NCBI RefSeq assembly: GCF_013085545.1
Contig: NZ_CP039543.1
Span: 2,170,001 to 2,234,000 of the forward strand
Length of the DNA: 64,000 bases
Direction of reading: 5' to 3'
Origin: Oceanidesulfovibrio marinus
GTDB taxonomy: Bacteria > Desulfobacterota > Desulfovibrionia > Desulfovibrionales > Desulfovibrionaceae
Numbering within the stretch: position 1 is the stretch's first letter; each line of letters opens with the position of its first letter. The translations under genes were made by a program, and so were the position numbers. The notes under the pieces were generated by a model, which saw only the letters and a list, made by a program, of their open reading frames with translations, ran no database searches and had not been told where the DNA came from. Shown here one piece after another: positions 1-64,000 of the stretch.

Positions 1-30
1 CCACCGTTTTCCTTTCCAGTCCTGCCAGAA

Positions 31-173
31 CGCTGTCGAAAAAGTTCTCACGGCAGGCGGCTTAATCATCTCGCCGGCAAGGCGCAAGAAACGTTCAAGA
101 CTGACGCGCAGAAAAGATACGCGGGGCCTGAACTTTTGACAGCAGCGCAGCCCGCGGAAGGTTCTCGACAGCC
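31..173. repeat. Palindromic intergenic repeat, family A, copy 1
   Basis: Diverged copy of an element also seen at 32168-32272 and 44835-44954. Shared blocks, in order, are a GCTGTCGAAAAAG-like left end, GGCAAGGCGCAAGAAACGTT, a short palindromic centre, TGAACTTTTGACAGCAGCGC and an inverted right end reading CTCGACAGCCTG. The outer ends still pair imperfectly. No coding sequence is evident. It lies upstream of the haem operon promoter. Confidence 0.6.
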
Positions 174-188
174 TGCCAGAAGCCGGCC

Positions 189-233
189 TTGCCATGCCGG
201 CCCCAGTCCTTATATTGGTTGTGCAAAACACAA
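189..233 (+). promoter_or_regulatory. Candidate promoter and operator of the ahb-hemB operon
   Basis: TTGCCA (189-194), a 16-bp spacer and TATATT (211-216) fit a sigma-70 promoter. Just downstream is a perfect inverted repeat, TTGTG-N5-CACAA (219-233), near the expected transcription start. Its half-sites resemble those of CRP/FNR-type and Rex regulators, but the spacing is shorter than usual for either. About 140 nt of untranslated leader would precede ahbC. Confidence 0.4.
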
Positions 234-371
234 TGGCGCAAACCCTGTATCCATGCCAGATTCCGGTGCAATCCTTTTTCCTGTCCTTGAGCCGCCGTTT
301 CTGGTACAGGACTGACCTCGTCGACGCATAGATTCGCCCGGCGAAGCCACACCCAAACGCAAGGTAGACTC

Positions 372-1559
372 ATGATAGGTATTTCCAAGCTCTATTGCGG
401 CCAGGTCGAGCCCTCGGACGCGCTCCGCTACGGCCGCGACTCCGGCAATCTCCCTTCCCATCTGCTCCAGTTCTCCAAGGACAAGAAGCCCGTGGTCGTG
501 TGGAACATGACCCGCCGCTGCAACCTGAAGTGCGTGCACTGCTACGCCAAGGCCCTGGAAGAAGACGGCCGCGACGCCATTTCCACCGAGCAGGGCAAGG
601 AGATCATCCGCGACCTCGCCCAGTTCGGCGCGCCGGTCATGCTCTTCTCCGGCGGCGAGCCCCTGGTGCGCAAGGACCTCACCGAGCTGGCCAACTACGC
701 GGTCGAGAAAGGCATGCGCGCGGTCATCTCCACCAACGGTACGCTGATCACCAAGGAAAAGGCCCGCGAGCTCAAGGAAGTCGGCCTTTCCTACGTGGGC
801 ATCTCCATGGACGGCGGCCGCGAGATCCACGACAAATTCCGCGGCGTGGCCGGCTCCTTTGACAAGGCCATGGAAGGTATCGAGAACTGCCAGAACGAGG
901 GCCTCAAGGTGGGCCTGCGCTTCACCATCAACAAGCGCAACGCCCAGGAAATTCCGCTGCTCTTCGACCTTATCCGCGAGCGCGAGATTCCCCGCATCTG
1001 CTTCTACCACCTCGTCTACTCCGGCCGCGGCTCCGAGCTCATCAAGGAAGACCTGGGCCACAAGGAAACCCGCGACGTGGTCGACCTGATCATGGACAAG
1101 ACCCGCGAGCTGCACGACGCCGGCATGCCCAAGGAAGTGCTCACCGTGGACAACCACGCCGACGGCCCCCACGTCTACTTCCGCCTGCTGCGCGAGGACC
1201 CCGAGCGCGCCGCGGAGGTCATGGAGCTTCTGTCCTTCAACGAGGGCAACAACTCTGGCCGCGGCATCGGCTGCATCTCCTGGGACGGCCAGGTGCACGC
1301 CGACCAGTTCTGGCGCAACCACACCTTCGGCAACGTGCTGGAGCGGCCTTTCTCAGAAATCTGGATGGACGAGAACCTGGAGCTCCTGCCCCAGCTCAAG
1401 GACAAGCGCCAGCATGTGAAGGGACGCTGCCGCGAGTGCCGCTTCCTGGACATCTGCGGCGGCAACTTCCGCGCCCGCGCCGAGGCTTACTACGGTGACG
1501 TCTGGGCCGAGGATCCGGCCTGCTATCTGACCGACGAGGAAATCAGCCGAGGAGAGTAG
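372..1559 (+). CDS. ahbC: AhbC, 12,18-didecarboxysiroheme deacetylase (radical SAM)
   Basis: A 395-residue radical SAM enzyme of the siroheme-dependent haem pathway. It removes the acetate side chains of 12,18-didecarboxysiroheme to give Fe-coproporphyrin III. The cluster motif CNLKCVHC supplies C50, C54 and C57 after the typical VVVWNMTRR stretch, and SGGEPL, the glycine-rich SAM motif, follows. A Cys-rich C-terminal region (GRCRECRFLDICGG) probably binds an auxiliary Fe-S cluster. The N-terminal MIGISKL...VEPSDALRYG is what I associate with AhbC rather than AhbD. The start has AAGGT upstream. First gene of the operon; hemB begins 2 nt after its stop. Confidence 0.88.
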   Translation: MIGISKLYCGQVEPSDALRYGRDSGNLPSHLLQFSKDKKPVVVWNMTRRCNLKCVHCYAKALEEDGRDAISTEQGKEIIRDLAQFGAPVMLFSGGEPLVRKDLTELANYAVEKGMRAVISTNGTLITKEKARELKEVGLSYVGISMDGGREIHDKFRGVAGSFDKAMEGIENCQNEGLKVGLRFTINKRNAQEIPLLFDLIREREIPRICFYHLVYSGRGSELIKEDLGHKETRDVVDLIMDKTRELHDAGMPKEVLTVDNHADGPHVYFRLLREDPERAAEVMELLSFNEGNNSGRGIGCISWDGQVHADQFWRNHTFGNVLERPFSEIWMDENLELLPQLKDKRQHVKGRCRECRFLDICGGNFRARAEAYYGDVWAEDPACYLTDEEISRGE

Positions 1560-1561
1560 CC

Positions 1562-2551
1562 ATGGAATGCCAATTCCATCGTGGGCGCCGCCTCCGCCGT
1601 ACCGAGACGCTCCGCGCCATGTTCCGGGAAACGCGGCTTACCGCCAGCGACCTGGTTCAGCCGTACTTCGTGCTTGAGCACGAAAACCCCGAGGTCGAAA
1701 AGCCCATCGGCTCCATGCCGGGGCAGTACCAGCTCGGCCTCTCGGCGCTTGTGGAGACCGTGCGCAAGGCCGTGGACACGGGTCTGCAGTCCGTCCTGCT
1801 CTTCGGCATTCCCAAGGAAAAGGATGAGCGCGGCTCCCAGGCCTATGCCGAGGAAGGCATTGTCCAGCAGGCCGTGCGCGAGCTCAAGGAGACCTTCCCC
1901 GAGCTCGTGGTCGTCACCGACGTCTGCCTGTGCGAGTACACCTCCCACGGCCACTGCGGCCTCATCCGCAACGGCGAGGTGCAGAACGACCCCACCCTGG
2001 AGCTGATCGCCCGCACGGCGCTTTCCCATGCCCGCTCCGGCGCGGACATCGTGGCGCCCTCCGATATGATGGACGGCCGCGTGGCGGCCATCCGCGATAT
2101 CCTGGACAAGGACGGCTACAGCCACGTGCCCATCATCTCCTACGCGGTCAAGTACGCCTCGTCCTTCTACGGCCCGTTCCGCGAGGCTGCCGAGTCCACC
2201 CCCTCGTTCGGCGACCGCCGCAGCTACCAGATGGACGTGGCCAATGCGCGCGAGGGTCTGCGCGAGGCAACTGCCGACCTGGACGAGGGCGCAGACGCCC
2301 TGATGGTCAAGCCGGCCCTGCCCTACCTGGACATCCTGCGCGACCTGCGCGAGCGTTTCGACTGCCCCCTGGCCGCCTACCAGGTCAGCGGCGAGTTCTC
2401 CATGATCAAGGCCGCAGCCAAGGAAGGCTGGCTCGATCCCATCGCCACCGCCCTGGAATCGCTCACGGCCATCAAGCGCGCCGGCGCCGACCTCATCTTC
2501 AGCTACTTTACCACCGAGCTTCTGGAAAAGGAGCTCATACCCTTACGGTAA
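1562..2551 (+). CDS. hemB: Porphobilinogen synthase (delta-aminolevulinic acid dehydratase)
   Basis: Condenses two 5-aminolevulinate molecules to porphobilinogen, the early step shared by siroheme and haem synthesis. At 329 residues it has the usual length. The two active-site lysines are K197 (SYAVKYASSFYG) and K250 (DALMVKPALPYLDIL). The metal site reads C122-x-C124...C132, the zinc-binding form rather than the Asp/Mg form. It sits between ahbC (2-nt gap) and ahbD (3-nt gap), so the three are almost certainly co-transcribed. Confidence 0.96.
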   Translation: MECQFHRGRRLRRTETLRAMFRETRLTASDLVQPYFVLEHENPEVEKPIGSMPGQYQLGLSALVETVRKAVDTGLQSVLLFGIPKEKDERGSQAYAEEGIVQQAVRELKETFPELVVVTDVCLCEYTSHGHCGLIRNGEVQNDPTLELIARTALSHARSGADIVAPSDMMDGRVAAIRDILDKDGYSHVPIISYAVKYASSFYGPFREAAESTPSFGDRRSYQMDVANAREGLREATADLDEGADALMVKPALPYLDILRDLRERFDCPLAAYQVSGEFSMIKAAAKEGWLDPIATALESLTAIKRAGADLIFSYFTTELLEKELIPLR

Positions 2552-2554
2552 CAC

Positions 2555-3763
2555 ATGGCTCCCGACACAAAGGATTCCGCACAACAGACGCATGCCCACG
2601 CCGCCGGACATCCCGGCGGCCACGCCGGAGAGCATCCCGGTTCGAAGCTCCAGGGCCATCCCCACGGCAAGGGCGGACCACCCGCCGCCATTGACGACGA
2701 AGGCACGCCTGCCTGCCGGCTCATCGCCTGGGAGGTCACGCGCTCCTGCAACCTGGCCTGCGTGCACTGCCGCGCCGAGGCGCACATGGAGCCGTATCCG
2801 GGCGAGCTCTCCACCGAGGAATGCAAGGCGCTCATCGACACCTTCCCCCAGGTGGGCGACCCCATCATCATCTTCACCGGTGGCGAGCCCCTGCTACGCG
2901 AGGACATCTTCGAGCTCGTGTCCTACGCCAACAACAAGGGCCTGCGCTGCGTCATGGCGCCCAACGGCACCCTGATCACGCCGGAGAACGCGCGCCAAAT
3001 CAGGGAATCGGGCATCCAGCGCTGCTCCATCTCCATCGACGGCCCAAATGCCGCCAGCCACGACCCCTTCCGTGGGGGCGAGGGCGCTTTCGACGCCGCT
3101 CTGCGCGGCATCCAGTATCTCAAGGATGCCGGCATGGAGTTCCAGATCAACACCACGGTCACTCGCAACAACATGCACAACTTCAAGGAGATATTCCACC
3201 TGGCCGAGGACCTCGGCGCTGCAGCGTGGCATATCTTCATGCTGGTGCCCACGGGCCGCGCCGCCTCCATCCGCGAGGAGGTCATCGGCGCCGAAGAATA
3301 TGAGCAGGTGCTCAACTGGTTCTACGACTTCCGCAAGACCACGAAAATGCACCTGAAGGCCACCTGCGCGCCCCATTACTACCGCATCATGCGCCAGCGC
3401 GCGTCCGAGGAAGGCGTCTCCGTCTCGCGCGAGAACTTCGGCATGGACGCCATGACCCGCGGTTGCCTGGGCGGCACCGGCTTCTGCTTCATCTCCCACA
3501 CCGGCCAGGTGCAGCCCTGCGGCTACCTGGACCTGGACTGCGGCCAGATCAAGGAGACGCCTTTCCCCGAGATCTGGAAGAACTCCGTACCGTTCAAGAA
3601 GTTCCGCAACCCCAAGGACTACGAGGGCAAGTGCGGCCCGTGCGAGTTCCACCGCGTGTGTGGCGGCTGCCGCGCCCGCGCCCAGACCATGCGCGGCAAC
3701 TACATGGCCGAGGAGCCCCTCTGCTCCTACACGCCCAAGAAGCTCCGCCACGACAGCGAGTAA
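2555..3763 (+). CDS. ahbD: AhbD, haem b synthase (radical SAM), with His-rich N-terminus
   Basis: A 402-residue radical SAM protein that oxidatively decarboxylates the two propionates of Fe-coproporphyrin III to vinyls, the last step to haem b in the Ahb pathway. The cluster cysteines are C65, C69 and C72 in ITRSC-type context (WEVTRSCNLACVHC). A second Cys set near the C-terminus (GKCGPCEFHRVCGGC) fits the auxiliary cluster. The first 40 residues are unusual: low complexity, Gly-rich, with histidines at 13, 15, 19, 23, 27, 35 and 37, and lie outside the catalytic fold. The AhbC/AhbD split rests on remembered family features. Confidence 0.88.
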   Translation: MAPDTKDSAQQTHAHAAGHPGGHAGEHPGSKLQGHPHGKGGPPAAIDDEGTPACRLIAWEVTRSCNLACVHCRAEAHMEPYPGELSTEECKALIDTFPQVGDPIIIFTGGEPLLREDIFELVSYANNKGLRCVMAPNGTLITPENARQIRESGIQRCSISIDGPNAASHDPFRGGEGAFDAALRGIQYLKDAGMEFQINTTVTRNNMHNFKEIFHLAEDLGAAAWHIFMLVPTGRAASIREEVIGAEEYEQVLNWFYDFRKTTKMHLKATCAPHYYRIMRQRASEEGVSVSRENFGMDAMTRGCLGGTGFCFISHTGQVQPCGYLDLDCGQIKETPFPEIWKNSVPFKKFRNPKDYEGKCGPCEFHRVCGGCRARAQTMRGNYMAEEPLCSYTPKKLRHDSE

Positions 3764-3846
3764 CGCGCCGAACCACTGCCCGGATTTGACGCGCCACTCG
3801 CGACAGCTTTCAGGTCATCTGAACACGAACCCACTTGGATCACGCT

Positions 3847-4305
3847 ATGGACTCCTACGACAAGAAGATCCTCGACCGCATCCAGTCTGGCTTCCCCCTG
3901 GCGCCGCGGCCCTACCAGGTCCTCGGCGACGAGATCGGCATGACCGAGGCCGAGGTGCTGGCTCGGGTGCGCGCCCTGCGCGGCCGAGGCATCATCCGCC
4001 GCATCGGCGCCAACTTCCAGTCCAAGAAGCTGGGCTTCCGCTCCACCCTCTGCGCCGCCCACGTGCCCCAGGAAAAGCTGGAGTCCTTTGTGGACACCGT
4101 CAACGCGTACGTCGGCGTGACGCACAACTATCAGCGCGACCACTACTACAACGTCTGGTTCACCTTCATCGGCCCGTCCTGGGACGCCGTGTGCGACACC
4201 CTGGCCGAGATCAGCGCAAAGACCGGCATCGAGGTGCTCAACATGCCTGCCGAGCGGCTCTACAAGATCAAGGTCGAGTTCAAGATGGAGGACGACGAGG
4301 AGTAG
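3847..4305 (+). CDS. ahbA: Siroheme decarboxylase subunit, AhbA-like (Lrp/AsnC family fold)
   Basis: A 152-residue protein with a winged-helix start (DKKILDRIQSGFPL) followed by RRIGANFQSKKLGFRSTLCA and THNYQRDHYYNVWFTF, typical of AhbA/AhbB/NirDLGH proteins. AhbA and AhbB form a heterodimer that decarboxylates siroheme at C12 and C18. I assign AhbA from the YNVWFTF motif; AhbB usually carries a WPYN-type motif instead. An in-frame TTG lies 12 nt upstream at 3835, but ATG at 3847 matches family starts. It follows ahbD by 83 bp. No second subunit is in the window. Confidence 0.75.
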   Translation: MDSYDKKILDRIQSGFPLAPRPYQVLGDEIGMTEAEVLARVRALRGRGIIRRIGANFQSKKLGFRSTLCAAHVPQEKLESFVDTVNAYVGVTHNYQRDHYYNVWFTFIGPSWDAVCDTLAEISAKTGIEVLNMPAERLYKIKVEFKMEDDEE

Positions 4306-4322
4306 CGATTCTCCACCATACC

Positions 4323-4432
4323 GGGGGACGCTGTCCCCCACGCCCCCTGCCGGGGACCACTGGTCCCCGGACCCCAATTTTGGGTCCAGGGAGCAATGCT
4401 CCCTGGTGGGAGCGCGAGGGCTAAGCCCTCGC
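4323..4432. repeat. Four-hairpin intergenic repeat, family B, copy 1
   Basis: Four consecutive stem-loops with 3-nt loops: 4323-4339 (7-bp stem), 4350-4370 (9 bp), 4386-4406 (9 bp) and 4414-4432 (8 bp). The same architecture recurs at 52668-52783 with paired substitutions that keep the stems. Both copies follow directly after the 3' end of a plus-strand operon, so a role in mRNA 3'-end formation or stability is plausible. Confidence 0.75.
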
Positions 4433-4451
4433 ATCGCCAACCCCACAGAAA

Positions 4452-4495
4452 AAACGCCCCGATGCCGAGCCGGCATCGGGGCGTTTTTATTTTTT
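4452..4495. terminator. Strong rho-independent terminator, probably bidirectional
   Basis: A GC-rich stem of about 16 bp (ACGCCCCGATGCC pairing with GGCATCGGGGCGT, loop GAGCC) is followed by a T tract on the plus strand and preceded by an A tract that serves the minus strand. It separates the convergent ahb and apr-qmo operons. Confidence 0.85.
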
Positions 4496-4503
4496 AAGAG
4501 AGC

Positions 4504-4620
4504 GAAGGTGAGTATGCCCTAGCGCATTTTCGTCTTGAAGCAAGACTCCCATCTGAAACAATTCCTATTGTTTCAGATAAATGCATAAGAGCATCTAAAC
4601 CTTTTCAAGGTTAATATGCT
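4504..4620. other. AT-rich cluster of three inverted repeats downstream of qmoD
   Basis: Three palindromes lie in a row: GTCTTGAAGCAAGAC; a perfect 12-bp inverted repeat around TCCT (ATCTGAAACAAT on its left arm); and an imperfect one running from GAGCATCTAAACC to AATATGCTC, which abuts the qmoD stop codon. The low GC contrasts with the neighbouring genes. It may be a 3' processing or termination element for the apr-qmo transcript. No second copy was seen here. Confidence 0.45.
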
Positions 4621-5364
4621 CTAGAAGCCGAAACCACCGCCATCGGCGCCGGAGGAGCCGAAGCCGAAGTCGTCCGGCACGCCGGCTTCTTCTTCCGCCT
4701 CGGGTTCCACGGCGGCATTGGCCTCGCCAGCCTCGGCAGCGGCACCGGCGGCAGCGCCGACAGGCACGGACGCCACGGCGTCTTTGAGCGCCTTGGTGAC
4801 GATGTCCTTGATGGTGTCGTTGAGCTCATCCTCGGCGACCGGGAGCTTGCCGGCGAACTCGGCGATCTGCCCGGCCTGCTCGGCCTTTTCGGCCTCAAGG
4901 GCTTCGATCTTGGAGTTCAGCTGCTCCACTTCCTTCTCAAGCTTCTCGGCCTTGCCCACGTAGGGCTCCAGCTCTTCCACCTTGGCTTCGAGCTCGGCCA
5001 CCCTGGCAGCCTGCTCCTTGACGGTCGCATCGTTGCTGCGCAGCGTATCGAGCACCACATTGATGGGCGCCATTTCGCTCTCGGGGATGGGAGCGATGGA
5101 CACGTTGTCGCCGCCCAGCTTCTTGGACTGGCTGGCGATCCACTTCTCGTAGATCTCGCTCTCTTCGAACTCGACATCGATGAGTCCGGGGAGCTTGCTC
5201 ATGAGCCAGGCTTTGGCCAGCGGCTGGACCACGCTTTCTTCCTCGGCGTTCAGATCACGCTGGGTCAGGAAGGCGAGCAGGTCGGACACTTCGCCGCCGC
5301 TCTTGCCAGCCATGAGGGCCAGGATGGACTCCATCTTGATCACCCTGCGTCCTTCGTCAGACAT
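4621..5364 (-). CDS. qmoD: QmoD-like coiled-coil protein of the apr-qmo locus
   Basis: A 247-residue acidic protein with no catalytic motif that I recognise. It has a globular N-terminal half, a heptad-rich coiled coil at about residues 115-165, an Ala/Glu-rich linker and a Gly/Phe-rich tail (DDFGFGSSGADGGGFGF). Its position directly after qmoC matches the promoter-distal gene in Desulfovibrio (DVU0851 in D. vulgaris, from memory) that has been called qmoD. The start at 5364 is preferred over 5376 because GGAGG lies 5 nt before it. Function is unproven; assembly or docking of Qmo with AprBA is an inference. Confidence 0.75.
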   Translation of the reverse strand: MSDEGRRVIKMESILALMAGKSGGEVSDLLAFLTQRDLNAEEESVVQPLAKAWLMSKLPGLIDVEFEESEIYEKWIASQSKKLGGDNVSIAPIPESEMAPINVVLDTLRSNDATVKEQAARVAELEAKVEELEPYVGKAEKLEKEVEQLNSKIEALEAEKAEQAGQIAEFAGKLPVAEDELNDTIKDIVTKALKDAVASVPVGAAAGAAAEAGEANAAVEPEAEEEAGVPDDFGFGSSGADGGGFGF

Positions 5365-5411
5365 AACGGCCTCCATTTATCGTAAAGATTGTTCCCTGTT
5401 AATCCAGAACA

Positions 5412-6590
5412 CTACATGACCTTGCGGCCCAGATAGCGGGCATACGTCAGCGCGGCCGTCCGGTAGACGAGGTGGCCGAGCTTGGACCAAGGCAGGTAGC
5501 CGATGAGCATGAACACCGCCACCAGGTGCACGAAGTAGGTGGGGTAGGCCAGGTACTTGAAGTTCGCCAGCCGCAGGAGCTCACAGGCAATACCGGTCAG
5601 GAAGATGGCCCAGATGACGCCGAGCAGATACCAGTCGTAGTAGTTGCTCTCGGTCTTCTTGGGATCCTTGGCCACGCGGTTCGCGGTCAGCACGGTGAGT
5701 CCCACGAGACCCAGGATGGCGCCGAAGTTGGCCAGAACCTTGACCGGGAAGGCCTGCGGCATGGGCGTGTGGATGCCGTGGATTTCGATACCGCCCCAGC
5801 CGAGGAACACCGGCAGCCAGTGTCCCCAGGCCACGATTGACGTGACTATCGCCAAGGCGATGAAGGCGTAGAAGATGGCCAGATGGCCGATCTTGCGGGG
5901 CGCCTTGTCCTCGCCGCAGTCAGCAAACTTCTTATGGGTGACGATCTCGCCGACAATGGTGTCCCACAGGCAACGGATCACGCTGGGCTTCTTGCCGCCC
6001 ACATAGATGACCTCGCCCTCTGGTTTGAAGCGCTTGAGGAGCCTTGTGACACCGGTGTAGAACGCCACCAGCACATAGATCGTTACGAGTATGAAGATGG
6101 GGTCGATGGTGTAGTCGCCCGGGAAGATCAGACCGTAGACCACGTGCCCATCCTCGGTGAGGGGGAACAGCGTCCCGTTGACGCCGGCCATGATGCCCCA
6201 GATCACCAGGAACAGGATGGCCGGGATGACGGCGAGCATGGGCAGGTACTTCGGAGAGCTCATCCATTTGGCAAATACGGACGGACCGACCAGGGAACGG
6301 TAGGTCATGTTGCGGATGGCCGCCAGCAGATCACCAGGCCGGGCGCCGCGCGGACACAGGTCCGAGCACGTGCCGCAGTTGTGGCACAGCCAGACGTCGA
6401 CATCCGACATGAGTTTGTCCTTGAGACCCCACTGCGCCCAGATCATCTCCTTGCGGGGATACGGCTGACTGGAGGGCGAAATGGGACAAGCCACGCTGCA
6501 GGTCGCGCATTGATAGCACTTGGTGAGGGCGTCTCCGCCCACCCCCTGCAGCTCCCGGACGAATTGCGGGTCGGGATTGAGTCGCTGCAT
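5412..6590 (-). CDS. qmoC: QmoC, quinone-interacting membrane oxidoreductase, membrane/Fe-S subunit
   Basis: A 392-residue subunit with an HdrC-like N-terminal domain carrying two 4Fe-4S motifs, C25-x2-C28-x2-C31-x3-C35 followed by P, and CHNCGTCSDLCP further on. A C-terminal membrane domain of about six helices resembles HdrE/NarI-type b-haem proteins and should take electrons from menaquinol. With QmoA and QmoB it passes electrons to APS reductase on the cytoplasmic side. qmoB ends 12 bp upstream and qmoD follows after about 47 bp. Confidence 0.95.
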   Translation of the reverse strand: MQRLNPDPQFVRELQGVGGDALTKCYQCATCSVACPISPSSQPYPRKEMIWAQWGLKDKLMSDVDVWLCHNCGTCSDLCPRGARPGDLLAAIRNMTYRSLVGPSVFAKWMSSPKYLPMLAVIPAILFLVIWGIMAGVNGTLFPLTEDGHVVYGLIFPGDYTIDPIFILVTIYVLVAFYTGVTRLLKRFKPEGEVIYVGGKKPSVIRCLWDTIVGEIVTHKKFADCGEDKAPRKIGHLAIFYAFIALAIVTSIVAWGHWLPVFLGWGGIEIHGIHTPMPQAFPVKVLANFGAILGLVGLTVLTANRVAKDPKKTESNYYDWYLLGVIWAIFLTGIACELLRLANFKYLAYPTYFVHLVAVFMLIGYLPWSKLGHLVYRTAALTYARYLGRKVM

Positions 6591-6602
6591 TCGAATGACC
6601 TC

Positions 6603-8903
6603 CTAGTATCCCTTGAACGGGTTGGGGCCCATCTTGAGGACGTCCTTGATGAACTGGTCGATCAGCTCCGGCACCTTGTCGTACTCGTCGATGGCGACTT
6701 CATACTGCTCCACGCGCTCGGGCTCGATGCCGAGCTGGTTGAGCGTCTCGGCGATGTTCTCCTTGCGGCGGTTGCAGATCTCGGAACCCTTGACGAAGTG
6801 GCACTGGTAGTCGTCGCCATACTTGCAGCCCAGGAGCATGACGCCGTCGGTACCGCGGCTCATGGCATCCTTGATCCAGATGGCGTTGACCGAGCCCAGG
6901 CAGCGCACAGGCATGATGCGGACAAAGGGGCTCCAGTGCTTGCCGCGCATGGCGGCCATGTCCAGGGCCGGGTAGGCGTCGTTCTCGCACGCCATGATCA
7001 GGATGCGCGGGCCGCCTTCCTCGATGCTGTCCGGCACGGTGTACTGGCGGACCACATCGCTCATCATGCCGATCCCGTAGTTGTCGAAGGAGATGACGCG
7101 CTCCGGGCAGGCGCCCATGCAGGTACCGCAGCGGCGGCAGCGGTTCCAGTTGGGCAGCGGCGTGCCCTTTTCGTCATCGTCCAGGGCGCCGAAGGGACAT
7201 TCCTCGGTGCAGCGTTTGCACTGGGTGCAGCGCACGAAGTTGAATACCGGGTAGGACGGATCGCCCGAGCGGGGGTGAACCGACACGCCGCGGTTGACCG
7301 ACTCCAGGCACTGGATGGCCTTGAGGGCCGCGCCGGCAGCGTCCTCGGTGGCGTAGTCCAGAAGCATGGGCTGGCGCACAGCGCCGGCGGCGTACACACC
7401 GGTGCGGCGGGTTTCGTAGGGGAAGCAGATGTAGTTGGAGTCGGCAAAGCCCTCGAACAGCGCCAGATCCGGGAAGGCCGGGCCCTGGCGGTAGTCGAAG
7501 TGCATGACCGCTTCCTTGGCCGAGGTGGGCACGATGCCGGTGGGCAGCACGACCATGTCCACGGCCACTTCGATGTCGCCGCCGAACAGGGAGTCGGAAA
7601 CCTTGACGACGAGGCTGCCGTCAGCTTCCTCCACAGCCGTGACGCGGCCCTTGGAGAGCATCATGCCGGGTTTGTCCTGCGCGGCCTTGTAGTACTTCTC
7701 GAACACGCCCTGCACGACCATGGAGTCGTAGAAGATATACGAGATGGCGTCGTCGGACTTTTCGAGCACGTAGTTGGCCTGCTTCAGCGCAACCAGAGAG
7801 GAGACCGAGTTGGACATGGGCAGGTGCTGATAGCCCTCCCAGTCCCGCTGCGTGATTTCCTCGACCTCGACCTCGGAGTGGGGATCGCCCTCGCCTTCCA
7901 CTTCCTCGGTGAGCTCGCACTCGGCCAGGTCCTTGTAGATGCGGCCGCCCGGATCAAGGGCGGACAGATCGAGCACAAAGGCGACCTTCTTGGCCGGGCT
8001 GCCGTCGGAAGGCTTGTTGACGCGGCCTTCCTTGGCCATGAGCTCGAACTCCTTGGCTGTGACCACGTCCTTGATGGAGCCGTAGCCCAGGGGCGCCAGG
8101 TACTTGGTGTCCTGCGCCTGCCAGCCGGTGGCCATAACCACGGAGCCGATGGGCAGCTCTTCTTCGCCGCCGCTGCTCTTGATGCTGGCGGTGTACTGGC
8201 CGGGCTGGCCCTTGAGTTTGCTCAGCGTGCTGGACTTCTTCACCGTGATCTTCTCGTGGCCTTCCACCTCGGCGATGAGCTTGTCCAAGCCGGTTTCGTG
8301 GGCTTCCGTGTAGGGATGGCCCAGGGGCACGGTCTTGTAGAAGTTCTTGGCCGCGCCGCCGAGCTCGGCCTCGCGCTCCACCAGAATGGTTTCGTAGCCG
8401 GCCTTGGCGGTGTTGAGCGCCGCATTCAGACCGGTCCAGCCGCCGCCCAGCACGAGGATGGTGCGGTTGAGCTCCTCGACGTCCAGGTGGGGATACTTGC
8501 CGGACTTCAGCTTGGCCACGCCCATGTTGATGTAGTCCTGCGCGATGCCCACGAGCTCCTCGGGGGCTTCCTCGTCCAGGTCGATGGGGTTGCCGTCAGC
8601 ATCCTCGTAGGAAAGGATACACTGCTCGCGGAGGTTGACCCGCTCCACCAGCACGCCGTCAAAGGTGAAAAACTCCCAGTCCAGCCGGGGAGAGCTGCCG
8701 CATACCAGCACGGCGTCGATCTCGCCGGCGTCGATGTCGGCCTGGATCATCTTCTGGCCGTCTTCGCTGGGCAGCATGGTGTGGCTCTTGACCACGGGGC
8801 AGAGATCACCCCACTTGTTCTGCACGTACTCCTCGAGCGTCTCGGCATCGAGGACCGGGCTCAAGCAGGACTTGTCGAAGTAGACTCCTATCTTCTCGGC
8901 CAT
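6603..8903 (-). CDS. qmoB: QmoB, HdrA-like flavoprotein with MvhD-like domain
   Basis: A 766-residue soluble subunit of the Qmo complex. A FAD-binding GGGWTGLNAA motif occurs near residue 150, two ferredoxin motifs (CTQCKRCTEECPFG and CRRCGTCMGACPERV) lie in the second half, and a C-terminal MvhD-like Cys domain ends the protein (CLGSVNAIWIKDAMSRG, GCKYGDDYQCHF). It relays electrons from QmoC and QmoA to AprBA. It lies 6 bp after qmoA in the same operon. Confidence 0.95.
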   Translation of the reverse strand: MAEKIGVYFDKSCLSPVLDAETLEEYVQNKWGDLCPVVKSHTMLPSEDGQKMIQADIDAGEIDAVLVCGSSPRLDWEFFTFDGVLVERVNLREQCILSYEDADGNPIDLDEEAPEELVGIAQDYINMGVAKLKSGKYPHLDVEELNRTILVLGGGWTGLNAALNTAKAGYETILVEREAELGGAAKNFYKTVPLGHPYTEAHETGLDKLIAEVEGHEKITVKKSSTLSKLKGQPGQYTASIKSSGGEEELPIGSVVMATGWQAQDTKYLAPLGYGSIKDVVTAKEFELMAKEGRVNKPSDGSPAKKVAFVLDLSALDPGGRIYKDLAECELTEEVEGEGDPHSEVEVEEITQRDWEGYQHLPMSNSVSSLVALKQANYVLEKSDDAISYIFYDSMVVQGVFEKYYKAAQDKPGMMLSKGRVTAVEEADGSLVVKVSDSLFGGDIEVAVDMVVLPTGIVPTSAKEAVMHFDYRQGPAFPDLALFEGFADSNYICFPYETRRTGVYAAGAVRQPMLLDYATEDAAGAALKAIQCLESVNRGVSVHPRSGDPSYPVFNFVRCTQCKRCTEECPFGALDDDEKGTPLPNWNRCRRCGTCMGACPERVISFDNYGIGMMSDVVRQYTVPDSIEEGGPRILIMACENDAYPALDMAAMRGKHWSPFVRIMPVRCLGSVNAIWIKDAMSRGTDGVMLLGCKYGDDYQCHFVKGSEICNRRKENIAETLNQLGIEPERVEQYEVAIDEYDKVPELIDQFIKDVLKMGPNPFKGY

Positions 8904-8909
8904 TGGTCG

Positions 8910-10145
8910 TTACCTCCCTCTCACCGTTTGGATCGCCTTGAGCGCCGCGCCGGTGCCGGACTGGGCGGACTTCATCACGTCCAGGGGCTTTTTGGCGCAG
9001 CCGGCTGTGAATATTCCCTTTTCCTCGCCTCCCGTGATGAATCCTTCCTCGTCCACGGGGACGTCGAAGGGCAGCTTGGCGCCGGCGAGGCTCGGCTGCA
9101 TACCGGTAGCGAGCACCACCATGTCGTAGCGGACTTTCTTCTTGATGCCGCGCACAGCGTCTTCGACCTCCACGATGACATCACCGGAGGGATCGGCCTC
9201 GACGCCGGCGACCTTGCCCTTGACGAGGTTGATCTTCTCATCCTCCAGGGCCCGGCGGCGGAACTTGTCGTAGCGCTCGGGGGTGCGCATATCGATATAG
9301 TAGACGGTGCACTCGGCGTCCGGGTACTGCTCGCGCACGTACAGGGCCTGCTTCAGGGAGGCCATGCAGCAGATGTAGGAGCAGTAGTTCAGATGGTTCT
9401 GGTCGCGGGAGCCGGCGCACTGTACGAAGCAGATTTTCTTGGGCGCCTTGCCGTCGGAGGGACGCACGATCTGGCCCTTGGTGGGGCCGTTGGGGGCGGC
9501 GATGCGCTCCATCTGCATGTTGGTGACGCAGTTGGGAACCTCGCCGGCGCCCAGGTTGGTGAGCTTGGTCACGTCATACGGCTTCCAGCCGGTGGCGAGA
9601 ACGATGCTGCCCACGCTGAGCTCGATATTCTTGGCCTCTTCGTTGAGGTCCACATACTGGCTGGCGGCGACCTTGTTCAGGTCGTCCTCGGTACAGGCCG
9701 TCTTGTCCACCACGTAGCGGGCAGGGAACGCGAAGGGCATATCCTTATAAAGGCCCTTGCGCTTGTCGAGGCCGAAGTTGAACTCGTTAGAGGTCTCGCC
9801 GTCGAGAGTTTCGGCGATGGCCGAGAGATCCGCGTTGGCAGGAGCAGTGTGCCGGGGATTGATGCGGATGGAGACGTTGTAATCGCCAGCCTGGCCGGAG
9901 ACCTTGGTCACCTCGGCCATGGTGAAAAATTTGACCCTGGGATTCTTTTTGATCCTTTGAAACTGGATCTCCAGACCGCAGGACGGAGGACAAAGCTTCG
10001 GGAAATACTTATTCAGCTGCGCGACACGACCTCCAAGGTAGGGCGTCTTCTCGACGATGTAGACTTCATAGCCCACTTCGGCGGCTTCAAGGGCGGCGGT
10101 AATGCCGCTGAATCCGCCACCTATCACGAGTATCGGTTTGGACAT
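8910..10145 (-). CDS. qmoA: QmoA, HdrA-like flavoprotein
   Basis: A 411-residue FAD protein with N-terminal GGGFSGITAALEAAEVGYEV and the CPPSCGLE Cys motif characteristic of QmoA/HdrA. It forms the soluble part of Qmo together with QmoB. Two adjacent ATG codons exist; the second (10145) is 6 nt after the GGAGG ribosome site and is preferred over the first (10148). It is separated from aprA by about 157 bp containing two hairpins, so its expression may be set below that of aprBA. Confidence 0.95.
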   Translation of the reverse strand: MSKPILVIGGGFSGITAALEAAEVGYEVYIVEKTPYLGGRVAQLNKYFPKLCPPSCGLEIQFQRIKKNPRVKFFTMAEVTKVSGQAGDYNVSIRINPRHTAPANADLSAIAETLDGETSNEFNFGLDKRKGLYKDMPFAFPARYVVDKTACTEDDLNKVAASQYVDLNEEAKNIELSVGSIVLATGWKPYDVTKLTNLGAGEVPNCVTNMQMERIAAPNGPTKGQIVRPSDGKAPKKICFVQCAGSRDQNHLNYCSYICCMASLKQALYVREQYPDAECTVYYIDMRTPERYDKFRRRALEDEKINLVKGKVAGVEADPSGDVIVEVEDAVRGIKKKVRYDMVVLATGMQPSLAGAKLPFDVPVDEEGFITGGEEKGIFTAGCAKKPLDVMKSAQSGTGAALKAIQTVRGR

Positions 10146-10183
10146 CATTTTCCTCCGTGGTTTTTCGCGGCCTGTCTTGAAAA

Positions 10184-10236
10184 TGGCCTAAGCCCAGACC
10201 TTGGACGCAGGTTCGTCAGGGCTTGGGCTTAGACCA
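10184..10236 (-). terminator. Hairpin between aprA and qmoA (distal)
   Basis: TGGCCTAAGCCC (10184-10195) pairs with GGGCTTAGACCA (10225-10236), with T-rich sequence on both sides. Together with the next hairpin it could cause partial termination between aprBA and qmoABCD. Confidence 0.55.
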
Positions 10237-10255
10237 TTTTTGGCGAAAGGAAAAG

Positions 10256-10288
10256 AGCGGCCGCAGGTCCAGAAGGACCTGCAGCCGC
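10256..10288 (-). terminator. Hairpin directly after aprA, leaky terminator or 3' stabiliser
   Basis: On the minus strand GCGGCTGCAGGTCC pairs with GGACCTGCGGCCGC around TTCT, followed by CTCTTTTCCTTT. It lies 15 bp after the aprA stop. An attenuator that yields more AprBA than Qmo is the simplest reading. Confidence 0.65.
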
Positions 10289-10302
10289 AATATAGTTCAT
10301 CC

Positions 10303-12297
10303 TTACTCAGGAATGATCTGGTAGTAAGGCTTCTTGAACACCTTGGTCTCACCCTTCTCGGGATCGTACACGGAGTTCACGAAGCACTTCCACTTGGCAT
10401 CATCCAGAGCCATGAAGTCCGCGCGATAGTAGAAGCCCGGGTAACGGGTTTCCTCACGGAAGCGGATGTGCTGCATGTGGAGGCGAACGGTCCACAGGCG
10501 GTGGTAGTTCTCCCAGCAGCGCAGCAGCTCGTGCAGGTCGCGGGCAGCCAGCTTCAGGGAGTCTTCCTCGAGCATGTCGAGGAGCCAGAAGCCGGTGTCC
10601 AGAGCAGCAGACGAGGTGGTGTAGTAGGTGGAAACACCGCCACCGTACTCGTCGGTGTGCTTGACCAGACGCATCATGAAGTTCTTCGGCGAGATGTACT
10701 CGGGGTTGACGACCGGGTCGGTGGACGCGGACTTGCCAGCCTCGAAGTTGTAGTACGGACGATAGATGAGCTTCTTGAGATCGTCAGCGCTGTCCTTCAG
10801 GGTGGGCTTGAAGTCCTTGTGGTCCACAATCCAACGCACCATCTGCTTACCGACGATACGGCCTTCAGCATGGGAACCGGAGGAGAACTTGTGGCCGGAA
10901 GCGCCAACGCCGTCAGCGCAGGTGAACAGGCCGTTCACGGTGGTCATGCGGTTGTAGATCTTGCCGTTGTCAGCCTTGACCTTGTAGTCGTCAGGAACCC
11001 AGTCCTCGTCCGGACCGGAAACCCAGATGCCGCAGCAACCGGAGTGGGAACCGAGCAGGTAGGGCTCGGTGGGCATGATCTCGGAGCCGCGCTCCTCGGG
11101 AGCGCAGTTGGTGGCGGCCCACAGGTTGGCCTGACCAACGCACATGTCGAGGAAGTCTTCCCAGGCCTCGGCCTCGAGGTGCTTCTGCTCGGCCGGGGAC
11201 ATGGACTTGAAGGACTCCTGCAGGGCGGTCTTGGTGTCCATGTAGATGGGACCGCGACCTTCGCGCATCTCGCGGAGCATCATGTGGTTACGCAGGCAGG
11301 TGGGGATGATGTTGCCCTTGGCGTAGCCGCGCTCCTCGTAAGGCTTCAGCATGGCACGGTTGGTCACGCAGTAGTCTTCGCCGCGGAAGTTGGTGGCTTT
11401 GGCCTTGAAGAGCAGGAACCAGGCGCCGACCGGGCCGTAACCGTCCTTGAAGCGGGCGGGGACGAAGCGGTTTTCCATCATGGTCATCTCGGCGCCGACC
11501 TGGGCACACATGGTGTAGGTCGAACCGGCGTTCCAGACGGGGTACCAGGCGCGGCCCATACCCTCACCGGTGGAGCGGGGGCGGTACACGTTCACGGCGC
11601 CGCCGCAGGCGACGACCATGGCGTTGGTCTTGAAGATGTGCACTTCGTTGGCGCGCAGGTTGAAGCCGACGGCGCCGGCGATGCGGTTGGGCTCGTTGGC
11701 GTCCAGGAGCAGCTTCACGATGAACATGCGCTCCATGATGCGCTCTTCGCCCAGGGCGTTCTTGGCAGCCTCGGCAACGATGACCTTGTAGGACTCACCG
11801 TTGATCATCATCTGCCAGCGGCCGGAACGGACAGGCTTGTCGCCGTTGCGCAGGCTCTTGCCGGCGGCCTTGGCGGCGGCGCCGTCCAGGTTCTTGTTGT
11901 TCTCGTCCTTGATCCAGCAGGGCAGGCCCCACTCTTCAAAGAGGTGAACGGAATCGTCAACGTGGCGGCCGAGGTCGAAGATCAGGTCTTCGCGGACCAG
12001 GCCCATGAGGTCGGTGCGGACCATGCGGACGTAGTCGTCCGGCACGTTATCGCCGATGTAGGTATTGATGGCGGACAGGCCCTGCGCAACGGCGCCGGAA
12101 CGCTCGAGAGCGGCCTTGTCCAGCAGCATGATCTTGGCATCAGGGGCGTACTTGTCAGCCCAGCGCACGGTCTCGAAAGCGGCGCCGCAGTTACCCATGC
12201 CGCCACCGACCATCAGAATATCAACGTCATGCTCTTTGACTTCGGGCTCGGCGAGAGCCAAACCGCGAGGTGCTTCCTTCACGGGAATCCTAGGCAT
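10303..12297 (-). CDS. aprA: Adenylylsulfate (APS) reductase alpha subunit
   Basis: The flavin subunit of dissimilatory APS reductase, which reduces APS to sulfite and AMP in the cytoplasm. At 664 residues it matches the Desulfovibrio enzyme. The N-terminal FAD dinucleotide motif (DILMVGGGMGNCGAAFE) follows MPRIPVKEAPRGLALAEPE. An upstream in-frame TTG at 12312 lies inside the AGGAG ribosome site, so ATG at 12297 is the start. It follows aprB by 70 bp. Confidence 0.98.
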   Translation of the reverse strand: MPRIPVKEAPRGLALAEPEVKEHDVDILMVGGGMGNCGAAFETVRWADKYAPDAKIMLLDKAALERSGAVAQGLSAINTYIGDNVPDDYVRMVRTDLMGLVREDLIFDLGRHVDDSVHLFEEWGLPCWIKDENNKNLDGAAAKAAGKSLRNGDKPVRSGRWQMMINGESYKVIVAEAAKNALGEERIMERMFIVKLLLDANEPNRIAGAVGFNLRANEVHIFKTNAMVVACGGAVNVYRPRSTGEGMGRAWYPVWNAGSTYTMCAQVGAEMTMMENRFVPARFKDGYGPVGAWFLLFKAKATNFRGEDYCVTNRAMLKPYEERGYAKGNIIPTCLRNHMMLREMREGRGPIYMDTKTALQESFKSMSPAEQKHLEAEAWEDFLDMCVGQANLWAATNCAPEERGSEIMPTEPYLLGSHSGCCGIWVSGPDEDWVPDDYKVKADNGKIYNRMTTVNGLFTCADGVGASGHKFSSGSHAEGRIVGKQMVRWIVDHKDFKPTLKDSADDLKKLIYRPYYNFEAGKSASTDPVVNPEYISPKNFMMRLVKHTDEYGGGVSTYYTTSSAALDTGFWLLDMLEEDSLKLAARDLHELLRCWENYHRLWTVRLHMQHIRFREETRYPGFYYRADFMALDDAKWKCFVNSVYDPEKGETKVFKKPYYQIIPE

Positions 12298-12367
12298 TGT
12301 GTATCTCCTCAATTAGAATTCGTTGAATTCGTAGGAACTACGCACGATTCTTCTGAAAGAATCGGAT

Positions 12368-12871
12368 CTACCGATTGCCGCCCTCGCAGGGGATGTCCAT
12401 CCAGCACTGGGTGGTGTCGGCGGCTTCGATGTCGAACTTCTTGCCAACAACCTCGGCAGGCTTGACCAGCTCGGTCTCGGTGAAGAGCAGCTCGCTGTCC
12501 AGATCGCCGGCTTCGGGCTTGCCCTCGAAGGGCTTGATGGAACCTTCAGCGGTGGTGCGGATGGGGAACTTGAAGCGCTTCACGGAGCCGTTGCGGAACT
12601 TGATGGTCCACATGATGTCCTCGGAACCGCGCAGCGGAATCGAGGTGCCGCCCATGGGGGCGAAGTCAGCGTAGGGGCGGGCGGTGATGGCGCCCTGGGG
12701 GCAGATCTTGATGCAGGAGTAGCATTCCCAGCAAGCGTCGGGCTCCTGGTTGAATGCACGCATCTCGTCGGGGTCGAGAATCATCAGATCGTTGGGGCAG
12801 ATGTACATGCAGGCGGTCTTTTCGCCACCCTTGCAGCCATCGCATTTTGCCGGATCAACATAGGTAGGCAT
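12368..12871 (-). CDS. aprB: Adenylylsulfate (APS) reductase beta subunit, ferredoxin-like
   Basis: The 167-residue electron-transfer subunit of APS reductase. Cluster ligands are C10, C13, C21 and C25 for one 4Fe-4S centre and C47, C50, C53 and C57 for the other; the irregular spacing of the first set is typical of AprB. The C-terminal tail wraps AprA in known structures. GGAGG lies 7 nt before the ATG at 12871, which is chosen over an in-frame TTG at 12877. First gene of the apr-qmo operon. Confidence 0.97.
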   Translation of the reverse strand: MPTYVDPAKCDGCKGGEKTACMYICPNDLMILDPDEMRAFNQEPDACWECYSCIKICPQGAITARPYADFAPMGGTSIPLRGSEDIMWTIKFRNGSVKRFKFPIRTTAEGSIKPFEGKPEAGDLDSELLFTETELVKPAEVVGKKFDIEAADTTQCWMDIPCEGGNR

Positions 12872-13213
12872 ACTCAATCCTCCACATCAGTGATGTCGTT
12901 AAGGTTGAAAACCACAGCCAATTTAATCTCGATGCCTATATTCCTCCGGTTCCCCGGAGGAGCAAAAAGCAGGCAGCGCCATGCGCCGCCTACTCCCTTG
13001 CCGCGTTCAACCTACATACCCTCGACACTGCCCGGGCACGCAGCGCCGCCCTGCTCCGCCATGGGCGCAGCCGGCGACAAAAAGACCCCGCCGCGCTCAA
13101 CCCTCCGGCTGAAGCAAGCAGCCGAAGCCCGTGAGCACAACGAGGCCTCTTTCGTGTTTCTTGTACCAAAAATATCAAGCATTGCAGTGTATTGTAATAT
13201 TCCTCGCGTTCGA

Positions 13214-13251
13214 TTGTGAGATAATTAACAAGCCCCCCCGCGAACTGTCAA
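13214..13251 (-). promoter_or_regulatory. Predicted aprB-qmo promoter with Rex/HcpR-like operator
   Basis: On the minus strand TTGACA (13251-13246) is followed after 16 bp by GTTAAT (13229-13224). Overlapping the -10 is TTGTGAG-ATAA-TTAACAA (13214-13231), matching 12 of 14 positions of the Rex consensus TTGTGAA-N4-TTCACAA. The CRP-family HcpR consensus TTGTGA-N6-TCACAA is similar, so the regulator cannot be told from sequence alone. A site over the -10 would repress. Confidence 0.6.
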
Positions 13252-13661
13252 GCAAAATCCACGCGCGCTCCGTCCGGCATGGCTGTCGACGCCTTTTCGG
13301 ACACCCGCAACCGCCGGTTGGCGCGCATTGCACACGGCAGCGTCTTCTCTCCTCCCCCGTGCGGCCAGCAGGCGCCGGACCGGTGCGGGGTCCTGTATAT
13401 ATTTATTGGATAAAAGGGCTGAAAGCCCATACTTCGCCAGTGCCGATTCCGGTTGTCAGGGGTGTGACATCGACGAGCAGGTTTTTACCACCTAACCCGT
13501 CTCAGGGGGAGTTGCAACGGCCTCCGGCGTTATGGCGCAAGACTTCCCGAAAATTAACCCCAATATTTCGTCGGAGAACCTCGACCGGCGAGAATCCGAC
13601 CATGTCCCGGCCGGACCACGATTCTTTTTGCTATTTTTTTGTTGTGCCCCTTTTCCTATGC

Positions 13662-13690
13662 TTGACATTTTGTGAAAAATTTCATTATCC
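13662..13690 (+). promoter_or_regulatory. Predicted sat promoter with Rex-like operator in the spacer
   Basis: TTGACA (13662-13667), a 17-bp spacer and TTATCC (13685-13690) form a plausible sigma-70 promoter. Within the spacer TTGTGAA-AAAT-TTCATTA (13670-13687) matches the Rex consensus perfectly on the left arm and at 5 of 7 positions on the right. Rex is a known NADH-responsive repressor of sat in D. vulgaris, which supports this reading. Confidence 0.6.
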
Positions 13691-13829
13691 ATCGAACTCC
13701 GACGCAGCCACGCTGGTGAGGTCCCTTTTCCCCGGCCTCATCCGCGCGCGTGCAGCACGCGTCTTAAATAAAGGCTGGGGATCCGAACCGTTATCTGGGT
13801 TAAAGATTAATTTGAAAAGGAGTCAAGGC

Positions 13830-15116
13830 ATGTCCAAACTCGTTCCCCCTCATGGTGGCAAAGGGCTCGTGATCTGCAAGCTCGAAGGCGCCGAACTCGA
13901 AGCCGAGCAGAAGAAGGCCGAGGGTCTCAAGAAGATCGAAATTTCCGACCGCGTCAAGGGCGACACCATCATGATGGGCATCGGCGGTTTCAGCCCGCTG
14001 AGCGGCTTCATGACCAAGGCTGACTGGGAAAGCGTCTGCGAAAAGATGCTCCTTTCCGACGGCACCTTCTGGCCCGTTCCCGTGGTGTGCGACACCAACG
14101 ACGAGGACGTGAAGGCCGGCGAAGAGGTTGCTCTCGTGGGTAAGGATGGCGTTATCTACGCCACCATGAAGGTCGAAGAGAAGTACGAGCTCACCGACGA
14201 GCGCAAGAAGTGGGAATGCGAGAAAGTCTTCAAGGGCAACGGCGAAGACTCCGAGAAGTTCTGGGATGTCGCTCTCGAAGATCACCCCGGCGTGCAGATG
14301 GTCATGAAGCAGGGCAAGTACAACCTGGCCGGCCCGGTCAAAGTCCTCTCTGAAGGCGACTACGCCGAGCGTTTCCCCGGCGTCTACATGACCCCGGCTC
14401 AGATCCGCGCCGAGATGGACAAGCGCAACTGGGGCAAGGTTGCCGCTCTGCAGCTCCGCAACCCCATGCACCGCTCCCACGAGTACCTCGCCAAGCTCGG
14501 CGTCGAGACCTGCGACGGCGTGGTTATCCACTCCCTGATCGGCAACCTGAAGCCCGGCGACATCCCCGCTGATGTCCGCATCAAGTGCATTCAGACCCTG
14601 ATCGACGGCTACTTCGTGAAGGACTTCGTGATCAACGCCGGCTACCCGCTCGACATGCGCTACGCCGGTCCCCGCGAGGCTCTGCTCCACGCCACCTTCC
14701 GCCAGAACTACGGCGTGTCCGAGATGCTGATCGGCCGCGACCACGCTGGCGTCGGCGACTTCTACACCCTCTTCGAGGCTCAGGAAATCTTTGACAAGAT
14801 CCCCTACGCCAACCCCGAAGAGGCCTGCAAGGTCCCCGGCAAGGCTCTGGAAACCCGTCCGATGAAGATCGACTGGACCTTCTACTGCTTCAAGTGTGAC
14901 GGCATGGCCTCCATGAAGACCTGCCCCCACACCAAGGAAGATCGCGTCATCCTCTCCGGCACCAAGCTCCGCAAGGCCCTGTCCGAAGGCGCTGAGGTTC
15001 CGGATCACTTCGGTCGCGAAGAAGTCCTCACCATCCTGCGTGAGTACTACGAGGGTCTGACCGAGAAGGTCGAGATCAAGATGCAGAGCGCCGCTTCCGG
15101 CGAAAACATGAAGTAA
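13830..15116 (+). CDS. sat: Sulfate adenylyltransferase (ATP sulfurylase), dissimilatory
   Basis: Activates sulfate with ATP to APS, the first step of dissimilatory sulfate reduction. It is 428 residues. Active-site motifs are [11 protein letters not shown] (208-218, with the HxxH histidines 214 and 217) and GRDHAG (302-307). Ligands C353, C356, C365 and H367 (CFKCDGM...TCPH) form the tetrahedral metal site known from the D. gigas enzyme. AAGGAG lies 7 nt before the ATG. It is divergent from aprB. Confidence 0.98.
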
Positions 15117-15147
15117 GCGCCTGCTGATCTGATACGTACCCGTACAG

Positions 15148-15179
15148 GGGGAGGCGTGCAGCACGCCTCCCCTTTTTTT
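15148..15179 (+). terminator. Terminator of sat
   Basis: GGGGAGGCGTGC pairs with GCACGCCTCCCC and is followed directly by seven T residues, 30 bp after the sat stop. A strong rho-independent terminator that separates sat from the next operon. Confidence 0.9.
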
Positions 15180-15283
15180 CGCTGCATACGCCCCTTGCGG
15201 GATGGTAGGATTCGGGCTACGTACTCGGATTCCACAATCAACCTATAAACCTCCCCCAACGAACTTCGAGGTCCCAGTTTCCC

Positions 15284-16972
15284 ATGCCGCAACGACCCGC
15301 GCCCAAAAGAGGGTTCCGCCGCGAGCGCACCAGGCGTTCCGAACGCTCCACCGCCGGCAGAAAGCCCATGTTCGACGAGCTCGCCGCGCTCGATACCAAG
15401 ATTGTCGCTTTGATCAAGGAGCGCAGTGCGCACCTCGCCAAAATCCGCAGCAAGGGCGGTATGGACTCTGTCGACGAGAAATCCATCTGGTCCATCTGGC
15501 AGCGCGCCCTGCCAAAGACGCGCGGCGGCGCCTCCATCTGGCGCAAGCTGTTCTTCCTGCTGCAGGACCTGGAGCCCGAGCCCGAAGAGGACAACCGCGC
15601 CAGCGACGGCTTCCTGCTCGCGCCACGCCGCGGACCCTACGTCCTGAAGCTCGATCCACCGCGCACCCTGGCCGGCATGCAATGCCTGGCCGCCCTGGGC
15701 GCGTGCGAAGAGTTCTCCATTGCACCGGCCGTGGTCAACGAGCGCCTCGTCCAGACGGTCAAGGCTTTCAACCAGACCGGCGCCGGTCTGTACTGGGAGT
15801 CGGACCAGCTCTCCGGCCGCGGCGCGGAAGAGCTCTCCTACCGCGACAAGTCCGTCTTTGTCGGGGACGACTCCCTGGCGTTCCATCTTATCCTGGCGCG
15901 CTGCCTTGCCGAGCCCGGCTCGGTCAAGTTCACCGGCGGCCATCTGCTCAAGACCGCGGACCTCACCCTGCTCGCCAGGCTGCTGCCGCGTCTGGGCGGT
16001 CGGCTTGTAAACATCATTCCCGGCTCCAAGGGCCTGCCGGTCCGCGTGGAGGCCTCCGGCCAGCTCCCGGATGAGGTGCTGATCCCCGAGGAGCTGCCAT
16101 CGGAGGCCGTGCTGGGCCTGCTCATGGCCACGCCCTTCTACCCCGAGGGGCTCACCCTGCGCAGCGAGAACCCCTCCCCGGCCCTCCGCGCCACCTTCGA
16201 TTTCGCCGCAAGCATCCTCACGGCATGCTCCATAAAAGTTGATGTCCGGACCAGTGGCGACGGGTACGCCATCGGCGTCAAACCCGGCACACCGGTCATA
16301 CCGAAGTCTCTACCCGTGGACGCAGGCCTTGGCGCGTTCCTTCTGGCCATGCCCAGGCTGGACCCTTCGGGCGAAAGCACTGTGACCCTGGAAGGGAGCT
16401 GGCCTGAAGAGACCGGCGCCTACGCCACTGCCCTGGAGATGCTCCGCGCCGCCGGGGTTGTGGTGGAGTCCGACGCGTCCAGCCTCCGCTCCAGCACCGG
16501 ACAGCTGCCTCCCGAAGCGCCTCGTCTGGACTGCGCCGGCGTGGCCGAGCTCTTCCCGCTCTCCTTTGCTCTGGCCGCCTCCATGCCCGCCTCCATCATC
16601 GACAAGCCCGACTCGAACGAGGACCTGTTCACCTGCCGCGAGCTGGCCGACTCCCTCGGCCTGCGCATCGAGGAAGGCGACGGCGTGCTGCGCATCGAAA
16701 ATATCGGCCGCCAGGACGACTCCTACGTGGAGCCGTGGGTCGCTCCCAATGCCTGGTGGGCCGTGGCCTACGCGGCCATGTCTTTCCGGCGTCCGGGGCT
16801 GGTCCTTGCCGACCCCTCGGCCGCCACAGATCTGTTGCCCCGTTTCTGGAACTTCTACAATACGTTGCCCTCGCCGCAGAGCGGCGTGTTCTACATGCCC
16901 AAGCGCGAGGCAGGAAACGAGACCAATGAGCCCGAACGAAAAGGACGACGCATTCGCATCCCAAATAGCTGA
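15284..16972 (+). CDS. Chorismate-mutase-like/EPSP-synthase-like fusion, probably non-canonical
   Basis: A 562-residue protein. Residues about 29-60 (MFDELAALDTKIVALIKER) resemble the first helix of AroQ-type chorismate mutase. The rest resembles EPSP synthase only in scattered blocks (GGRLVNIIPGSKGLPVRVEASG, PVDAGLGAFLLAMP). I find none of the KS-x-S-x-R, LGNAGT-x-R or KE(S/T)DR motifs of active EPSP synthases. Function unknown: a divergent enzyme or a pseudoenzyme. The basic N-terminus (PQRPAPKRGFRRERTRR) precedes an alternative start at 15368. It overlaps the next gene by 47 bp and leads an operon with aconitase. Confidence 0.6.
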   Translation: MPQRPAPKRGFRRERTRRSERSTAGRKPMFDELAALDTKIVALIKERSAHLAKIRSKGGMDSVDEKSIWSIWQRALPKTRGGASIWRKLFFLLQDLEPEPEEDNRASDGFLLAPRRGPYVLKLDPPRTLAGMQCLAALGACEEFSIAPAVVNERLVQTVKAFNQTGAGLYWESDQLSGRGAEELSYRDKSVFVGDDSLAFHLILARCLAEPGSVKFTGGHLLKTADLTLLARLLPRLGGRLVNIIPGSKGLPVRVEASGQLPDEVLIPEELPSEAVLGLLMATPFYPEGLTLRSENPSPALRATFDFAASILTACSIKVDVRTSGDGYAIGVKPGTPVIPKSLPVDAGLGAFLLAMPRLDPSGESTVTLEGSWPEETGAYATALEMLRAAGVVVESDASSLRSSTGQLPPEAPRLDCAGVAELFPLSFALAASMPASIIDKPDSNEDLFTCRELADSLGLRIEEGDGVLRIENIGRQDDSYVEPWVAPNAWWAVAYAAMSFRRPGLVLADPSAATDLLPRFWNFYNTLPSPQSGVFYMPKREAGNETNEPERKGRRIRIPNS

Positions 16973-17216
16973 CCTCGAAAAAGAGATCGAAACGCTGACT
17001 CTTGAAAAGCAAAACGCCGAGGCAAAGGTGAAGGAGCTGCGCGAGGCCGAAGACCCGGCGCGCAGCATCTGGTTTGCCCAGGAGATCTTTGCCTTCCAGC
17101 AGGAGAAGCTTCGGCTCGAGGTGGAAGTGGAGCTGCGCCGCAAGAAGATCAACCGTCTCCGGCTCGGAATCGATGACGGCAACATGGCTCCCCCACCCTT
17201 ATCCGCACTCCAGTAG
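16926..17216 (+). CDS. Small coiled-coil protein of unknown function
   Basis: A 96-residue, highly charged, predominantly helical protein with heptad-like repeats (IADLEKEIETLTLEKQNAE...VKELREAED, then EVEVELRRKKINRLRLG). No known domain recognised. Its start overlaps the end of the EPSP-synthase-like gene by 47 bp, so the two are translationally coupled and may act together. The aconitase gene starts 15 bp after its stop. Confidence 0.7.
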   Translation: MSPNEKDDAFASQIADLEKEIETLTLEKQNAEAKVKELREAEDPARSIWFAQEIFAFQQEKLRLEVEVELRRKKINRLRLGIDDGNMAPPPLSALQ

Positions 17217-17231
17217 AGAAGGACGACCCCC

Positions 17232-19181
17232 ATGCCCCAGAACCTGACACACAAGATACTTGCCGCTCACCTTGTCGACGGTGCGTCCCTCGGCGCCCCC
17301 GGCTCTGAAATTTCCCTGCGTATCGACCAGACCCTGACCCAGGACGCCACTGGCACCATGGCCTACCTCCAGTTCGAGGCCCTGGGCCTGGACCGCGTGC
17401 AGACCGAGCTCTCCGTGAGCTACGTGGATCACAACACGCTGCAGATGGGCTTCCGCAACCCGGACGACCATCGCTACCTGCGCACCGTGGCCAAGCGCTA
17501 CGGCCTGGTCTACTCGCCCCCCGGCACCGGAATCTGCCACCAGCTGCACCTGGAGAACTTCGCCAAACCCGGCAAGACGCTCATCGGCTCCGACAGCCAC
17601 ACCCCCACGGCCGGCGGCCTGGGCATGATCGCCATGGGCGCGGGCGGCCTTTCCGTCGCGCTGGCCATGGCCGGAGAGCCTTACCGCATCGCCATGCCCA
17701 AGGTCGTGCGTGTCAACCTGACCGGCAAGCTTACGGGCTGGGCCACGGGCAAGGACATCATCCTGCACCTTCTGGGCATGCTCACCGTCAAGGGCGGCGT
17801 GGGCAAAGTCTTTGAGTACGCCGGCCCCGGCGTGAAGACCCTCACCGTGCCGGAGCGCGCCACCATCACCAACATGGGCGCGGAACTCGGCGCCACCACC
17901 TCCCTCTTCCCGGCGGACGAGCGGGCCAGGGACTTCCTTACCTCCATGGGCCGCGCCGACGATTATGAAGAGTGGGTGGCCGACGAGGGCGCGGAGTACG
18001 ACGAGACCATCGAGATCGACCTGTCCAAGCTGGAGCCCCTGGCCGCGCAGCCGCACATGCCGGACCGCGTGGTGCCCGTGCGCGAGCTGGCCGGCATGGC
18101 CGTCAGCCAGTCCGCCATCGGCTCCTGCACCAACTCGTCCTACGCGGACCTCAAGTCCGTGGCCCAGATGCTGACCGGCAAACGCATTTCCGAGACCACG
18201 GACCTGCTCGTCTCCCCCGGTTCCAAGCAGGTGATGAAGATGCTCGCCCACGAGAACCTCATCGAGCCTCTGCTGGACGCCGGCGCACGCATGCTGGAAG
18301 CCTCCTGCGGCCCGTGCATCGGCATGGGCGGCTCGCCCATCTCCGAGGGCGTCAGCGTGCGCACCTTCAACCGCAACTTCGAAGGCCGCAGCGGCACCCA
18401 GGACGCCAAGGTCTACCTGACCAGCCCCCTCGTGGCCGCGCGGGTCGCACTGGACGGCGCGTTCACCGATCCGGCCGGCTGGGGCGAGCCCCCGGCGTTC
18501 CCGGAGCTGCCCGCCACCACGCCGTCCATCCGCCACCTGTTCATCTTCCCGCCCGAGGACGGCTCCGGCGTGGAGGTGCTGCGCGGACCGAACATCGTGC
18601 CTCTGGAGACCTTCTCCGAGCTGCCCGAGACCATCGGCACGCGCATCCTGCTCAAGACCGGCGACGACATCACCACGGACCATATCCTGCCGGCCGGCGC
18701 ACAGATCACTGCCCTGCGCTCCAACATCCCGGCCATCAGCGAGTACATCTTCAGCCGGGTGGACGCCGAGTTCGTGAGCCGCATGAAGAGCGCCGAGGGC
18801 GCCCCCTGCCGCGGCGTCATCCTGGGCGGCGAGAACTACGGCCAGGGCTCCAGCCGCGAACACGCGGCGCTTGGCCCCCGCCATCTGGGCGTCTGCGCCG
18901 TGATCACCAAGTCGCTGGCGCGCATCCACCGCGCGAACCTGGTCAACTTCGGCATCCTGCCGCTGCTGCTGAAGAATCCCGCGGACTACGACCGCCTGAG
19001 CCAAGGCACGGAGCTGACCATTGCCGCAACCGACCTCACGCCCGGCGGAACCATCGCCATCGAGGCCAAGGGCGTCGGTCCGATAGAGGTCATAAACGAT
19101 TTGACGGCCACAGAGCTGGCCATTATCCAGGCAGGCGGACTGCTCAACTACGTCCGCGCAAAACGAGAGCAAAAAGCCTGA
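17232..19181 (+). CDS. Aconitate hydratase
   Basis: Interconverts citrate and isocitrate. It is 649 residues, the short aconitase type closer to the mitochondrial/LeuC-like group than to the roughly 900-residue AcnA. Cluster ligands are visible in [14 protein letters not shown] and CGPCIGMGG. The swivel domain carries [17 protein letters not shown], with the active-site Ser-Arg loop. In sulfate reducers with an incomplete TCA cycle it serves glutamate synthesis. It lies between the small coiled-coil gene (15 bp) and the foldase gene (22 bp). Confidence 0.94.
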
Positions 19182-19203
19182 TCGATTCCGCCAAGGAGAG
19201 ACA

Positions 19204-21096
19204 ATGCTCGACCTGATCCGTCAAAGCGCCTCATCGTGGGGCGTCAAGATCCTATTCGGCGTCATCATCCTCGTCTTCGTTTTCTGGGGCGTGGGTTCAT
19301 TCACCGGGTCCAAGACCCAGGTGGTCGCCACAGTCAACGAACGGCCCATCCTGGTGCAGACCTTCCGCCGCGCCCAGGAACGCGCCATCGAGAACATCCG
19401 CCAGCGCAACCCCGATGTCTCGGTCGAGGACCTCAAGGCCCAGGGCATCAGCACCCAGGTGCTCCAGCGCCTTGTGGCGGACGAGCTGCTTGCGGATCAG
19501 GGCAATGCGCTCGGCATCCGCGCTTCCGACGTGGAGGTTCGCAACAAGATCGCCAGCCTGCCGTACTTCCAGAGCCAGTCCGGCCAGTTCGATCCCGAGC
19601 TCTACCGCCGCATCCTCAACAGCCAGCACATCCAGATTGCCGAGTTCGAGGACGACATGCGCCGGGCCATCGTCACGGAGAAGCTGCAGCGCTACGTGAC
19701 CGACTCCATCCAGGTGCCCGAGTGGGAAGCCCGCGACCTCTTTGACTACTCGCGCGAGAAACGCACCCTCCAGTACCTGAGCGTCGACGACGCCAAGTAC
19801 ATGGACCAGGTGAACGCCACCGATGACGAGGTGCAGGCGTATTACGACGAGCACAAGGATGACTTCAGCGTGCCCGCGCGCATCTCCTTCTCCTACCTGC
19901 CCTTCACGCCGGCATCCCTGGCCTCCAAGGTCGAGGTCTCCGACGAGACGCTGCAGCAGGAGTACGAGGCGCGCAAGGACGAGTTCACCCAGCCTGAGCG
20001 CGTCAAGGCGCGGCACATCCTTATCCAGCTCGAACAGAACGCCACCGAGGCCGAAGACCAAGCCGCCCTGGAGAAGATCGAGGCCATCCGCAAGCGCATC
20101 GTGGATGACGGCGAGGACTTCGCCACCGTGGCCGAAGAAACCTCGGACGGCCCCTCCGCCCCCAACGGCGGCGACCTGGGCTGGTTCTCCCAGGGCCAGA
20201 TGGTCCCCGCCTTCGAGGAAGCCGCCTTCTCCCTGACTCCCGGCACTGTGAGCGAGCCCGTGCGCACGCCTTTCGGCTACCACCTTATCCTGGTGGAAGA
20301 GCGCGAGGACGCCCAGGTGGCGCCCTTTGACGAGGTCAAGGACCAGCTCAAGCAGGAGATCGCCGAGGACCGCGCCACGGACCTGGTCTCCAACCTGCTG
20401 GACGTCGCCCTGGAGCAGGTCTACGCCGGGGATTCCCTGGACAAGGTGGCCGGCGATCTGAACCTGGAGGTGCTCAAGACCGACGAGCCGCTGGACCGCG
20501 ACCAGGTGCAGAGCCTGCTGCTTCTCAAGCAGGACTCCCTGAACCGTCTCTTCGGCCTTGAAGAGGGCATGATCACCGACACGCCGCTGGAGACCGAGGA
20601 CGGCTACGTGCTGGCCACCATCGGCAAGCGCCTGCCGCCGGACTTCCAACCCCTGGACGAGGTGCGCGACTCCATCGTCACGACCATCAAGGAGACCAAG
20701 GCCTCCAAGCTGGCCAAGGAGGAGGCCGAGGCCCTTTCCAAAACCATCCAGGAAAACGGCCTGCCCGCTGACCGCGAGAGCGAACTCTCCGTCACCAGCG
20801 CGTTCGATCGCCAGGGGCTGATCCAGGAGCTGGGCGTGAACCCCGAGCTGACCAGCAAGGCTTTCAACGCCGAGAAAGGCGACTGGATTCCCGGCGCCTG
20901 GCCCGTGCAGGACGGCTGGGTCGTGGTCCGGCTGGACGACATCCAGAGCCCCACGGACGAGCAGTGGGAGACCGAGAAGTCCATGTGGGTGGACTTCATC
21001 GCCGAGACCAAGAAGGAAGAGCTCTTCCAGTCCTTCCTTAAGGACCTGCAGGAGCACGCCGAGATCAACGTCTACCAGCCCGACCTGTTCAAGTAG
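19204..21096 (+). CDS. Membrane-anchored PpiD/SurA-type peptidyl-prolyl isomerase
   Basis: A periplasmic folding chaperone, 630 residues. A single N-terminal transmembrane segment (about residues 14-33, [18 protein letters not shown]) anchors it, a SurA_N-like domain follows, and a parvulin (PpiC) domain lies at about 263-377 (VKARHILIQ...[23 protein letters not shown]...[11 protein letters not shown]). The architecture and length match E. coli PpiD. Last gene of its operon, closed by a terminator. Confidence 0.9.
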
Positions 21097-21118
21097 GCTG
21101 GCACGAGATACGACCATG

Positions 21119-21162
21119 AAAAAGCGCCGGTCCCTGCATCAAGGGGCCGGCGCTTTCTTGTA
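21119..21162 (+). terminator. Terminator after the ppiD-like gene
   Basis: AAAGCGCCGG pairs with CCGGCGCTTT around an 18-nt interior, extended by TCC/GG pairs, and ends in TTTCTTG. It faces the minus-strand block. Confidence 0.75.
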
Positions 21163-21287
21163 TGTGGAAGCTCGAATGGAATCGAGCAAGAGGCGACAGA
21201 GGTACTGCCCCAATGTCTAACCACAGATCGGCCCCTTGCTCCCTGTTGAGCCTGAGAAACACCAATATCGAGGATACCTTTTAAGAA

Positions 21288-21827
21288 TCAACCGGCGATT
21301 TGTGTTCGAACGAAGTCAACGCGCTCGGCAATGCTTGTGAATGGAAGCGGAATCAACGTGTACCCGAGGTTCGAGTATGTTTCAGCCATCACGCGGCATG
21401 TGGCCTCCGCCTCCGCCGTACCCTGTTTGCGCTCCGCATCCTGCACGAAGATTCCCGGCCAGTGCGGGGCGATGAAGACCTTGCGGTTATACCTGTACAG
21501 CGCCGCAGCCGTGCGCACATGCGCCGGAACAGGAAGTCCGCACAGGGTCAGGTAGCCAAGCACATCCGGAACTCCCCGATCCAGCAGAATCGGACCTGGC
21601 ATCGCCTGCGCCTCGCGATACGAACGCAGCTCCCAACCCAGCATCAATTCCGCAAAAGCAGCGCGGTCAGCCCATGGCAACGCCCGGCCTCCGATCTCGA
21701 CCTGCTCCTGGATAATGGCGCGCCCGGCCTCGGGCATATGCTGAAGACCCGTGTGGGCCAGTGCGTCTATCAGGCTGCTTTTTCCTGAGCCCGGCCCGCC
21801 GGTGATGACAAACAGATGGTCAGCCAT
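21288..21827 (-). CDS. P-loop ATPase, AAA_28-like
   Basis: A 179-residue protein starting with a clear Walker A motif, GGPGSGKSS (residues 9-17), followed by MPEAGRAIIQEQ and LLDRGVPDVLGYL, the pattern of the AAA_28 predicted kinase/ATPase family. Members are thought to phosphorylate or bind small nucleotides, but the substrate is unknown. It is the last gene of the minus-strand block, separated from the phosphoesterase gene by 120 bp. Confidence 0.75.
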   Translation of the reverse strand: MADHLFVITGGPGSGKSSLIDALAHTGLQHMPEAGRAIIQEQVEIGGRALPWADRAAFAELMLGWELRSYREAQAMPGPILLDRGVPDVLGYLTLCGLPVPAHVRTAAALYRYNRKVFIAPHWPGIFVQDAERKQGTAEAEATCRVMAETYSNLGYTLIPLPFTSIAERVDFVRTQIAG

Positions 21828-21947
21828 GGGATATGCTGATTGGTGGGAACCGACGCAGATTGGATGAGCGAACCGGCCATGGCTCCAACGCCACAGGTGT
21901 GGCAGGGCAGCGCCATGGACTCATTATGGTGCGCGCAGATACTGGAA

Positions 21948-22439
21948 CTAAGTTCCCAGCTCTATCTTTTTCACGCGAATGGGCTCGCTCCGCTCCAGGG
22001 TGATATGGGCAAGGGAAGGTGGGCCGCTGCGGGACTGGCACGCCGAGCCAGGATTGACCACGTGCACGCCGTTCACCACCGTGTGCTGAAAAATGTGCGA
22101 GTGGCCAAAACAGATGAGGTCGTACCCCGGCCCGAAGGCGGCAGCCACGCGCTCGGCTAGTCCGCGCGCAGAGCCCCAGCCGTGCGCCGCGCCAATGGTG
22201 AACCCCTCGGCTTCAAAAGAAATGGTGTCGGTCAGCATCTCGCGCGTGGTCCAGGAGTCCATGTTCCCGGCCACGGCCTTCAAATCCGGATGCATCATCA
22301 GGTGGTGCAGCACGGACGGCGAGACGATGTCTCCGCAGTGGAGCACGGTGTCCGCAGGCGCCAGAAACTCGTCGTAGATTCGCTCGAAACGTGAGTTGGT
22401 CTTACCCAGGTGGGTATCAGACAAAACAGCAAGTAGCAT
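21948..22439 (-). CDS. YfcE/MJ0936-type metallophosphoesterase
   Basis: A 163-residue calcineurin-like phosphoesterase. The metal-binding motifs are complete: LSDTHLG, LHCGDIV, AGNMD, AAHGW and FGHSH. The small single-domain form is the YfcE family, active on phosphodiesters in vitro; the natural substrate is unknown. ATG at 22439 is preferred over an in-frame TTG at 22454 because family members begin at MLLAVLSDTH and GGACGAG sits just upstream. Confidence 0.9.
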   Translation of the reverse strand: MLLAVLSDTHLGKTNSRFERIYDEFLAPADTVLHCGDIVSPSVLHHLMMHPDLKAVAGNMDSWTTREMLTDTISFEAEGFTIGAAHGWGSARGLAERVAAAFGPGYDLICFGHSHIFQHTVVNGVHVVNPGSACQSRSGPPSLAHITLERSEPIRVKKIELGT

Positions 22440-22469
22440 GAAACACTCGTCCAATCATAAGGACGGACG

Positions 22470-23111
22470 CTAGCCCTTCCCTTTTCCGTTCTTCTTCTCC
22501 CACCAGGACTTGTCCGGTCCCTTGAACCACCAGTCCGTGTGGTCGGTGGTTGCCGCGACCTTGGCCAGCTCCTTGCCCACCTCGGTGCGCAGGCGTGGCA
22601 GCGCGCCCTCTATCCACTTGGCGGCGTACGCGTTGCCCAGGTCGAGCTGCTCCTTGAGGTTCAGAATCAGGTCGATCTGGTCGGCGTCCTGCGCCAATTG
22701 CGACTCCAGGCTCTCCACCGATTCCAGCTCCTCCCACAGGGGCAGCACGGCCTCGGCCAGACCGGTGCCGTCCAGGGCGTCCTCCAGCGCCTCGGTGCGC
22801 TTGCTGGAGTTGTAGCGCCGGGCCACGTAGTTGAAGTCGCCCGTGCGGGCCTCGTGCAGGTCGTGGAACAGGCAGAGCATGGCCGTGCGCGAGGAATCGG
22901 CCCCGGCGATCTCGGCCAGGGCATAGCCGATAACGGCTGTGCGGAACGAATGCTCGGCCACGTTCTCGGTCCCTGTGCCCAGAAACTGATACCCGGTGCG
23001 CGGCGTCTTGCGCAGCATGCCGACTTCGTAGAGGAAGTCGGCCACGCGCGTCATGCGCTCCCGGCCCTGAAGGTTCTTCTTGAAATCCGCAGTCATGGCG
23101 TCCTTGGTCAT
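22470..23111 (-). CDS. HD-domain nucleotidase (YfbR/HDDC2-like)
   Basis: A 213-residue protein with RMTRVADFLYEVGMLRKTPRTGY, ENVAEHSFRT and LFHDLHEARTGD, the metal-binding H...HD...D set of the HD_3 family. Family members remove 5'-phosphates from deoxynucleoside monophosphates. Translation may start at 23111 or at ATG 23096, which has AAGGA directly upstream. The gene lies 13 bp after argJ. Confidence 0.82.
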   Translation of the reverse strand: MTKDAMTADFKKNLQGRERMTRVADFLYEVGMLRKTPRTGYQFLGTGTENVAEHSFRTAVIGYALAEIAGADSSRTAMLCLFHDLHEARTGDFNYVARRYNSSKRTEALEDALDGTGLAEAVLPLWEELESVESLESQLAQDADQIDLILNLKEQLDLGNAYAAKWIEGALPRLRTEVGKELAKVAATTDHTDWWFKGPDKSWWEKKNGKGKG

Positions 23112-23124
23112 TGCAGTGGCGATC

Positions 23125-24327
23125 CTAGCTCGTGTACTCGGCGTTGATGCGAATGTACTCGTGGCCCAGGTCCGAGGCCAGCACCTCGTACACGCCGTTG
23201 CCGGCGCCCAGGTCCACGCCGATCTCCACGTCCTGCCGGCGCATGTGCGGCGCGAGCAGCAGCTTGGCCTGCCCTTCCACCGGCTGGCCGTTGCGGAACA
23301 GCGGGATGTTGCCCATGGTTATGGACACGTGGTCCGGGTTGAAGGTCGCTCCGCTGTAGCCCACGGCGCAGAGGATACGGCCCCAGTTGGGGTCCTTGCC
23401 GTACACGGCGGTCTTCACCAGCGGGGACTTGGCTATGGTGCGGGCCACCTTTTCCGCGTCGTCCGTGTCCTTGGCGCCGGTCACGCTGATGCGGATCACC
23501 TTGGTGGCGCCTTCGCCGTCCTCGGCAATCATATAGGCCAGGGCCTGGCAGACCTCGGCAACGGCCTCGGCCAGCACGGCCTTGTTCTCGCGCTCCACCC
23601 TGGCTCCGGCGGCGCCGCTGGCCAGGAGAAAGACCGTGTCGTTGGTGGAGGTGTCGCCGTCAACCACGATGCGGTTGAAGGAGATGTCCACGGACTCCTT
23701 GAGGATCTCGCGCAGTAGCTCCGGCTCCACCTCGGCGTCGGTCATCACCACGGAAAGCATGGTGGCCATGTTCGGGCAGATCATGCCCGCGCCCTTGGCA
23801 ATGCCCAGCACGTGAACCGGGCCGCCGTCGCCATTGCCGGGCAGGCCGGTGACTCGCGCCCAGGCCAGCTTGGGGAAGGCGTCGGTGGTCATGATCGCGC
23901 GGGTGAAGTCCATGGCCGAGCACGAGCCGACGCTCTCAGCCAGCTTCGGCGCGGCGTCGCGCCACTTGCCCATGTCCATGGGCACGCCGATGACGCCCGT
24001 GGAGCACGGCAGAATGCTCTCCTCGGACACGCCCAGGGCCCCGCCCATCATCTCCATGGAGAGCTTGCAGTCCACCATGCCGCGCTCGCCCGTGGCGGCG
24101 TTGGCCTGGCCGGAGTTGATGCACACGGCTCGGGCCGTGCCGCTCTTCTCCAGCGCTTCCTGCGCCACCAGCACCGGCGCGGCCGGGAAGGCATTCTTGG
24201 TGAAAACGCCGGCCGCGGACGCATCCTTTTCGCAGACCACGGCGCCGAGATCGAGCTTCTGCGAGTTCTTGAAGCCTGCGCACACAGCGCCGAAGGCGAA
24301 TCCTTTGGGAATCGGGATCATGGCCAT
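23125..24327 (-). CDS. argJ: Bifunctional ornithine acetyltransferase / N-acetylglutamate synthase
   Basis: Recycles the acetyl group from N-acetylornithine to glutamate in arginine synthesis. It is 400 residues. The autocatalytic cleavage site that splits ArgJ into alpha and beta chains is visible as NMATML, with the nucleophile at T189; the oxyanion-hole motif STGVIG is at about residue 109. AAGGAG precedes two candidate ATGs (24327 and 24321). secA lies 78 bp upstream on the same strand. Confidence 0.96.
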   Translation of the reverse strand: MAMIPIPKGFAFGAVCAGFKNSQKLDLGAVVCEKDASAAGVFTKNAFPAAPVLVAQEALEKSGTARAVCINSGQANAATGERGMVDCKLSMEMMGGALGVSEESILPCSTGVIGVPMDMGKWRDAAPKLAESVGSCSAMDFTRAIMTTDAFPKLAWARVTGLPGNGDGGPVHVLGIAKGAGMICPNMATMLSVVMTDAEVEPELLREILKESVDISFNRIVVDGDTSTNDTVFLLASGAAGARVERENKAVLAEAVAEVCQALAYMIAEDGEGATKVIRISVTGAKDTDDAEKVARTIAKSPLVKTAVYGKDPNWGRILCAVGYSGATFNPDHVSITMGNIPLFRNGQPVEGQAKLLLAPHMRRQDVEIGVDLGAGNGVYEVLASDLGHEYIRINAEYTS

Positions 24328-24405
24328 GCACTCCTTACCTGTATTGCCCAGCGTCCAAATTTATGGACGCATGCTGTCTAAAGAATAAGACTCTTGCCCA
24401 CACCA

Positions 24406-26925
<2,520 letters not shown>

Positions 26926-27054
26926 GGGAGGTAAGCTCCTTGGGGGCGCCGGCCGCCGTGGTTTTCCCTAATGTTCCGCAGGGAGCGCGGCGCGGCGATG
27001 GTTCCGAAAGGGTTTCGGAGAACTCTTTATTTCAAAGCGAGATATGGCGCAATG

Positions 27055-28248
27055 TCAACCATTTTGGGGCGAGAAGGCCTCCAACCAGTGGCCCACGGCA
27101 ACGCCCTCCGGGGCCGTGGCCTTGAGCTGCAACACACAGCCCGAGCAGCCGGTGAGCACCAGGCTGCCTGCCGACGGATTGAGCCGGGTCCACAGGGTGT
27201 CCGCCACCTGCCGCGAAAGCTGCGGTGCGCCGAGCTGCATGATGCCGCCCATGCCGCAGCACACATCGCCGGTTGTGCCGGCGTACCGATCGCCCAGAGC
27301 GCGGGCAAGCAAAGCCTCGTCCGCTCCGGCTCCGGCCAGGCCGCTGCCGTGGCAGGGTTTGTGGTAGTACACGGCTGCCGGCGGCTCGCCTGTGCTCTCT
27401 ATCGTAACATCGGCCATGAAGTGTGCCAGTGACGTTACAGATTGGTTCCAGCGCAGAGCCTCCCCCGGCTCCCAGCCGAGGTCCGCGTCCGGATAACCGC
27501 GCAGCCCGCAGCGGCATGTGGCGCAGAACGTCACAATAAGCGGCCGCCCTGCCTTACGCCAGGCATCCAGGTTGGCCTGTCGCGCTTCGTGCTGGGCCTC
27601 TGTGCAGCCGGCATGGCCCAGGGTGCTGCCGCAGCACGCCCAGTCCGGTTGTTTTTTGGGCAGGGAAAATCCGAGCCCGGCCAGCAGCTCGGCGGCGCGG
27701 TCGGTCCATGCGGGAAACAGGCGGCGCGCTGTGCAGCCGGGAAAAAGCACAGCCTCCCGGCCCAGGCCTGCATCCGAAAAGTTCGATACGCGCAGAAACG
27801 GCGTTACCCCAGGGCCGGAGCCCATGGTCTTGAACGCATCGTAGCGCGGCGATGGCTCGGCCCTACCCTCGGGCAGTCTTCTGGAAAGCCAGGCCAGGGC
27901 AGGCCACAGGGCCCCGCCCTTCTCGATCCACTGCTTCCAGAGCCACTGCTTGAGGTCCGGGTGGGCGTGTCTGAGATCGGCCACGGCCTCCGGCGTGCAC
28001 AGTCCCTGGGGGCAGGCTTTCTCGCACCGGCCGCAGGCCAGGCAGAGCCCGGCGAGCTCGGCCACGTGCTTGCCCTCCAGCCGCTCCGGCTCCTGTCGCA
28101 GCACCCGCGCCAGGGTGTGCTTGGCCTTGGGCGAAAGCTCCTCGCGGCCCGTGGCGGAGACCAAAGGACAGACCTCCAGACACCTGCCGCACAGGATGCA
28201 TTCCTTGACCGCGTGGTCGATCTCCTTGGCGTGCAATGGGCGCATCAT
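27055..28248 (-). CDS. GlcF-like (Fe-S) subunit of a glycolate/D-lactate dehydrogenase
   Basis: A 397-residue heterodisulfide-reductase-D-like protein. It has two 4Fe-4S motifs (C17, C20, C23, C27 and C69, C72, C75, C79) and two CCG domains (WACCGSTLG, VCCGMGG). Together with the upstream FAD subunit it should oxidise a 2-hydroxy acid, most likely D-lactate in a sulfate reducer, passing electrons towards the quinone pool. The choice between lactate and glycolate cannot be made from sequence. Confidence 0.87.
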   Translation of the reverse strand: MMRPLHAKEIDHAVKECILCGRCLEVCPLVSATGREELSPKAKHTLARVLRQEPERLEGKHVAELAGLCLACGRCEKACPQGLCTPEAVADLRHAHPDLKQWLWKQWIEKGGALWPALAWLSRRLPEGRAEPSPRYDAFKTMGSGPGVTPFLRVSNFSDAGLGREAVLFPGCTARRLFPAWTDRAAELLAGLGFSLPKKQPDWACCGSTLGHAGCTEAQHEARQANLDAWRKAGRPLIVTFCATCRCGLRGYPDADLGWEPGEALRWNQSVTSLAHFMADVTIESTGEPPAAVYYHKPCHGSGLAGAGADEALLARALGDRYAGTTGDVCCGMGGIMQLGAPQLSRQVADTLWTRLNPSAGSLVLTGCSGCVLQLKATAPEGVAVGHWLEAFSPQNG

Positions 28249-28306
28249 TGTGAACTAATCATTTCTCGGGACTTGAAAAGAGGCGCGGGGCGATTCCCGC
28301 CGGGCG

Positions 28307-29704
28307 TTACCAGCCCTTGCCGGGATTCATGATGTTGTGGGGGTCGAAGGCGTGCTTCACGCCGGCCATCACCCGGCGCTCCACCGGGCCGAGCTGCTTG
28401 TGTACGAAGGCGGCCTTGGCCAGGCCCACGCCGTGCTCGCCGGAAAGGCTGCCGCCCAGGGAGAGCGTAAGCGCCAGGACCTGCTCCTTGGCGGATACGG
28501 CACGGCGGTGCTCTTCCACATCGCTCGCATTGTGCATGATGTTCACGTGGATGTTGCCGTCGCCCAGGTGGCCGAAGGTGAGGATGGTCAGCCCGGCCTC
28601 GCGGCCGATCGCGCGAATTTTGACCAGCGCTTCGCGCAGCTTGCCCCGCGGCAGGGTGATGTCGTCCGAGATCTTGTCCGGCGCGACCTGGAAGGACGCG
28701 GGGTTGATCATCCGCCGTATCTCCCAGAGGGGCTCCTCCTCGTCCGGTCCCAGACCGGTATCCAGGGAGGCGGGCCGTGTGGATTCCAGCACGCCGGTCA
28801 GGCCCTTGAGGTCGGCGGCCAGAGCATCCCTGGAGCCGTCCAACCGGAAGAGCAACGCGGCCTCCGTATCCTCCGGCCAGGGAACGGCCTGCACCTTGGC
28901 CACGGCGTCCAGGGTCTCGCGGGTCATGAACTCCAGCGCCGTGGGCAGGATGCCGGCGTCGAACACCTGCTTGGCCGCGGCCAGGGCGTCCTCCAGCGTG
29001 GGGTAGCCCACCAGAAGCGAGGCCGTAGACTCCGGCTTGGGCAAAAGCTTGAGCGTGATGTCCGTGATAAAGGCAAGGGAGCCTTCCGAGCCCACGATGG
29101 TCCGCACCAGGTCGAGCCCGACAACATTCTTGTGCGTGCGGCCGCCAGGCCGGATGATCTCGCCGCCGGGCAGCACCGCGGTGAGGCCCAGAACGTACTC
29201 GCGGGTGACGCCGTACTTGAGCGCGCGCATGCCCCCGGCGCAGGTGGAGACGTTGCCGCCGATGGTGGAGATCTTCATCGAGGCCGGGTCCGGCGGGTAG
29301 AAGAGCCTGTCCTGCTCCACGCGTTTCTGGAGCTCGCCGGTGACCACGCCGGGCTCCACCACGGCCACGAAGTCCTGCGTACTCACCTCGATGATGCGGT
29401 TCAGCTTGAGGGTGGAGACCACGATGCCGGCCGGACGCGGCACGCAGGAGCCGACCACGTTAGTCCCGCGGGCGCGCACGTAGATGGGCATGCGCACCTT
29501 CTGGGCCCAGGCCATGAGCTCCTGCACCTGCTCCAGCGATGTGGGCCGGACCACGGCCAGGGGCGGCGCAAAGTTGCGGTAGGCGTCGGCCCCGAAAACG
29601 CAGGTCGACTCGGCGTCGAAGAGCGCGTCCTCGTCGCCAAAGGTGGTCCGGAGGAAACGGCGCTCGTCCTTGGCCAGTGTCCGTGTGTCGTGTGGATCAG
29701 GCAT
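28307..29704 (-). CDS. GlcD-like FAD-linked oxidase (D-lactate/glycolate dehydrogenase)
   Basis: A 465-residue FAD_binding_4 plus FAD-oxidase C-terminal protein. The PP-loop reads VRARGTNVVGS and GGNVSTCAGGMRALKYGVTREYVLG; the catalytic-side histidines lie in HLGDGNIHVNIMH and SGEHGVGLAK. ATG at 29704 replaces an upstream TTG at 29740. It lies 58 bp before the Fe-S subunit gene with which it forms a dehydrogenase. Confidence 0.9.
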   Translation of the reverse strand: MPDPHDTRTLAKDERRFLRTTFGDEDALFDAESTCVFGADAYRNFAPPLAVVRPTSLEQVQELMAWAQKVRMPIYVRARGTNVVGSCVPRPAGIVVSTLKLNRIIEVSTQDFVAVVEPGVVTGELQKRVEQDRLFYPPDPASMKISTIGGNVSTCAGGMRALKYGVTREYVLGLTAVLPGGEIIRPGGRTHKNVVGLDLVRTIVGSEGSLAFITDITLKLLPKPESTASLLVGYPTLEDALAAAKQVFDAGILPTALEFMTRETLDAVAKVQAVPWPEDTEAALLFRLDGSRDALAADLKGLTGVLESTRPASLDTGLGPDEEEPLWEIRRMINPASFQVAPDKISDDITLPRGKLREALVKIRAIGREAGLTILTFGHLGDGNIHVNIMHNASDVEEHRRAVSAKEQVLALTLSLGGSLSGEHGVGLAKAAFVHKQLGPVERRVMAGVKHAFDPHNIMNPGKGW

Positions 29705-29788
29705 GGTGCGAATTGGGTCCGGCGCAGGCGCGGCGCGCAATTGGCGTCTATGCGTCGTCGCAGACCGGACCGCGTTCCCGGGGCGGAA

Positions 29789-30262
29789 TCAGCGGAGATC
29801 CCGCTCCATTTCGCGCTTTATGGCGCGGTCCTTGAGCTGCTGGCGCTGGTCGTGGTGCTTCAGGCCACGGCCCAGGCCAATCTCCAGCTTGATCTTGCCC
29901 CGCGCAAAGTAGAACTTCAGCGGAATGACCGTAAGGCCCTTCTGGGAAACCTTGGCCTCCAGCTCATCAATCTCGTGGCTGTGCAAGAGCAGCCGGCGGG
30001 GACGTTCGGGGTCGTGGCCGCCAAATCCTTCCGGCCCGGCCGCGTTCTCGTACGGCGCTATGTGCACGCCCTTCAGCCAGGCCTCGCCACCGCGGACATC
30101 CACGTAGCCGTCCTTGAAGCTTACATGGCCTTCGCGCAGGCTCTTGACCTCGGAGCCCCGAAGGGAAAGCCCCGCCTCGAAGGTCTCCAGTATCTCGTAG
30201 TTGTGCCGCGCCTGCCGGTTGTAGGCAATCTGGTTGGGGCTTGTTTTCTTTTTCTTTGCCAT
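29789..30262 (-). CDS. smpB: SsrA-binding protein SmpB
   Basis: Small 157-residue RNA-binding partner of tmRNA for ribosome rescue. It contains the family blocks NRQARHNYEI, GLSLRGSEVKSLREG and the basic C-terminal tail (GLKHHDQRQQLKDRAIKREMERDLR) that enters the mRNA channel. The ssrA gene itself is not in the window. No clear ribosome site precedes the ATG. Confidence 0.97.
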   Translation of the reverse strand: MAKKKKTSPNQIAYNRQARHNYEILETFEAGLSLRGSEVKSLREGHVSFKDGYVDVRGGEAWLKGVHIAPYENAAGPEGFGGHDPERPRRLLLHSHEIDELEAKVSQKGLTVIPLKFYFARGKIKLEIGLGRGLKHHDQRQQLKDRAIKREMERDLR

Positions 30263-30307
30263 AGATAGAACACCGCCGGCGCACGCCGGCGTGGAATCGC
30301 TCGTGTG

Positions 30308-32101
30308 TTACGCCGGGAGTTCCTCGTTGTCGAGGATGGAGGCGTAAAAGGTCAGCTCCTCCGGGAACTGCCGGAAGATGCTCTCGCGCACGGTGTGGTT
30401 GATGGCCGAGACCTGGAAGTGCTCCTGCACATCCTTGAGCAGCTTCTTGCAGTCTTCCATGGTGGTCTGGCGGATGATCCGCTTGATGCCCGGTATGGCC
30501 TGGGGCGTGATGGAGATGGTGTCCACGCCCATGCCCAGAAGGATGGGCACGCAGTAGGGGTCCGAGGCCAGCTCACCGCACACCGAGACCTCGATGCCGG
30601 CATGGTGCCCGGCGTCCACCACGTACTTGATGGAGCGGATGACCGCCGGATGCAGCGGCTGGTACAGGTAGGATACGTGCCTGTTGAGCCGGTCGATGCC
30701 CAGGGAGTACTGGATGAGGTCGTTGGTGCCCACGGAGAAAAAGTCCACCTCGTGGGCCAGGGCGTCGGCGATGAACACGGTGGAGGGCAGCTCCACCATG
30801 ATGCCCACCGGCATATCCGGATCGTACTCGCGGCCTTCGGCCTCCAGCTCCCGCTGGGCCTCGCGCAGCACGGCCTTGGCCTCGTGAATCTCGTTGAGGC
30901 CGGAGATCATGGGAAACATCAGGGCCACATTGCCCTTTACGCTGGCACGCAGAACGGCCTTGAGCTGGCGCCGGAACAGATCGCGGTGGCGCATGGAGAA
31001 ACGGATGGCCCGCAGCCCCAGGGCCGGGTTGGGCTCCTGCAGCGTGCCGAAGACTCTGGCCAGCTTGTCCGCGCCCAGGTCCAGGCTGCGGAACACCACC
31101 TTGCGTTTGCCCAGTATCTGCGCCATCTGCATGTACTCGTCGGTCAGCTCCTCCTCGGTGGGTAGCTCGTTGCGCGAGAGGAAGGTGTACTCCGTGCGGT
31201 AGAGCCCCACCCCTTCGGCCCCGTTCTCGTTGACCGAGGAAAGCTCGTCGAAGAGCTCCACATTGGCGAAGACGTTGATGCGGTAGCCGTCGATGGTCTC
31301 GCCGGGCAGATGGCACTCCTGCATGATGGACTTGTGGTAGTTCTCGAACTGGTACTTGAGGTCTGAGTAGAACTCGAGCTCGGCCTCCTCCGGGTTGACT
31401 ATGAGCTTGCCCTTGAGCCCGTCGATGATCACGAGATCACCGTCGTTGACGTACGTCTCCAGATCCGTGACGCCCACCAGTGCGGGAATCTGCAGCGAGC
31501 GCGCGAGGATGCCCGTGTGCGAGGTCTTGCCGCCTTCGGTGGTGGCCAGGGACATGATCTTGGAGATGTCCAGGCCGATGGTGTCCGCCGGGGAGAGGTC
31601 GTGGGCCATGAGCACCACGCGGTTGGACACGCCGGCCTCCACCTCGGTGCCGGTGTGCTGTCCCAGAAGCTTCTTGATGATGCGCTGCGCCACCAGCCGG
31701 ACGTCGGCGATGCGCTCGCGCAGATAGGGGTCCTCGATGACCTCGAACTTGCGCTCCACTTCGCGCACGGCCTTTTCCAGCGCCCACTCGGCGGTGATGG
31801 CCATGTCGTGCACGATCTCCCGGGACCGGGCCAGCAGCTTGCGGTCGCGGCTTATCATCACGTGGGAGTCGATGATGGAGGCGTGGTCGGCCAGCTCCAC
31901 AGGCAGCCGGTCGCGGGCCTGGGTCAGCTCGTCGTTCACCAGCTGGAACGCACGGTCCAGGCGGGCCTGCTCCGCGCTGATCAGCGATTCCGGCACGGTG
32001 TGGCGCGGCACGTTCGCAAAGCTCCGGCGGTTCATGAAGAACGCCTTGCCGACGGAGATGCCCGCGGAGACAGGGATGCCCTGCAATATGACTCGGCTCA
32101 A
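30308..32101 (-). CDS. ptsI: Phosphoenolpyruvate-protein phosphotransferase (PTS enzyme I)
   Basis: Transfers phosphate from PEP to HPr. It is 597 residues, slightly longer than the 575-residue E. coli enzyme. The phosphorylated histidine is H195 in GGKTSHTGILAR; the PEP-binding domain has FFSVGTNDLIQYSLGIDR and the catalytic CGELASDP. Translation appears to start at TTG (32101), 8 nt after GGGAG; the nearby ATG is out of frame and stops at once. A family A repeat lies between ptsH and ptsI. Confidence 0.95.
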   Translation of the reverse strand: MSRVILQGIPVSAGISVGKAFFMNRRSFANVPRHTVPESLISAEQARLDRAFQLVNDELTQARDRLPVELADHASIIDSHVMISRDRKLLARSREIVHDMAITAEWALEKAVREVERKFEVIEDPYLRERIADVRLVAQRIIKKLLGQHTGTEVEAGVSNRVVLMAHDLSPADTIGLDISKIMSLATTEGGKTSHTGILARSLQIPALVGVTDLETYVNDGDLVIIDGLKGKLIVNPEEAELEFYSDLKYQFENYHKSIMQECHLPGETIDGYRINVFANVELFDELSSVNENGAEGVGLYRTEYTFLSRNELPTEEELTDEYMQMAQILGKRKVVFRSLDLGADKLARVFGTLQEPNPALGLRAIRFSMRHRDLFRRQLKAVLRASVKGNVALMFPMISGLNEIHEAKAVLREAQRELEAEGREYDPDMPVGIMVELPSTVFIADALAHEVDFFSVGTNDLIQYSLGIDRLNRHVSYLYQPLHPAVIRSIKYVVDAGHHAGIEVSVCGELASDPYCVPILLGMGVDTISITPQAIPGIKRIIRQTTMEDCKKLLKDVQEHFQVSAINHTVRESIFRQFPEELTFYASILDNEELPA

Positions 32102-32167
32102 CGCATTGACTCCCTAGGCCTGGACCAAAACCGGGTTGGCTGACTGTTGGAAAAGACTGCTTCCTAC

Positions 32168-32272
32168 ATGCTGCTCAAACACCACGCTGGCAAGGGTCAA
32201 AAAAAGTCCAGGGCCAGTGCGTGGATAGAAACACGCGTGAGGTTGAAATTTTCGGAGCAACGCTACCATACC
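32168..32272. repeat. Palindromic intergenic repeat, family A, copy 2 (degenerate)
   Basis: Aligns with the copy at 44835-44954: CTCAAACACCACGCTGGCAA, GTCAAAAAAAGTCC, GTGCGTGGATAGAAACACG, GGTTGAAATTTTCGGAGCAA. The right inverted arm has been lost. It lies inside the pts operon, between ptsH and ptsI. Confidence 0.65.
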
Positions 32273-32290
32273 GGGAAACTCTGCAACCTC

Positions 32291-32590
32291 TCAGACCGTA
32301 TCTTCGAAACGGTTGCGGAAAAAAAGCGCCAGGCGGTCGGCGGCTTCGGAAGCGCCTTCGCCCTGTGTCTCCAGCACCAGATCCGTTCCATGAGCGGCCG
32401 CCAGGGTTAGTATATCGACCACGCTCTTCGCGTCCACCCGTTCGTCGCCGGCCACCAGGTAGACCTCGCAGCCGTACTTCTGTGCTTCCTGAGCGAGCTT
32501 GGCCGCCGGTCTGGCGTGCAGGCCCTGCTCGTTCATGACGCGCACCTCGGTACGGGCTGTCAGTACATCGCCGTTTTCGGCGTTCTCCAT
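32291..32590 (-). CDS. ptsH: PTS phosphocarrier protein HPr
   Basis: A 99-residue HPr. The phosphorylated histidine is H25 (GLHARPAAKL), and S56 in VDAKSVVDIL is at the position of the regulatory serine. ATG at 32590 is chosen: GAGAGGA lies 8 nt upstream and the preceding in-frame ATG at 32611 lacks such a site. The gene lies between the IID gene and ptsI. Confidence 0.94.
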   Translation of the reverse strand: MENAENGDVLTARTEVRVMNEQGLHARPAAKLAQEAQKYGCEVYLVAGDERVDAKSVVDILTLAAAHGTDLVLETQGEGASEAADRLALFFRNRFEDTV

Positions 32591-32637
32591 GGTGTCTTTC
32601 CTCTCGGCCATGCGGCCGTCACCGTGTCCTGTGCTGC

Positions 32638-33423
32638 TCAAAACGCAACGCCCAACGATTCCTGCAGCCATGGCAAGCACCACCAGAAGGCGAGCAGGAC
32701 CAGCACCATAATCTCGCGCGAGACGTGCCGCCGGCTGACCAGCCAGGCGAACAGGCCCAGGGCCACTGCGCCGGCGAGCCATTGCCACGAGCTCTTGCCC
32801 TCCGGCCACAGCAGGTAGAGCAGCAGCACCAGGATCAGCGCGTTGATCACCTTGAGCCGGCGTCCCCAGTTGATGAGGTTCCATTGGCGCAATCGGGATA
32901 TGAGCCGGAGCCCTTCCTTATACCCCATGAGGAAGGTGCTCAGCTTAAAAAGCTGTAACGAGACGAACCAGAACAGCCCCCAGACCAGAGCGGCCCAGCC
33001 CGCCCCTGCCGCCAGAAACAAGGCCGTGGTCAGCGACCAGAACATGAGCAGGCTGCCAGTCAGAACAGAGTCGCCGATAGCGGACAGCGTATAGACCGTC
33101 GTGTCCTTGACGGACTCGAGGACATTGGCCGGGAACAGCCCCTTCGATATTTTGTCCTCCAGGGACAAGAACACGCCCACCAGCAGCGGCGTCCAGAAGT
33201 AATGGGTGTTGTAATGGCTCAGATACCGCTGCCTGGCGACAGCGCGCTTGGCAGGATCGGGGTAGATGACCTCGAGCCCCGGCTCCATGGAGAAGACGAG
33301 CCCGACGTTCTGCATGCCGCGCGTGTTGAAGGCCGCACCCACGAAGTACGTCCGCAGGAAGCACGACATCAGCGGCCGGGCGTGTCCCAGAAGCGTTCTA
33401 TCATCGCCGGCCGATGCGCTCAT
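32638..33423 (-). CDS. PTS mannose/fructose/sorbose-family IID component
   Basis: A 261-residue membrane component of a mannose-class PTS. Family signatures are AAFNTRGMQNVGLVFSMEPGLE and the RYLSHYNTHYFWTPLLVGVFLSLED stretch; several hydrophobic helices follow. ATG at 33423 sits after AAGGAG. It overlaps the end of rsmI by 23 nt. No IIA, IIB or IIC gene is next to it in this window, so partners must be elsewhere or lost. Confidence 0.88.
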   Translation of the reverse strand: MSASAGDDRTLLGHARPLMSCFLRTYFVGAAFNTRGMQNVGLVFSMEPGLEVIYPDPAKRAVARQRYLSHYNTHYFWTPLLVGVFLSLEDKISKGLFPANVLESVKDTTVYTLSAIGDSVLTGSLLMFWSLTTALFLAAGAGWAALVWGLFWFVSLQLFKLSTFLMGYKEGLRLISRLRQWNLINWGRRLKVINALILVLLLYLLWPEGKSSWQWLAGAVALGLFAWLVSRRHVSREIMVLVLLAFWWCLPWLQESLGVAF

Positions 33424-34228
33424 ATATCTCCTTGACCGTCCACCCTTCGACTCGGGCATGAACCCTGCGCGCCACCTCCTTGGTGCCGCCGCCCAGGGCG
33501 CGTTCCTCCACGATGATCCCGTCCACCTCTTTCGCGGAGGCCTCGCGGACCTCGGGCGGGCCGATGAGGACAGTCGCCTCGCCCTTCAGGGTCCCTTCGG
33601 GATCACTCCAATCCCCTAGCCGGAAAAGGATAAACTCCTCGTGAAGCTTGGTCAATTCCCGAGCCACACACGCCTCGCGTTCTCCCAAAACTGCCTGCAC
33701 GTCCTCCAAAGTGGCCGGCAATCGCGAAAGCCGCTCGAAGAACACCAGCGTGGCCTTGAGCCCGGCATACGGCTCCAGAGTGCGGCGGCGTTCCCCGCTG
33801 CTGCGCGGCAGAAATCCCAGAAAAACATACGGATACGGCGGCAGGCCCGAGGCGCTGAGCGCGGTGGCAACGGCTGATGGCCCGGGCACGGGGCTGACCT
33901 GGTAGCCGGCCTCGCGGCAGGCGCGCACCAGGCGGTAGCCGGGGTCGGCGATGAGCGGGGTGCCGGCGTCCGAAACCAGGGCGATGGTCGCGCCCTCCTC
34001 CAGGTGGGTGAGCACCTCGGGAATACGCGCAGTCTCGTTATGTTCGTGCAGGCTCAGAAAGGAGGGGGAAGCTAGGCCCAGGTGCTGGAACAACAGTCCG
34101 GCGCGGCGGGTGTCCTCTGCAAGGACGAGGTCTGCGGATGCGAGGACTTCCCTGGCCCGCGGCGCAATGTCACCAAGGTTGCCAAGAGGCGTCGCCACCA
34201 CGAAGAGACGGGGACCATTGGAATGCAT
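33401..34228 (-). CDS. rsmI: 16S rRNA (cytidine-1402-2'-O)-methyltransferase
   Basis: A 275-residue tetrapyrrole-methylase-fold enzyme that modifies C1402 in the ribosomal P site. Motifs are LFVVATPLGNLGDI, LAEDTRRAGLL, LVSDAGTPLIADPGYRLV and PGPSAVATALSASGLP. ATG at 34228 is preferred over an upstream TTG at 34249. It lies next to yraN, the usual neighbour in many genomes. Confidence 0.95.
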   Translation of the reverse strand: MHSNGPRLFVVATPLGNLGDIAPRAREVLASADLVLAEDTRRAGLLFQHLGLASPSFLSLHEHNETARIPEVLTHLEEGATIALVSDAGTPLIADPGYRLVRACREAGYQVSPVPGPSAVATALSASGLPPYPYVFLGFLPRSSGERRRTLEPYAGLKATLVFFERLSRLPATLEDVQAVLGEREACVARELTKLHEEFILFRLGDWSDPEGTLKGEATVLIGPPEVREASAKEVDGIIVEERALGGGTKEVARRVHARVEGWTVKEIYERIGRR

Positions 34229-34574
34229 CGGGTACGTGCTCCACTTCAAAACCGTCTTCGGCAGCGGTGACCGCTACAAGATCGAACCGGCAGGGCGTCT
34301 CCCAGAGGCCGTGTTCGGAAAGATACGCCGCTGCTGCGCGGCACAGGCGCTCCTGCTTGGCATGGGTCAGGCCGTCTGCCGGCGTGGCCATGCCGCCCGC
34401 GTCGCGGGTTTTCACTTCCACAAAGACGAGGGTCGGACCGTCCATGCAGACAATGTCCAGCTCCAGCTGCGCGTGGCGCCAGTTCCGGTGCTTCAGGGCG
34501 TATCCTTTGGCGGCCAGATGCCTGGCTGCCGCCTCCTCGCCGCGGGCGCCGCGCTTCAGATGCCGGGCAGGCAC
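34170..34574 (-). CDS. YraN/UPF0102 family endonuclease-like protein
   Basis: A 134-residue protein of the YraN family, with a Holliday-junction-resolvase/restriction-type fold. The core reads GARGEEAAARHLAAKGY, LELDIVCMDGPTLVFVEVKTR, an intact E-x-D...ExK active-site-like pattern. The start is a GTG at 34574, 11 nt after AAGGAG and inside the last codons of rnhB (19-nt overlap). It also overlaps rsmI by 59 nt, so the start of rsmI or the end here is translationally coupled. Function unknown in vivo. Confidence 0.85.
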   Translation of the reverse strand: MPARHLKRGARGEEAAARHLAAKGYALKHRNWRHAQLELDIVCMDGPTLVFVEVKTRDAGGMATPADGLTHAKQERLCRAAAAYLSEHGLWETPCRFDLVAVTAAEDGFEVEHVPDAFQWSPSLRGGDASWQPW

Positions 34575-35305
34575 AGCGAGTCGCGCTCCTTGAGGTACTT
34601 CTCGTCCACGCCCTTGAAGCTGCGCCGGTGCATGATGGAAGCGCCCAGCCGGCAGATGGCCTCGCGGTGCTCTTCCGTGGCGTAGCCCTTGTGGTTGGCA
34701 AAGCCGTAGCCGGGAAAGCGCTTGTCCAGGGCGACCATCATCCGGTCGCGCACCGTCTTGGCCACAATGGATGCGGCGGCGATGGAAGGCACCAGGGCGT
34801 CGCCGTCCACAAATGGCTGCTGCGGCAGGGCCACGGGCACGGGGTGCGTCCCGTCCACGGCCACGAACGCCGGAACCGAGCAGAGACGGCTCAGCGCGCG
34901 CTCCATGGCGCGCAGGCTGGCCTGGTGGATGTTGATCCGCTCTATCTCGCGCGGCCAGCACACGCCGATTGCCCAGGCCAGACAGCAGCCCTTGATGCGC
35001 GCGGCAAGATCCTCGCGCCTGGCGGCGTCCAGCGTCTTGGAGTCGGCAAGACCGTCCAGGCCGGGCAGACCGAACTGCTTCCGGGCGCGCTTTTTCGCCG
35101 CGGCGGACGCATCGGTCAGCCGCGGCTTATACGCCTTGAGCTCAGGCGGCAGAATCACGGCGGCGGCGACGACAGGACCGGCCAGACAGCCCCGGCCCAC
35201 CTCGTCCACGCCTGCATGCGGCTGTGGGAATCGCTCCCAGAAGTAGCCGCGCGTCGGCAGATCCAGCAATCTGCATTGGATCCGGCTCGATTCGCCATCG
35301 GCCAT
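34556..35305 (-). CDS. rnhB: Ribonuclease HII
   Basis: Removes RNA from RNA-DNA hybrids and single ribonucleotides from DNA. It is 249 residues, longer than the roughly 200 of E. coli. Catalytic D34 and E35 lie in GVDEVGRGCLAGP; further acidic ligands are in VAVDGTHP and AKTVRDRMM. About 30 extra Lys/Arg/Ala-rich residues (around 57-86) separate AAVILP from the DSKTL motif. It follows rplS by 9 bp. Confidence 0.95.
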   Translation of the reverse strand: MADGESSRIQCRLLDLPTRGYFWERFPQPHAGVDEVGRGCLAGPVVAAAVILPPELKAYKPRLTDASAAAKKRARKQFGLPGLDGLADSKTLDAARREDLAARIKGCCLAWAIGVCWPREIERINIHQASLRAMERALSRLCSVPAFVAVDGTHPVPVALPQQPFVDGDALVPSIAAASIVAKTVRDRMMVALDKRFPGYGFANHKGYATEEHREAICRLGASIMHRRSFKGVDEKYLKERDSLCLPGI

Positions 35306-35314
35306 GAAGCGCTC

Positions 35315-35674
35315 TTACTTCTTCTTTTCCCAGAGATTCTTGGTCTTGATCCGGGCGGCTTTACCCTTCAGGCCACGCAGGTAGTACAGCTTCGCACGGC
35401 GGACCTTGCCTTCCGTCACCACCTCGACGCGCTCGATGAAGGGCGTGTGGAAGGGGAAGACGCGCTCGACGCCGATGCCGTCGGAAATCTTGCGCACGGT
35501 GAAGGTGGCGTTGGTGGTGCCGCGGCGGATGCGCATAACCGTGCCCTGGAAGACCTGGATACGCTCTTTCTCACCCTCGATGATGCGCAAGTGGACCTTG
35601 ACGGTGTCGCCCGGGTTGAAATCCGGGAGATCCAAACGAAGGTGTTCGCGCTCGAGTTTCTTGATGGCTTCCAT
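35315..35674 (-). CDS. rplS: 50S ribosomal protein L19
   Basis: A 119-residue L19 protein at the subunit interface. The whole length matches the family, including [20 protein letters not shown] and the [18 protein letters not shown] block. GAGGAG precedes the ATG by 8 nt. The gene order rpsP-khpA-rimM-trmD-rplS is the standard bacterial ribosome-maturation cluster. Confidence 0.99.
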
Positions 35675-35833
35675 GACCGTTTCTCCTCGTCGCGGGTCGG
35701 TCCGGCCTGTTGTGCAGGACGTCGCCGCCGTCTGATGTGAAATTCCGCTACGCCGGGAAACGCGCTCCCGGCCTGCGCCCGCACGCGGCGGGCTTCGTGT
35801 CGCAACGCCGATTCCGTATTGCGGAGCGCGACA

Positions 35834-37192
35834 CTACTCGGTGTCCCCCAGGATCCGGTCCACCAGAATGGACGTGGCGGAACGGACCGAGAGGTGATTG
35901 TAATCCGCAAAGGGCCTGAGCGGCCTTACGACCGCATCGACCGCGCGCACGACGCCGGGGGCCAACCCGGAGCCGGTGCCCATAAGCAGCGCGACTGGTC
36001 GATCATCCAACGCCTCGCCAACCTGCGGAATGGTGACGGACTCTGGCATCGCCGTCTTTTTCCGCTTGCCGCCGCGGCGCCGCTCCAGTGCAATCCGTGC
36101 GCTGGTGGCGTACACCAGCGGATCGCGTCCGGCGCGGTCCCGTATCGCGTCCAGAGCCTCGGGAATGCTCGCGACCACACCCACCCCGGATAGCGCCTCG
36201 GCGCGGTCCGGATTGGCTACGGAGCCGGCTCCGCCGGTCCAGTGCTCCAAAAGAGTCGCTGCCAGACGGCGCTGATCTTCCAGAGGGGTCGTGATAAAAA
36301 ATCCACCGAGCCCGTAACAACGGGAAACGCGGCCAATATCATGGATGTCGAGGTTCGTCAACGAAACCGCCACCTCTTCACCCTCTTTGTTCAGCACCGG
36401 ATGGTGCGCCAGAACAAGGTATAGATTACGCCCGCGCGCCGGTTTTGGCGAGTGCGCGCGCCGCTCCTGCAGAGATTCCACGTCCTGCTGCGTGAGCGGC
36501 GCCGTGGCCAAAAGCTCGGGCCGGCGCTCCCATGTGGTGGCCAGGGCCAGCTCCCGCCGATACGCGGCAATGCGCTTGTGGTCGCCGGAGAGCAGCACCT
36601 CGGGCACGCGCAGCTCTCTGCCCTTCTCGTCGTGCACCACCTCGGGCCGGGTGTAATGCGGGTACTCCAGCAGGCCCAGGGCAAAGCTTTCCTCGTCCCC
36701 GGATTCCTCGTGCCCCATGAAGCCGGGCAGCAGCCGCCCCACGGACTCCAGCAGGCAGCACGCTGCGGACTCGCCCCCGCTGAGCACGAAGTCGCCCACG
36801 GAAATTTCCTCGATCTCCACGAGATCGCCCAGGCGTGCGTCCATGCCCTCGTACCGGCCGCAGATCACGGTAAGCCGCTCCTCGCCTGCCAGCTCTCGCG
36901 CCAGATTCTGGTCCAGGGGCCGGCCCCGCGGTGTGAGCAGAATGGTCCGGCCGCGGCCGCCGCGCTGCTCCACGTGGCCCAGCGCCTTGAGCATGGGGTC
37001 CAGCAGCATGACCATGCCGGGGCCGCCGCCGTATGGACGGTCGTCCACAGTGCGGTGGTTGTCCTCGGTGAAGTCCCGGGGGTTGACCCGCTCCACGCTG
37101 AGCACGCCCTCCTCCACGGCACGACCCAACAGCCCCACGGCAAGCGGGCTGTCGAAAAACTCGGGAAAGAGCGTGCAGATGGAGAAGTGCAT
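35834..37192 (-). CDS. trmD: TrmD tRNA (guanine-37-N1)-methyltransferase fused to a second SPOUT-like methyltransferase domain
   Basis: The first ~235 residues are TrmD (MHFSICTLFPEFFDSPL, ICGRYEGMDAR, VGDFVLSGGE, GLLEYPHYTRP), which methylates G37 of tRNAs. About 190 further residues (from RNLYLVLAHHPVLNK to the end) resemble the PF09936 family of SAM-dependent RNA methyltransferases, with ALLMGTGSGLAPGVV as a likely knotted SAM loop. Total length is 452 residues, nearly twice E. coli TrmD. The frame is open throughout, so this is a true fusion. ATG at 37192 fits family starts. Confidence 0.93.
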   Translation of the reverse strand: MHFSICTLFPEFFDSPLAVGLLGRAVEEGVLSVERVNPRDFTEDNHRTVDDRPYGGGPGMVMLLDPMLKALGHVEQRGGRGRTILLTPRGRPLDQNLARELAGEERLTVICGRYEGMDARLGDLVEIEEISVGDFVLSGGESAACCLLESVGRLLPGFMGHEESGDEESFALGLLEYPHYTRPEVVHDEKGRELRVPEVLLSGDHKRIAAYRRELALATTWERRPELLATAPLTQQDVESLQERRAHSPKPARGRNLYLVLAHHPVLNKEGEEVAVSLTNLDIHDIGRVSRCYGLGGFFITTPLEDQRRLAATLLEHWTGGAGSVANPDRAEALSGVGVVASIPEALDAIRDRAGRDPLVYATSARIALERRRGGKRKKTAMPESVTIPQVGEALDDRPVALLMGTGSGLAPGVVRAVDAVVRPLRPFADYNHLSVRSATSILVDRILGDTE

Positions 37193-37233
37193 GGCGGTGA
37201 AACCCTGTGGAAAGCGAACTACCGGCCGGCGCT

Positions 37234-37866
37234 CTAGGCGTCCTGCGGCTTGTCCGCGTCCGGTTGCTTGCCGGCGGTGTCCTCCGGCTCGCGGTACAGC
37301 TCCAGCAGACCAGGCGGCGGCGCAATGACCACGCGTCTGGCATCGGGATCGAGCTCCAGCACGAACTCGGGCTCGGCCGGGAAAAGTATCTCCTCGCCGC
37401 CGTCGCCGCGGATGACCCAGACCTCCTGGCCGGAGTGGCCCGTCTCCATGAGGTCCTCCACCGTGCCGATGCGCGCGCCGTCCTCGGTAAAGACCTCCAG
37501 CCCGTCGAGCTCGTACAGGAAGACATCGTCCTCGTCCGGCTCGGGCAGCTCGTCGGCGCGGACCCAGATGGTGGAGCCGCGCAGGGCGTCGGCCCCGTTG
37601 CGGTCGCGCAGGCCCTTCAGAGAGAGGAGCGCCCGGCCCTGATGCTCGCGCCAAGCATGCACGCGCACGCGCCTGGGCGGTTCCACATCGGTGGTGTCCT
37701 CGTCCGGATAGGAGCCGGCCGGCTCGCTACGCAGGTAGAGCTCACCCACGTGGTCCAGGATCGCGGGCGACTCGGCGTAGAGATCCGCTACGATGTCGCC
37801 GTAGATGCCGTGCGCCTTGGCCACGCGGCCGATGAGCACAAAAAGAGGAGAAGCCTTGTCGGCCAT
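37234..37866 (-). CDS. rimM: Ribosome maturation factor RimM
   Basis: A 210-residue RimM that helps 30S head assembly by binding S19. It begins with IGRVAKAHGIYGDIVADLY and has the PRC-barrel block VFTEDGARIGTVEDLMETGHSGQEVWVI. The C-terminus carries an acidic, low-complexity tail. It lies 41 bp before trmD. Confidence 0.95.
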   Translation of the reverse strand: MADKASPLFVLIGRVAKAHGIYGDIVADLYAESPAILDHVGELYLRSEPAGSYPDEDTTDVEPPRRVRVHAWREHQGRALLSLKGLRDRNGADALRGSTIWVRADELPEPDEDDVFLYELDGLEVFTEDGARIGTVEDLMETGHSGQEVWVIRGDGGEEILFPAEPEFVLELDPDARRVVIAPPPGLLELYREPEDTAGKQPDADKPQDA

Positions 37867-38087
37867 GGTCTTGTGCCACGCGGGTTGGTCGAAGGTGGGG
37901 GTATGCAGGCGGGGCGGAATCCGGCGGGGGAATCCCTCGCGGCGGAACCTTCCTGGCGCCTTCGCATTCCGAAGCCGCCCCGTGCCCTTACAAGCCGAAA
38001 AATCCCCGGCTGCCTTGAGCGCGCATCAATCCATCCGCCCTTTCGGGGCCTTCTGGACCAGTCACGTCGCCGGCAACGCGAGGAATC

Positions 38088-38318
38088 TTATTCGAGGATC
38101 TCGAGAACAGCCCGCTTTCTGGCTTTCGTGGAGGCTGCTCCCAGGATGGTGCGCATGGCGCGGGCCGTACGGCCCTGCTTGCCTATCACCTTGCCAAGGT
38201 CTTCCTTGGCCACCTTGAGCTCCAGAACGGACGTCTGTTCGCCCTCTACCTCGGTCACTTGCACACTGTCAGGGTCGTCCACGAGAGACTTCGCAATGTA
38301 CTCGATGAGTTCCTTCAT
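38088..38318 (-). CDS. khpA: KH-domain RNA-binding protein KhpA
   Basis: A 76-residue single KH domain with the GxxG loop in [15 protein letters not shown]. Homologues (YlqC/KhpA) sit between rpsP and rimM in many bacteria and bind RNA with KhpB. GGAGG lies 8 nt before the ATG. The 221 bp between this gene and rimM hold no feature that I can identify. Confidence 0.92.
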
Positions 38319-38414
38319 GATGGTAACCTCCGCTTCCGCTAGTGCATGTGCAATGAGAATCGATGCAGCAGAGGCCGTGGACCCATCCCCGTTGAGACGG
38401 CCCGTCTTCCGGAC

Positions 38415-38660
38415 TTACTCGGCAGTGGCGGCTTTCTTCAGCAGCGACTTGACCGTGTCCGAAGGCGTGGCGCCCCGATCCATCCACAGCTTCACTTTAT
38501 CGTTATCCACATTAATCTCGGCCGGGTCAACCATGGGATTGTAATGTCCCAGGTAGTCGAGCGGGCGGCCGTCGCGGCGGGTAGCGCTGTCCAGCGCAAC
38601 GATGCGGTAGAAGGGACGCTTCTTGGAACCCATGCGGGTCAAACGGATTTTGAGAGACAT
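38415..38660 (-). CDS. rpsP: 30S ribosomal protein S16
   Basis: An 81-residue S16 ([25 protein letters not shown], then [10 protein letters not shown]). AAGGAG lies 10 nt before the ATG. It follows ffh by about 84 bp. Confidence 0.99.
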
Positions 38661-38744
38661 AGCCGGAGTACTCCTTGTTGAGTGGTCTTGTCCGATCGAT
38701 CCGGATCGGCAGTCAGGGTGTCCCGAACTTTTGGGAATCCCTGG

Positions 38745-40265
<1,521 letters not shown>

Positions 40266-40442
40266 GCAATTCTCCCAGGGTCAGCACATAAAGAGGCAGC
40301 TAGTTACCCGAGGCCACGACGCAAGTCAAGATGTACGCGGCCTGAAGACAATATGAAAAAAAATTGACCGCATGGACGTTCTTTGCCCCATCTTATACAG
40401 TTATCTTCCATATCCCAACCCCCTTGGAGGTTACTTCGCAAC

Positions 40443-41558
40443 ATGCGCACCCTGCTCGTTCTCATTCTCCTGGCCGCCCTCGCCGGCGGCGGCTGGTGGT
40501 GGTATCAACACCGCGACGTAGCCGGCGACATACGCGTTCTCGACACCGCGACCCTTGATTACGGAGAAGTGCGCGAGGTGCTGGAGGCCACAGGCATCAT
40601 CAAGTCCCAGGTGGGCGCCGTGGTCAAGATTGGCGTGCGCGCCACCGGCGAGATCGTGAACCTGCCCTTCCGCGTGGGCGACCATGTGGACAAGGGCCAG
40701 CTCATCGCCGCCATCGACGACCGCGAGCTTCAGGCCCAGCTCAAGCAGACCCAGGCCGACCTGGATATGGCCAAGGCCAAGGCGCAGTACACCCAGCGCA
40801 ACATGGAGCGCCAGCGCGAGCTCTACAACAAGAAGCTCGTGGACCGCGACACGCTGGAGAACGCCATCCAGACCGCCGATACCGCCCAGGCCGAGGTGGA
40901 CCGCCGCGAGGCCGAGATCGAGGCCCTCCGCGTGCGCATCTCGTACACCAGAATATACAGCCCCATCGACGGCGTGGTCAGTCAAGTTTCGGCCCAGGAG
41001 GGCGAGACCGTGGTCACCGGCCTGCAGGTCGCCAACCTGATCACCGTGCTGGACCCCACCCGCCTGGAGATGTGGATATACATGGACGAGACCGACGTGG
41101 GCCGCGTTAAGCCCGGCCAGAAGGTGGAGTTCACCGTGGACGCCTACCCGGACAGGACCTTTGAGAGCGAGGTGGACCAGATCTACCCCGAGCCCGAGAT
41201 TCGCGACAACATCGTCTACTACCAGGTGCTCTGCCACATCTCCAAGGAGCAGGCCGAGCTGCTGCGGCCCGAGATGACCACCCAGTGCCGCGTCATCGTG
41301 ACCACAAAGGACCACGTGCTGGCCCTGCCCAACACCGCGCTGAAGTGGGTGGCCGGCGAGCAGGCCGTGTTCCGCACCACCGGCCTGGGCGAGAACGCCA
41401 CGGTGGAGAAGATCACCGAGAGGAACGGGCTGAAGCTGGGGCTCAAGGGCCTGACCCACAGCGAGGTGACGTCCGGGTTGTCAGCCGGGGATCGCGTGGC
41501 CACGCAGCTTGTGCTGCCGCAACAGCAACCCGCCCCGGCCGGCGGAGGCAGCCGATGA
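40443..41558 (+). CDS. Periplasmic adaptor (membrane fusion protein) of a MacAB-like exporter
   Basis: A 371-residue HlyD/RND-type adaptor. An N-terminal membrane anchor (about residues 4-19, ending WWWYQHRD) is followed by a lipoyl-like half (ATGEIVNLPFRVGDHVDKGQLIA), a helical hairpin rich in Gln/Lys/Arg, the second lipoyl half (YSPIDGVVSQVSAQEGETVV) and a beta-barrel domain. It links an inner-membrane ABC pump to an outer-membrane channel, not found here. GGAGG lies 12 nt upstream. It overlaps the ATPase gene by ATGA. Confidence 0.88.
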   Translation: MRTLLVLILLAALAGGGWWWYQHRDVAGDIRVLDTATLDYGEVREVLEATGIIKSQVGAVVKIGVRATGEIVNLPFRVGDHVDKGQLIAAIDDRELQAQLKQTQADLDMAKAKAQYTQRNMERQRELYNKKLVDRDTLENAIQTADTAQAEVDRREAEIEALRVRISYTRIYSPIDGVVSQVSAQEGETVVTGLQVANLITVLDPTRLEMWIYMDETDVGRVKPGQKVEFTVDAYPDRTFESEVDQIYPEPEIRDNIVYYQVLCHISKEQAELLRPEMTTQCRVIVTTKDHVLALPNTALKWVAGEQAVFRTTGLGENATVEKITERNGLKLGLKGLTHSEVTSGLSAGDRVATQLVLPQQQPAPAGGGSR

Positions 41559-42307
41559 GCGCCAGGAAAACAGCCGCGCCCCCCACACCCACTGCAACCG
41601 GCGCGCCGCTCATCGTGCTTGAAGGCATCCGGAAGAGCTACCCGCGGATGGAGGGCGCAAAAGACGATGAACCCAGCGGCGAGACCACGGTGCTGCACTC
41701 CATCGACCTCACGGTGAATGCCGGGGAGTTCCTGGCCCTGCAGGGCACCTCGGGCTCGGGCAAGTCCACCCTGCTGCACATCATCGGCCTGCTGGACCGG
41801 CCCAGCGCCGGCCGCTACGCCCTGGAAGGACGCGACGTCTCCAGCCTGCCGGACAACGAGACCTCCGAGGTGCGCAACCACAAGATCGGCTTCGTGTTCC
41901 AGTCCTTCTTCCTGGTCCCGTACATCACGGCTCTGGATAATGTCATGATGCCGGGTCTCTACGGCGGCGTATCCCACTCGGTCCTGGTCAAGCGGGCCAA
42001 GGACCTGATGGCCATGGTGGGCCTCTCGGACCGCATGGGCTACAAGCCCTCGCAGCTCTCCGGTGGACAACAGCAGCGCGTGGCCCTGGCGCGGGCCCTG
42101 GTCAACAACCCGTCCCTGCTCCTCGCCGACGAGCCCACGGGCCAGCTCGACTCCAATACGAGCACCGAGATCATGGCCCTGCTCAACCAGGTGCACGAGC
42201 AGGGGGCCACGGTCATCCTCGTCACCCACGACGAGGCCACGGCCGCCCACGCCCACCACCGGCTGCTCATGGAAGACGGCCGCATAACCGACAGGCTCTC
42301 GGCGTGA
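41555..42307 (+). CDS. MacB/LolD-type ABC transporter ATPase
   Basis: A 250-residue ATPase with Walker A GTSGSGKSTLL, signature LSGGQQQRVALARAL, Walker B LLLADEPTGQLDS and the H-loop VILVTHD. LDRPSAG and FVFQSFFLVPY are typical of the lipoprotein-release/MacB class. The start (41555) overlaps the adaptor stop by 4 nt. About 20 N-terminal Ala/Pro/Thr-rich residues precede the domain. It pairs with the permease 120 bp downstream. Confidence 0.92.
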   Translation: MSARKTAAPPTPTATGAPLIVLEGIRKSYPRMEGAKDDEPSGETTVLHSIDLTVNAGEFLALQGTSGSGKSTLLHIIGLLDRPSAGRYALEGRDVSSLPDNETSEVRNHKIGFVFQSFFLVPYITALDNVMMPGLYGGVSHSVLVKRAKDLMAMVGLSDRMGYKPSQLSGGQQQRVALARALVNNPSLLLADEPTGQLDSNTSTEIMALLNQVHEQGATVILVTHDEATAAHAHHRLLMEDGRITDRLSA

Positions 42308-42427
42308 CATGGATCGCGACACCTTTGTCATCATCTGGAGCGTCGGCCATTCCGGCCATTCCGGTTTGGCCCTGCTCACAATGATCGTAACCGGCGGATC
42401 GCGCCGCCCATGTATTATTAGGTAGCG

Positions 42428-43669
42428 ATGTCCCTGTTCAAACCCGTACTGGTCACCATGCGCGTGGTGGACATGGCGGTGCGCGCCGTGCTCACCTTCC
42501 GTTTGCGCGCCCTCTTCGTCATCTCCGCCGTGGGGCTGGGCATCGCCTCGCTCACGCTCATCGTGGCCGCGGTGGACGGCGCGCAGCAACGCGCCCGGGA
42601 GGTGGTGGACCGCTTCGGACCGGAGGCCGCGTTCATCCTGGGCGGGGACATTCAGAGCCGCGCCGTGGGCCAGCGCACGCTGACCCTCTCCTGGCAGGAC
42701 GCCGAGACCTTGCGCCAGTCCCTGCCCGGCGCATACATGGTGGTGCCCATGCGCGCCAAGCGCGACGTAAAGCTGAAGTACCAGAGCGAGAGCGTGGACC
42801 TGCCCGTGGTGGTGGGAGCTACGCAGAACTACGCCGACGCCTGGGACTGGCCCCTGGCCGAGGGCCGCGACCTGACCAGGCGCGACGTGGATCTGGGCGC
42901 CAAGGTCGGGCTCATCGGCAACACCCCGGCGCATAAGCTCTTCGGCGACAAGTCTCCCCTGGGCCGGACAGTCTTCATCAACGACGTGCCCATCCAGATC
43001 GTGGGCCTGCTCTCCTATCGCGGCGGCTCCACCGGCGGGGGCGGCGACCTGGACGACCGCCTCATCATCCCCCTGACCACGCTGACCCAACGCTTCAACA
43101 TGGACCGCAAGTACTTCCGCGCCCTGCGCGTGAAGTTCTACGATCCCCAGTACATGGACGCCTACGCCGAGAACCTCAAGTCCCTGTTGCGCCATCTGCA
43201 CAACTTAAAGCCCGGCGAGCCGGACGACTTCACCATCCTCACGCCCGAGACCATCCTCAAGTTCCTGTCCATGCTCACCGGCAGCCTGGTGGCCTTTCTG
43301 GGCGTCACAGCCACGGTGGCCATCCTGGTGGGCGGTTTTGTCCTGGCCAACCTCTTCTACCTGAGCGTTTCCGAGCGCACCCAGGAGATCGGCCTGAAAA
43401 AAGCATGCGGCGCGAAAAGCCGGGACATCATGATCCAGTTCCTGGCCGAGTCGGTCATCCTCACCCTGGCCGGCGCGGTGCTCGGCGTGGCCCTGGGCGT
43501 GGGCATCGGCCAGGCGCTCACCAGCCTCGGCGTGCTCAAGATCGAGCTCTCCAGCCGCGTGCTCATCTACTCCCTGCTCGCGGCCCTGGTCATCGGCGTG
43601 CTCTTCGGCCTCAGGCCAGCCCGGCGCGCAGCGGCCATGAATCCCATTGAAGCCTTGCGCGGCGGATGA
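42428..43669 (+). CDS. MacB/FtsX-type ABC transporter permease
   Basis: A 413-residue permease with one N-terminal helix (ALFVISAVGLGIASLTLIVAAVDG), a large periplasmic MacB_PCD domain and three C-terminal helices (FtsX domain: LVAFLGVTATVAILVGGFVLANLFYLSV, then ERTQEIGLKKACGAKSRDIMIQFLAES, the coupling segment). With the ATPase and adaptor it forms a mechanotransmission exporter of unknown substrate. The start follows AGGT. Confidence 0.9.
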   Translation: MSLFKPVLVTMRVVDMAVRAVLTFRLRALFVISAVGLGIASLTLIVAAVDGAQQRAREVVDRFGPEAAFILGGDIQSRAVGQRTLTLSWQDAETLRQSLPGAYMVVPMRAKRDVKLKYQSESVDLPVVVGATQNYADAWDWPLAEGRDLTRRDVDLGAKVGLIGNTPAHKLFGDKSPLGRTVFINDVPIQIVGLLSYRGGSTGGGGDLDDRLIIPLTTLTQRFNMDRKYFRALRVKFYDPQYMDAYAENLKSLLRHLHNLKPGEPDDFTILTPETILKFLSMLTGSLVAFLGVTATVAILVGGFVLANLFYLSVSERTQEIGLKKACGAKSRDIMIQFLAESVILTLAGAVLGVALGVGIGQALTSLGVLKIELSSRVLIYSLLAALVIGVLFGLRPARRAAAMNPIEALRGG

Positions 43670-43684
43670 TATCACCCTTTACCC

Positions 43685-44278
43685 ATGGGACTTTTCTTCG
43701 GACGCAAACGCACACCGCTGGTCCGCGGCCAAACCTTCGGCGAGCAGTTTCTGCGCTTCATGCTGCTCATCGCCGTTTTCGCCGTGTGCGGCTGGCTGTT
43801 CTGGCTGAATACCCAGATGACGGTGAAGAAGCTCAAGGCCCGCGGGGCCGTATGGGACCGCACCGGGACCCTGAACTCTGGCCAGACCAAGGCCCTCTCC
43901 CGCTTTACGGACATGTTCGATGACGAGCTGGGCATTACCGTCAAGCTCCAGATCGCCGACGGCGAGCTGGACATGCCCGAGCTCGATACCAAGACGCTCT
44001 TCATCGGGCTGAACCTGGCGGACAAGAAGGCTATCGTTGTCTTTCCGCCGCTCGTGGAACGGGCCGTGGGCGACGCGTTTCGCAAGCGTCTGGAGGACGA
44101 GCACTTCCCGCCGTACTTCGAAAGCGGGGACTGGCCCAAAGGATTGGTGCTCGCCCTGGCCGACATCTGGGACGCGCTCATGAAGCCGGAAGAGCACGAG
44201 GCTGTCCCGAACGGCGACGCGTCGAGCAGCCTGGAGCACCGCGCTCCGGTTCAGAACGCCAACGCAACCCACGGCTGA
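43685..44278 (+). CDS. Membrane-anchored protein of unknown function, weakly TPM-domain-like
   Basis: A 197-residue protein with one transmembrane segment at about residues 24-42 ([17 protein letters not shown]), then a domain beginning [23 protein letters not shown] and ending in [35 protein letters not shown]. The ordering resembles the TPM fold (Psb32/YgcG type), but key acidic residues are not obvious, so this is tentative. It follows the MacAB-like permease by 15 bp and probably belongs to that operon. Confidence 0.65.
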
Positions 44279-44339
44279 CCTTTTTTCGTATCCTTTTACC
44301 GCGCCGGGCCGCATAAGGCCGCGGCGCCTGCGAGCAATC

Positions 44340-44810
44340 ATGACATCCGAAAAAACCGTGACCATACACACGGACGGCTCGTGCCTTGGCAACCCTGGCC
44401 CCGGCGGCTGGTGCGCCATCATGGACTGGGACGGCAACGAGAAAACCTTGGTGGGCGGCCACTCTTTGACCACCAACAACCGCATGGAGCTGCTCGCCGT
44501 GATCCGCGCCCTGGAGGCGCTGACCCGGCCGTGCACCGTGCAGGTCTATACGGACTCGCTCTACGTGCGCAACGCCATCGAGAAGGGCTGGCTCAAAGGC
44601 TGGAAAAAGAAAGGCTGGAAGACTGCCGGCAACAAGCCTGTGAAAAACCAGGACCTCTGGACGCAGCTGTCCGCGCTGCTGGACACGCACAACGTCTCGT
44701 TCCACTGGGTGCGCGGCCACAGCGGCCACCCGGAGAACGAGCGCTGCGACGCCCTGGCCAACGCCCAGGCAGGGTCCGGCGGGCTGGCGCCCGATCCGGG
44801 ATATCCTTGA
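44340..44810 (+). CDS. rnhA: Ribonuclease HI
   Basis: Cleaves RNA in RNA-DNA hybrids. It is 156 residues, as in E. coli. All four catalytic acids are present: D12 (HTDGSC), E50 (NNRMELLA), D72 ([11 protein letters not shown]) and D137 (ERCDALA), with the flexible-loop histidine H127 in RGHSGH. The basic protrusion ([16 protein letters not shown]) is intact. The genome thus has both RNase HI and HII. Confidence 0.97.
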
Positions 44811-44834
44811 ACCGGCGGAGCTAAAACGACAAAC

Positions 44835-44954
44835 AGGCTGTTCAAAAACCACGCTGGCAAGGAGCCAGAAAAGTTCAAGGCCGATGCGTATCAGGAATAC
44901 GTGAGGGTTTGAACTTTTAGAAGCAACGCAGCCAGCGTGGTTTTTGAACAGCCT
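44835..44954. repeat. Palindromic intergenic repeat, family A, copy 3 (intact)
   Basis: Best preserved copy. The outer arms, 44835-44858 and 44931-44954, form a perfect 24-bp inverted repeat; an inner pair (AAAAGTTCAA and TTGAACTTTT) nests inside. The 120-bp unit lies between rnhA and the first livK-like gene. A transcript would fold into a long hairpin. Confidence 0.8.
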
Positions 44955-45057
44955 CCCGGAATCAGCGGCGTACGCCCCTTGCCTTGACTCCGACGCAGAA
45001 ACACGCCACATCACTGACACATATCAACAGCCAAGAACCCCGAGCCAGGAGCAGACC

Positions 45058-46215
45058 ATGTCATCCACCTTGCATAAGCTCGTCGTCTTCCTTGTTTTTG
45101 CGGCATTCCTGATGCCCGCGTCCGTACAGGCGGCGGAGCAGGACACCCTGCGCATAGGCGCCGTGGCCTCGGCTTCCGGTCCGGCCTCCTTCCTGGGGCA
45201 GCCGGAAAAGCAGACCATGATCATGATCGTGAAGAAGCTCAACGCCGGCGGCGGCCTGGACGGCAAGCCCGTGGAGCTCTTCTTCTACGACGACGAGACC
45301 GACGTGAACAAATGCGTCCTGGCTGTGCAGAAGCTTGTGCGCAAGGACAAGGTGGACGCGATCATCGGCCCCACCACCTCCGGCAACACCCTGGCCGTGA
45401 CGCGCATCGCCTCCTCGGCCGGCATCCCCCTCCTGTCCATGGCCTCCTCGGAAAAGATCGTGAACCCGCAGGACCCCTGGGTCTTCAAGGTCACGCCTTC
45501 GGACAGCCACGCCGTGGGCTGCATCCTGGAGCACGCCAAACAGCAGGGCTACAAGCGCATCGCCATCATCACCGTGTCTGACGGCTTCGGCCAGTCCGGC
45601 CGTGACTTCCTGCAGAAGCTCATCCCGGACTTCGGCATGGAGATCGTGGCCGACGAGGTCTATGGCCCCAAGGACACGGACATGACCGCGCAGCTCACCT
45701 CCATCAAAGAGCAGAACCCTGATGCGATCATCTGCTGGGGCACCAACCCCGGCCCGGCCGTCATCGCCAAGAACCGCATGCAGCTCGGCATCGAGACCCC
45801 GCTGTACATGAGCCACGGTGTGGCCTCCAAGAAGTTCATCGAGCTCGCCGGCGACGCTGCCGAGGGCCTGATGCTGCCGGCCGGCCGGCTCATCGTGGCC
45901 GACCAGATTGCCGACGACAACCCGCAGAAGCCCGTGCTCATGATGTACAAGAACGTCTATGAAGAGACCTTCAAGAGCCCGGTCTCCACCTTCGGCGGAC
46001 ACGCCTACGACGCCATCGGCCTGCTCACGGCGGCCACCAGCCTCTCCGGCGGCGACACCTCGCCCCAGGCCCTGCGCGACAACCTGGAGAAGGTCGACGG
46101 CTTCATCGGTACGGCCGGCGTCTTCCATCTGAGCCCGGAGGACCATAACGGGCTGGACGCCTCGGCCTTCGTGATGGTCGAAATCGTGAACGGCGACTGG
46201 AAGGTCATGGAGTAG
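45058..46215 (+). CDS. LivK-type branched-chain/aryl amino-acid ABC binding protein, copy 1
   Basis: A 385-residue periplasmic binding protein (peripla_BP_6 family) with a Sec signal peptide (LVVFLVFAAFLMPASVQA, cleavage probably before AEQD). IRGAV-like start LRIGAVASASGPASFLGQPEK and SHGVASKKFIELAG are typical. ATG at 45058 has AGGAG 7 nt upstream. It ends with a terminator and is followed by a close paralogue. Confidence 0.92.
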   Translation: MSSTLHKLVVFLVFAAFLMPASVQAAEQDTLRIGAVASASGPASFLGQPEKQTMIMIVKKLNAGGGLDGKPVELFFYDDETDVNKCVLAVQKLVRKDKVDAIIGPTTSGNTLAVTRIASSAGIPLLSMASSEKIVNPQDPWVFKVTPSDSHAVGCILEHAKQQGYKRIAIITVSDGFGQSGRDFLQKLIPDFGMEIVADEVYGPKDTDMTAQLTSIKEQNPDAIICWGTNPGPAVIAKNRMQLGIETPLYMSHGVASKKFIELAGDAAEGLMLPAGRLIVADQIADDNPQKPVLMMYKNVYEETFKSPVSTFGGHAYDAIGLLTAATSLSGGDTSPQALRDNLEKVDGFIGTAGVFHLSPEDHNGLDASAFVMVEIVNGDWKVME

Positions 46216-46248
46216 CTCTGCAGTTCGCGCAAACAAACTGACTCTGCA

Positions 46249-46285
46249 ACGCCCTGCCCGGATCGCTCCGGGCAGGGCGTTTTCT
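46249..46285 (+). terminator. Terminator after the first livK-like gene
   Basis: AACGCCCTGCCCGGA pairs with TCCGGGCAGGGCGTT around TCGC and runs into TTTTCTT. The remaining sequence to 46485 holds no gene. Confidence 0.88.
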
Positions 46286-46490
46286 TATGCGCAGGAGTGA
46301 ACCTGCGCCGGTATCGCCTGCTGTCTTGTCATGTGCCCGAAGGCGAATCGATACTTCGCGGATCACCCTTCCCGCAGGCTTTCTGGTCAATTTTGCTGGG
46401 AATCCTGGCTTGTGAATTCATGTTCTGCACTTGACAGAATCGCCAAAATAGTTGAGCGGCGGTATATGCCCCGGACCCTACGCGCATGCG

Positions 46491-46542
46491 TATAATTTTG
46501 ATCGCGCGGATCGCCCACACCTTTTTAAAGGAGTCAGCCATG
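46491..46542 (+). promoter_or_regulatory. Candidate promoter and ribosome site of the second livK-like gene
   Basis: TATAAT (46491-46496) is an exact -10 hexamer; no good -35 lies at 16-18 bp. AAAGGAG is 6 nt before the ATG. With the upstream terminator, this gives the second binding protein and livHMGF their own transcription unit. A separate TTGACA at 46431 is too distant to pair with this -10. Confidence 0.5.
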
Positions 46543-47676
46543 ACCATCCGTCGTCTCCTTCTCACCCTCGCCCTTTTGCTGGTGCCGCTCTCCGCAAAGG
46601 CCGAAGAGCCCATCAAGATCGGCGCCGTCTTTTCCGTCACCGGTCCGGCGTCGTTTCTAGGCGAGCCTGAAAAGAACACGGCGCTCATGCTGGCCGACAT
46701 GATCAACGAGAACGGCGGCGTGCTCGGCCGTCAGATCGAGATGATCGTCTACGACGACGAGACCGACGTGAACAAGTGCGTGCTTGCCGTGGACAAACTG
46801 CTGAAGAAGGACCATGTGGTCGCGGTGATCGGGCCCTCGGTCTCCGGCAACACCCTGGCCGTGATGAACAAGTTCCCGGCCGCCAAGGTGCCGCTCATCT
46901 CCTGCGCCGCTGCCGAGAAAATCGTGAACCCGGTGAACCCTTGGGTCTTCAAGACGCCGCAGTCCGACCGTCACGCCGTAACGCGCATCCTGGAGCACGC
47001 CAAGGAGCAGGGCTACAAGAACATCGCCATCATCACCGTGTCCAACGGCTTTGGCCAGGCCGGCCGCGCCGTGCTGCAGGAGCTGGTTCCCGAAATGGGC
47101 TTCACCCTGGTGGCCGACGAGGTGTACGGTCCCAAGGATACGGACATGACCGCGCAGCTCACCTCCATCAAGGGCAAGAACCCCGACGCGATCATCTGCT
47201 GGGGCACCAACCCCGGCCCGGCCGTCATCGCCAAGAACCGCGTACAGCTCGGCATGGACACGCCCCTGTACATGAGCCACGGCGTGGCCTCCAAGAAGTT
47301 CATCGAGCTCGCCGGCTCCGCCTCCGAAGGCCTGCTGCTGCCGGCCGGACGGCTCATCGTGGCGAACCAGATATCCGACGACAACCCGCAGAAGCCCGTG
47401 GTTACCGAGTACATCGAGGAGTACGAGGCCGAGTTCAACCAGCCCATCTCCTCCTTTGGCGGCTACGCCTACGACGCCCTGATGCTCGTGACCAAGGCCA
47501 TCGAGATGGGCGGCACCGCCGATCCCACGTCCATCCGCGACAACATCGAGAAGATCGACAACTTCGTGGCCACCGGCGGCGTCTTCAACTTCTCGGCCGA
47601 GGACCACAACGGCCTGGACGCCTCGGCCTTCGAGATGGTCATTATCGAGAACGGCGACTGGAAGATCGTGGAATAA
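46540..47676 (+). CDS. LivK-type branched-chain/aryl amino-acid ABC binding protein, copy 2
   Basis: A 378-residue paralogue of the preceding gene with its own signal peptide (LLLTLALLLVPLSAKA). It shares long nearly identical blocks with copy 1, including RIGAVFS/GPASFLGEPEK-type N-terminus and YMSHGVASKKFIELAGSASEGLLLPAGRL. It lies 265 bp before livH, so it is the likelier partner of the permease, but either protein may deliver ligand to it. Confidence 0.92.
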   Translation: MTIRRLLLTLALLLVPLSAKAEEPIKIGAVFSVTGPASFLGEPEKNTALMLADMINENGGVLGRQIEMIVYDDETDVNKCVLAVDKLLKKDHVVAVIGPSVSGNTLAVMNKFPAAKVPLISCAAAEKIVNPVNPWVFKTPQSDRHAVTRILEHAKEQGYKNIAIITVSNGFGQAGRAVLQELVPEMGFTLVADEVYGPKDTDMTAQLTSIKGKNPDAIICWGTNPGPAVIAKNRVQLGMDTPLYMSHGVASKKFIELAGSASEGLLLPAGRLIVANQISDDNPQKPVVTEYIEEYEAEFNQPISSFGGYAYDALMLVTKAIEMGGTADPTSIRDNIEKIDNFVATGGVFNFSAEDHNGLDASAFEMVIIENGDWKIVE

Positions 47677-47824
47677 TTCGGCGAATCGCCTTCTCGACAA
47701 GAGAAATTTGGCTTGGGGGCAAGGACGGCGAGCTCTGCGCGGAGGGCGTATATCCAAAAAATATTTGACCTCCGGGCGGGGCGAGCCTGACGCTGCCACG
47801 GCCCAGAAGAGCATTTTTGAAGGG

Positions 47825-47871
47825 AAGGGCGCTGCCTCGGCCAAATGCCGCGGAAAGCGCCCTTCTTCTTG
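47825..47871 (+). terminator. Hairpin between livK2 and livH
   Basis: AAGGGCGCT (47825-47833) pairs with AGCGCCCTT (47856-47864), followed by CTTCTT. A weak terminator or attenuator that could keep the permease below the binding protein. A TTGACA (47869-47874) follows it and may mark a secondary promoter. Confidence 0.55.
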
Positions 47872-47941
47872 ACAAGGACCCGCTGCCGCAACAAATATGG
47901 CGGCCTCGTAAACGCACCGGACCAAGCCCACAGACACACAC

Positions 47942-48817
47942 ATGTTCTCAAGCTACCTGCAATACCTCATCTCCGGCCTCACGGTCGGCGCCACCTACGG
48001 CCTCACCGGGCTTGGCTTCACCATTATTTTCAACACCACCGGCATCATCAACTTCGCCCAGGGCGAGTTCGTGATGCTGGGCGGCATGCTCGCCGTGTTC
48101 CTGTACGCCTCGGGCATTCCGCTGCCCCTGGCCCTGCTGGGCGCTATCGTCGCCACCACCATCGTGGGCGCGCTCATGGAGCGCCTCACCATCCGACCGG
48201 TCAAGGGCGGCTCCTCCATCCAGCTGATCATCATCACCATCGGCGTCTCCATCGTCATCCGCGGCATTGTCATGCTCACACTGGGCAAGGACACCTTCGC
48301 CCTGCCGCACTTTTCCGGCGAGACGCCCATCGCCCTGGCCGGCGCGTCCTTCATGCCGCAGAGCGTCTGGATTCTGGCCATCACCGGGCTGATCCTCGCG
48401 GCGCTGCGCTACTTCTTCAAACGGACGCTGTTCGGCAAGGCCATGCTCGCCTGCTCCTTTGATCGCAAGGCCGCCTACCTGGTGGGCGTCAGCGTGGAGC
48501 GCATGGTGCTGTTCTCATTCATGCTTTCGGCTTTCGTGGGGGCCGTGGGCGGCATCATCCTTGCGCCGCTCACTCTCACCTCCTACGACCGGGGCATCAT
48601 GCTGGGGCTCAAAGGCTTTGCCGCATGCATTCTGGGTGGGCTGGGCAACCCCTTCGGTGCGGCGGCCGGCGGGCTGATCATCGGCGTGCTGGAGTCCTTC
48701 GGCGCCGGGCTCATTTCCTCCGGCTACAAGGACGCCTTCGCCTTCATCGTGCTGCTGCTCCTGCTCTTCGTCAAACCCTCGGGCCTGTTCGGCCGGGCGC
48801 AGGTCAAGCGGGTCTAG
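47942..48817 (+). CDS. livH: LivH-type ABC permease
   Basis: A 291-residue inner-membrane permease with about eight helices. The family signatures LSGLTVGATYGLTGLGFTIIFNTTGIINFAQGEFVMLGG and GGLGNPFGAAAGGLIIGVLESF are intact. It pairs with LivM 4 bp downstream to import amino acids or aromatic acids bound by the LivK proteins. Confidence 0.95.
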   Translation: MFSSYLQYLISGLTVGATYGLTGLGFTIIFNTTGIINFAQGEFVMLGGMLAVFLYASGIPLPLALLGAIVATTIVGALMERLTIRPVKGGSSIQLIIITIGVSIVIRGIVMLTLGKDTFALPHFSGETPIALAGASFMPQSVWILAITGLILAALRYFFKRTLFGKAMLACSFDRKAAYLVGVSVERMVLFSFMLSAFVGAVGGIILAPLTLTSYDRGIMLGLKGFAACILGGLGNPFGAAAGGLIIGVLESFGAGLISSGYKDAFAFIVLLLLLFVKPSGLFGRAQVKRV

Positions 48818-48821
48818 GGCC

Positions 48822-49782
48822 ATGCTGCGCGCCATCTCCAAAAGCCTGCTGGTCCCGGCAGTGTTCCTCGGCCTGCTGCTGGTGCTGCCGTTCCTGCTCT
48901 CCAACGAGTACTACGTGAGCGTGCTCATCCTCTGCTGCATCAACGCGATCATCGCGGCCGGGCTGAACCTGCTGATGGGCTACGCCGGCCAGATATCCCT
49001 GGGCCACGCCGCCTTCTACGGCCTGGGCGCCTACGCAACAGCCGTGGCCACGGCCACGTTCGGCCTGCCCATGGAGCTGGGCCTGGTCATCGCCGTGGGC
49101 GGCTCCGCCCTGGTGGCGCTGATCATCGGCATCCCCACGCTCAAGCTCACCGGCCACTACCTGGCCATGGCCACCCTGGGCTTCGGTCTCGTGGTCTTCA
49201 TCTTCTTCAACGAAACCATCTCCCTTACCGGCGGCCCCTCCGGCTTTGTGGGCATCCCGCGGCTCTCACTCTTCGGCGTCACCGTGCAGTCGGACCTGTC
49301 CTACTACTACCTGGTGGCCACGGCCCTGGCCCTGGTCATCTTCATCTCGCGCAACCTCATCGACTCCCGCTTCGGCCGCGCGCTCAAGGCCCTGCACACC
49401 AGCGAAAAGGCCGCGCAGATAGCCGGGGTGGACATTGCCCGCTACAAGCTCATGGTCTTCGTGCTCTCGGCCGCCTTTGCCGGCCTGGCCGGGTTCCTGT
49501 ACGCGCACTACCTTACTTTCATCGCGCCTTCGAGCTTCGGCTTCCTCTACTCCGTGGAGCTCCTGACCATGGTGGTGCTGGGCGGCATGGCCACGCTCTG
49601 GGGCTCGGTGGTCGGCGCGTTTTTCCTCACTTCCCTGCCCGAGTTCCTGCGCGTGTTCGAGAACATCGAGATCCTGCTCTTCGGCGCCATCCTCGTGGTC
49701 TGCATGATGTTCCTGCCCCAGGGCATTGTGGGCGGAATCACAAGCCTGGCCGGCCGGCTCAAATCGCGCAAGGAGGAGAGCG

Positions 49783-49790
<8 letters not shown>
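48822..49790 (+). CDS. livM: LivM-type ABC permease
   Basis: A 322-residue permease with LNLLMGYAGQISLGHAAFYGLGAYA and VLGGMATLWGSVVGAFFLT. Several hydrophobic helices span the length. It overlaps livG by 8 nt, with the livG ribosome site AAGGAGGAG inside its end. Confidence 0.95.
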
Positions 49791-50591
<801 letters not shown>

Positions 50592-50595
<4 letters not shown>

Positions 50596-51332
50596 GTAAA
50601 TCTTCCCTCCTCACCCTGCGCAACGTGGACATCTTCTACGGCCGCATCCACGCCGTGAAGCGCGTCTCCATGCACGTGAATGCCGGCGAGATCGTCGCCC
50701 TTATCGGCGGCAACGGCGCCGGCAAGACCAGCCTGCTCACGGCCATCTCCGGCCTGGTGCGGCCCGCGTCCGGCAGTGTTTCCTACGAGGGCAAGGACAT
50801 CCACAAGGCCCGCGCCGAGCGCATCGTGCGCATGGGCGTCTCCCACGTGCCGGAAGGCCGGCTGGTGTTCGGCCCCATGAGCGTGGCCGACAACCTGGCC
50901 CTGGGCGGGTACGTACGAAAGAGCAAGGAAGAAACCCGCCGCGACATCGATCAGATTTACGCCATGTTCCCGGTGCTGGCCGAGCGCCGCCGCCAGTTGG
51001 CCGGCACGCTCTCCGGCGGCGAGCAGCAGATGCTCGCCATCGGCCGGGCGCTCATGGCCAAGCCGCGCCTGCTGCTTCTGGACGAGCCGTCCATGGGCCT
51101 TGCGCCGCGTATCGCCCGCGACATCTTCAGCCACGTCGTGGAGCTCAAGGAGCGCTTCGGCCTCACTGTGCTGCTGGTGGAGCAGAACGCCAAGAACGCC
51201 CTGCGCATCGCCGACCGCGGCTACGTGCTGGAGACCGGCCGCGTGGTGCTCCAGGGACCGGCCGACGACCTCCTGGCCAACCGCGACGTCCAACGCGCCT
51301 ACCTGGGGCGCGATGTAGCCCGGGAAATGTAA
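50592..51332 (+). CDS. livF: LivF-type ABC ATPase
   Basis: A 246-residue ATPase with GGNGAGKTSLL, LSGGEQQMLAIGRALM and LLLLDEPSMGLAPRI, standard for LivF. It overlaps livG by 4 nt and is followed 12 bp later by the ligase gene, so import and CoA activation are co-transcribed. Confidence 0.96.
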
Positions 51333-51344
51333 AGGGGTACACGC

Positions 51345-52646
51345 ATGTATTGGCAAAAAGACATCGAATGCATGGACCGCGAGGAGCTGACCCAGCTCCA
51401 GCTCGAACGCCTCCAGGCCACCCTCTTCCGCGTCTCCAGAAACGTGCCCCTCTACCGCGCGCGCTTCGAGGAGCACGACATCGACCCCGACTCTTTCCTG
51501 AGCGTGGACGACCTGACCCGCATCCCCTTCACCACCAAGGCCGATATCCGCGAGAACTACCCTTACGGCCTCTTTGCCGTGCCTCTGCGCGAGGTGGTCC
51601 GGCTGCACTCCTCCTCCGGCACCTCGGGCCGGCCCGTTGTGGTCGGCTACACCAGGAACGACGTGAAGCAGTGGTCCGATCTGGACGCGCGCATCCTCTG
51701 CATGGCCGGGCTCGACCAGGACGACGTCCTGCAGATCGCCTTCAGCTACGGCCTGTTCACCGGCGGCTTCGGCCACCACTACGGCGCCGAGCGCCTGGGC
51801 GCGTCCGTTATCCCCAGCTCCAGCGGCAACACCAAGAAGCAGCTCGCGATCATGCAGGACTACCGCACCACCGCCCTGGCCTGCACGCCCAGCTACGCCC
51901 TGCACCTGGCCGACGTCATGGAGGAGGAAGGCATCAACCCCAACGCCCTGACCCTGCGCTGGGGCCTGTTCGGGGCCGAGGCCTGGTCCGAGAACATGCG
52001 CCGGGAGATCGAGTCCCGGCTCAAGATCACAGCCACGGACAACTACGGCCTGTCCGAAATCATGGGGCCCGGCGTTGCCGGCGAGTGTCTGGAGCAAGGC
52101 GGCCTGCACGTCAACGAAGACGCCTTCCTTTTCGAGATCGTCAACCCAGACACCGGCGAGCCCGTGCCCGACGGCGAGGTGGGCGAGCTTGTCATCACCA
52201 CGCTCACCAAGGAAGCCTTCCCCATGGTCCGCTTCCGCACCGGGGACCTCACCCGCCGCATCGTGGAGCCCTGCCCCTGCGGCCGCACCCACCACCGCAT
52301 CAGCCGCATCCTGGGCCGCGTGGACGACATGATCACCATCAAAGGCGTCAATGTCTTCCCCTCGCAGGTGGAGCAGATCCTCATGGACGCCCAAGGCGCC
52401 GTGCCCCGCTTCCAGATCGTGGTGGAACGCGACGCCGGACACCTGGACCGCGCCACCATCCACCTGGAAGTCTCGGAGTCTATCCTCTTCGACCAGATGC
52501 GCGAAAGCCAGGAGTTCCTCGCCTCGCTCAAAAAGCGCCTCGCCTCCGAGCTCGGCGTGGGCTTCGAAGTCTCCCTGGTCGGTAAACGCACCCTGCCCCG
52601 CGGCGAAGAAAAAATGAAACGCGTCATCGACAAACGATCGTTCTAG
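51345..52646 (+). CDS. Phenylacetate-CoA ligase (PaaK family)
   Basis: A 433-residue adenylate-forming enzyme that activates an aryl acid with ATP and CoA. Motifs include the phosphate loop SSSGTSGRPVVVGYT, IPSSSGNTKKQL, TDNYGLSEIMGPGVAGEC and the C-terminal GRVDDMITIKGVNVFPSQVEQIL. In anaerobes such enzymes often act with indolepyruvate oxidoreductase in aromatic amino-acid oxidation; that partner is not present here. Its place at the end of the liv operon suggests uptake of aromatic or branched-chain acids feeding a CoA thioester pathway. Confidence 0.93.
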   Translation: MYWQKDIECMDREELTQLQLERLQATLFRVSRNVPLYRARFEEHDIDPDSFLSVDDLTRIPFTTKADIRENYPYGLFAVPLREVVRLHSSSGTSGRPVVVGYTRNDVKQWSDLDARILCMAGLDQDDVLQIAFSYGLFTGGFGHHYGAERLGASVIPSSSGNTKKQLAIMQDYRTTALACTPSYALHLADVMEEEGINPNALTLRWGLFGAEAWSENMRREIESRLKITATDNYGLSEIMGPGVAGECLEQGGLHVNEDAFLFEIVNPDTGEPVPDGEVGELVITTLTKEAFPMVRFRTGDLTRRIVEPCPCGRTHHRISRILGRVDDMITIKGVNVFPSQVEQILMDAQGAVPRFQIVVERDAGHLDRATIHLEVSESILFDQMRESQEFLASLKKRLASELGVGFEVSLVGKRTLPRGEEKMKRVIDKRSF

Positions 52647-52667
52647 GGCTTGATTCCAAAGGCGTAC

Positions 52668-52783
52668 TGAGGGACGCTGTCCCTCAGCCTCCCTGCCAGA
52701 GGAACTCAGTTCCCCTGGACTCCAGAAATGGGTTCAGGGAGCAATGCTCCCTGGTGGGGTGCCCGAGGGGCAAGGCCCCTCGG
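52668..52783. repeat. Four-hairpin intergenic repeat, family B, copy 2
   Basis: Same four-stem layout as 4323-4432: stems at 52668-52686 (8 bp), 52696-52718 (9 of 10 pairs), 52735-52753 (8 bp) and 52763-52783 (8 bp). Loop GCT of the first stem and AAT of the third are conserved while several stem pairs differ and still pair. It lies 21 bp after the ligase stop. Confidence 0.75.
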
Positions 52784-52819
52784 ACTGCGACAGTTGCTCG
52801 CTTCGGTAAGGAGACGCGC

Positions 52820-53302
52820 ATGATCGAGATTCAGATACCCGGGCTCCGCGTGTTGCGTGTGCGGACGCTGGTTTTGGACTACAACGGCACCCTGGCCTGC
52901 GACGGCGCGTTGCTGCCCGGCGTGTCCGAACGGCTGCGGGAGCTGTCCAAATCCCTGGACATCGTGGTGGCGACGGCCGATACCTGCGGCACGGTGGAGC
53001 ACGCCATGGACGGGTTGCCCGCCACGGTTCACAACTTGGCCATGCGGCAGGACCGTTCGGTGGACGAGGACGAGGCCAAGGCCCGCCTTGTACGCGCGCT
53101 GCAGCACGACGTCGTGTTTGTGGGCAACGGCCGCAACGACGCCCCGGCTCTGCGCGCCGCTGCCCTGGGCATCGCCATCATCCAGGCCGAGTGCGCAGCA
53201 ACCGCCGCACTGGTCGCCGCGGATATCGTCGCCACCGACATCACGAATGTGCTGGACCTCTTCATCAAGCCCAAACGCCTGATCGCCGACCTGCGGGTCT
53301 GA
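52820..53302 (+). CDS. Small HAD-superfamily protein, P-type-ATPase-like catalytic domain
   Basis: A 160-residue soluble HAD domain with nucleophile D20 in LDYNGTLACDG, TAD in the second motif and GNGRNDAPALR in the last. The usual second aspartate of DxD is an asparagine (N22), as in the soluble relatives of P-type ATPases, which argues against a simple phosphatase. Partner and substrate unknown. TAAGGAG lies 6 nt before the ATG. Confidence 0.8.
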   Translation: MIEIQIPGLRVLRVRTLVLDYNGTLACDGALLPGVSERLRELSKSLDIVVATADTCGTVEHAMDGLPATVHNLAMRQDRSVDEDEAKARLVRALQHDVVFVGNGRNDAPALRAAALGIAIIQAECAATAALVAADIVATDITNVLDLFIKPKRLIADLRV

Positions 53303-53355
53303 TCCCGCCGTCGCCTCTTCCGCTCGTTCAGTCACCCGGCTTGCTCACGGTTGCT

Positions 53356-53428
53356 TGAGAAAGTTTCTCACGCTTCCGGTTGACAGCGCACCGATTTGGT
53401 ATGATTCTTTTGTTGAGAATACTTCTCA
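53356..53428 (+). promoter_or_regulatory. Promoter with two Fur-like palindromes
   Basis: TGAGAAA-G-TTTCTCA (53356-53370) and TGAGAAT-A-CTTCTCA (53414-53428) are two perfect 7-1-7 inverted repeats of the Fur-box type, with centres 58 bp apart. Between them lie TTGACA (53380-53385) and an extended -10, TGG-TATGAT (53400-53405, 14-bp spacer). A Fur-family regulator is likely; iron is the natural guess but not proven. Confidence 0.65.
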
Positions 53429-53458
53429 ATGAACACAAAAAACCATCCGGAGTGCTCC

Positions 53459-53689
53459 ATGAGCCTTGATACTGCCATCGTCGCCATCATCGTCCTGCTC
53501 GCGGCGATTTACGCCGGCCGCAAGCTCTACCGCCAGGCCATGCACAGGGAAACGTGCGGCTCCTGCGGCGGTTGCTGCCCCACGCCAGACGAACGCGAGC
53601 CCAACAGACAGGCCGCCGGCCAGAGCGCGTGCTGCGGCTGTGCGTCCCACTCTACCGGCGCGCCCATAGGCGACAGGCCCGAGCGCTGA
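53459..53689 (+). CDS. Small Cys-rich membrane protein, FeoB-associated-like
   Basis: A 76-residue protein with one N-terminal transmembrane helix (LDTAIVAIIVLLAAIYAGRKLY) and a cytoplasmic-type Cys-rich tail (CGSCGGCCP and CCGC), eight cysteines in all. The layout matches FeoB-associated Cys-rich membrane proteins (PF12669), which act in ferrous iron import, but no feoAB is near. An upstream in-frame start at 53429 exists; ATG at 53459 has GGAG upstream and starts the helix correctly. Confidence 0.75.
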   Translation: MSLDTAIVAIIVLLAAIYAGRKLYRQAMHRETCGSCGGCCPTPDEREPNRQAAGQSACCGCASHSTGAPIGDRPER

Positions 53690-53803
53690 TCTGAAACGCC
53701 CGCGGCTTTCCTGTTTCAACTTTCCGGGCGCATCCTGCCCGAGTATCCGTCTTTCCCGGCGCGTATCCCTGCTGCCCCACCGTCCTGATCTTGTCTGACC
53801 AAC

Positions 53804-53837
53804 AAAAAAGAGCGGCCCCCATGCAGGGACCGCTCTT
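53804..53837 (-). terminator. Terminator of the OmpH-like lipoprotein gene
   Basis: On the minus strand AAGAGCGG pairs with CCGCTCTT around a 14-nt interior and is followed by TTTTTTGTT. Confidence 0.85.
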
Positions 53838-53864
53838 CGAATGGTGCGTCAGAAACGCTGCGCG

Positions 53865-54566
53865 CTACTCGGTGGCGTTGGCACCTGTAGCGTTGGCGCC
53901 AGAGGCATTCTCGGCGGCAGGCGCTTCGGGGGCCTCAGTGGCAGGAGCCGCCGTGGCGTTCTCCGGAGCGGTCTTTTCCATTGAGGACTCCTGCGCGGCC
54001 GGGGCTTCTTCGGCAGCCGGCTTGGGCGTCAGGTCAAAGGTCGCCGGGTCGATCTCGGGCAGCTCGACCTTGGCGGCGTTCAGCGCTTCGATGACCTGGG
54101 TCGTGATGTCCACGTCAGGATCGAAGGAAACCGCGTTCTCCTGGCCGAAGACGACAGCGATGCCGTGGTCCTCGCGGTACTTGGTAAGCACGCTCACGTA
54201 CTTCTCCTGCACGGCGTCGTACAGGGCGCGCTGCTGGTTGTTCATGATGTCCTGGTACTGTTGCACGGCGCCGCGGAAGCCGGCCACATCCTGGTCAGTG
54301 CCATTCTGGGCCTTGGTCTGCATCGCGGTCAGCTGCTCGCGCAGGGACTTGTTCAGCTCGTTGAGCATCTTCACGCCCTCGAGGCCGGCGTTGGACTCGT
54401 TGAACACGCGGGACTCGTCAACCACGGCCACATGCATCGCGGGTTCGGACTTGTCGCCGGTATCGCTCTTCGTGGCCGGCTCCTGCGAGCAGCCGGCGGC
54501 AAGGACGAGGACACAAAGGAAAAGACCCGTGGCAAGGCGCAGGGGACGAGAAAAAATACGGTTCAT
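53865..54566 (-). CDS. OmpH/Skp-like periplasmic lipoprotein
   Basis: A 233-residue protein with a lipoprotein signal (FLCVLVLAAGCSQEP, lipobox Cys) and an OmpH/Skp-like coiled-coil body (VAVVDESRVFNESNAGLEG...LREQLTAMQ). The last 60 residues are Ala/Glu/Pro-rich with ATEAPEAPAAENASGANATGANATE low complexity. It may be an outer-membrane-protein chaperone or spacer. AAGGAG lies 9 nt before the ATG. A candidate promoter with an exact TATAAT lies at 54742-54737. Confidence 0.78.
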   Translation of the reverse strand: MNRIFSRPLRLATGLFLCVLVLAAGCSQEPATKSDTGDKSEPAMHVAVVDESRVFNESNAGLEGVKMLNELNKSLREQLTAMQTKAQNGTDQDVAGFRGAVQQYQDIMNNQQRALYDAVQEKYVSVLTKYREDHGIAVVFGQENAVSFDPDVDITTQVIEALNAAKVELPEIDPATFDLTPKPAAEEAPAAQESSMEKTAPENATAAPATEAPEAPAAENASGANATGANATE

Positions 54567-54850
54567 GGCAATCAGCTCCTTAATTTCTATGCTGGTCGTG
54601 ACTGTGGCGCGGCAGCCCTGCCGCACGACTGGTGGGCTGTGAGGCCTGCCGAAAGAAACACTTCCTACCTGTGCAGCACCGCCCTGGCAAGGGGGTTGCT
54701 TGGTAAACGCCATATTATTGCACAAAATTCACCCGAATTATATCCTTTTGCACCACTTTTGGGCAGAGCGCGGCGCGAATTGTCACAGCCGACCCCATGC
54801 GCTACCGTTCCCGGAAAATGCAACACTGCCTTCATTCTCAGGAGAACTCC

Positions 54851-55267
54851 ATGAAATCATACCGTAAAGAGCTCTGGTTCAATGTCCCGGCGCGCATGGA
54901 CTTCGTGCACATCACTCCGGACGTGGAAGAGTGCCTGCGCGAGTCCGGCATCCAGGAAGGATTGGTGCTGGTCAACGCCATGCACATCACGGCCTCCGTG
55001 TTCATCAATGACAACGAGTCCGGCCTGCATCACGACTACAAGAAGTGGCTGGAGAAGCTGGCCCCGCACGAGCCTGTTGCCGGCTACCAGCACAACGTGG
55101 GCGAGGACAATGCCGACGCGCACATGAAGCGCCAGATCATGGGCCGCGAGGTCGTGGTCGCCATCACCAATGGCAAGCTGGACCTGGGCACCTGGGAGCG
55201 CATCTTCTACGGCGAGTTCGACGGCCGCCGTAACAAGCGCGTGCTCGTCAAGATCATCGGGGAGTAG
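54851..55267 (+). CDS. YjbQ/UPF0047 family protein
   Basis: A 138-residue protein of the YjbQ family, described as secondary thiamine-phosphate synthase activity, with [49 protein letters not shown] and [15 protein letters not shown] all matching. The physiological role is unsettled. AGGAG lies 6 nt upstream of the ATG at 54851. Divergent from the OmpH-like gene. Confidence 0.9.
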
Positions 55268-55446
55268 TTCGGACCGGCGACCGGCGGCATTGCGACGTTC
55301 GGGCAGTATGACGTGGCGGCCTGTGCGCCTCTCCGGGCGCGGTCCTGCACCGACTTGTTCTCTCATTGGATTTCACCTTGCCCCTGCTGCCGCACAACGG
55401 CTAGGCTGTGCGGAATTACTTACAATCCACCGGCAAGGACATCGCC

Positions 55447-56499
55447 ATGAACAAGACGGACACCATATACATCGCCGGCCACCGCGGCATGGTGGGCTCG
55501 GCCTGCCGCCGTCAGCTGGAGTCCCGGGGCTACGCCAACCTCGTCTTCCGCACCTCCAGGGAGCTGGACCTCACCCGCCAGGCCGATGTGGAGGCGTTCT
55601 TTGCCGAGACCAGGCCGGACCACGTGATCCTGGCCGCGGCCAAGGTGGGCGGCATCCTGGCCAACGCCACCCATCCGGCCGAGTTCATTTACACAAACAT
55701 TGCCATCCAGACCAACATCCTGCACGCGGCGTACAGGCAGGGCGTGCGCAGCCTCGTCTTCCTGGGCTCGTCATGCATCTACCCCAAGTTCTGCCCGCAG
55801 CCCATCAGCGAAGAATATCTACTGACCTCCGATCTGGAAAAGACCAACGAGGCTTACGCCATCGCCAAGATCGCCGGCGTGAAGATGTGCGAGCACTACA
55901 ACGGGCAGTACGGCACAAAGTTCTGGGCGCTCATGCCCACCAACTTGTACGGCGAGAACGACCACTTCGGCCTGGAAGGCAGCCACGTGCTCCCGGCCAT
56001 GATCCGCAAGTTCCACCTGGCCAAACTGGCCGCGGCCGGCGATGCGGACGCCATCCGCAGGGACGTGGAGCGCTGGGGCTCCATCCCGCAAGACGTGCGC
56101 GAGAGCCTGACCCTGGACGATACGCTGGAAGTGCAGGACCCCGCCGCCGTGGCCGTGCGGCTGTGGGGTACGGGCACGCCGCGCCGGGAGATGATGCACG
56201 TGGACGATCTGGCCCGCGCCTGCGTGCATGTGCTGGAACGCGGCGAGGAGCTGCCCCCGCAGCTGGTCAACGTGGGCACCGGCCAGGACATGACCATTGC
56301 CGAGCTGGCCGACACGGTACGGCGCGTGGTGGGGTTCGAGGGGCCGATCGTCTGGGACGACACTAAGCCGGGCGGTACGCCGCGCAAGGTGCTGGACGTG
56401 TCCAGGCTCACAGCCATGGGGTTCGCGCCCTCCATCACTCTGGAGGACGGCGTGGCGGGCAGCTACGCCTGGTATCAGGCGCAGCTCGAAGGAAGGTAG
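55447..56499 (+). CDS. GDP-L-fucose synthase (epimerase/reductase)
   Basis: A 350-residue SDR enzyme making GDP-L-fucose from GDP-4-keto-6-deoxymannose. NADP motif is IAGHRGMVGSA; the YxxxK catalytic pair is YAIAKIAG; GSSCIYPKFCPQPI is characteristic. It is longer than the usual 310-320 residues because about 25 residues (DADAIRRDVERWGSIPQDV..) are inserted before VRLWGTGTPRREMMH. No gmd gene is nearby, so its substrate supplier is elsewhere. Confidence 0.93.
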   Translation: MNKTDTIYIAGHRGMVGSACRRQLESRGYANLVFRTSRELDLTRQADVEAFFAETRPDHVILAAAKVGGILANATHPAEFIYTNIAIQTNILHAAYRQGVRSLVFLGSSCIYPKFCPQPISEEYLLTSDLEKTNEAYAIAKIAGVKMCEHYNGQYGTKFWALMPTNLYGENDHFGLEGSHVLPAMIRKFHLAKLAAAGDADAIRRDVERWGSIPQDVRESLTLDDTLEVQDPAAVAVRLWGTGTPRREMMHVDDLARACVHVLERGEELPPQLVNVGTGQDMTIAELADTVRRVVGFEGPIVWDDTKPGGTPRKVLDVSRLTAMGFAPSITLEDGVAGSYAWYQAQLEGR

Positions 56500-56503
56500 C
56501 CGG

Positions 56504-56531
56504 AAAACGCCGCACCACAGCGGCGTTTCTC
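56504..56531 (+). terminator. Terminator after GDP-fucose synthase
   Basis: AAACGCCGC pairs with GCGGCGTTT around ACCACA, followed by a weak CTC tail. Confidence 0.7.
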
Positions 56532-56603
56532 AGATCCATCACTCAAATAGAAGTAGACGTCGGGGTTATTTCGGGGCTGCCGGCGCGGCCTGATGTGCGC
56601 GTG

Positions 56604-56900
56604 CTAGCCCTTGCGCCGCCGGATAAGCGCCGTGAACCGCCCGGCCACGCCCAGCACAATGCCCGTGAGCAGGCAGGCCGAGGCCCAGGCCGCCTTGCCA
56701 AGCAGCAGCATGCCCAACCCGGCGGCCAGCAGGATGCCGGCCGCGGCCATGAGCAGGAGCGAGGAATCCCCCCGCGGTATATTCACCTTTGCCCCTGGCG
56801 GAGCATCTACTTCCACAGGCGCCGGACGGCCGCAATGCGGGCACGCCGGTGCCGCGTCCGAAACACTGTTTCCGCAATCCGCGCAAACAACCAGTGCCAT
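56604..56900 (-). CDS. Zinc-ribbon membrane protein of the V-ATPase operon
   Basis: A 98-residue protein with an N-terminal zinc ribbon (C6, C9, C20, C23 in CADCGNSVSDAAPACPHCG) and two C-terminal transmembrane helices (LLLMAAAGILLAAGLGMLLL and SACLLTGIVLGVAGRFTAL). No match to a V-ATPase subunit. It starts 4 bp after the K gene, so it is co-transcribed with the pump. Function unknown. Confidence 0.7.
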   Translation of the reverse strand: MALVVCADCGNSVSDAAPACPHCGRPAPVEVDAPPGAKVNIPRGDSSLLLMAAAGILLAAGLGMLLLGKAAWASACLLTGIVLGVAGRFTALIRRRKG

Positions 56901-56904
56901 CCCG

Positions 56905-57402
56905 CTATCCCCCTGCTGCGAGTGTCCCCTGGATAAAGACCATGACAAAGAGCGCCACGGTCTCCACAACGCCGAGTGTCATCAGATAGTTGCCGAAGCC
57001 CTGGCCGGTCTCGCCCAACGCGTCGGACGCCGCCGCTCCGGCCTTGCCCTGGAAGTAGGCGGAAGCGCCCATGGCAAGCCCGCCGATGAACCCGGCCACC
57101 AGCATGGCCGGCCAGTTGATCATGGCCGCGGCGCCTCCCTGCGCTGCGGCTGCCAGAGCATCGTTGCAGAGGCCCACCATCGCGTTCATCAGAATCATGC
57201 CGTAAATGGTCTGCGACAGCGGCGCGCCGATGAAGGTGATGAGAATGAAGGGCGCGGCTTTGTTCTGGGCGTAGCGTTTTTTCCACGCCCCGATGGCGGC
57301 CATGCCGGCTGTGCCCGTGCCCAGGGCCGAGCCCGCCGCGGAAAGCCCGAGTGCGGCCGCCGCACCCGCCTTGCCCAACGCTGCCATAAGTTGAATATCC
57401 AT
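56905..57402 (-). CDS. atpK: V-type ATPase subunit K (proteolipid)
   Basis: A 165-residue, four-helix duplicated proteolipid that forms the ion-translocating rotor ring. The carboxylate is E147 (GVVETVALFVM) in helix 4; the equivalent of helix 2 carries S63-Q64 (PLSQTIYG) and helix 3 carries Q118 (AYFQGK), matching ligands of the Na+ site in Enterococcus hirae NtpK (T64, Q65, Q110, E139). Of two adjacent ATGs, 57402 has the better ribosome spacing. Confidence 0.92.
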   Translation of the reverse strand: MDIQLMAALGKAGAAAALGLSAAGSALGTGTAGMAAIGAWKKRYAQNKAAPFILITFIGAPLSQTIYGMILMNAMVGLCNDALAAAAQGGAAAMINWPAMLVAGFIGGLAMGASAYFQGKAGAAASDALGETGQGFGNYLMTLGVVETVALFVMVFIQGTLAAGG

Positions 57403-57451
57403 CATCTTCTCCTTAAAATACCATCTCATGCGCGGGCTGTCGCCTGCGCGA

Positions 57452-59284
57452 TTATCCCTTGCCGCCGCCTGACTGCCGCGGCTCTGAAAACGGGCGGTAC
57501 GGCGTGCCCGACCAGGTGAGATCCATGTGCTGCGCGAACTCCAGCGTGTTCAGACGCACGCCGTGCACCAGCACGCCCATGGCCGCCAGCAGAATGTTCA
57601 GCCCGTGGCCCAGGAAGAGCACAACCGCGGCCAGCAGCACGGACAACACGCCATCCAGACCGCCGCCCACCGCCATCTCGTTGAACGCCCTGGCCATGGC
57701 CAACGACGCAGCGCCCACGGCGAAGAGCCGGACGTACGAAACCACGTCCACAAAGTTGTTGATGAACTTGAGCGGCAGCATGGCGTGCTCGAACCAGTTG
57801 TTCTTGATCCTGGAGAGCGGCGTCATGAACGCCACCACCAGCAGCGCGCCTGCGCCCAGCACCCAGAACATGATCGGCGGGAAGCCCCGCAGCAGCACCA
57901 TGGAGCGCGCCGCAAAGAACATCACCCAGGTGGTGCCAGCCCAGCCAAGCTGCGCCAGAAACTGCGGTGACGGGAAGTAGCGCACGGCTCGCCAGAGGTG
58001 CGCGATGGTCAGATGGATCGCGCCCAGCAAGAAGCTTAACAAAATGACGTTGTCCTGCGCCTCAGGCCCGGTGAGCCAATCCACGCGCATGGCAGCCAAC
58101 GGGGCCGGCAGGTTTGTGATGCCGAACCACGTGCCGGTAAGCGCGCCCCAAAGCACCGTGGCCCCGCTCATGATGTACAACAGGCTGGTGACCTGTCGCG
58201 GCGCGGTGCGCACGAGCCGTTGCACGGCGATGGTCATGGCGATAAACAGCACGCCGTACCCGGCGTCGCCCACCAGCATGGCGAAAAATATGGAAAGAAA
58301 GATCAGGAAGATCGGGCTGATGTCCGTCTCGCGGTAACCAGGCACCACGCCGATCATCTCGAATACCGTCTTGATGGGCCGCACCCAGCGCGGGTTGCGG
58401 ATGTAGGTGGGCGGCTCCTCGTCCGGCTCCGGGTCCAGCAGCCGTATGGCCCAGCCGTGCCGCGCCGCTGCCTGGAGCAGGGACTCCTCGCTCTCGGCCG
58501 GAACCCAGCCGCGCAGCCAGACCAACCGGCGCGCATCGCCCATCCGGCCCATGGACTGGCGCGCCTCCAGATACTCCACCCTCGCGCGCATCTCGACCTC
58601 AGCCTTTTCCAGCACGGCGCGGTCGCCCTCGAAGCCGCGCGTGCGCGCGTCGATGGCCTCGATGTTGCGCTCCAGGTCGTGGATTGCATCCTCTACCTGC
58701 CGGAGCGAGCGCTGCGGCAGGGGCAGCGGCTTCACCTCGTTGCCCTTCCTGTCCCTGGGCAGGTTGCCGGGCGTAAAGGGCTTTTGCGAGACCATGGCCA
58801 CAGGACAGCTTCGCTGCTTTCGCTTGCCCAGCTCGCAGGAGGTGAGGTCCACCATGGCCGCGCCTTCCGGCGGTTGGAGCTCCTGGCGTTTGCTGCGCCA
58901 GAACAGCCCCACGTAGAGCCCCTTTTCCTCCAGGGCCTGGATGTCCTGGGGGGAGGCTTCGCCCCACGGAGCCAGGGCCGCGCGCTCCGCATAGAACGCA
59001 TCCAGCCGCTCCATGAGCTTGCGGCGCCGGGCGATACGCGGCAGCAGCGTGTCCACTATGACTGCGGCAGAGGTTCCCGAAGGCGGCGCCTGCGTCTCTT
59101 TCGGCAACAGGTCCCGCACCTGGAGCATGCCGGCCAGACGATCGCGCGCCTTTTCCAGCTCCTCGCTTGAAGGCGGCCTGTCCGCTACGATGTGCACCAC
59201 GCCCAGGCCGCGCAACGCGCCCAGGGCCTCGTCGCGGCTCTTGCTCGTGGCCACCAGCTCCAGCTTTCGCATGGGGACGATCAT
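57452..59284 (-). CDS. atpI: V-type ATPase subunit I
   Basis: The 610-residue stator/ion-channel subunit. The N-terminal cytoplasmic half is rich in coiled coil; the C-terminal half has about seven helices, including ILLAAMGVLVHGVRLNTLEF, where the essential arginine R sits. ATG at 59284 (MIVPMRKLELVA) with GGAGG upstream replaces the GTG at 59296. It overlaps the D gene by ATGA and precedes K by 49 bp. Confidence 0.93.
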   Translation of the reverse strand: MIVPMRKLELVATSKSRDEALGALRGLGVVHIVADRPPSSEELEKARDRLAGMLQVRDLLPKETQAPPSGTSAAVIVDTLLPRIARRRKLMERLDAFYAERAALAPWGEASPQDIQALEEKGLYVGLFWRSKRQELQPPEGAAMVDLTSCELGKRKQRSCPVAMVSQKPFTPGNLPRDRKGNEVKPLPLPQRSLRQVEDAIHDLERNIEAIDARTRGFEGDRAVLEKAEVEMRARVEYLEARQSMGRMGDARRLVWLRGWVPAESEESLLQAAARHGWAIRLLDPEPDEEPPTYIRNPRWVRPIKTVFEMIGVVPGYRETDISPIFLIFLSIFFAMLVGDAGYGVLFIAMTIAVQRLVRTAPRQVTSLLYIMSGATVLWGALTGTWFGITNLPAPLAAMRVDWLTGPEAQDNVILLSFLLGAIHLTIAHLWRAVRYFPSPQFLAQLGWAGTTWVMFFAARSMVLLRGFPPIMFWVLGAGALLVVAFMTPLSRIKNNWFEHAMLPLKFINNFVDVVSYVRLFAVGAASLAMARAFNEMAVGGGLDGVLSVLLAAVVLFLGHGLNILLAAMGVLVHGVRLNTLEFAQHMDLTWSGTPYRPFSEPRQSGGGKG

Positions 59285-59886
59285 GCGGACCTCCACTGCT
59301 CGGACGTTTTGCGCTTGGTGAGCTTGGCGCGCGCCACGGCCGCGGTCTGCTGGTCACCCAGAAAGATGCGGATGCGCCGGATATTGTCCAATGTCTCTGG
59401 AATCTTGACCTTCTCGAAAAGGTTCACGCGCTGCGTGGTGGTGCGGAGCTCCTCGGCCAGGGTCGCGCGTTCGGCGGTCAGGAACCGTTCGGCCAGCCCC
59501 AGCTCCACTCGTGTGCGCAGGGCCTGCACGGCCTCGTCCACCCAGGCCGGGGAGTCGTGCAGATCGGGCAGCGCTCCGGCAAAGACCACCCCCCGCAGCT
59601 CGGTCACATTCACGCCCACCACGTTCACGACTTCCTTGTCCAGACGCTCCACGGCGGCGAACGGCGCCAGATCATATGGATCGTCGAACAGCGCAATCCA
59701 CGGCCGCACCTCGTCCTCCAGGGCATCTATCCTGGTGCGGACATCGCGCAGCTCGCGGGAGAGCCGGCGCACCTCGCCCTGGAGCTGCTCCTTCTTGAGC
59801 CGCAGCGTAGGCAGGAATCGCTCATATCGGCCCAGGGCGTCGCGCTGGTTCTTGAGCTCGTTTTTTGTGAACTTGATCTTGGCCAT
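59281..59886 (-). CDS. atpD: V-type ATPase subunit D
   Basis: A 201-residue central-shaft subunit, mostly long antiparallel helices (KNELKNQRDALGRYERFLPTLRLKKEQLQ at the start and RVNLFEKVKIPETLDNIRRIRIFLGDQQ at the end), as in NtpD. It lies between B (17 bp) and I (4-nt overlap). Confidence 0.94.
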   Translation of the reverse strand: MAKIKFTKNELKNQRDALGRYERFLPTLRLKKEQLQGEVRRLSRELRDVRTRIDALEDEVRPWIALFDDPYDLAPFAAVERLDKEVVNVVGVNVTELRGVVFAGALPDLHDSPAWVDEAVQALRTRVELGLAERFLTAERATLAEELRTTTQRVNLFEKVKIPETLDNIRRIRIFLGDQQTAAVARAKLTKRKTSEQWRSA

Positions 59887-59903
59887 GGTTTACCGTCCGC
59901 CAA

Positions 59904-61208
59904 TCAAACGCTGCGCCTGCCGGGCCAGAACTTTTCGATCATGGAGGTGGGGATGCCGGTCTCCTCGCTGTCAAAGCAGTCGGCCATGATCTCCCAACCC
60001 AGATCCAGCGCCTTTTCCAGGGGCAGGTTCACGGTAAGGTCCATCATCTCGTTTTCGAAGCGGCCGCCGTACTTCAGGAGCTTGCGGTCCCAGTCCGAAA
60101 GGCGGAAGCCCATGGCCTGCTTCTCCAGCACCTCCTTGTACTGGGCGTAGAGCTGGATCATGGAGTCCATCACCGTGCGGTGGTCCTCGCGCGTCTTGCT
60201 GTTCACCTGCTGCTTGAGCCGCGAGAGAGAGCCGAAGGGCTCGATGCGGCCGTTCTTGAGGTAGAACTGCCCTTCCGTGATGTAGCCCGTGTTGTCCGGC
60301 ACGGGGTGGGTCACGTCGTCGCCGGGCATGGTCGTCACGGCCAGAATGGTCACGCTGCCCGCGCCTTCGAAGTCCACGGCCTTTTCATAGCGCCGGGCCA
60401 GCTGGCTGTAGAGGTCGCCGGGGTAGCCGCGCGTGGAGGGAATCTGCTCCATGGTGATGGCGATCTCCTTGAGCGCGTCGGCAAAGTTGGTCATGTCCGT
60501 GAGCAGCACGAGCACGCGCTTGCCCTCCAGGGCAAACCGCTCGGCCACGGCCAGGCTCACGTCCGGCACCAGCAGACACTCTACTGTAGGATCGGCCGCC
60601 GTATGCACATAGAGAACCGATCGGGTGAGCGCGCCTTGCTCGTCCAGGGCGTCGCGGAAGTAGAGGTAGTCGTCGTACTTGAGGCCCATGCCGCCGAGCA
60701 CGATGACGTCCACCTCGGCCTGCAGGGCGATACGCGCCAGCAGCGGGTTGTACGGCTCGCCGGCCGAGGAGAAGATGGGCAGCTTCTGCGACTCCACCAG
60801 GGTGTTGAAGATGTCGATCATGGGGATGCCGGTGCGCACCATGCGGCTGGGGATGACGCGCTTGGCCGGGTTCACGGACGGTCCGCCGATGTCGATCATC
60901 TCCTCTTCCAGCTCCGGGCCGCGGTCGCGCGGCACACCGCTGCCGGTGAAGGCCCGGCCCAGCAGGTTCTCGGTAAACGGCACCTGCAACGGCTTGCCCA
61001 GAAATCGCACTTTGGCGTCTGTGGCGATGCCGCGGGAGCCGGCGAATACCTGCAGATAGACCCGGCCGCGCTCCAGCCGGATAACCTGGGCCAGGGACTC
61101 GCCCCGGCGGGAGGTCACCCGCGCGAGCTCGCCATAGGCCACGTCGTCGGCCTGGACCATGATCACGTTGCCCACGATCTGGTGGATGCGGTGGTAGACC
61201 TTAAACAT
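59904..61208 (-). CDS. atpB: V-type ATPase subunit B
   Basis: The 434-residue non-catalytic nucleotide subunit. It contains [22 protein letters not shown]-type [33 protein letters not shown] and [19 protein letters not shown]; the P-loop is absent, as expected for B. It overlaps the A gene by 8 nt. Confidence 0.97.
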
Positions 61209-63201
61209 CGCCCACCTCCTCCACCTGCTGCGCCGGACGTGGCTCCCGCTCCCCGGAGAGCTTTTCCTCTCGCAATTCCTCGCGATTCAGCAGCTTCTCC
61301 TCCAGGCTCGTGAACTCCGGCCTGTCCATGGGCACACGGTTCCAGTCGCGGTAGGACTGCGTGAGCCGCTGGAAGAAGCGCCGGGCCCGATCCTTGGAGT
61401 CGAAGCCGTAATCGCGCTCCAGAAGCTCGGTCATACAGGCGAACATCCGGCGCTGGCGCTCCTCGTCGGAGGCGCCGTCCACCTTGTCGTAAGCGTCCTG
61501 TTGCAGGTAGGCCGAGTCCAGAAACTCGGACTTGAGGTAGATGATGAAGTCCTCGATGGGCGTGCCCTCCTCGCCCAGCACCTTCATCATCTGGCCCACC
61601 TCGCGGCCCTTTGCGAGCACCTGTCGGGCCGTGCGCAGCTGCTTGTCGTCCACCACGCTCGTATACTTGGACCAGCTCTCCAGGGGCTCGATGGCCGGGT
61701 AGCGCCGGGCGTCGGAGCGCTCCCGCGAGAGGCCGTGAAACGCGCCCACGACCTTGAGCGTGGACTGGGTCACTGGTTCCTCGAAGTTGCCGCCAGCCGG
61801 GCTGACCGTGCCGCCGATGGTTACGGAGCCTCTGGAGCCGTCGCGCAGGCGGACCACGCCGCCGCGTTCATAGAAGGACGCGATGACCGATTCCAGGTAG
61901 GCAGGGAACGCCTCCTCGCCGGGGATCTCTTCGAGTCGGCCGGACATCTCGCGCAGTGCCTGGGCCCAGCGGGAGGTGGAGTCGGCCAGGAGCAGCACGT
62001 TGAGCCCCATCTGGCGGTAGTACTCGGCAATGGTCACGGCCGTGTAGACCGAGGCTTCGCGCGCCGCCACGGGCATGGAGGAGGTGTTGCAGATGATGCA
62101 GGTGCGCTCCATGAGCGAGCGGCCGGTGCGCGGGTCTTCCAGCTCCGGGAAGGTGCGGATGGTTTCCACCACCTCGCCGGCGCGTTCGCCGCAGGCGGCC
62201 AGGACCACCACGTCCACCCGGGCGTGGCGGCTGGTTATCTGCTGGATCACGGTCTTGCCCGCGCCAAAGGGGCCGGGCACGCAGTACGTGCCGCCCAGGG
62301 CCACGGGGAAGAAGGTGTCGATGATGCGGACCTTGGTGACCATGGGCTCGGCCGGCTTGAGCCGCTCGGTGTAGCCGCGCAGGGGAATCTTCACCGGCCA
62401 CGTCTGAATCATGGATATAGTGCGGCGCTCGCCGTGTTCGTCCTCCAGCACGGCCATGTTCTGGTTTACGGTGTAGGAACCGGCGGGCTTGATCTCCACC
62501 AGGCGGTAGTTGCCGTCGTCCTCGCCTGCCTCGAAGGAGAACGGCACCATGATGCGGTGGTCGAACACGGACTCCGGCACGGTGCCGATGGTGTCGCCGG
62601 GCCGCAGCATGTCACCGGGTTTGGCCACGGGCGTAAAGTCCCACAGCTTCTGCCGGTCCAACGGCTTGAAGTAGCGCCCCCGGCCCAGGAAGAATCCCAG
62701 CTCCGCGGCCATGTCCTCCAGGGGGTTCTGGAGCCCGTCAAAGATGCGTGCAAGCAGGCCGGGTCCCAGCTCCACGGAAAGCAGCTCTCCCGTGAAGCGC
62801 ACGCGGTCGCCCACGGCCAGACCGCCGGTGTCCTCGAAGACCTGGAGATCGGCGTAGCGGCCGCGCACCCGGATGACCTCGGCCTTGAGGTCGAGCTCAC
62901 CCTCTGGCGTGCGCAGGATGGCGTAGGCCACCTCGTTCTGGATCACGGGGAGCTCGAACTCCACGGTGAGCAGGTTGCCGTTGACGCCCACTACGCGGGC
63001 CTCGTTGGCGTAAAGGTCGTCGGAAGGCACGCCCTCCCAGCGCGAGGGACCTCCCTGCTCCGCCTCGGGCAGGACCTCGTTGTCCGCCGCATCGGCCGAC
63101 TGCGCGGCGGGTTCCTCCGGCGCCGTGCTCTGGTCGTTCATCTCGCCGGTCTCGTCGCTCGGCTTGCCGGCGTGTGGTTCGTTGGGGCCATTGCCGTTCA
63201 C
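61201..63201 (-). CDS. atpA: V-type ATPase catalytic subunit A
   Basis: The 666-residue catalytic subunit. Walker A is GPFGAGKT (310-317), with [11 protein letters not shown] and [19 protein letters not shown] downstream; the non-homologous region (residues about 170-260) is present. About 60 acidic, low-complexity residues precede the domain, longer than in most A subunits. Translation starts at GTG (63201), 6 nt after AAGGAG and overlapping the DUF2764 stop as GTGA. Confidence 0.97.
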
Positions 63202-63770
63202 GCGTCACTCCTTGGCTGATCGTCGTTCGGCCGTCCGTCCATGGCGGCGCGCACGGCGCGGTCGGCCAGATCCCGAAATGTTTCCCGGCCCTCTTCCGGA
63301 TCGATGTTCGCCAGACGCAGCGCCAGCCGCAGCTTGAGGGCGTATGCGAGCACGGCTTCCTCGCCGTATGGTCTGACCACGAGCATGTCATCGAGAGCGC
63401 CGAAGCGCAGGGCCACGAGCTCGCGTTGCCTGTGCAGAGGGCTGTCCGCCTGGAACGCCTGCTCCACGCCGTGCGCTACGGAGAGGTCCACATGTGCGAA
63501 CGGCAGGTGCGGTCCCGGCTCAGTGCCCCGCTTTTCAGCGCGGCGCTCGGCCTCCGCGTTCCTGATCTGCGCCTCGGTGTCGGCCACGGCGGCCAGAAAG
63601 GGATGATCCCCGGCGCTCTCTTCTTCGCGCATGACCCGCTCCACAACCTCGTACAGACGCTGCGGCAGCGCCGTGACCGCCGCAGCGAGAAAGCCCCCGG
63701 ACGTCACGGCCGGCGTCTTGCCCGGTGTGAGCAGCGGCATGGAGGCGAGCAGATAGTAGTAATCGGCCAT
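63198..63770 (-). CDS. DUF2764 protein of the V-ATPase operon
   Basis: A 190-residue protein starting MADYYYLLASMPLL, the DUF2764 pattern found in chlamydial and spirochaetal V-ATPase operons. The helical body has no catalytic motif. It may replace a stator or central-stalk subunit (C or F), both of which are missing here. ATG at 63770 is favoured over a GTG at 63776 that overlaps the subunit E stop. Confidence 0.85.
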   Translation of the reverse strand: MADYYYLLASMPLLTPGKTPAVTSGGFLAAAVTALPQRLYEVVERVMREEESAGDHPFLAAVADTEAQIRNAEAERRAEKRGTEPGPHLPFAHVDLSVAHGVEQAFQADSPLHRQRELVALRFGALDDMLVVRPYGEEAVLAYALKLRLALRLANIDPEEGRETFRDLADRAVRAAMDGRPNDDQPRSDA

Positions 63771-63772
63771 GG

Positions 63773-64000
63773 TCACGCGCTCCCGGACGAGCCGGACTCG
63801 CCTTTGCCCGTTGCCGCGGTCTTGACGATCTCGGCCAGACGCGGTCGCAGGTACAGGGAGAGGGCCTCGGCCACCGCGTCGTTGGTGAAGTCCAGGTAGA
63901 CCTCGCCTTCCTTGAACGCGACCTTGAAGCCCTGCTCGATATCCCGGTCCACGCGAATCTTCACGCCCGAGGCCATCTTCTCGCGGTAGCGCGAGGCAAA
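63773..64000 (-). CDS. atpE: V-type ATPase subunit E, C-terminal part (runs off the window)
   Basis: The last 75 residues of a peripheral-stalk subunit (SGVKIRVDRDIEQGFKVAFKEGEVYLDFTNDAVAEALSLYLRPRLAEIV), the conserved C-terminal globular domain of NtpE. The frame is open through the right edge, so the N-terminus lies outside. It ends with Gly/Ser-rich residues and overlaps the DUF2764 GTG. Confidence 0.85.
   Translation of the reverse strand, partial: FASRYREKMASGVKIRVDRDIEQGFKVAFKEGEVYLDFTNDAVAEALSLYLRPRLAEIVKTAATGKGESGSSGSA

Follow-up and report, generated by a model that had tools for sequence, protein, structure and literature searches.

The window (a 64,000-nucleotide stretch of the Oceanidesulfovibrio marinus genome) encodes a relative of 5-enolpyruvylshikimate-3-phosphate synthase (EPSPS) that is joined to a domain resembling AroQ-type chorismate mutase (CM). 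This fusion is very probably a pseudoenzyme, retained for a task other than catalysis. The reading is well supported because catalytic residues are lost in all aligned members of the family, a canonical AroA is encoded elsewhere in the genome, and the gene is under purifying selection. EPSP synthase is the target of glyphosate and among the best studied enzymes. Nearly all Desulfovibrionales keep the fusion, usually beside genes for sulfate reduction, which would make it a clean system for examining the reuse of an enzyme fold. The literature searched describes neither an EPSPS pseudoenzyme nor a fusion of CM and EPSPS in which the two active sites have degenerated.

Taken alone, the window protein has no Pfam match, and it scores 27.5 bits (E=1.3e-6) against the aroA model TIGR01356, for which the curated cut-off is 287 bits. 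Among the 39 relatives searched, no copy of the family reaches this cut-off either. The homology becomes clear at the family level. A profile of 29 aligned members matches the E. coli and Vibrio EPSP synthases with E=1e-25 to 4e-29, and profile-profile comparison with the canonical AroA of the same order gives 99.8% probability (E=9e-28). Pfam EPSP_synthase is matched in 18 of the 29 members, and CM_2 in 21 at E<=0.1, with 3.1e-11 as the lowest value; the window protein is among those without a CM_2 match.

Structure prediction agrees. The AlphaFold model of the window protein (mean pLDDT 86.9) superimposes on structure 2o0b with Z=34.3, over 405 aligned residues at an rmsd of 3.2, and Foldseek matches the predicted fold to EPSP synthase with E 4e-22. 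Solved EPSP synthases as a group give Z 28–34. MurA shares the superfamily fold but gives lower values (Z 26–27), and AroA ranks above MurA by sequence as well as by fold. Homology to EPSPS is thus real, as is that of the amino-terminal part to AroQ at the family level. The likeness to EPSP synthase (TIGR01356, PF00275) extends to the order of structural elements and to a conserved NPGxxTxxxPxFW block, which matches DPxxVxKxFPxFW in the enzyme. The differences are: replaced substrate-binding and catalytic residues; an extra AroQ-like amino-terminal domain; a basic carboxyl-terminal tail; and scores far under the AroA equivalog cut-off.

Features of the window discussed in the text (window positions)
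Feature	Position	Strand	Remarks
aprA, APS reductase alpha subunit	10303..12312	-	syntenic neighbour of the pseudoenzyme family
sat, sulfate adenylyltransferase	13830..15116	+	upstream of the pseudoenzyme gene, with a hairpin between
Intrinsic-terminator-like hairpin	15146..15174	+	13 pairs and T-run; between sat and the pseudoenzyme gene; also in sister genome
CM-EPSPS pseudoenzyme gene	15284..16972	+	open frame, 562 aa; ATG at 15284 also in sister genome (L005)
AroQ (chorismate mutase type II)-like three-helix domain	15368..15577	+	residues 29-98; invariant R47 and E65
EPSP-synthase-fold domain	15596..16876	+	residues 105-531; without catalytic residues
C-terminal tail with basic patch [RK][RK][RK]?[IVFL]	16913..16969	+	in 29/29 members
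Overlapping coiled-coil gene (predicted)	16926..17216	+	96 aa; first 47 nt overlap the pseudoenzyme gene
Aconitate hydratase	17232..19181	+	PRK07229, 923 bits, above its cut-off
PpiD-like peptidylprolyl isomerase	19204..21096	+	best model under its curated cut-off; last gene before hairpin
Terminator-like hairpin	21121-21156		next strong one; after ppiD

An initial annotation, made from the sequence of the window, had described an EPSP-synthase-like protein without recognizable catalytic motifs, fused to an AroQ-like helix. Its first part is borne out by the profile and fold matches, and the three motifs that it named are absent rather than shifted. The AroQ likeness also stands, but the single helix does not: the amino-terminus of the model forms three helices (residues 21–56, 62–75, and 82–94), arranged as in AroQ chorismate mutase (CM_2, PF01817; the amino-terminal domain of E. 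coli PheA, 1ecm). Residues R28 and E52 of the E. coli mutase correspond to R47 and E65 of the window protein, both of which are invariant in the family. The remaining catalytic set is degraded: R11 and R51 are lost; D48 is present in most members; and K39 is mostly Arg. (Q88 falls beyond the aligned part of the domain.) The family differs from AroQ enzymes also in what this domain is fused to: an EPSPS fold takes the place of the prephenate dehydratase or dehydrogenase.

The EPSPS active site was examined in a joint alignment of the 29 family members with 28 canonical AroA proteins of the same order. Residue numbers are those of E. coli EPSPS, mapped by motif through alignment of the family profile with solved EPSP synthases. 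Residues K22, R27, R100, R124, R344, H385, R386, and K411 are lost in all 29 members. The R100 position is mostly Tyr, otherwise His or Ala, and the H385 position mostly Pro, otherwise Ala, Val, or Phe. The K340 position and the S169-S170-Q171 triplet are likewise replaced, and the D384 position is not conserved. Traces of acidic residues persist: Asp in 3/29 and Glu in 13/29 members at D313, and Glu in only 5/29 at E341. What the family keeps of the enzyme is structural, for example D242 and Gly and Pro positions. Displacement of the motifs was considered and rejected, as profile alignments across the whole domain reveal replacement and recover no active-site residues at shifted positions.

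Enolpyruvyl transfer in the EPSPS family requires Lys and Arg residues that bind PEP and phosphate. These residues are gone as well, so the new enolpyruvyl chemistry once proposed for this protein finds no support. In a broader version of the idea, the ancestral cleft of the EPSPS or AroQ part has acquired new catalytic residues and performs some different chemistry. The family does have invariant residues of its own (R240, P252, E256, and W522, and in the AroQ-like part R47 and E65; R87 is near-invariant; window protein numbering), and the polar ones among them, R240, E256, R47, and E65, could serve another catalysis. Purifying selection and the pyridoxal phosphate (PLP) aminotransferase gene that usually lies downstream in other genomes would also suit an enzyme. 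Against this, not only the PEP- and phosphate-binding residues but also those for shikimate have disappeared; the invariant residues lie largely beyond the canonical active-site motifs; and sequence variability, discussed below, is unusual for an enzyme. A different chemistry is therefore improbable.

The pseudoenzyme is, judged from sequence, not the cell's EPSP synthase. A search for a second, canonical aroA located it about 870 kb away, between the chorismate mutase-prephenate dehydratase gene (pheA) and a tyrA-like gene; the genome encodes its own MurA also. Canonical AroA scores above the curated cut-off in 34 of the 39 relatives, and in 32 of the 34 of high quality. The five exceptions are three incomplete assemblies, one genome with an AroA fragment (G038), and G011. 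In the last of these (locus L024), which is 98% complete, the pseudoenzyme is present and the AroA match is only at the level of MurA. Its copy of the fusion lacks the same EPSPS residues, and the genome may represent an aromatic auxotroph, an assembly gap, or a diverged AroA.

Published data from Desulfovibrio are relevant. The gene Dde_1106 of D. alaskensis G20 carries the annotation 5-enolpyruvylshikimate-3-phosphate synthase, and its transposon mutants are viable but less fit, with fitness values from -0.75 to -2.41 in a phosphate-starvation study (PMC5193443). The aprB gene of this strain is dde_1109, three locus tags after Dde_1106 (PMC10133479), and the nearby qmo genes are Dde_1111-1114 (PMC7376266). 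From locus-tag position and annotation, rather than from its sequence, Dde_1106 is probably a member of the pseudoenzyme family. (D. vulgaris DVU1063, considered as another family locus, was rejected: it is a flagellar regulator.) Since chorismate-pathway genes appear essential in D. vulgaris Miyazaki (PMC5764234), viability of the Dde_1106 mutants fits a role other than that of EPSP synthase. The label that this gene carries in the published fitness data is a warning for annotation.

The family was found in 35 of the 39 relatives searched. Of 150 Desulfovibrionales genomes that are at least 90% complete, 135 carry the fusion. The remaining 15 genomes, which belong to four genera (g6, g10, g36, and g232), have no copy; the gene is thus dispensable. 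Searches of 297 genomes of the phylum and of 84,980 species genomes revealed no fusion beyond the order. In the former, the matches listed from outside the order cover the EPSPS part only, starting no earlier than profile position 71 and in most cases past 90, and lie mostly in AroA-sized frames. The larger set, scanned with a closer-relative profile that is insensitive to distant relatives, yielded 24 loci, all in Desulfovibrio-related or "Deltaproteobacteria" records.

Comparison with a congener gives dN/dS 0.22 for the pseudoenzyme gene; the two genes have in common the start and a near-identical peptide from the first 28 codons. The proteins are 71% identical, versus 87% for canonical AroA of the same two species, so the pseudoenzyme is constrained yet evolves faster than AroA. 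Across the family, mean pairwise identity is 30%, versus 51% for canonical AroA. Such divergence might point to a pseudogene in decay or to a frame that is open by chance, and in one genome the pseudoenzyme does occur as two adjacent frames (G353:C1:1322839-1324472), possibly through recent inactivation or an assembly error. Decay of the family is nevertheless extremely unlikely, given the low dN/dS, the confidently predicted fold, and the lack of internal stops among the full-length family matches listed.

In phylogenetic analysis the family forms a single clade (support 100/100) on a long stem, outside the AroA clade of the order. An origin through recent duplication of this AroA is thereby rejected, the exact place of the family in the tree being unsure. 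That pheA and aroA lie side by side hints, without proving it, at how AroQ and AroA domains could have come to be fused.

The initial annotation also placed the gene at the head of an operon with aconitase. In the window this is upheld: hairpins before the pseudoenzyme gene and after ppiD delimit a likely unit of pseudoenzyme, coiled-coil gene, aconitase, and ppiD. As a property of the family it fails, and an order-wide aconitase operon is rejected, because aconitase is a neighbour in few lineages only. At many named loci the downstream gene instead encodes a class I (PLP) aminotransferase.

More constant neighbours are the aprBA genes: where aprA and the pseudoenzyme gene share a contig, as they do in 100 genomes, the distance between them is under 10 kb in 94. 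This proximity is the attraction of a working role in dissimilatory sulfate reduction, such as assembly or regulation of APS reductase or Qmo. Presence patterns do not match, however. Nine genomes with the pseudoenzyme have no aprA match (two of them are of 1.5-1.7 Mb), and all 15 genomes without the pseudoenzyme have aprA; on these grounds a functional tie to APS reductase is rejected. The terminator-like hairpin that separates the gene from sat in the window argues in the same direction, and such a role is quite unlikely.

The small coiled-coil gene raises a similar issue. Its products (85-95 aa) share the motif EDPxxGIxFAQEIFxLQQxKLRLxVE, occur in 114 of the 150 Desulfovibrionales genomes, and resemble nothing in Pfam or PDB convincingly. 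At most of the loci examined, in different families of the order, the coiled-coil gene starts approximately 30-60 nt before the pseudoenzyme gene stops. This overlap suggests translational coupling and speaks for an obligate pair. Yet the coiled-coil gene persists in 15/15 genomes that lack the pseudoenzyme, where it follows sat or an aldehyde-dehydrogenase-like gene, and most members of genus g35 keep the pseudoenzyme with no coiled-coil gene detected. Obligate pairing is rejected on these patterns, and as an explanation of the family it is doubtful. The presence patterns thus exclude both aprA and the coiled-coil gene as obligate partners, and neighbourhood alone does not give the function of the pseudoenzyme. 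In two of the genera without the pseudoenzyme, the gene order is sat, coiled-coil gene, and aconitase, or close to it. Among the loci of the four genera (L088-L097), the coiled-coil gene comes directly after sat in g10 and before aconitase in g6, as if the pseudoenzyme gene had been excised.

What remains, then, is a fusion protein that is very probably non-catalytic, and the nature of its task. Here the earlier suggestion of a pseudoenzyme with regulatory function divides: lost residues, a canonical AroA elsewhere, and purifying selection sustain the pseudoenzyme, and regulation is plausible only. The family very probably descends from an ancient EPSP synthase relative, joined to an AroQ-type domain, that ceased to make EPSP before the order diversified and was kept for a non-catalytic task. 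Since AroQ domains form intertwined dimers, the AroQ-like part might mediate oligomerization. The EPSPS-fold part, along with the conserved basic tail, would form a binding platform. Making no product itself, the pseudoenzyme could modulate or scaffold an enzyme of amino-acid or central metabolism; a specific regulator or scaffold role of this sort is the best guess, and a tentative one. Somewhat less likely still is a more elaborate proposal, in which the dead CM-EPSPS fusion senses a metabolite or binds the true enzymes of the shikimate pathway, thereby linking the synthesis of amino acids with energy metabolism in the sulfate reducer. AROM, TyrA-AroA, and CM-DAHP synthase resemble the pseudoenzyme as fusions of shikimate-pathway domains; these known fusions are active enzymes.

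Finally, the region next to the pseudoenzyme gene contains very long open reading frames antisense to aprA, its neighbouring genes, and sat (window positions 5883-10232, 10201-12465, and 13800-15164). These are probably an effect of high G+C content rather than genes.
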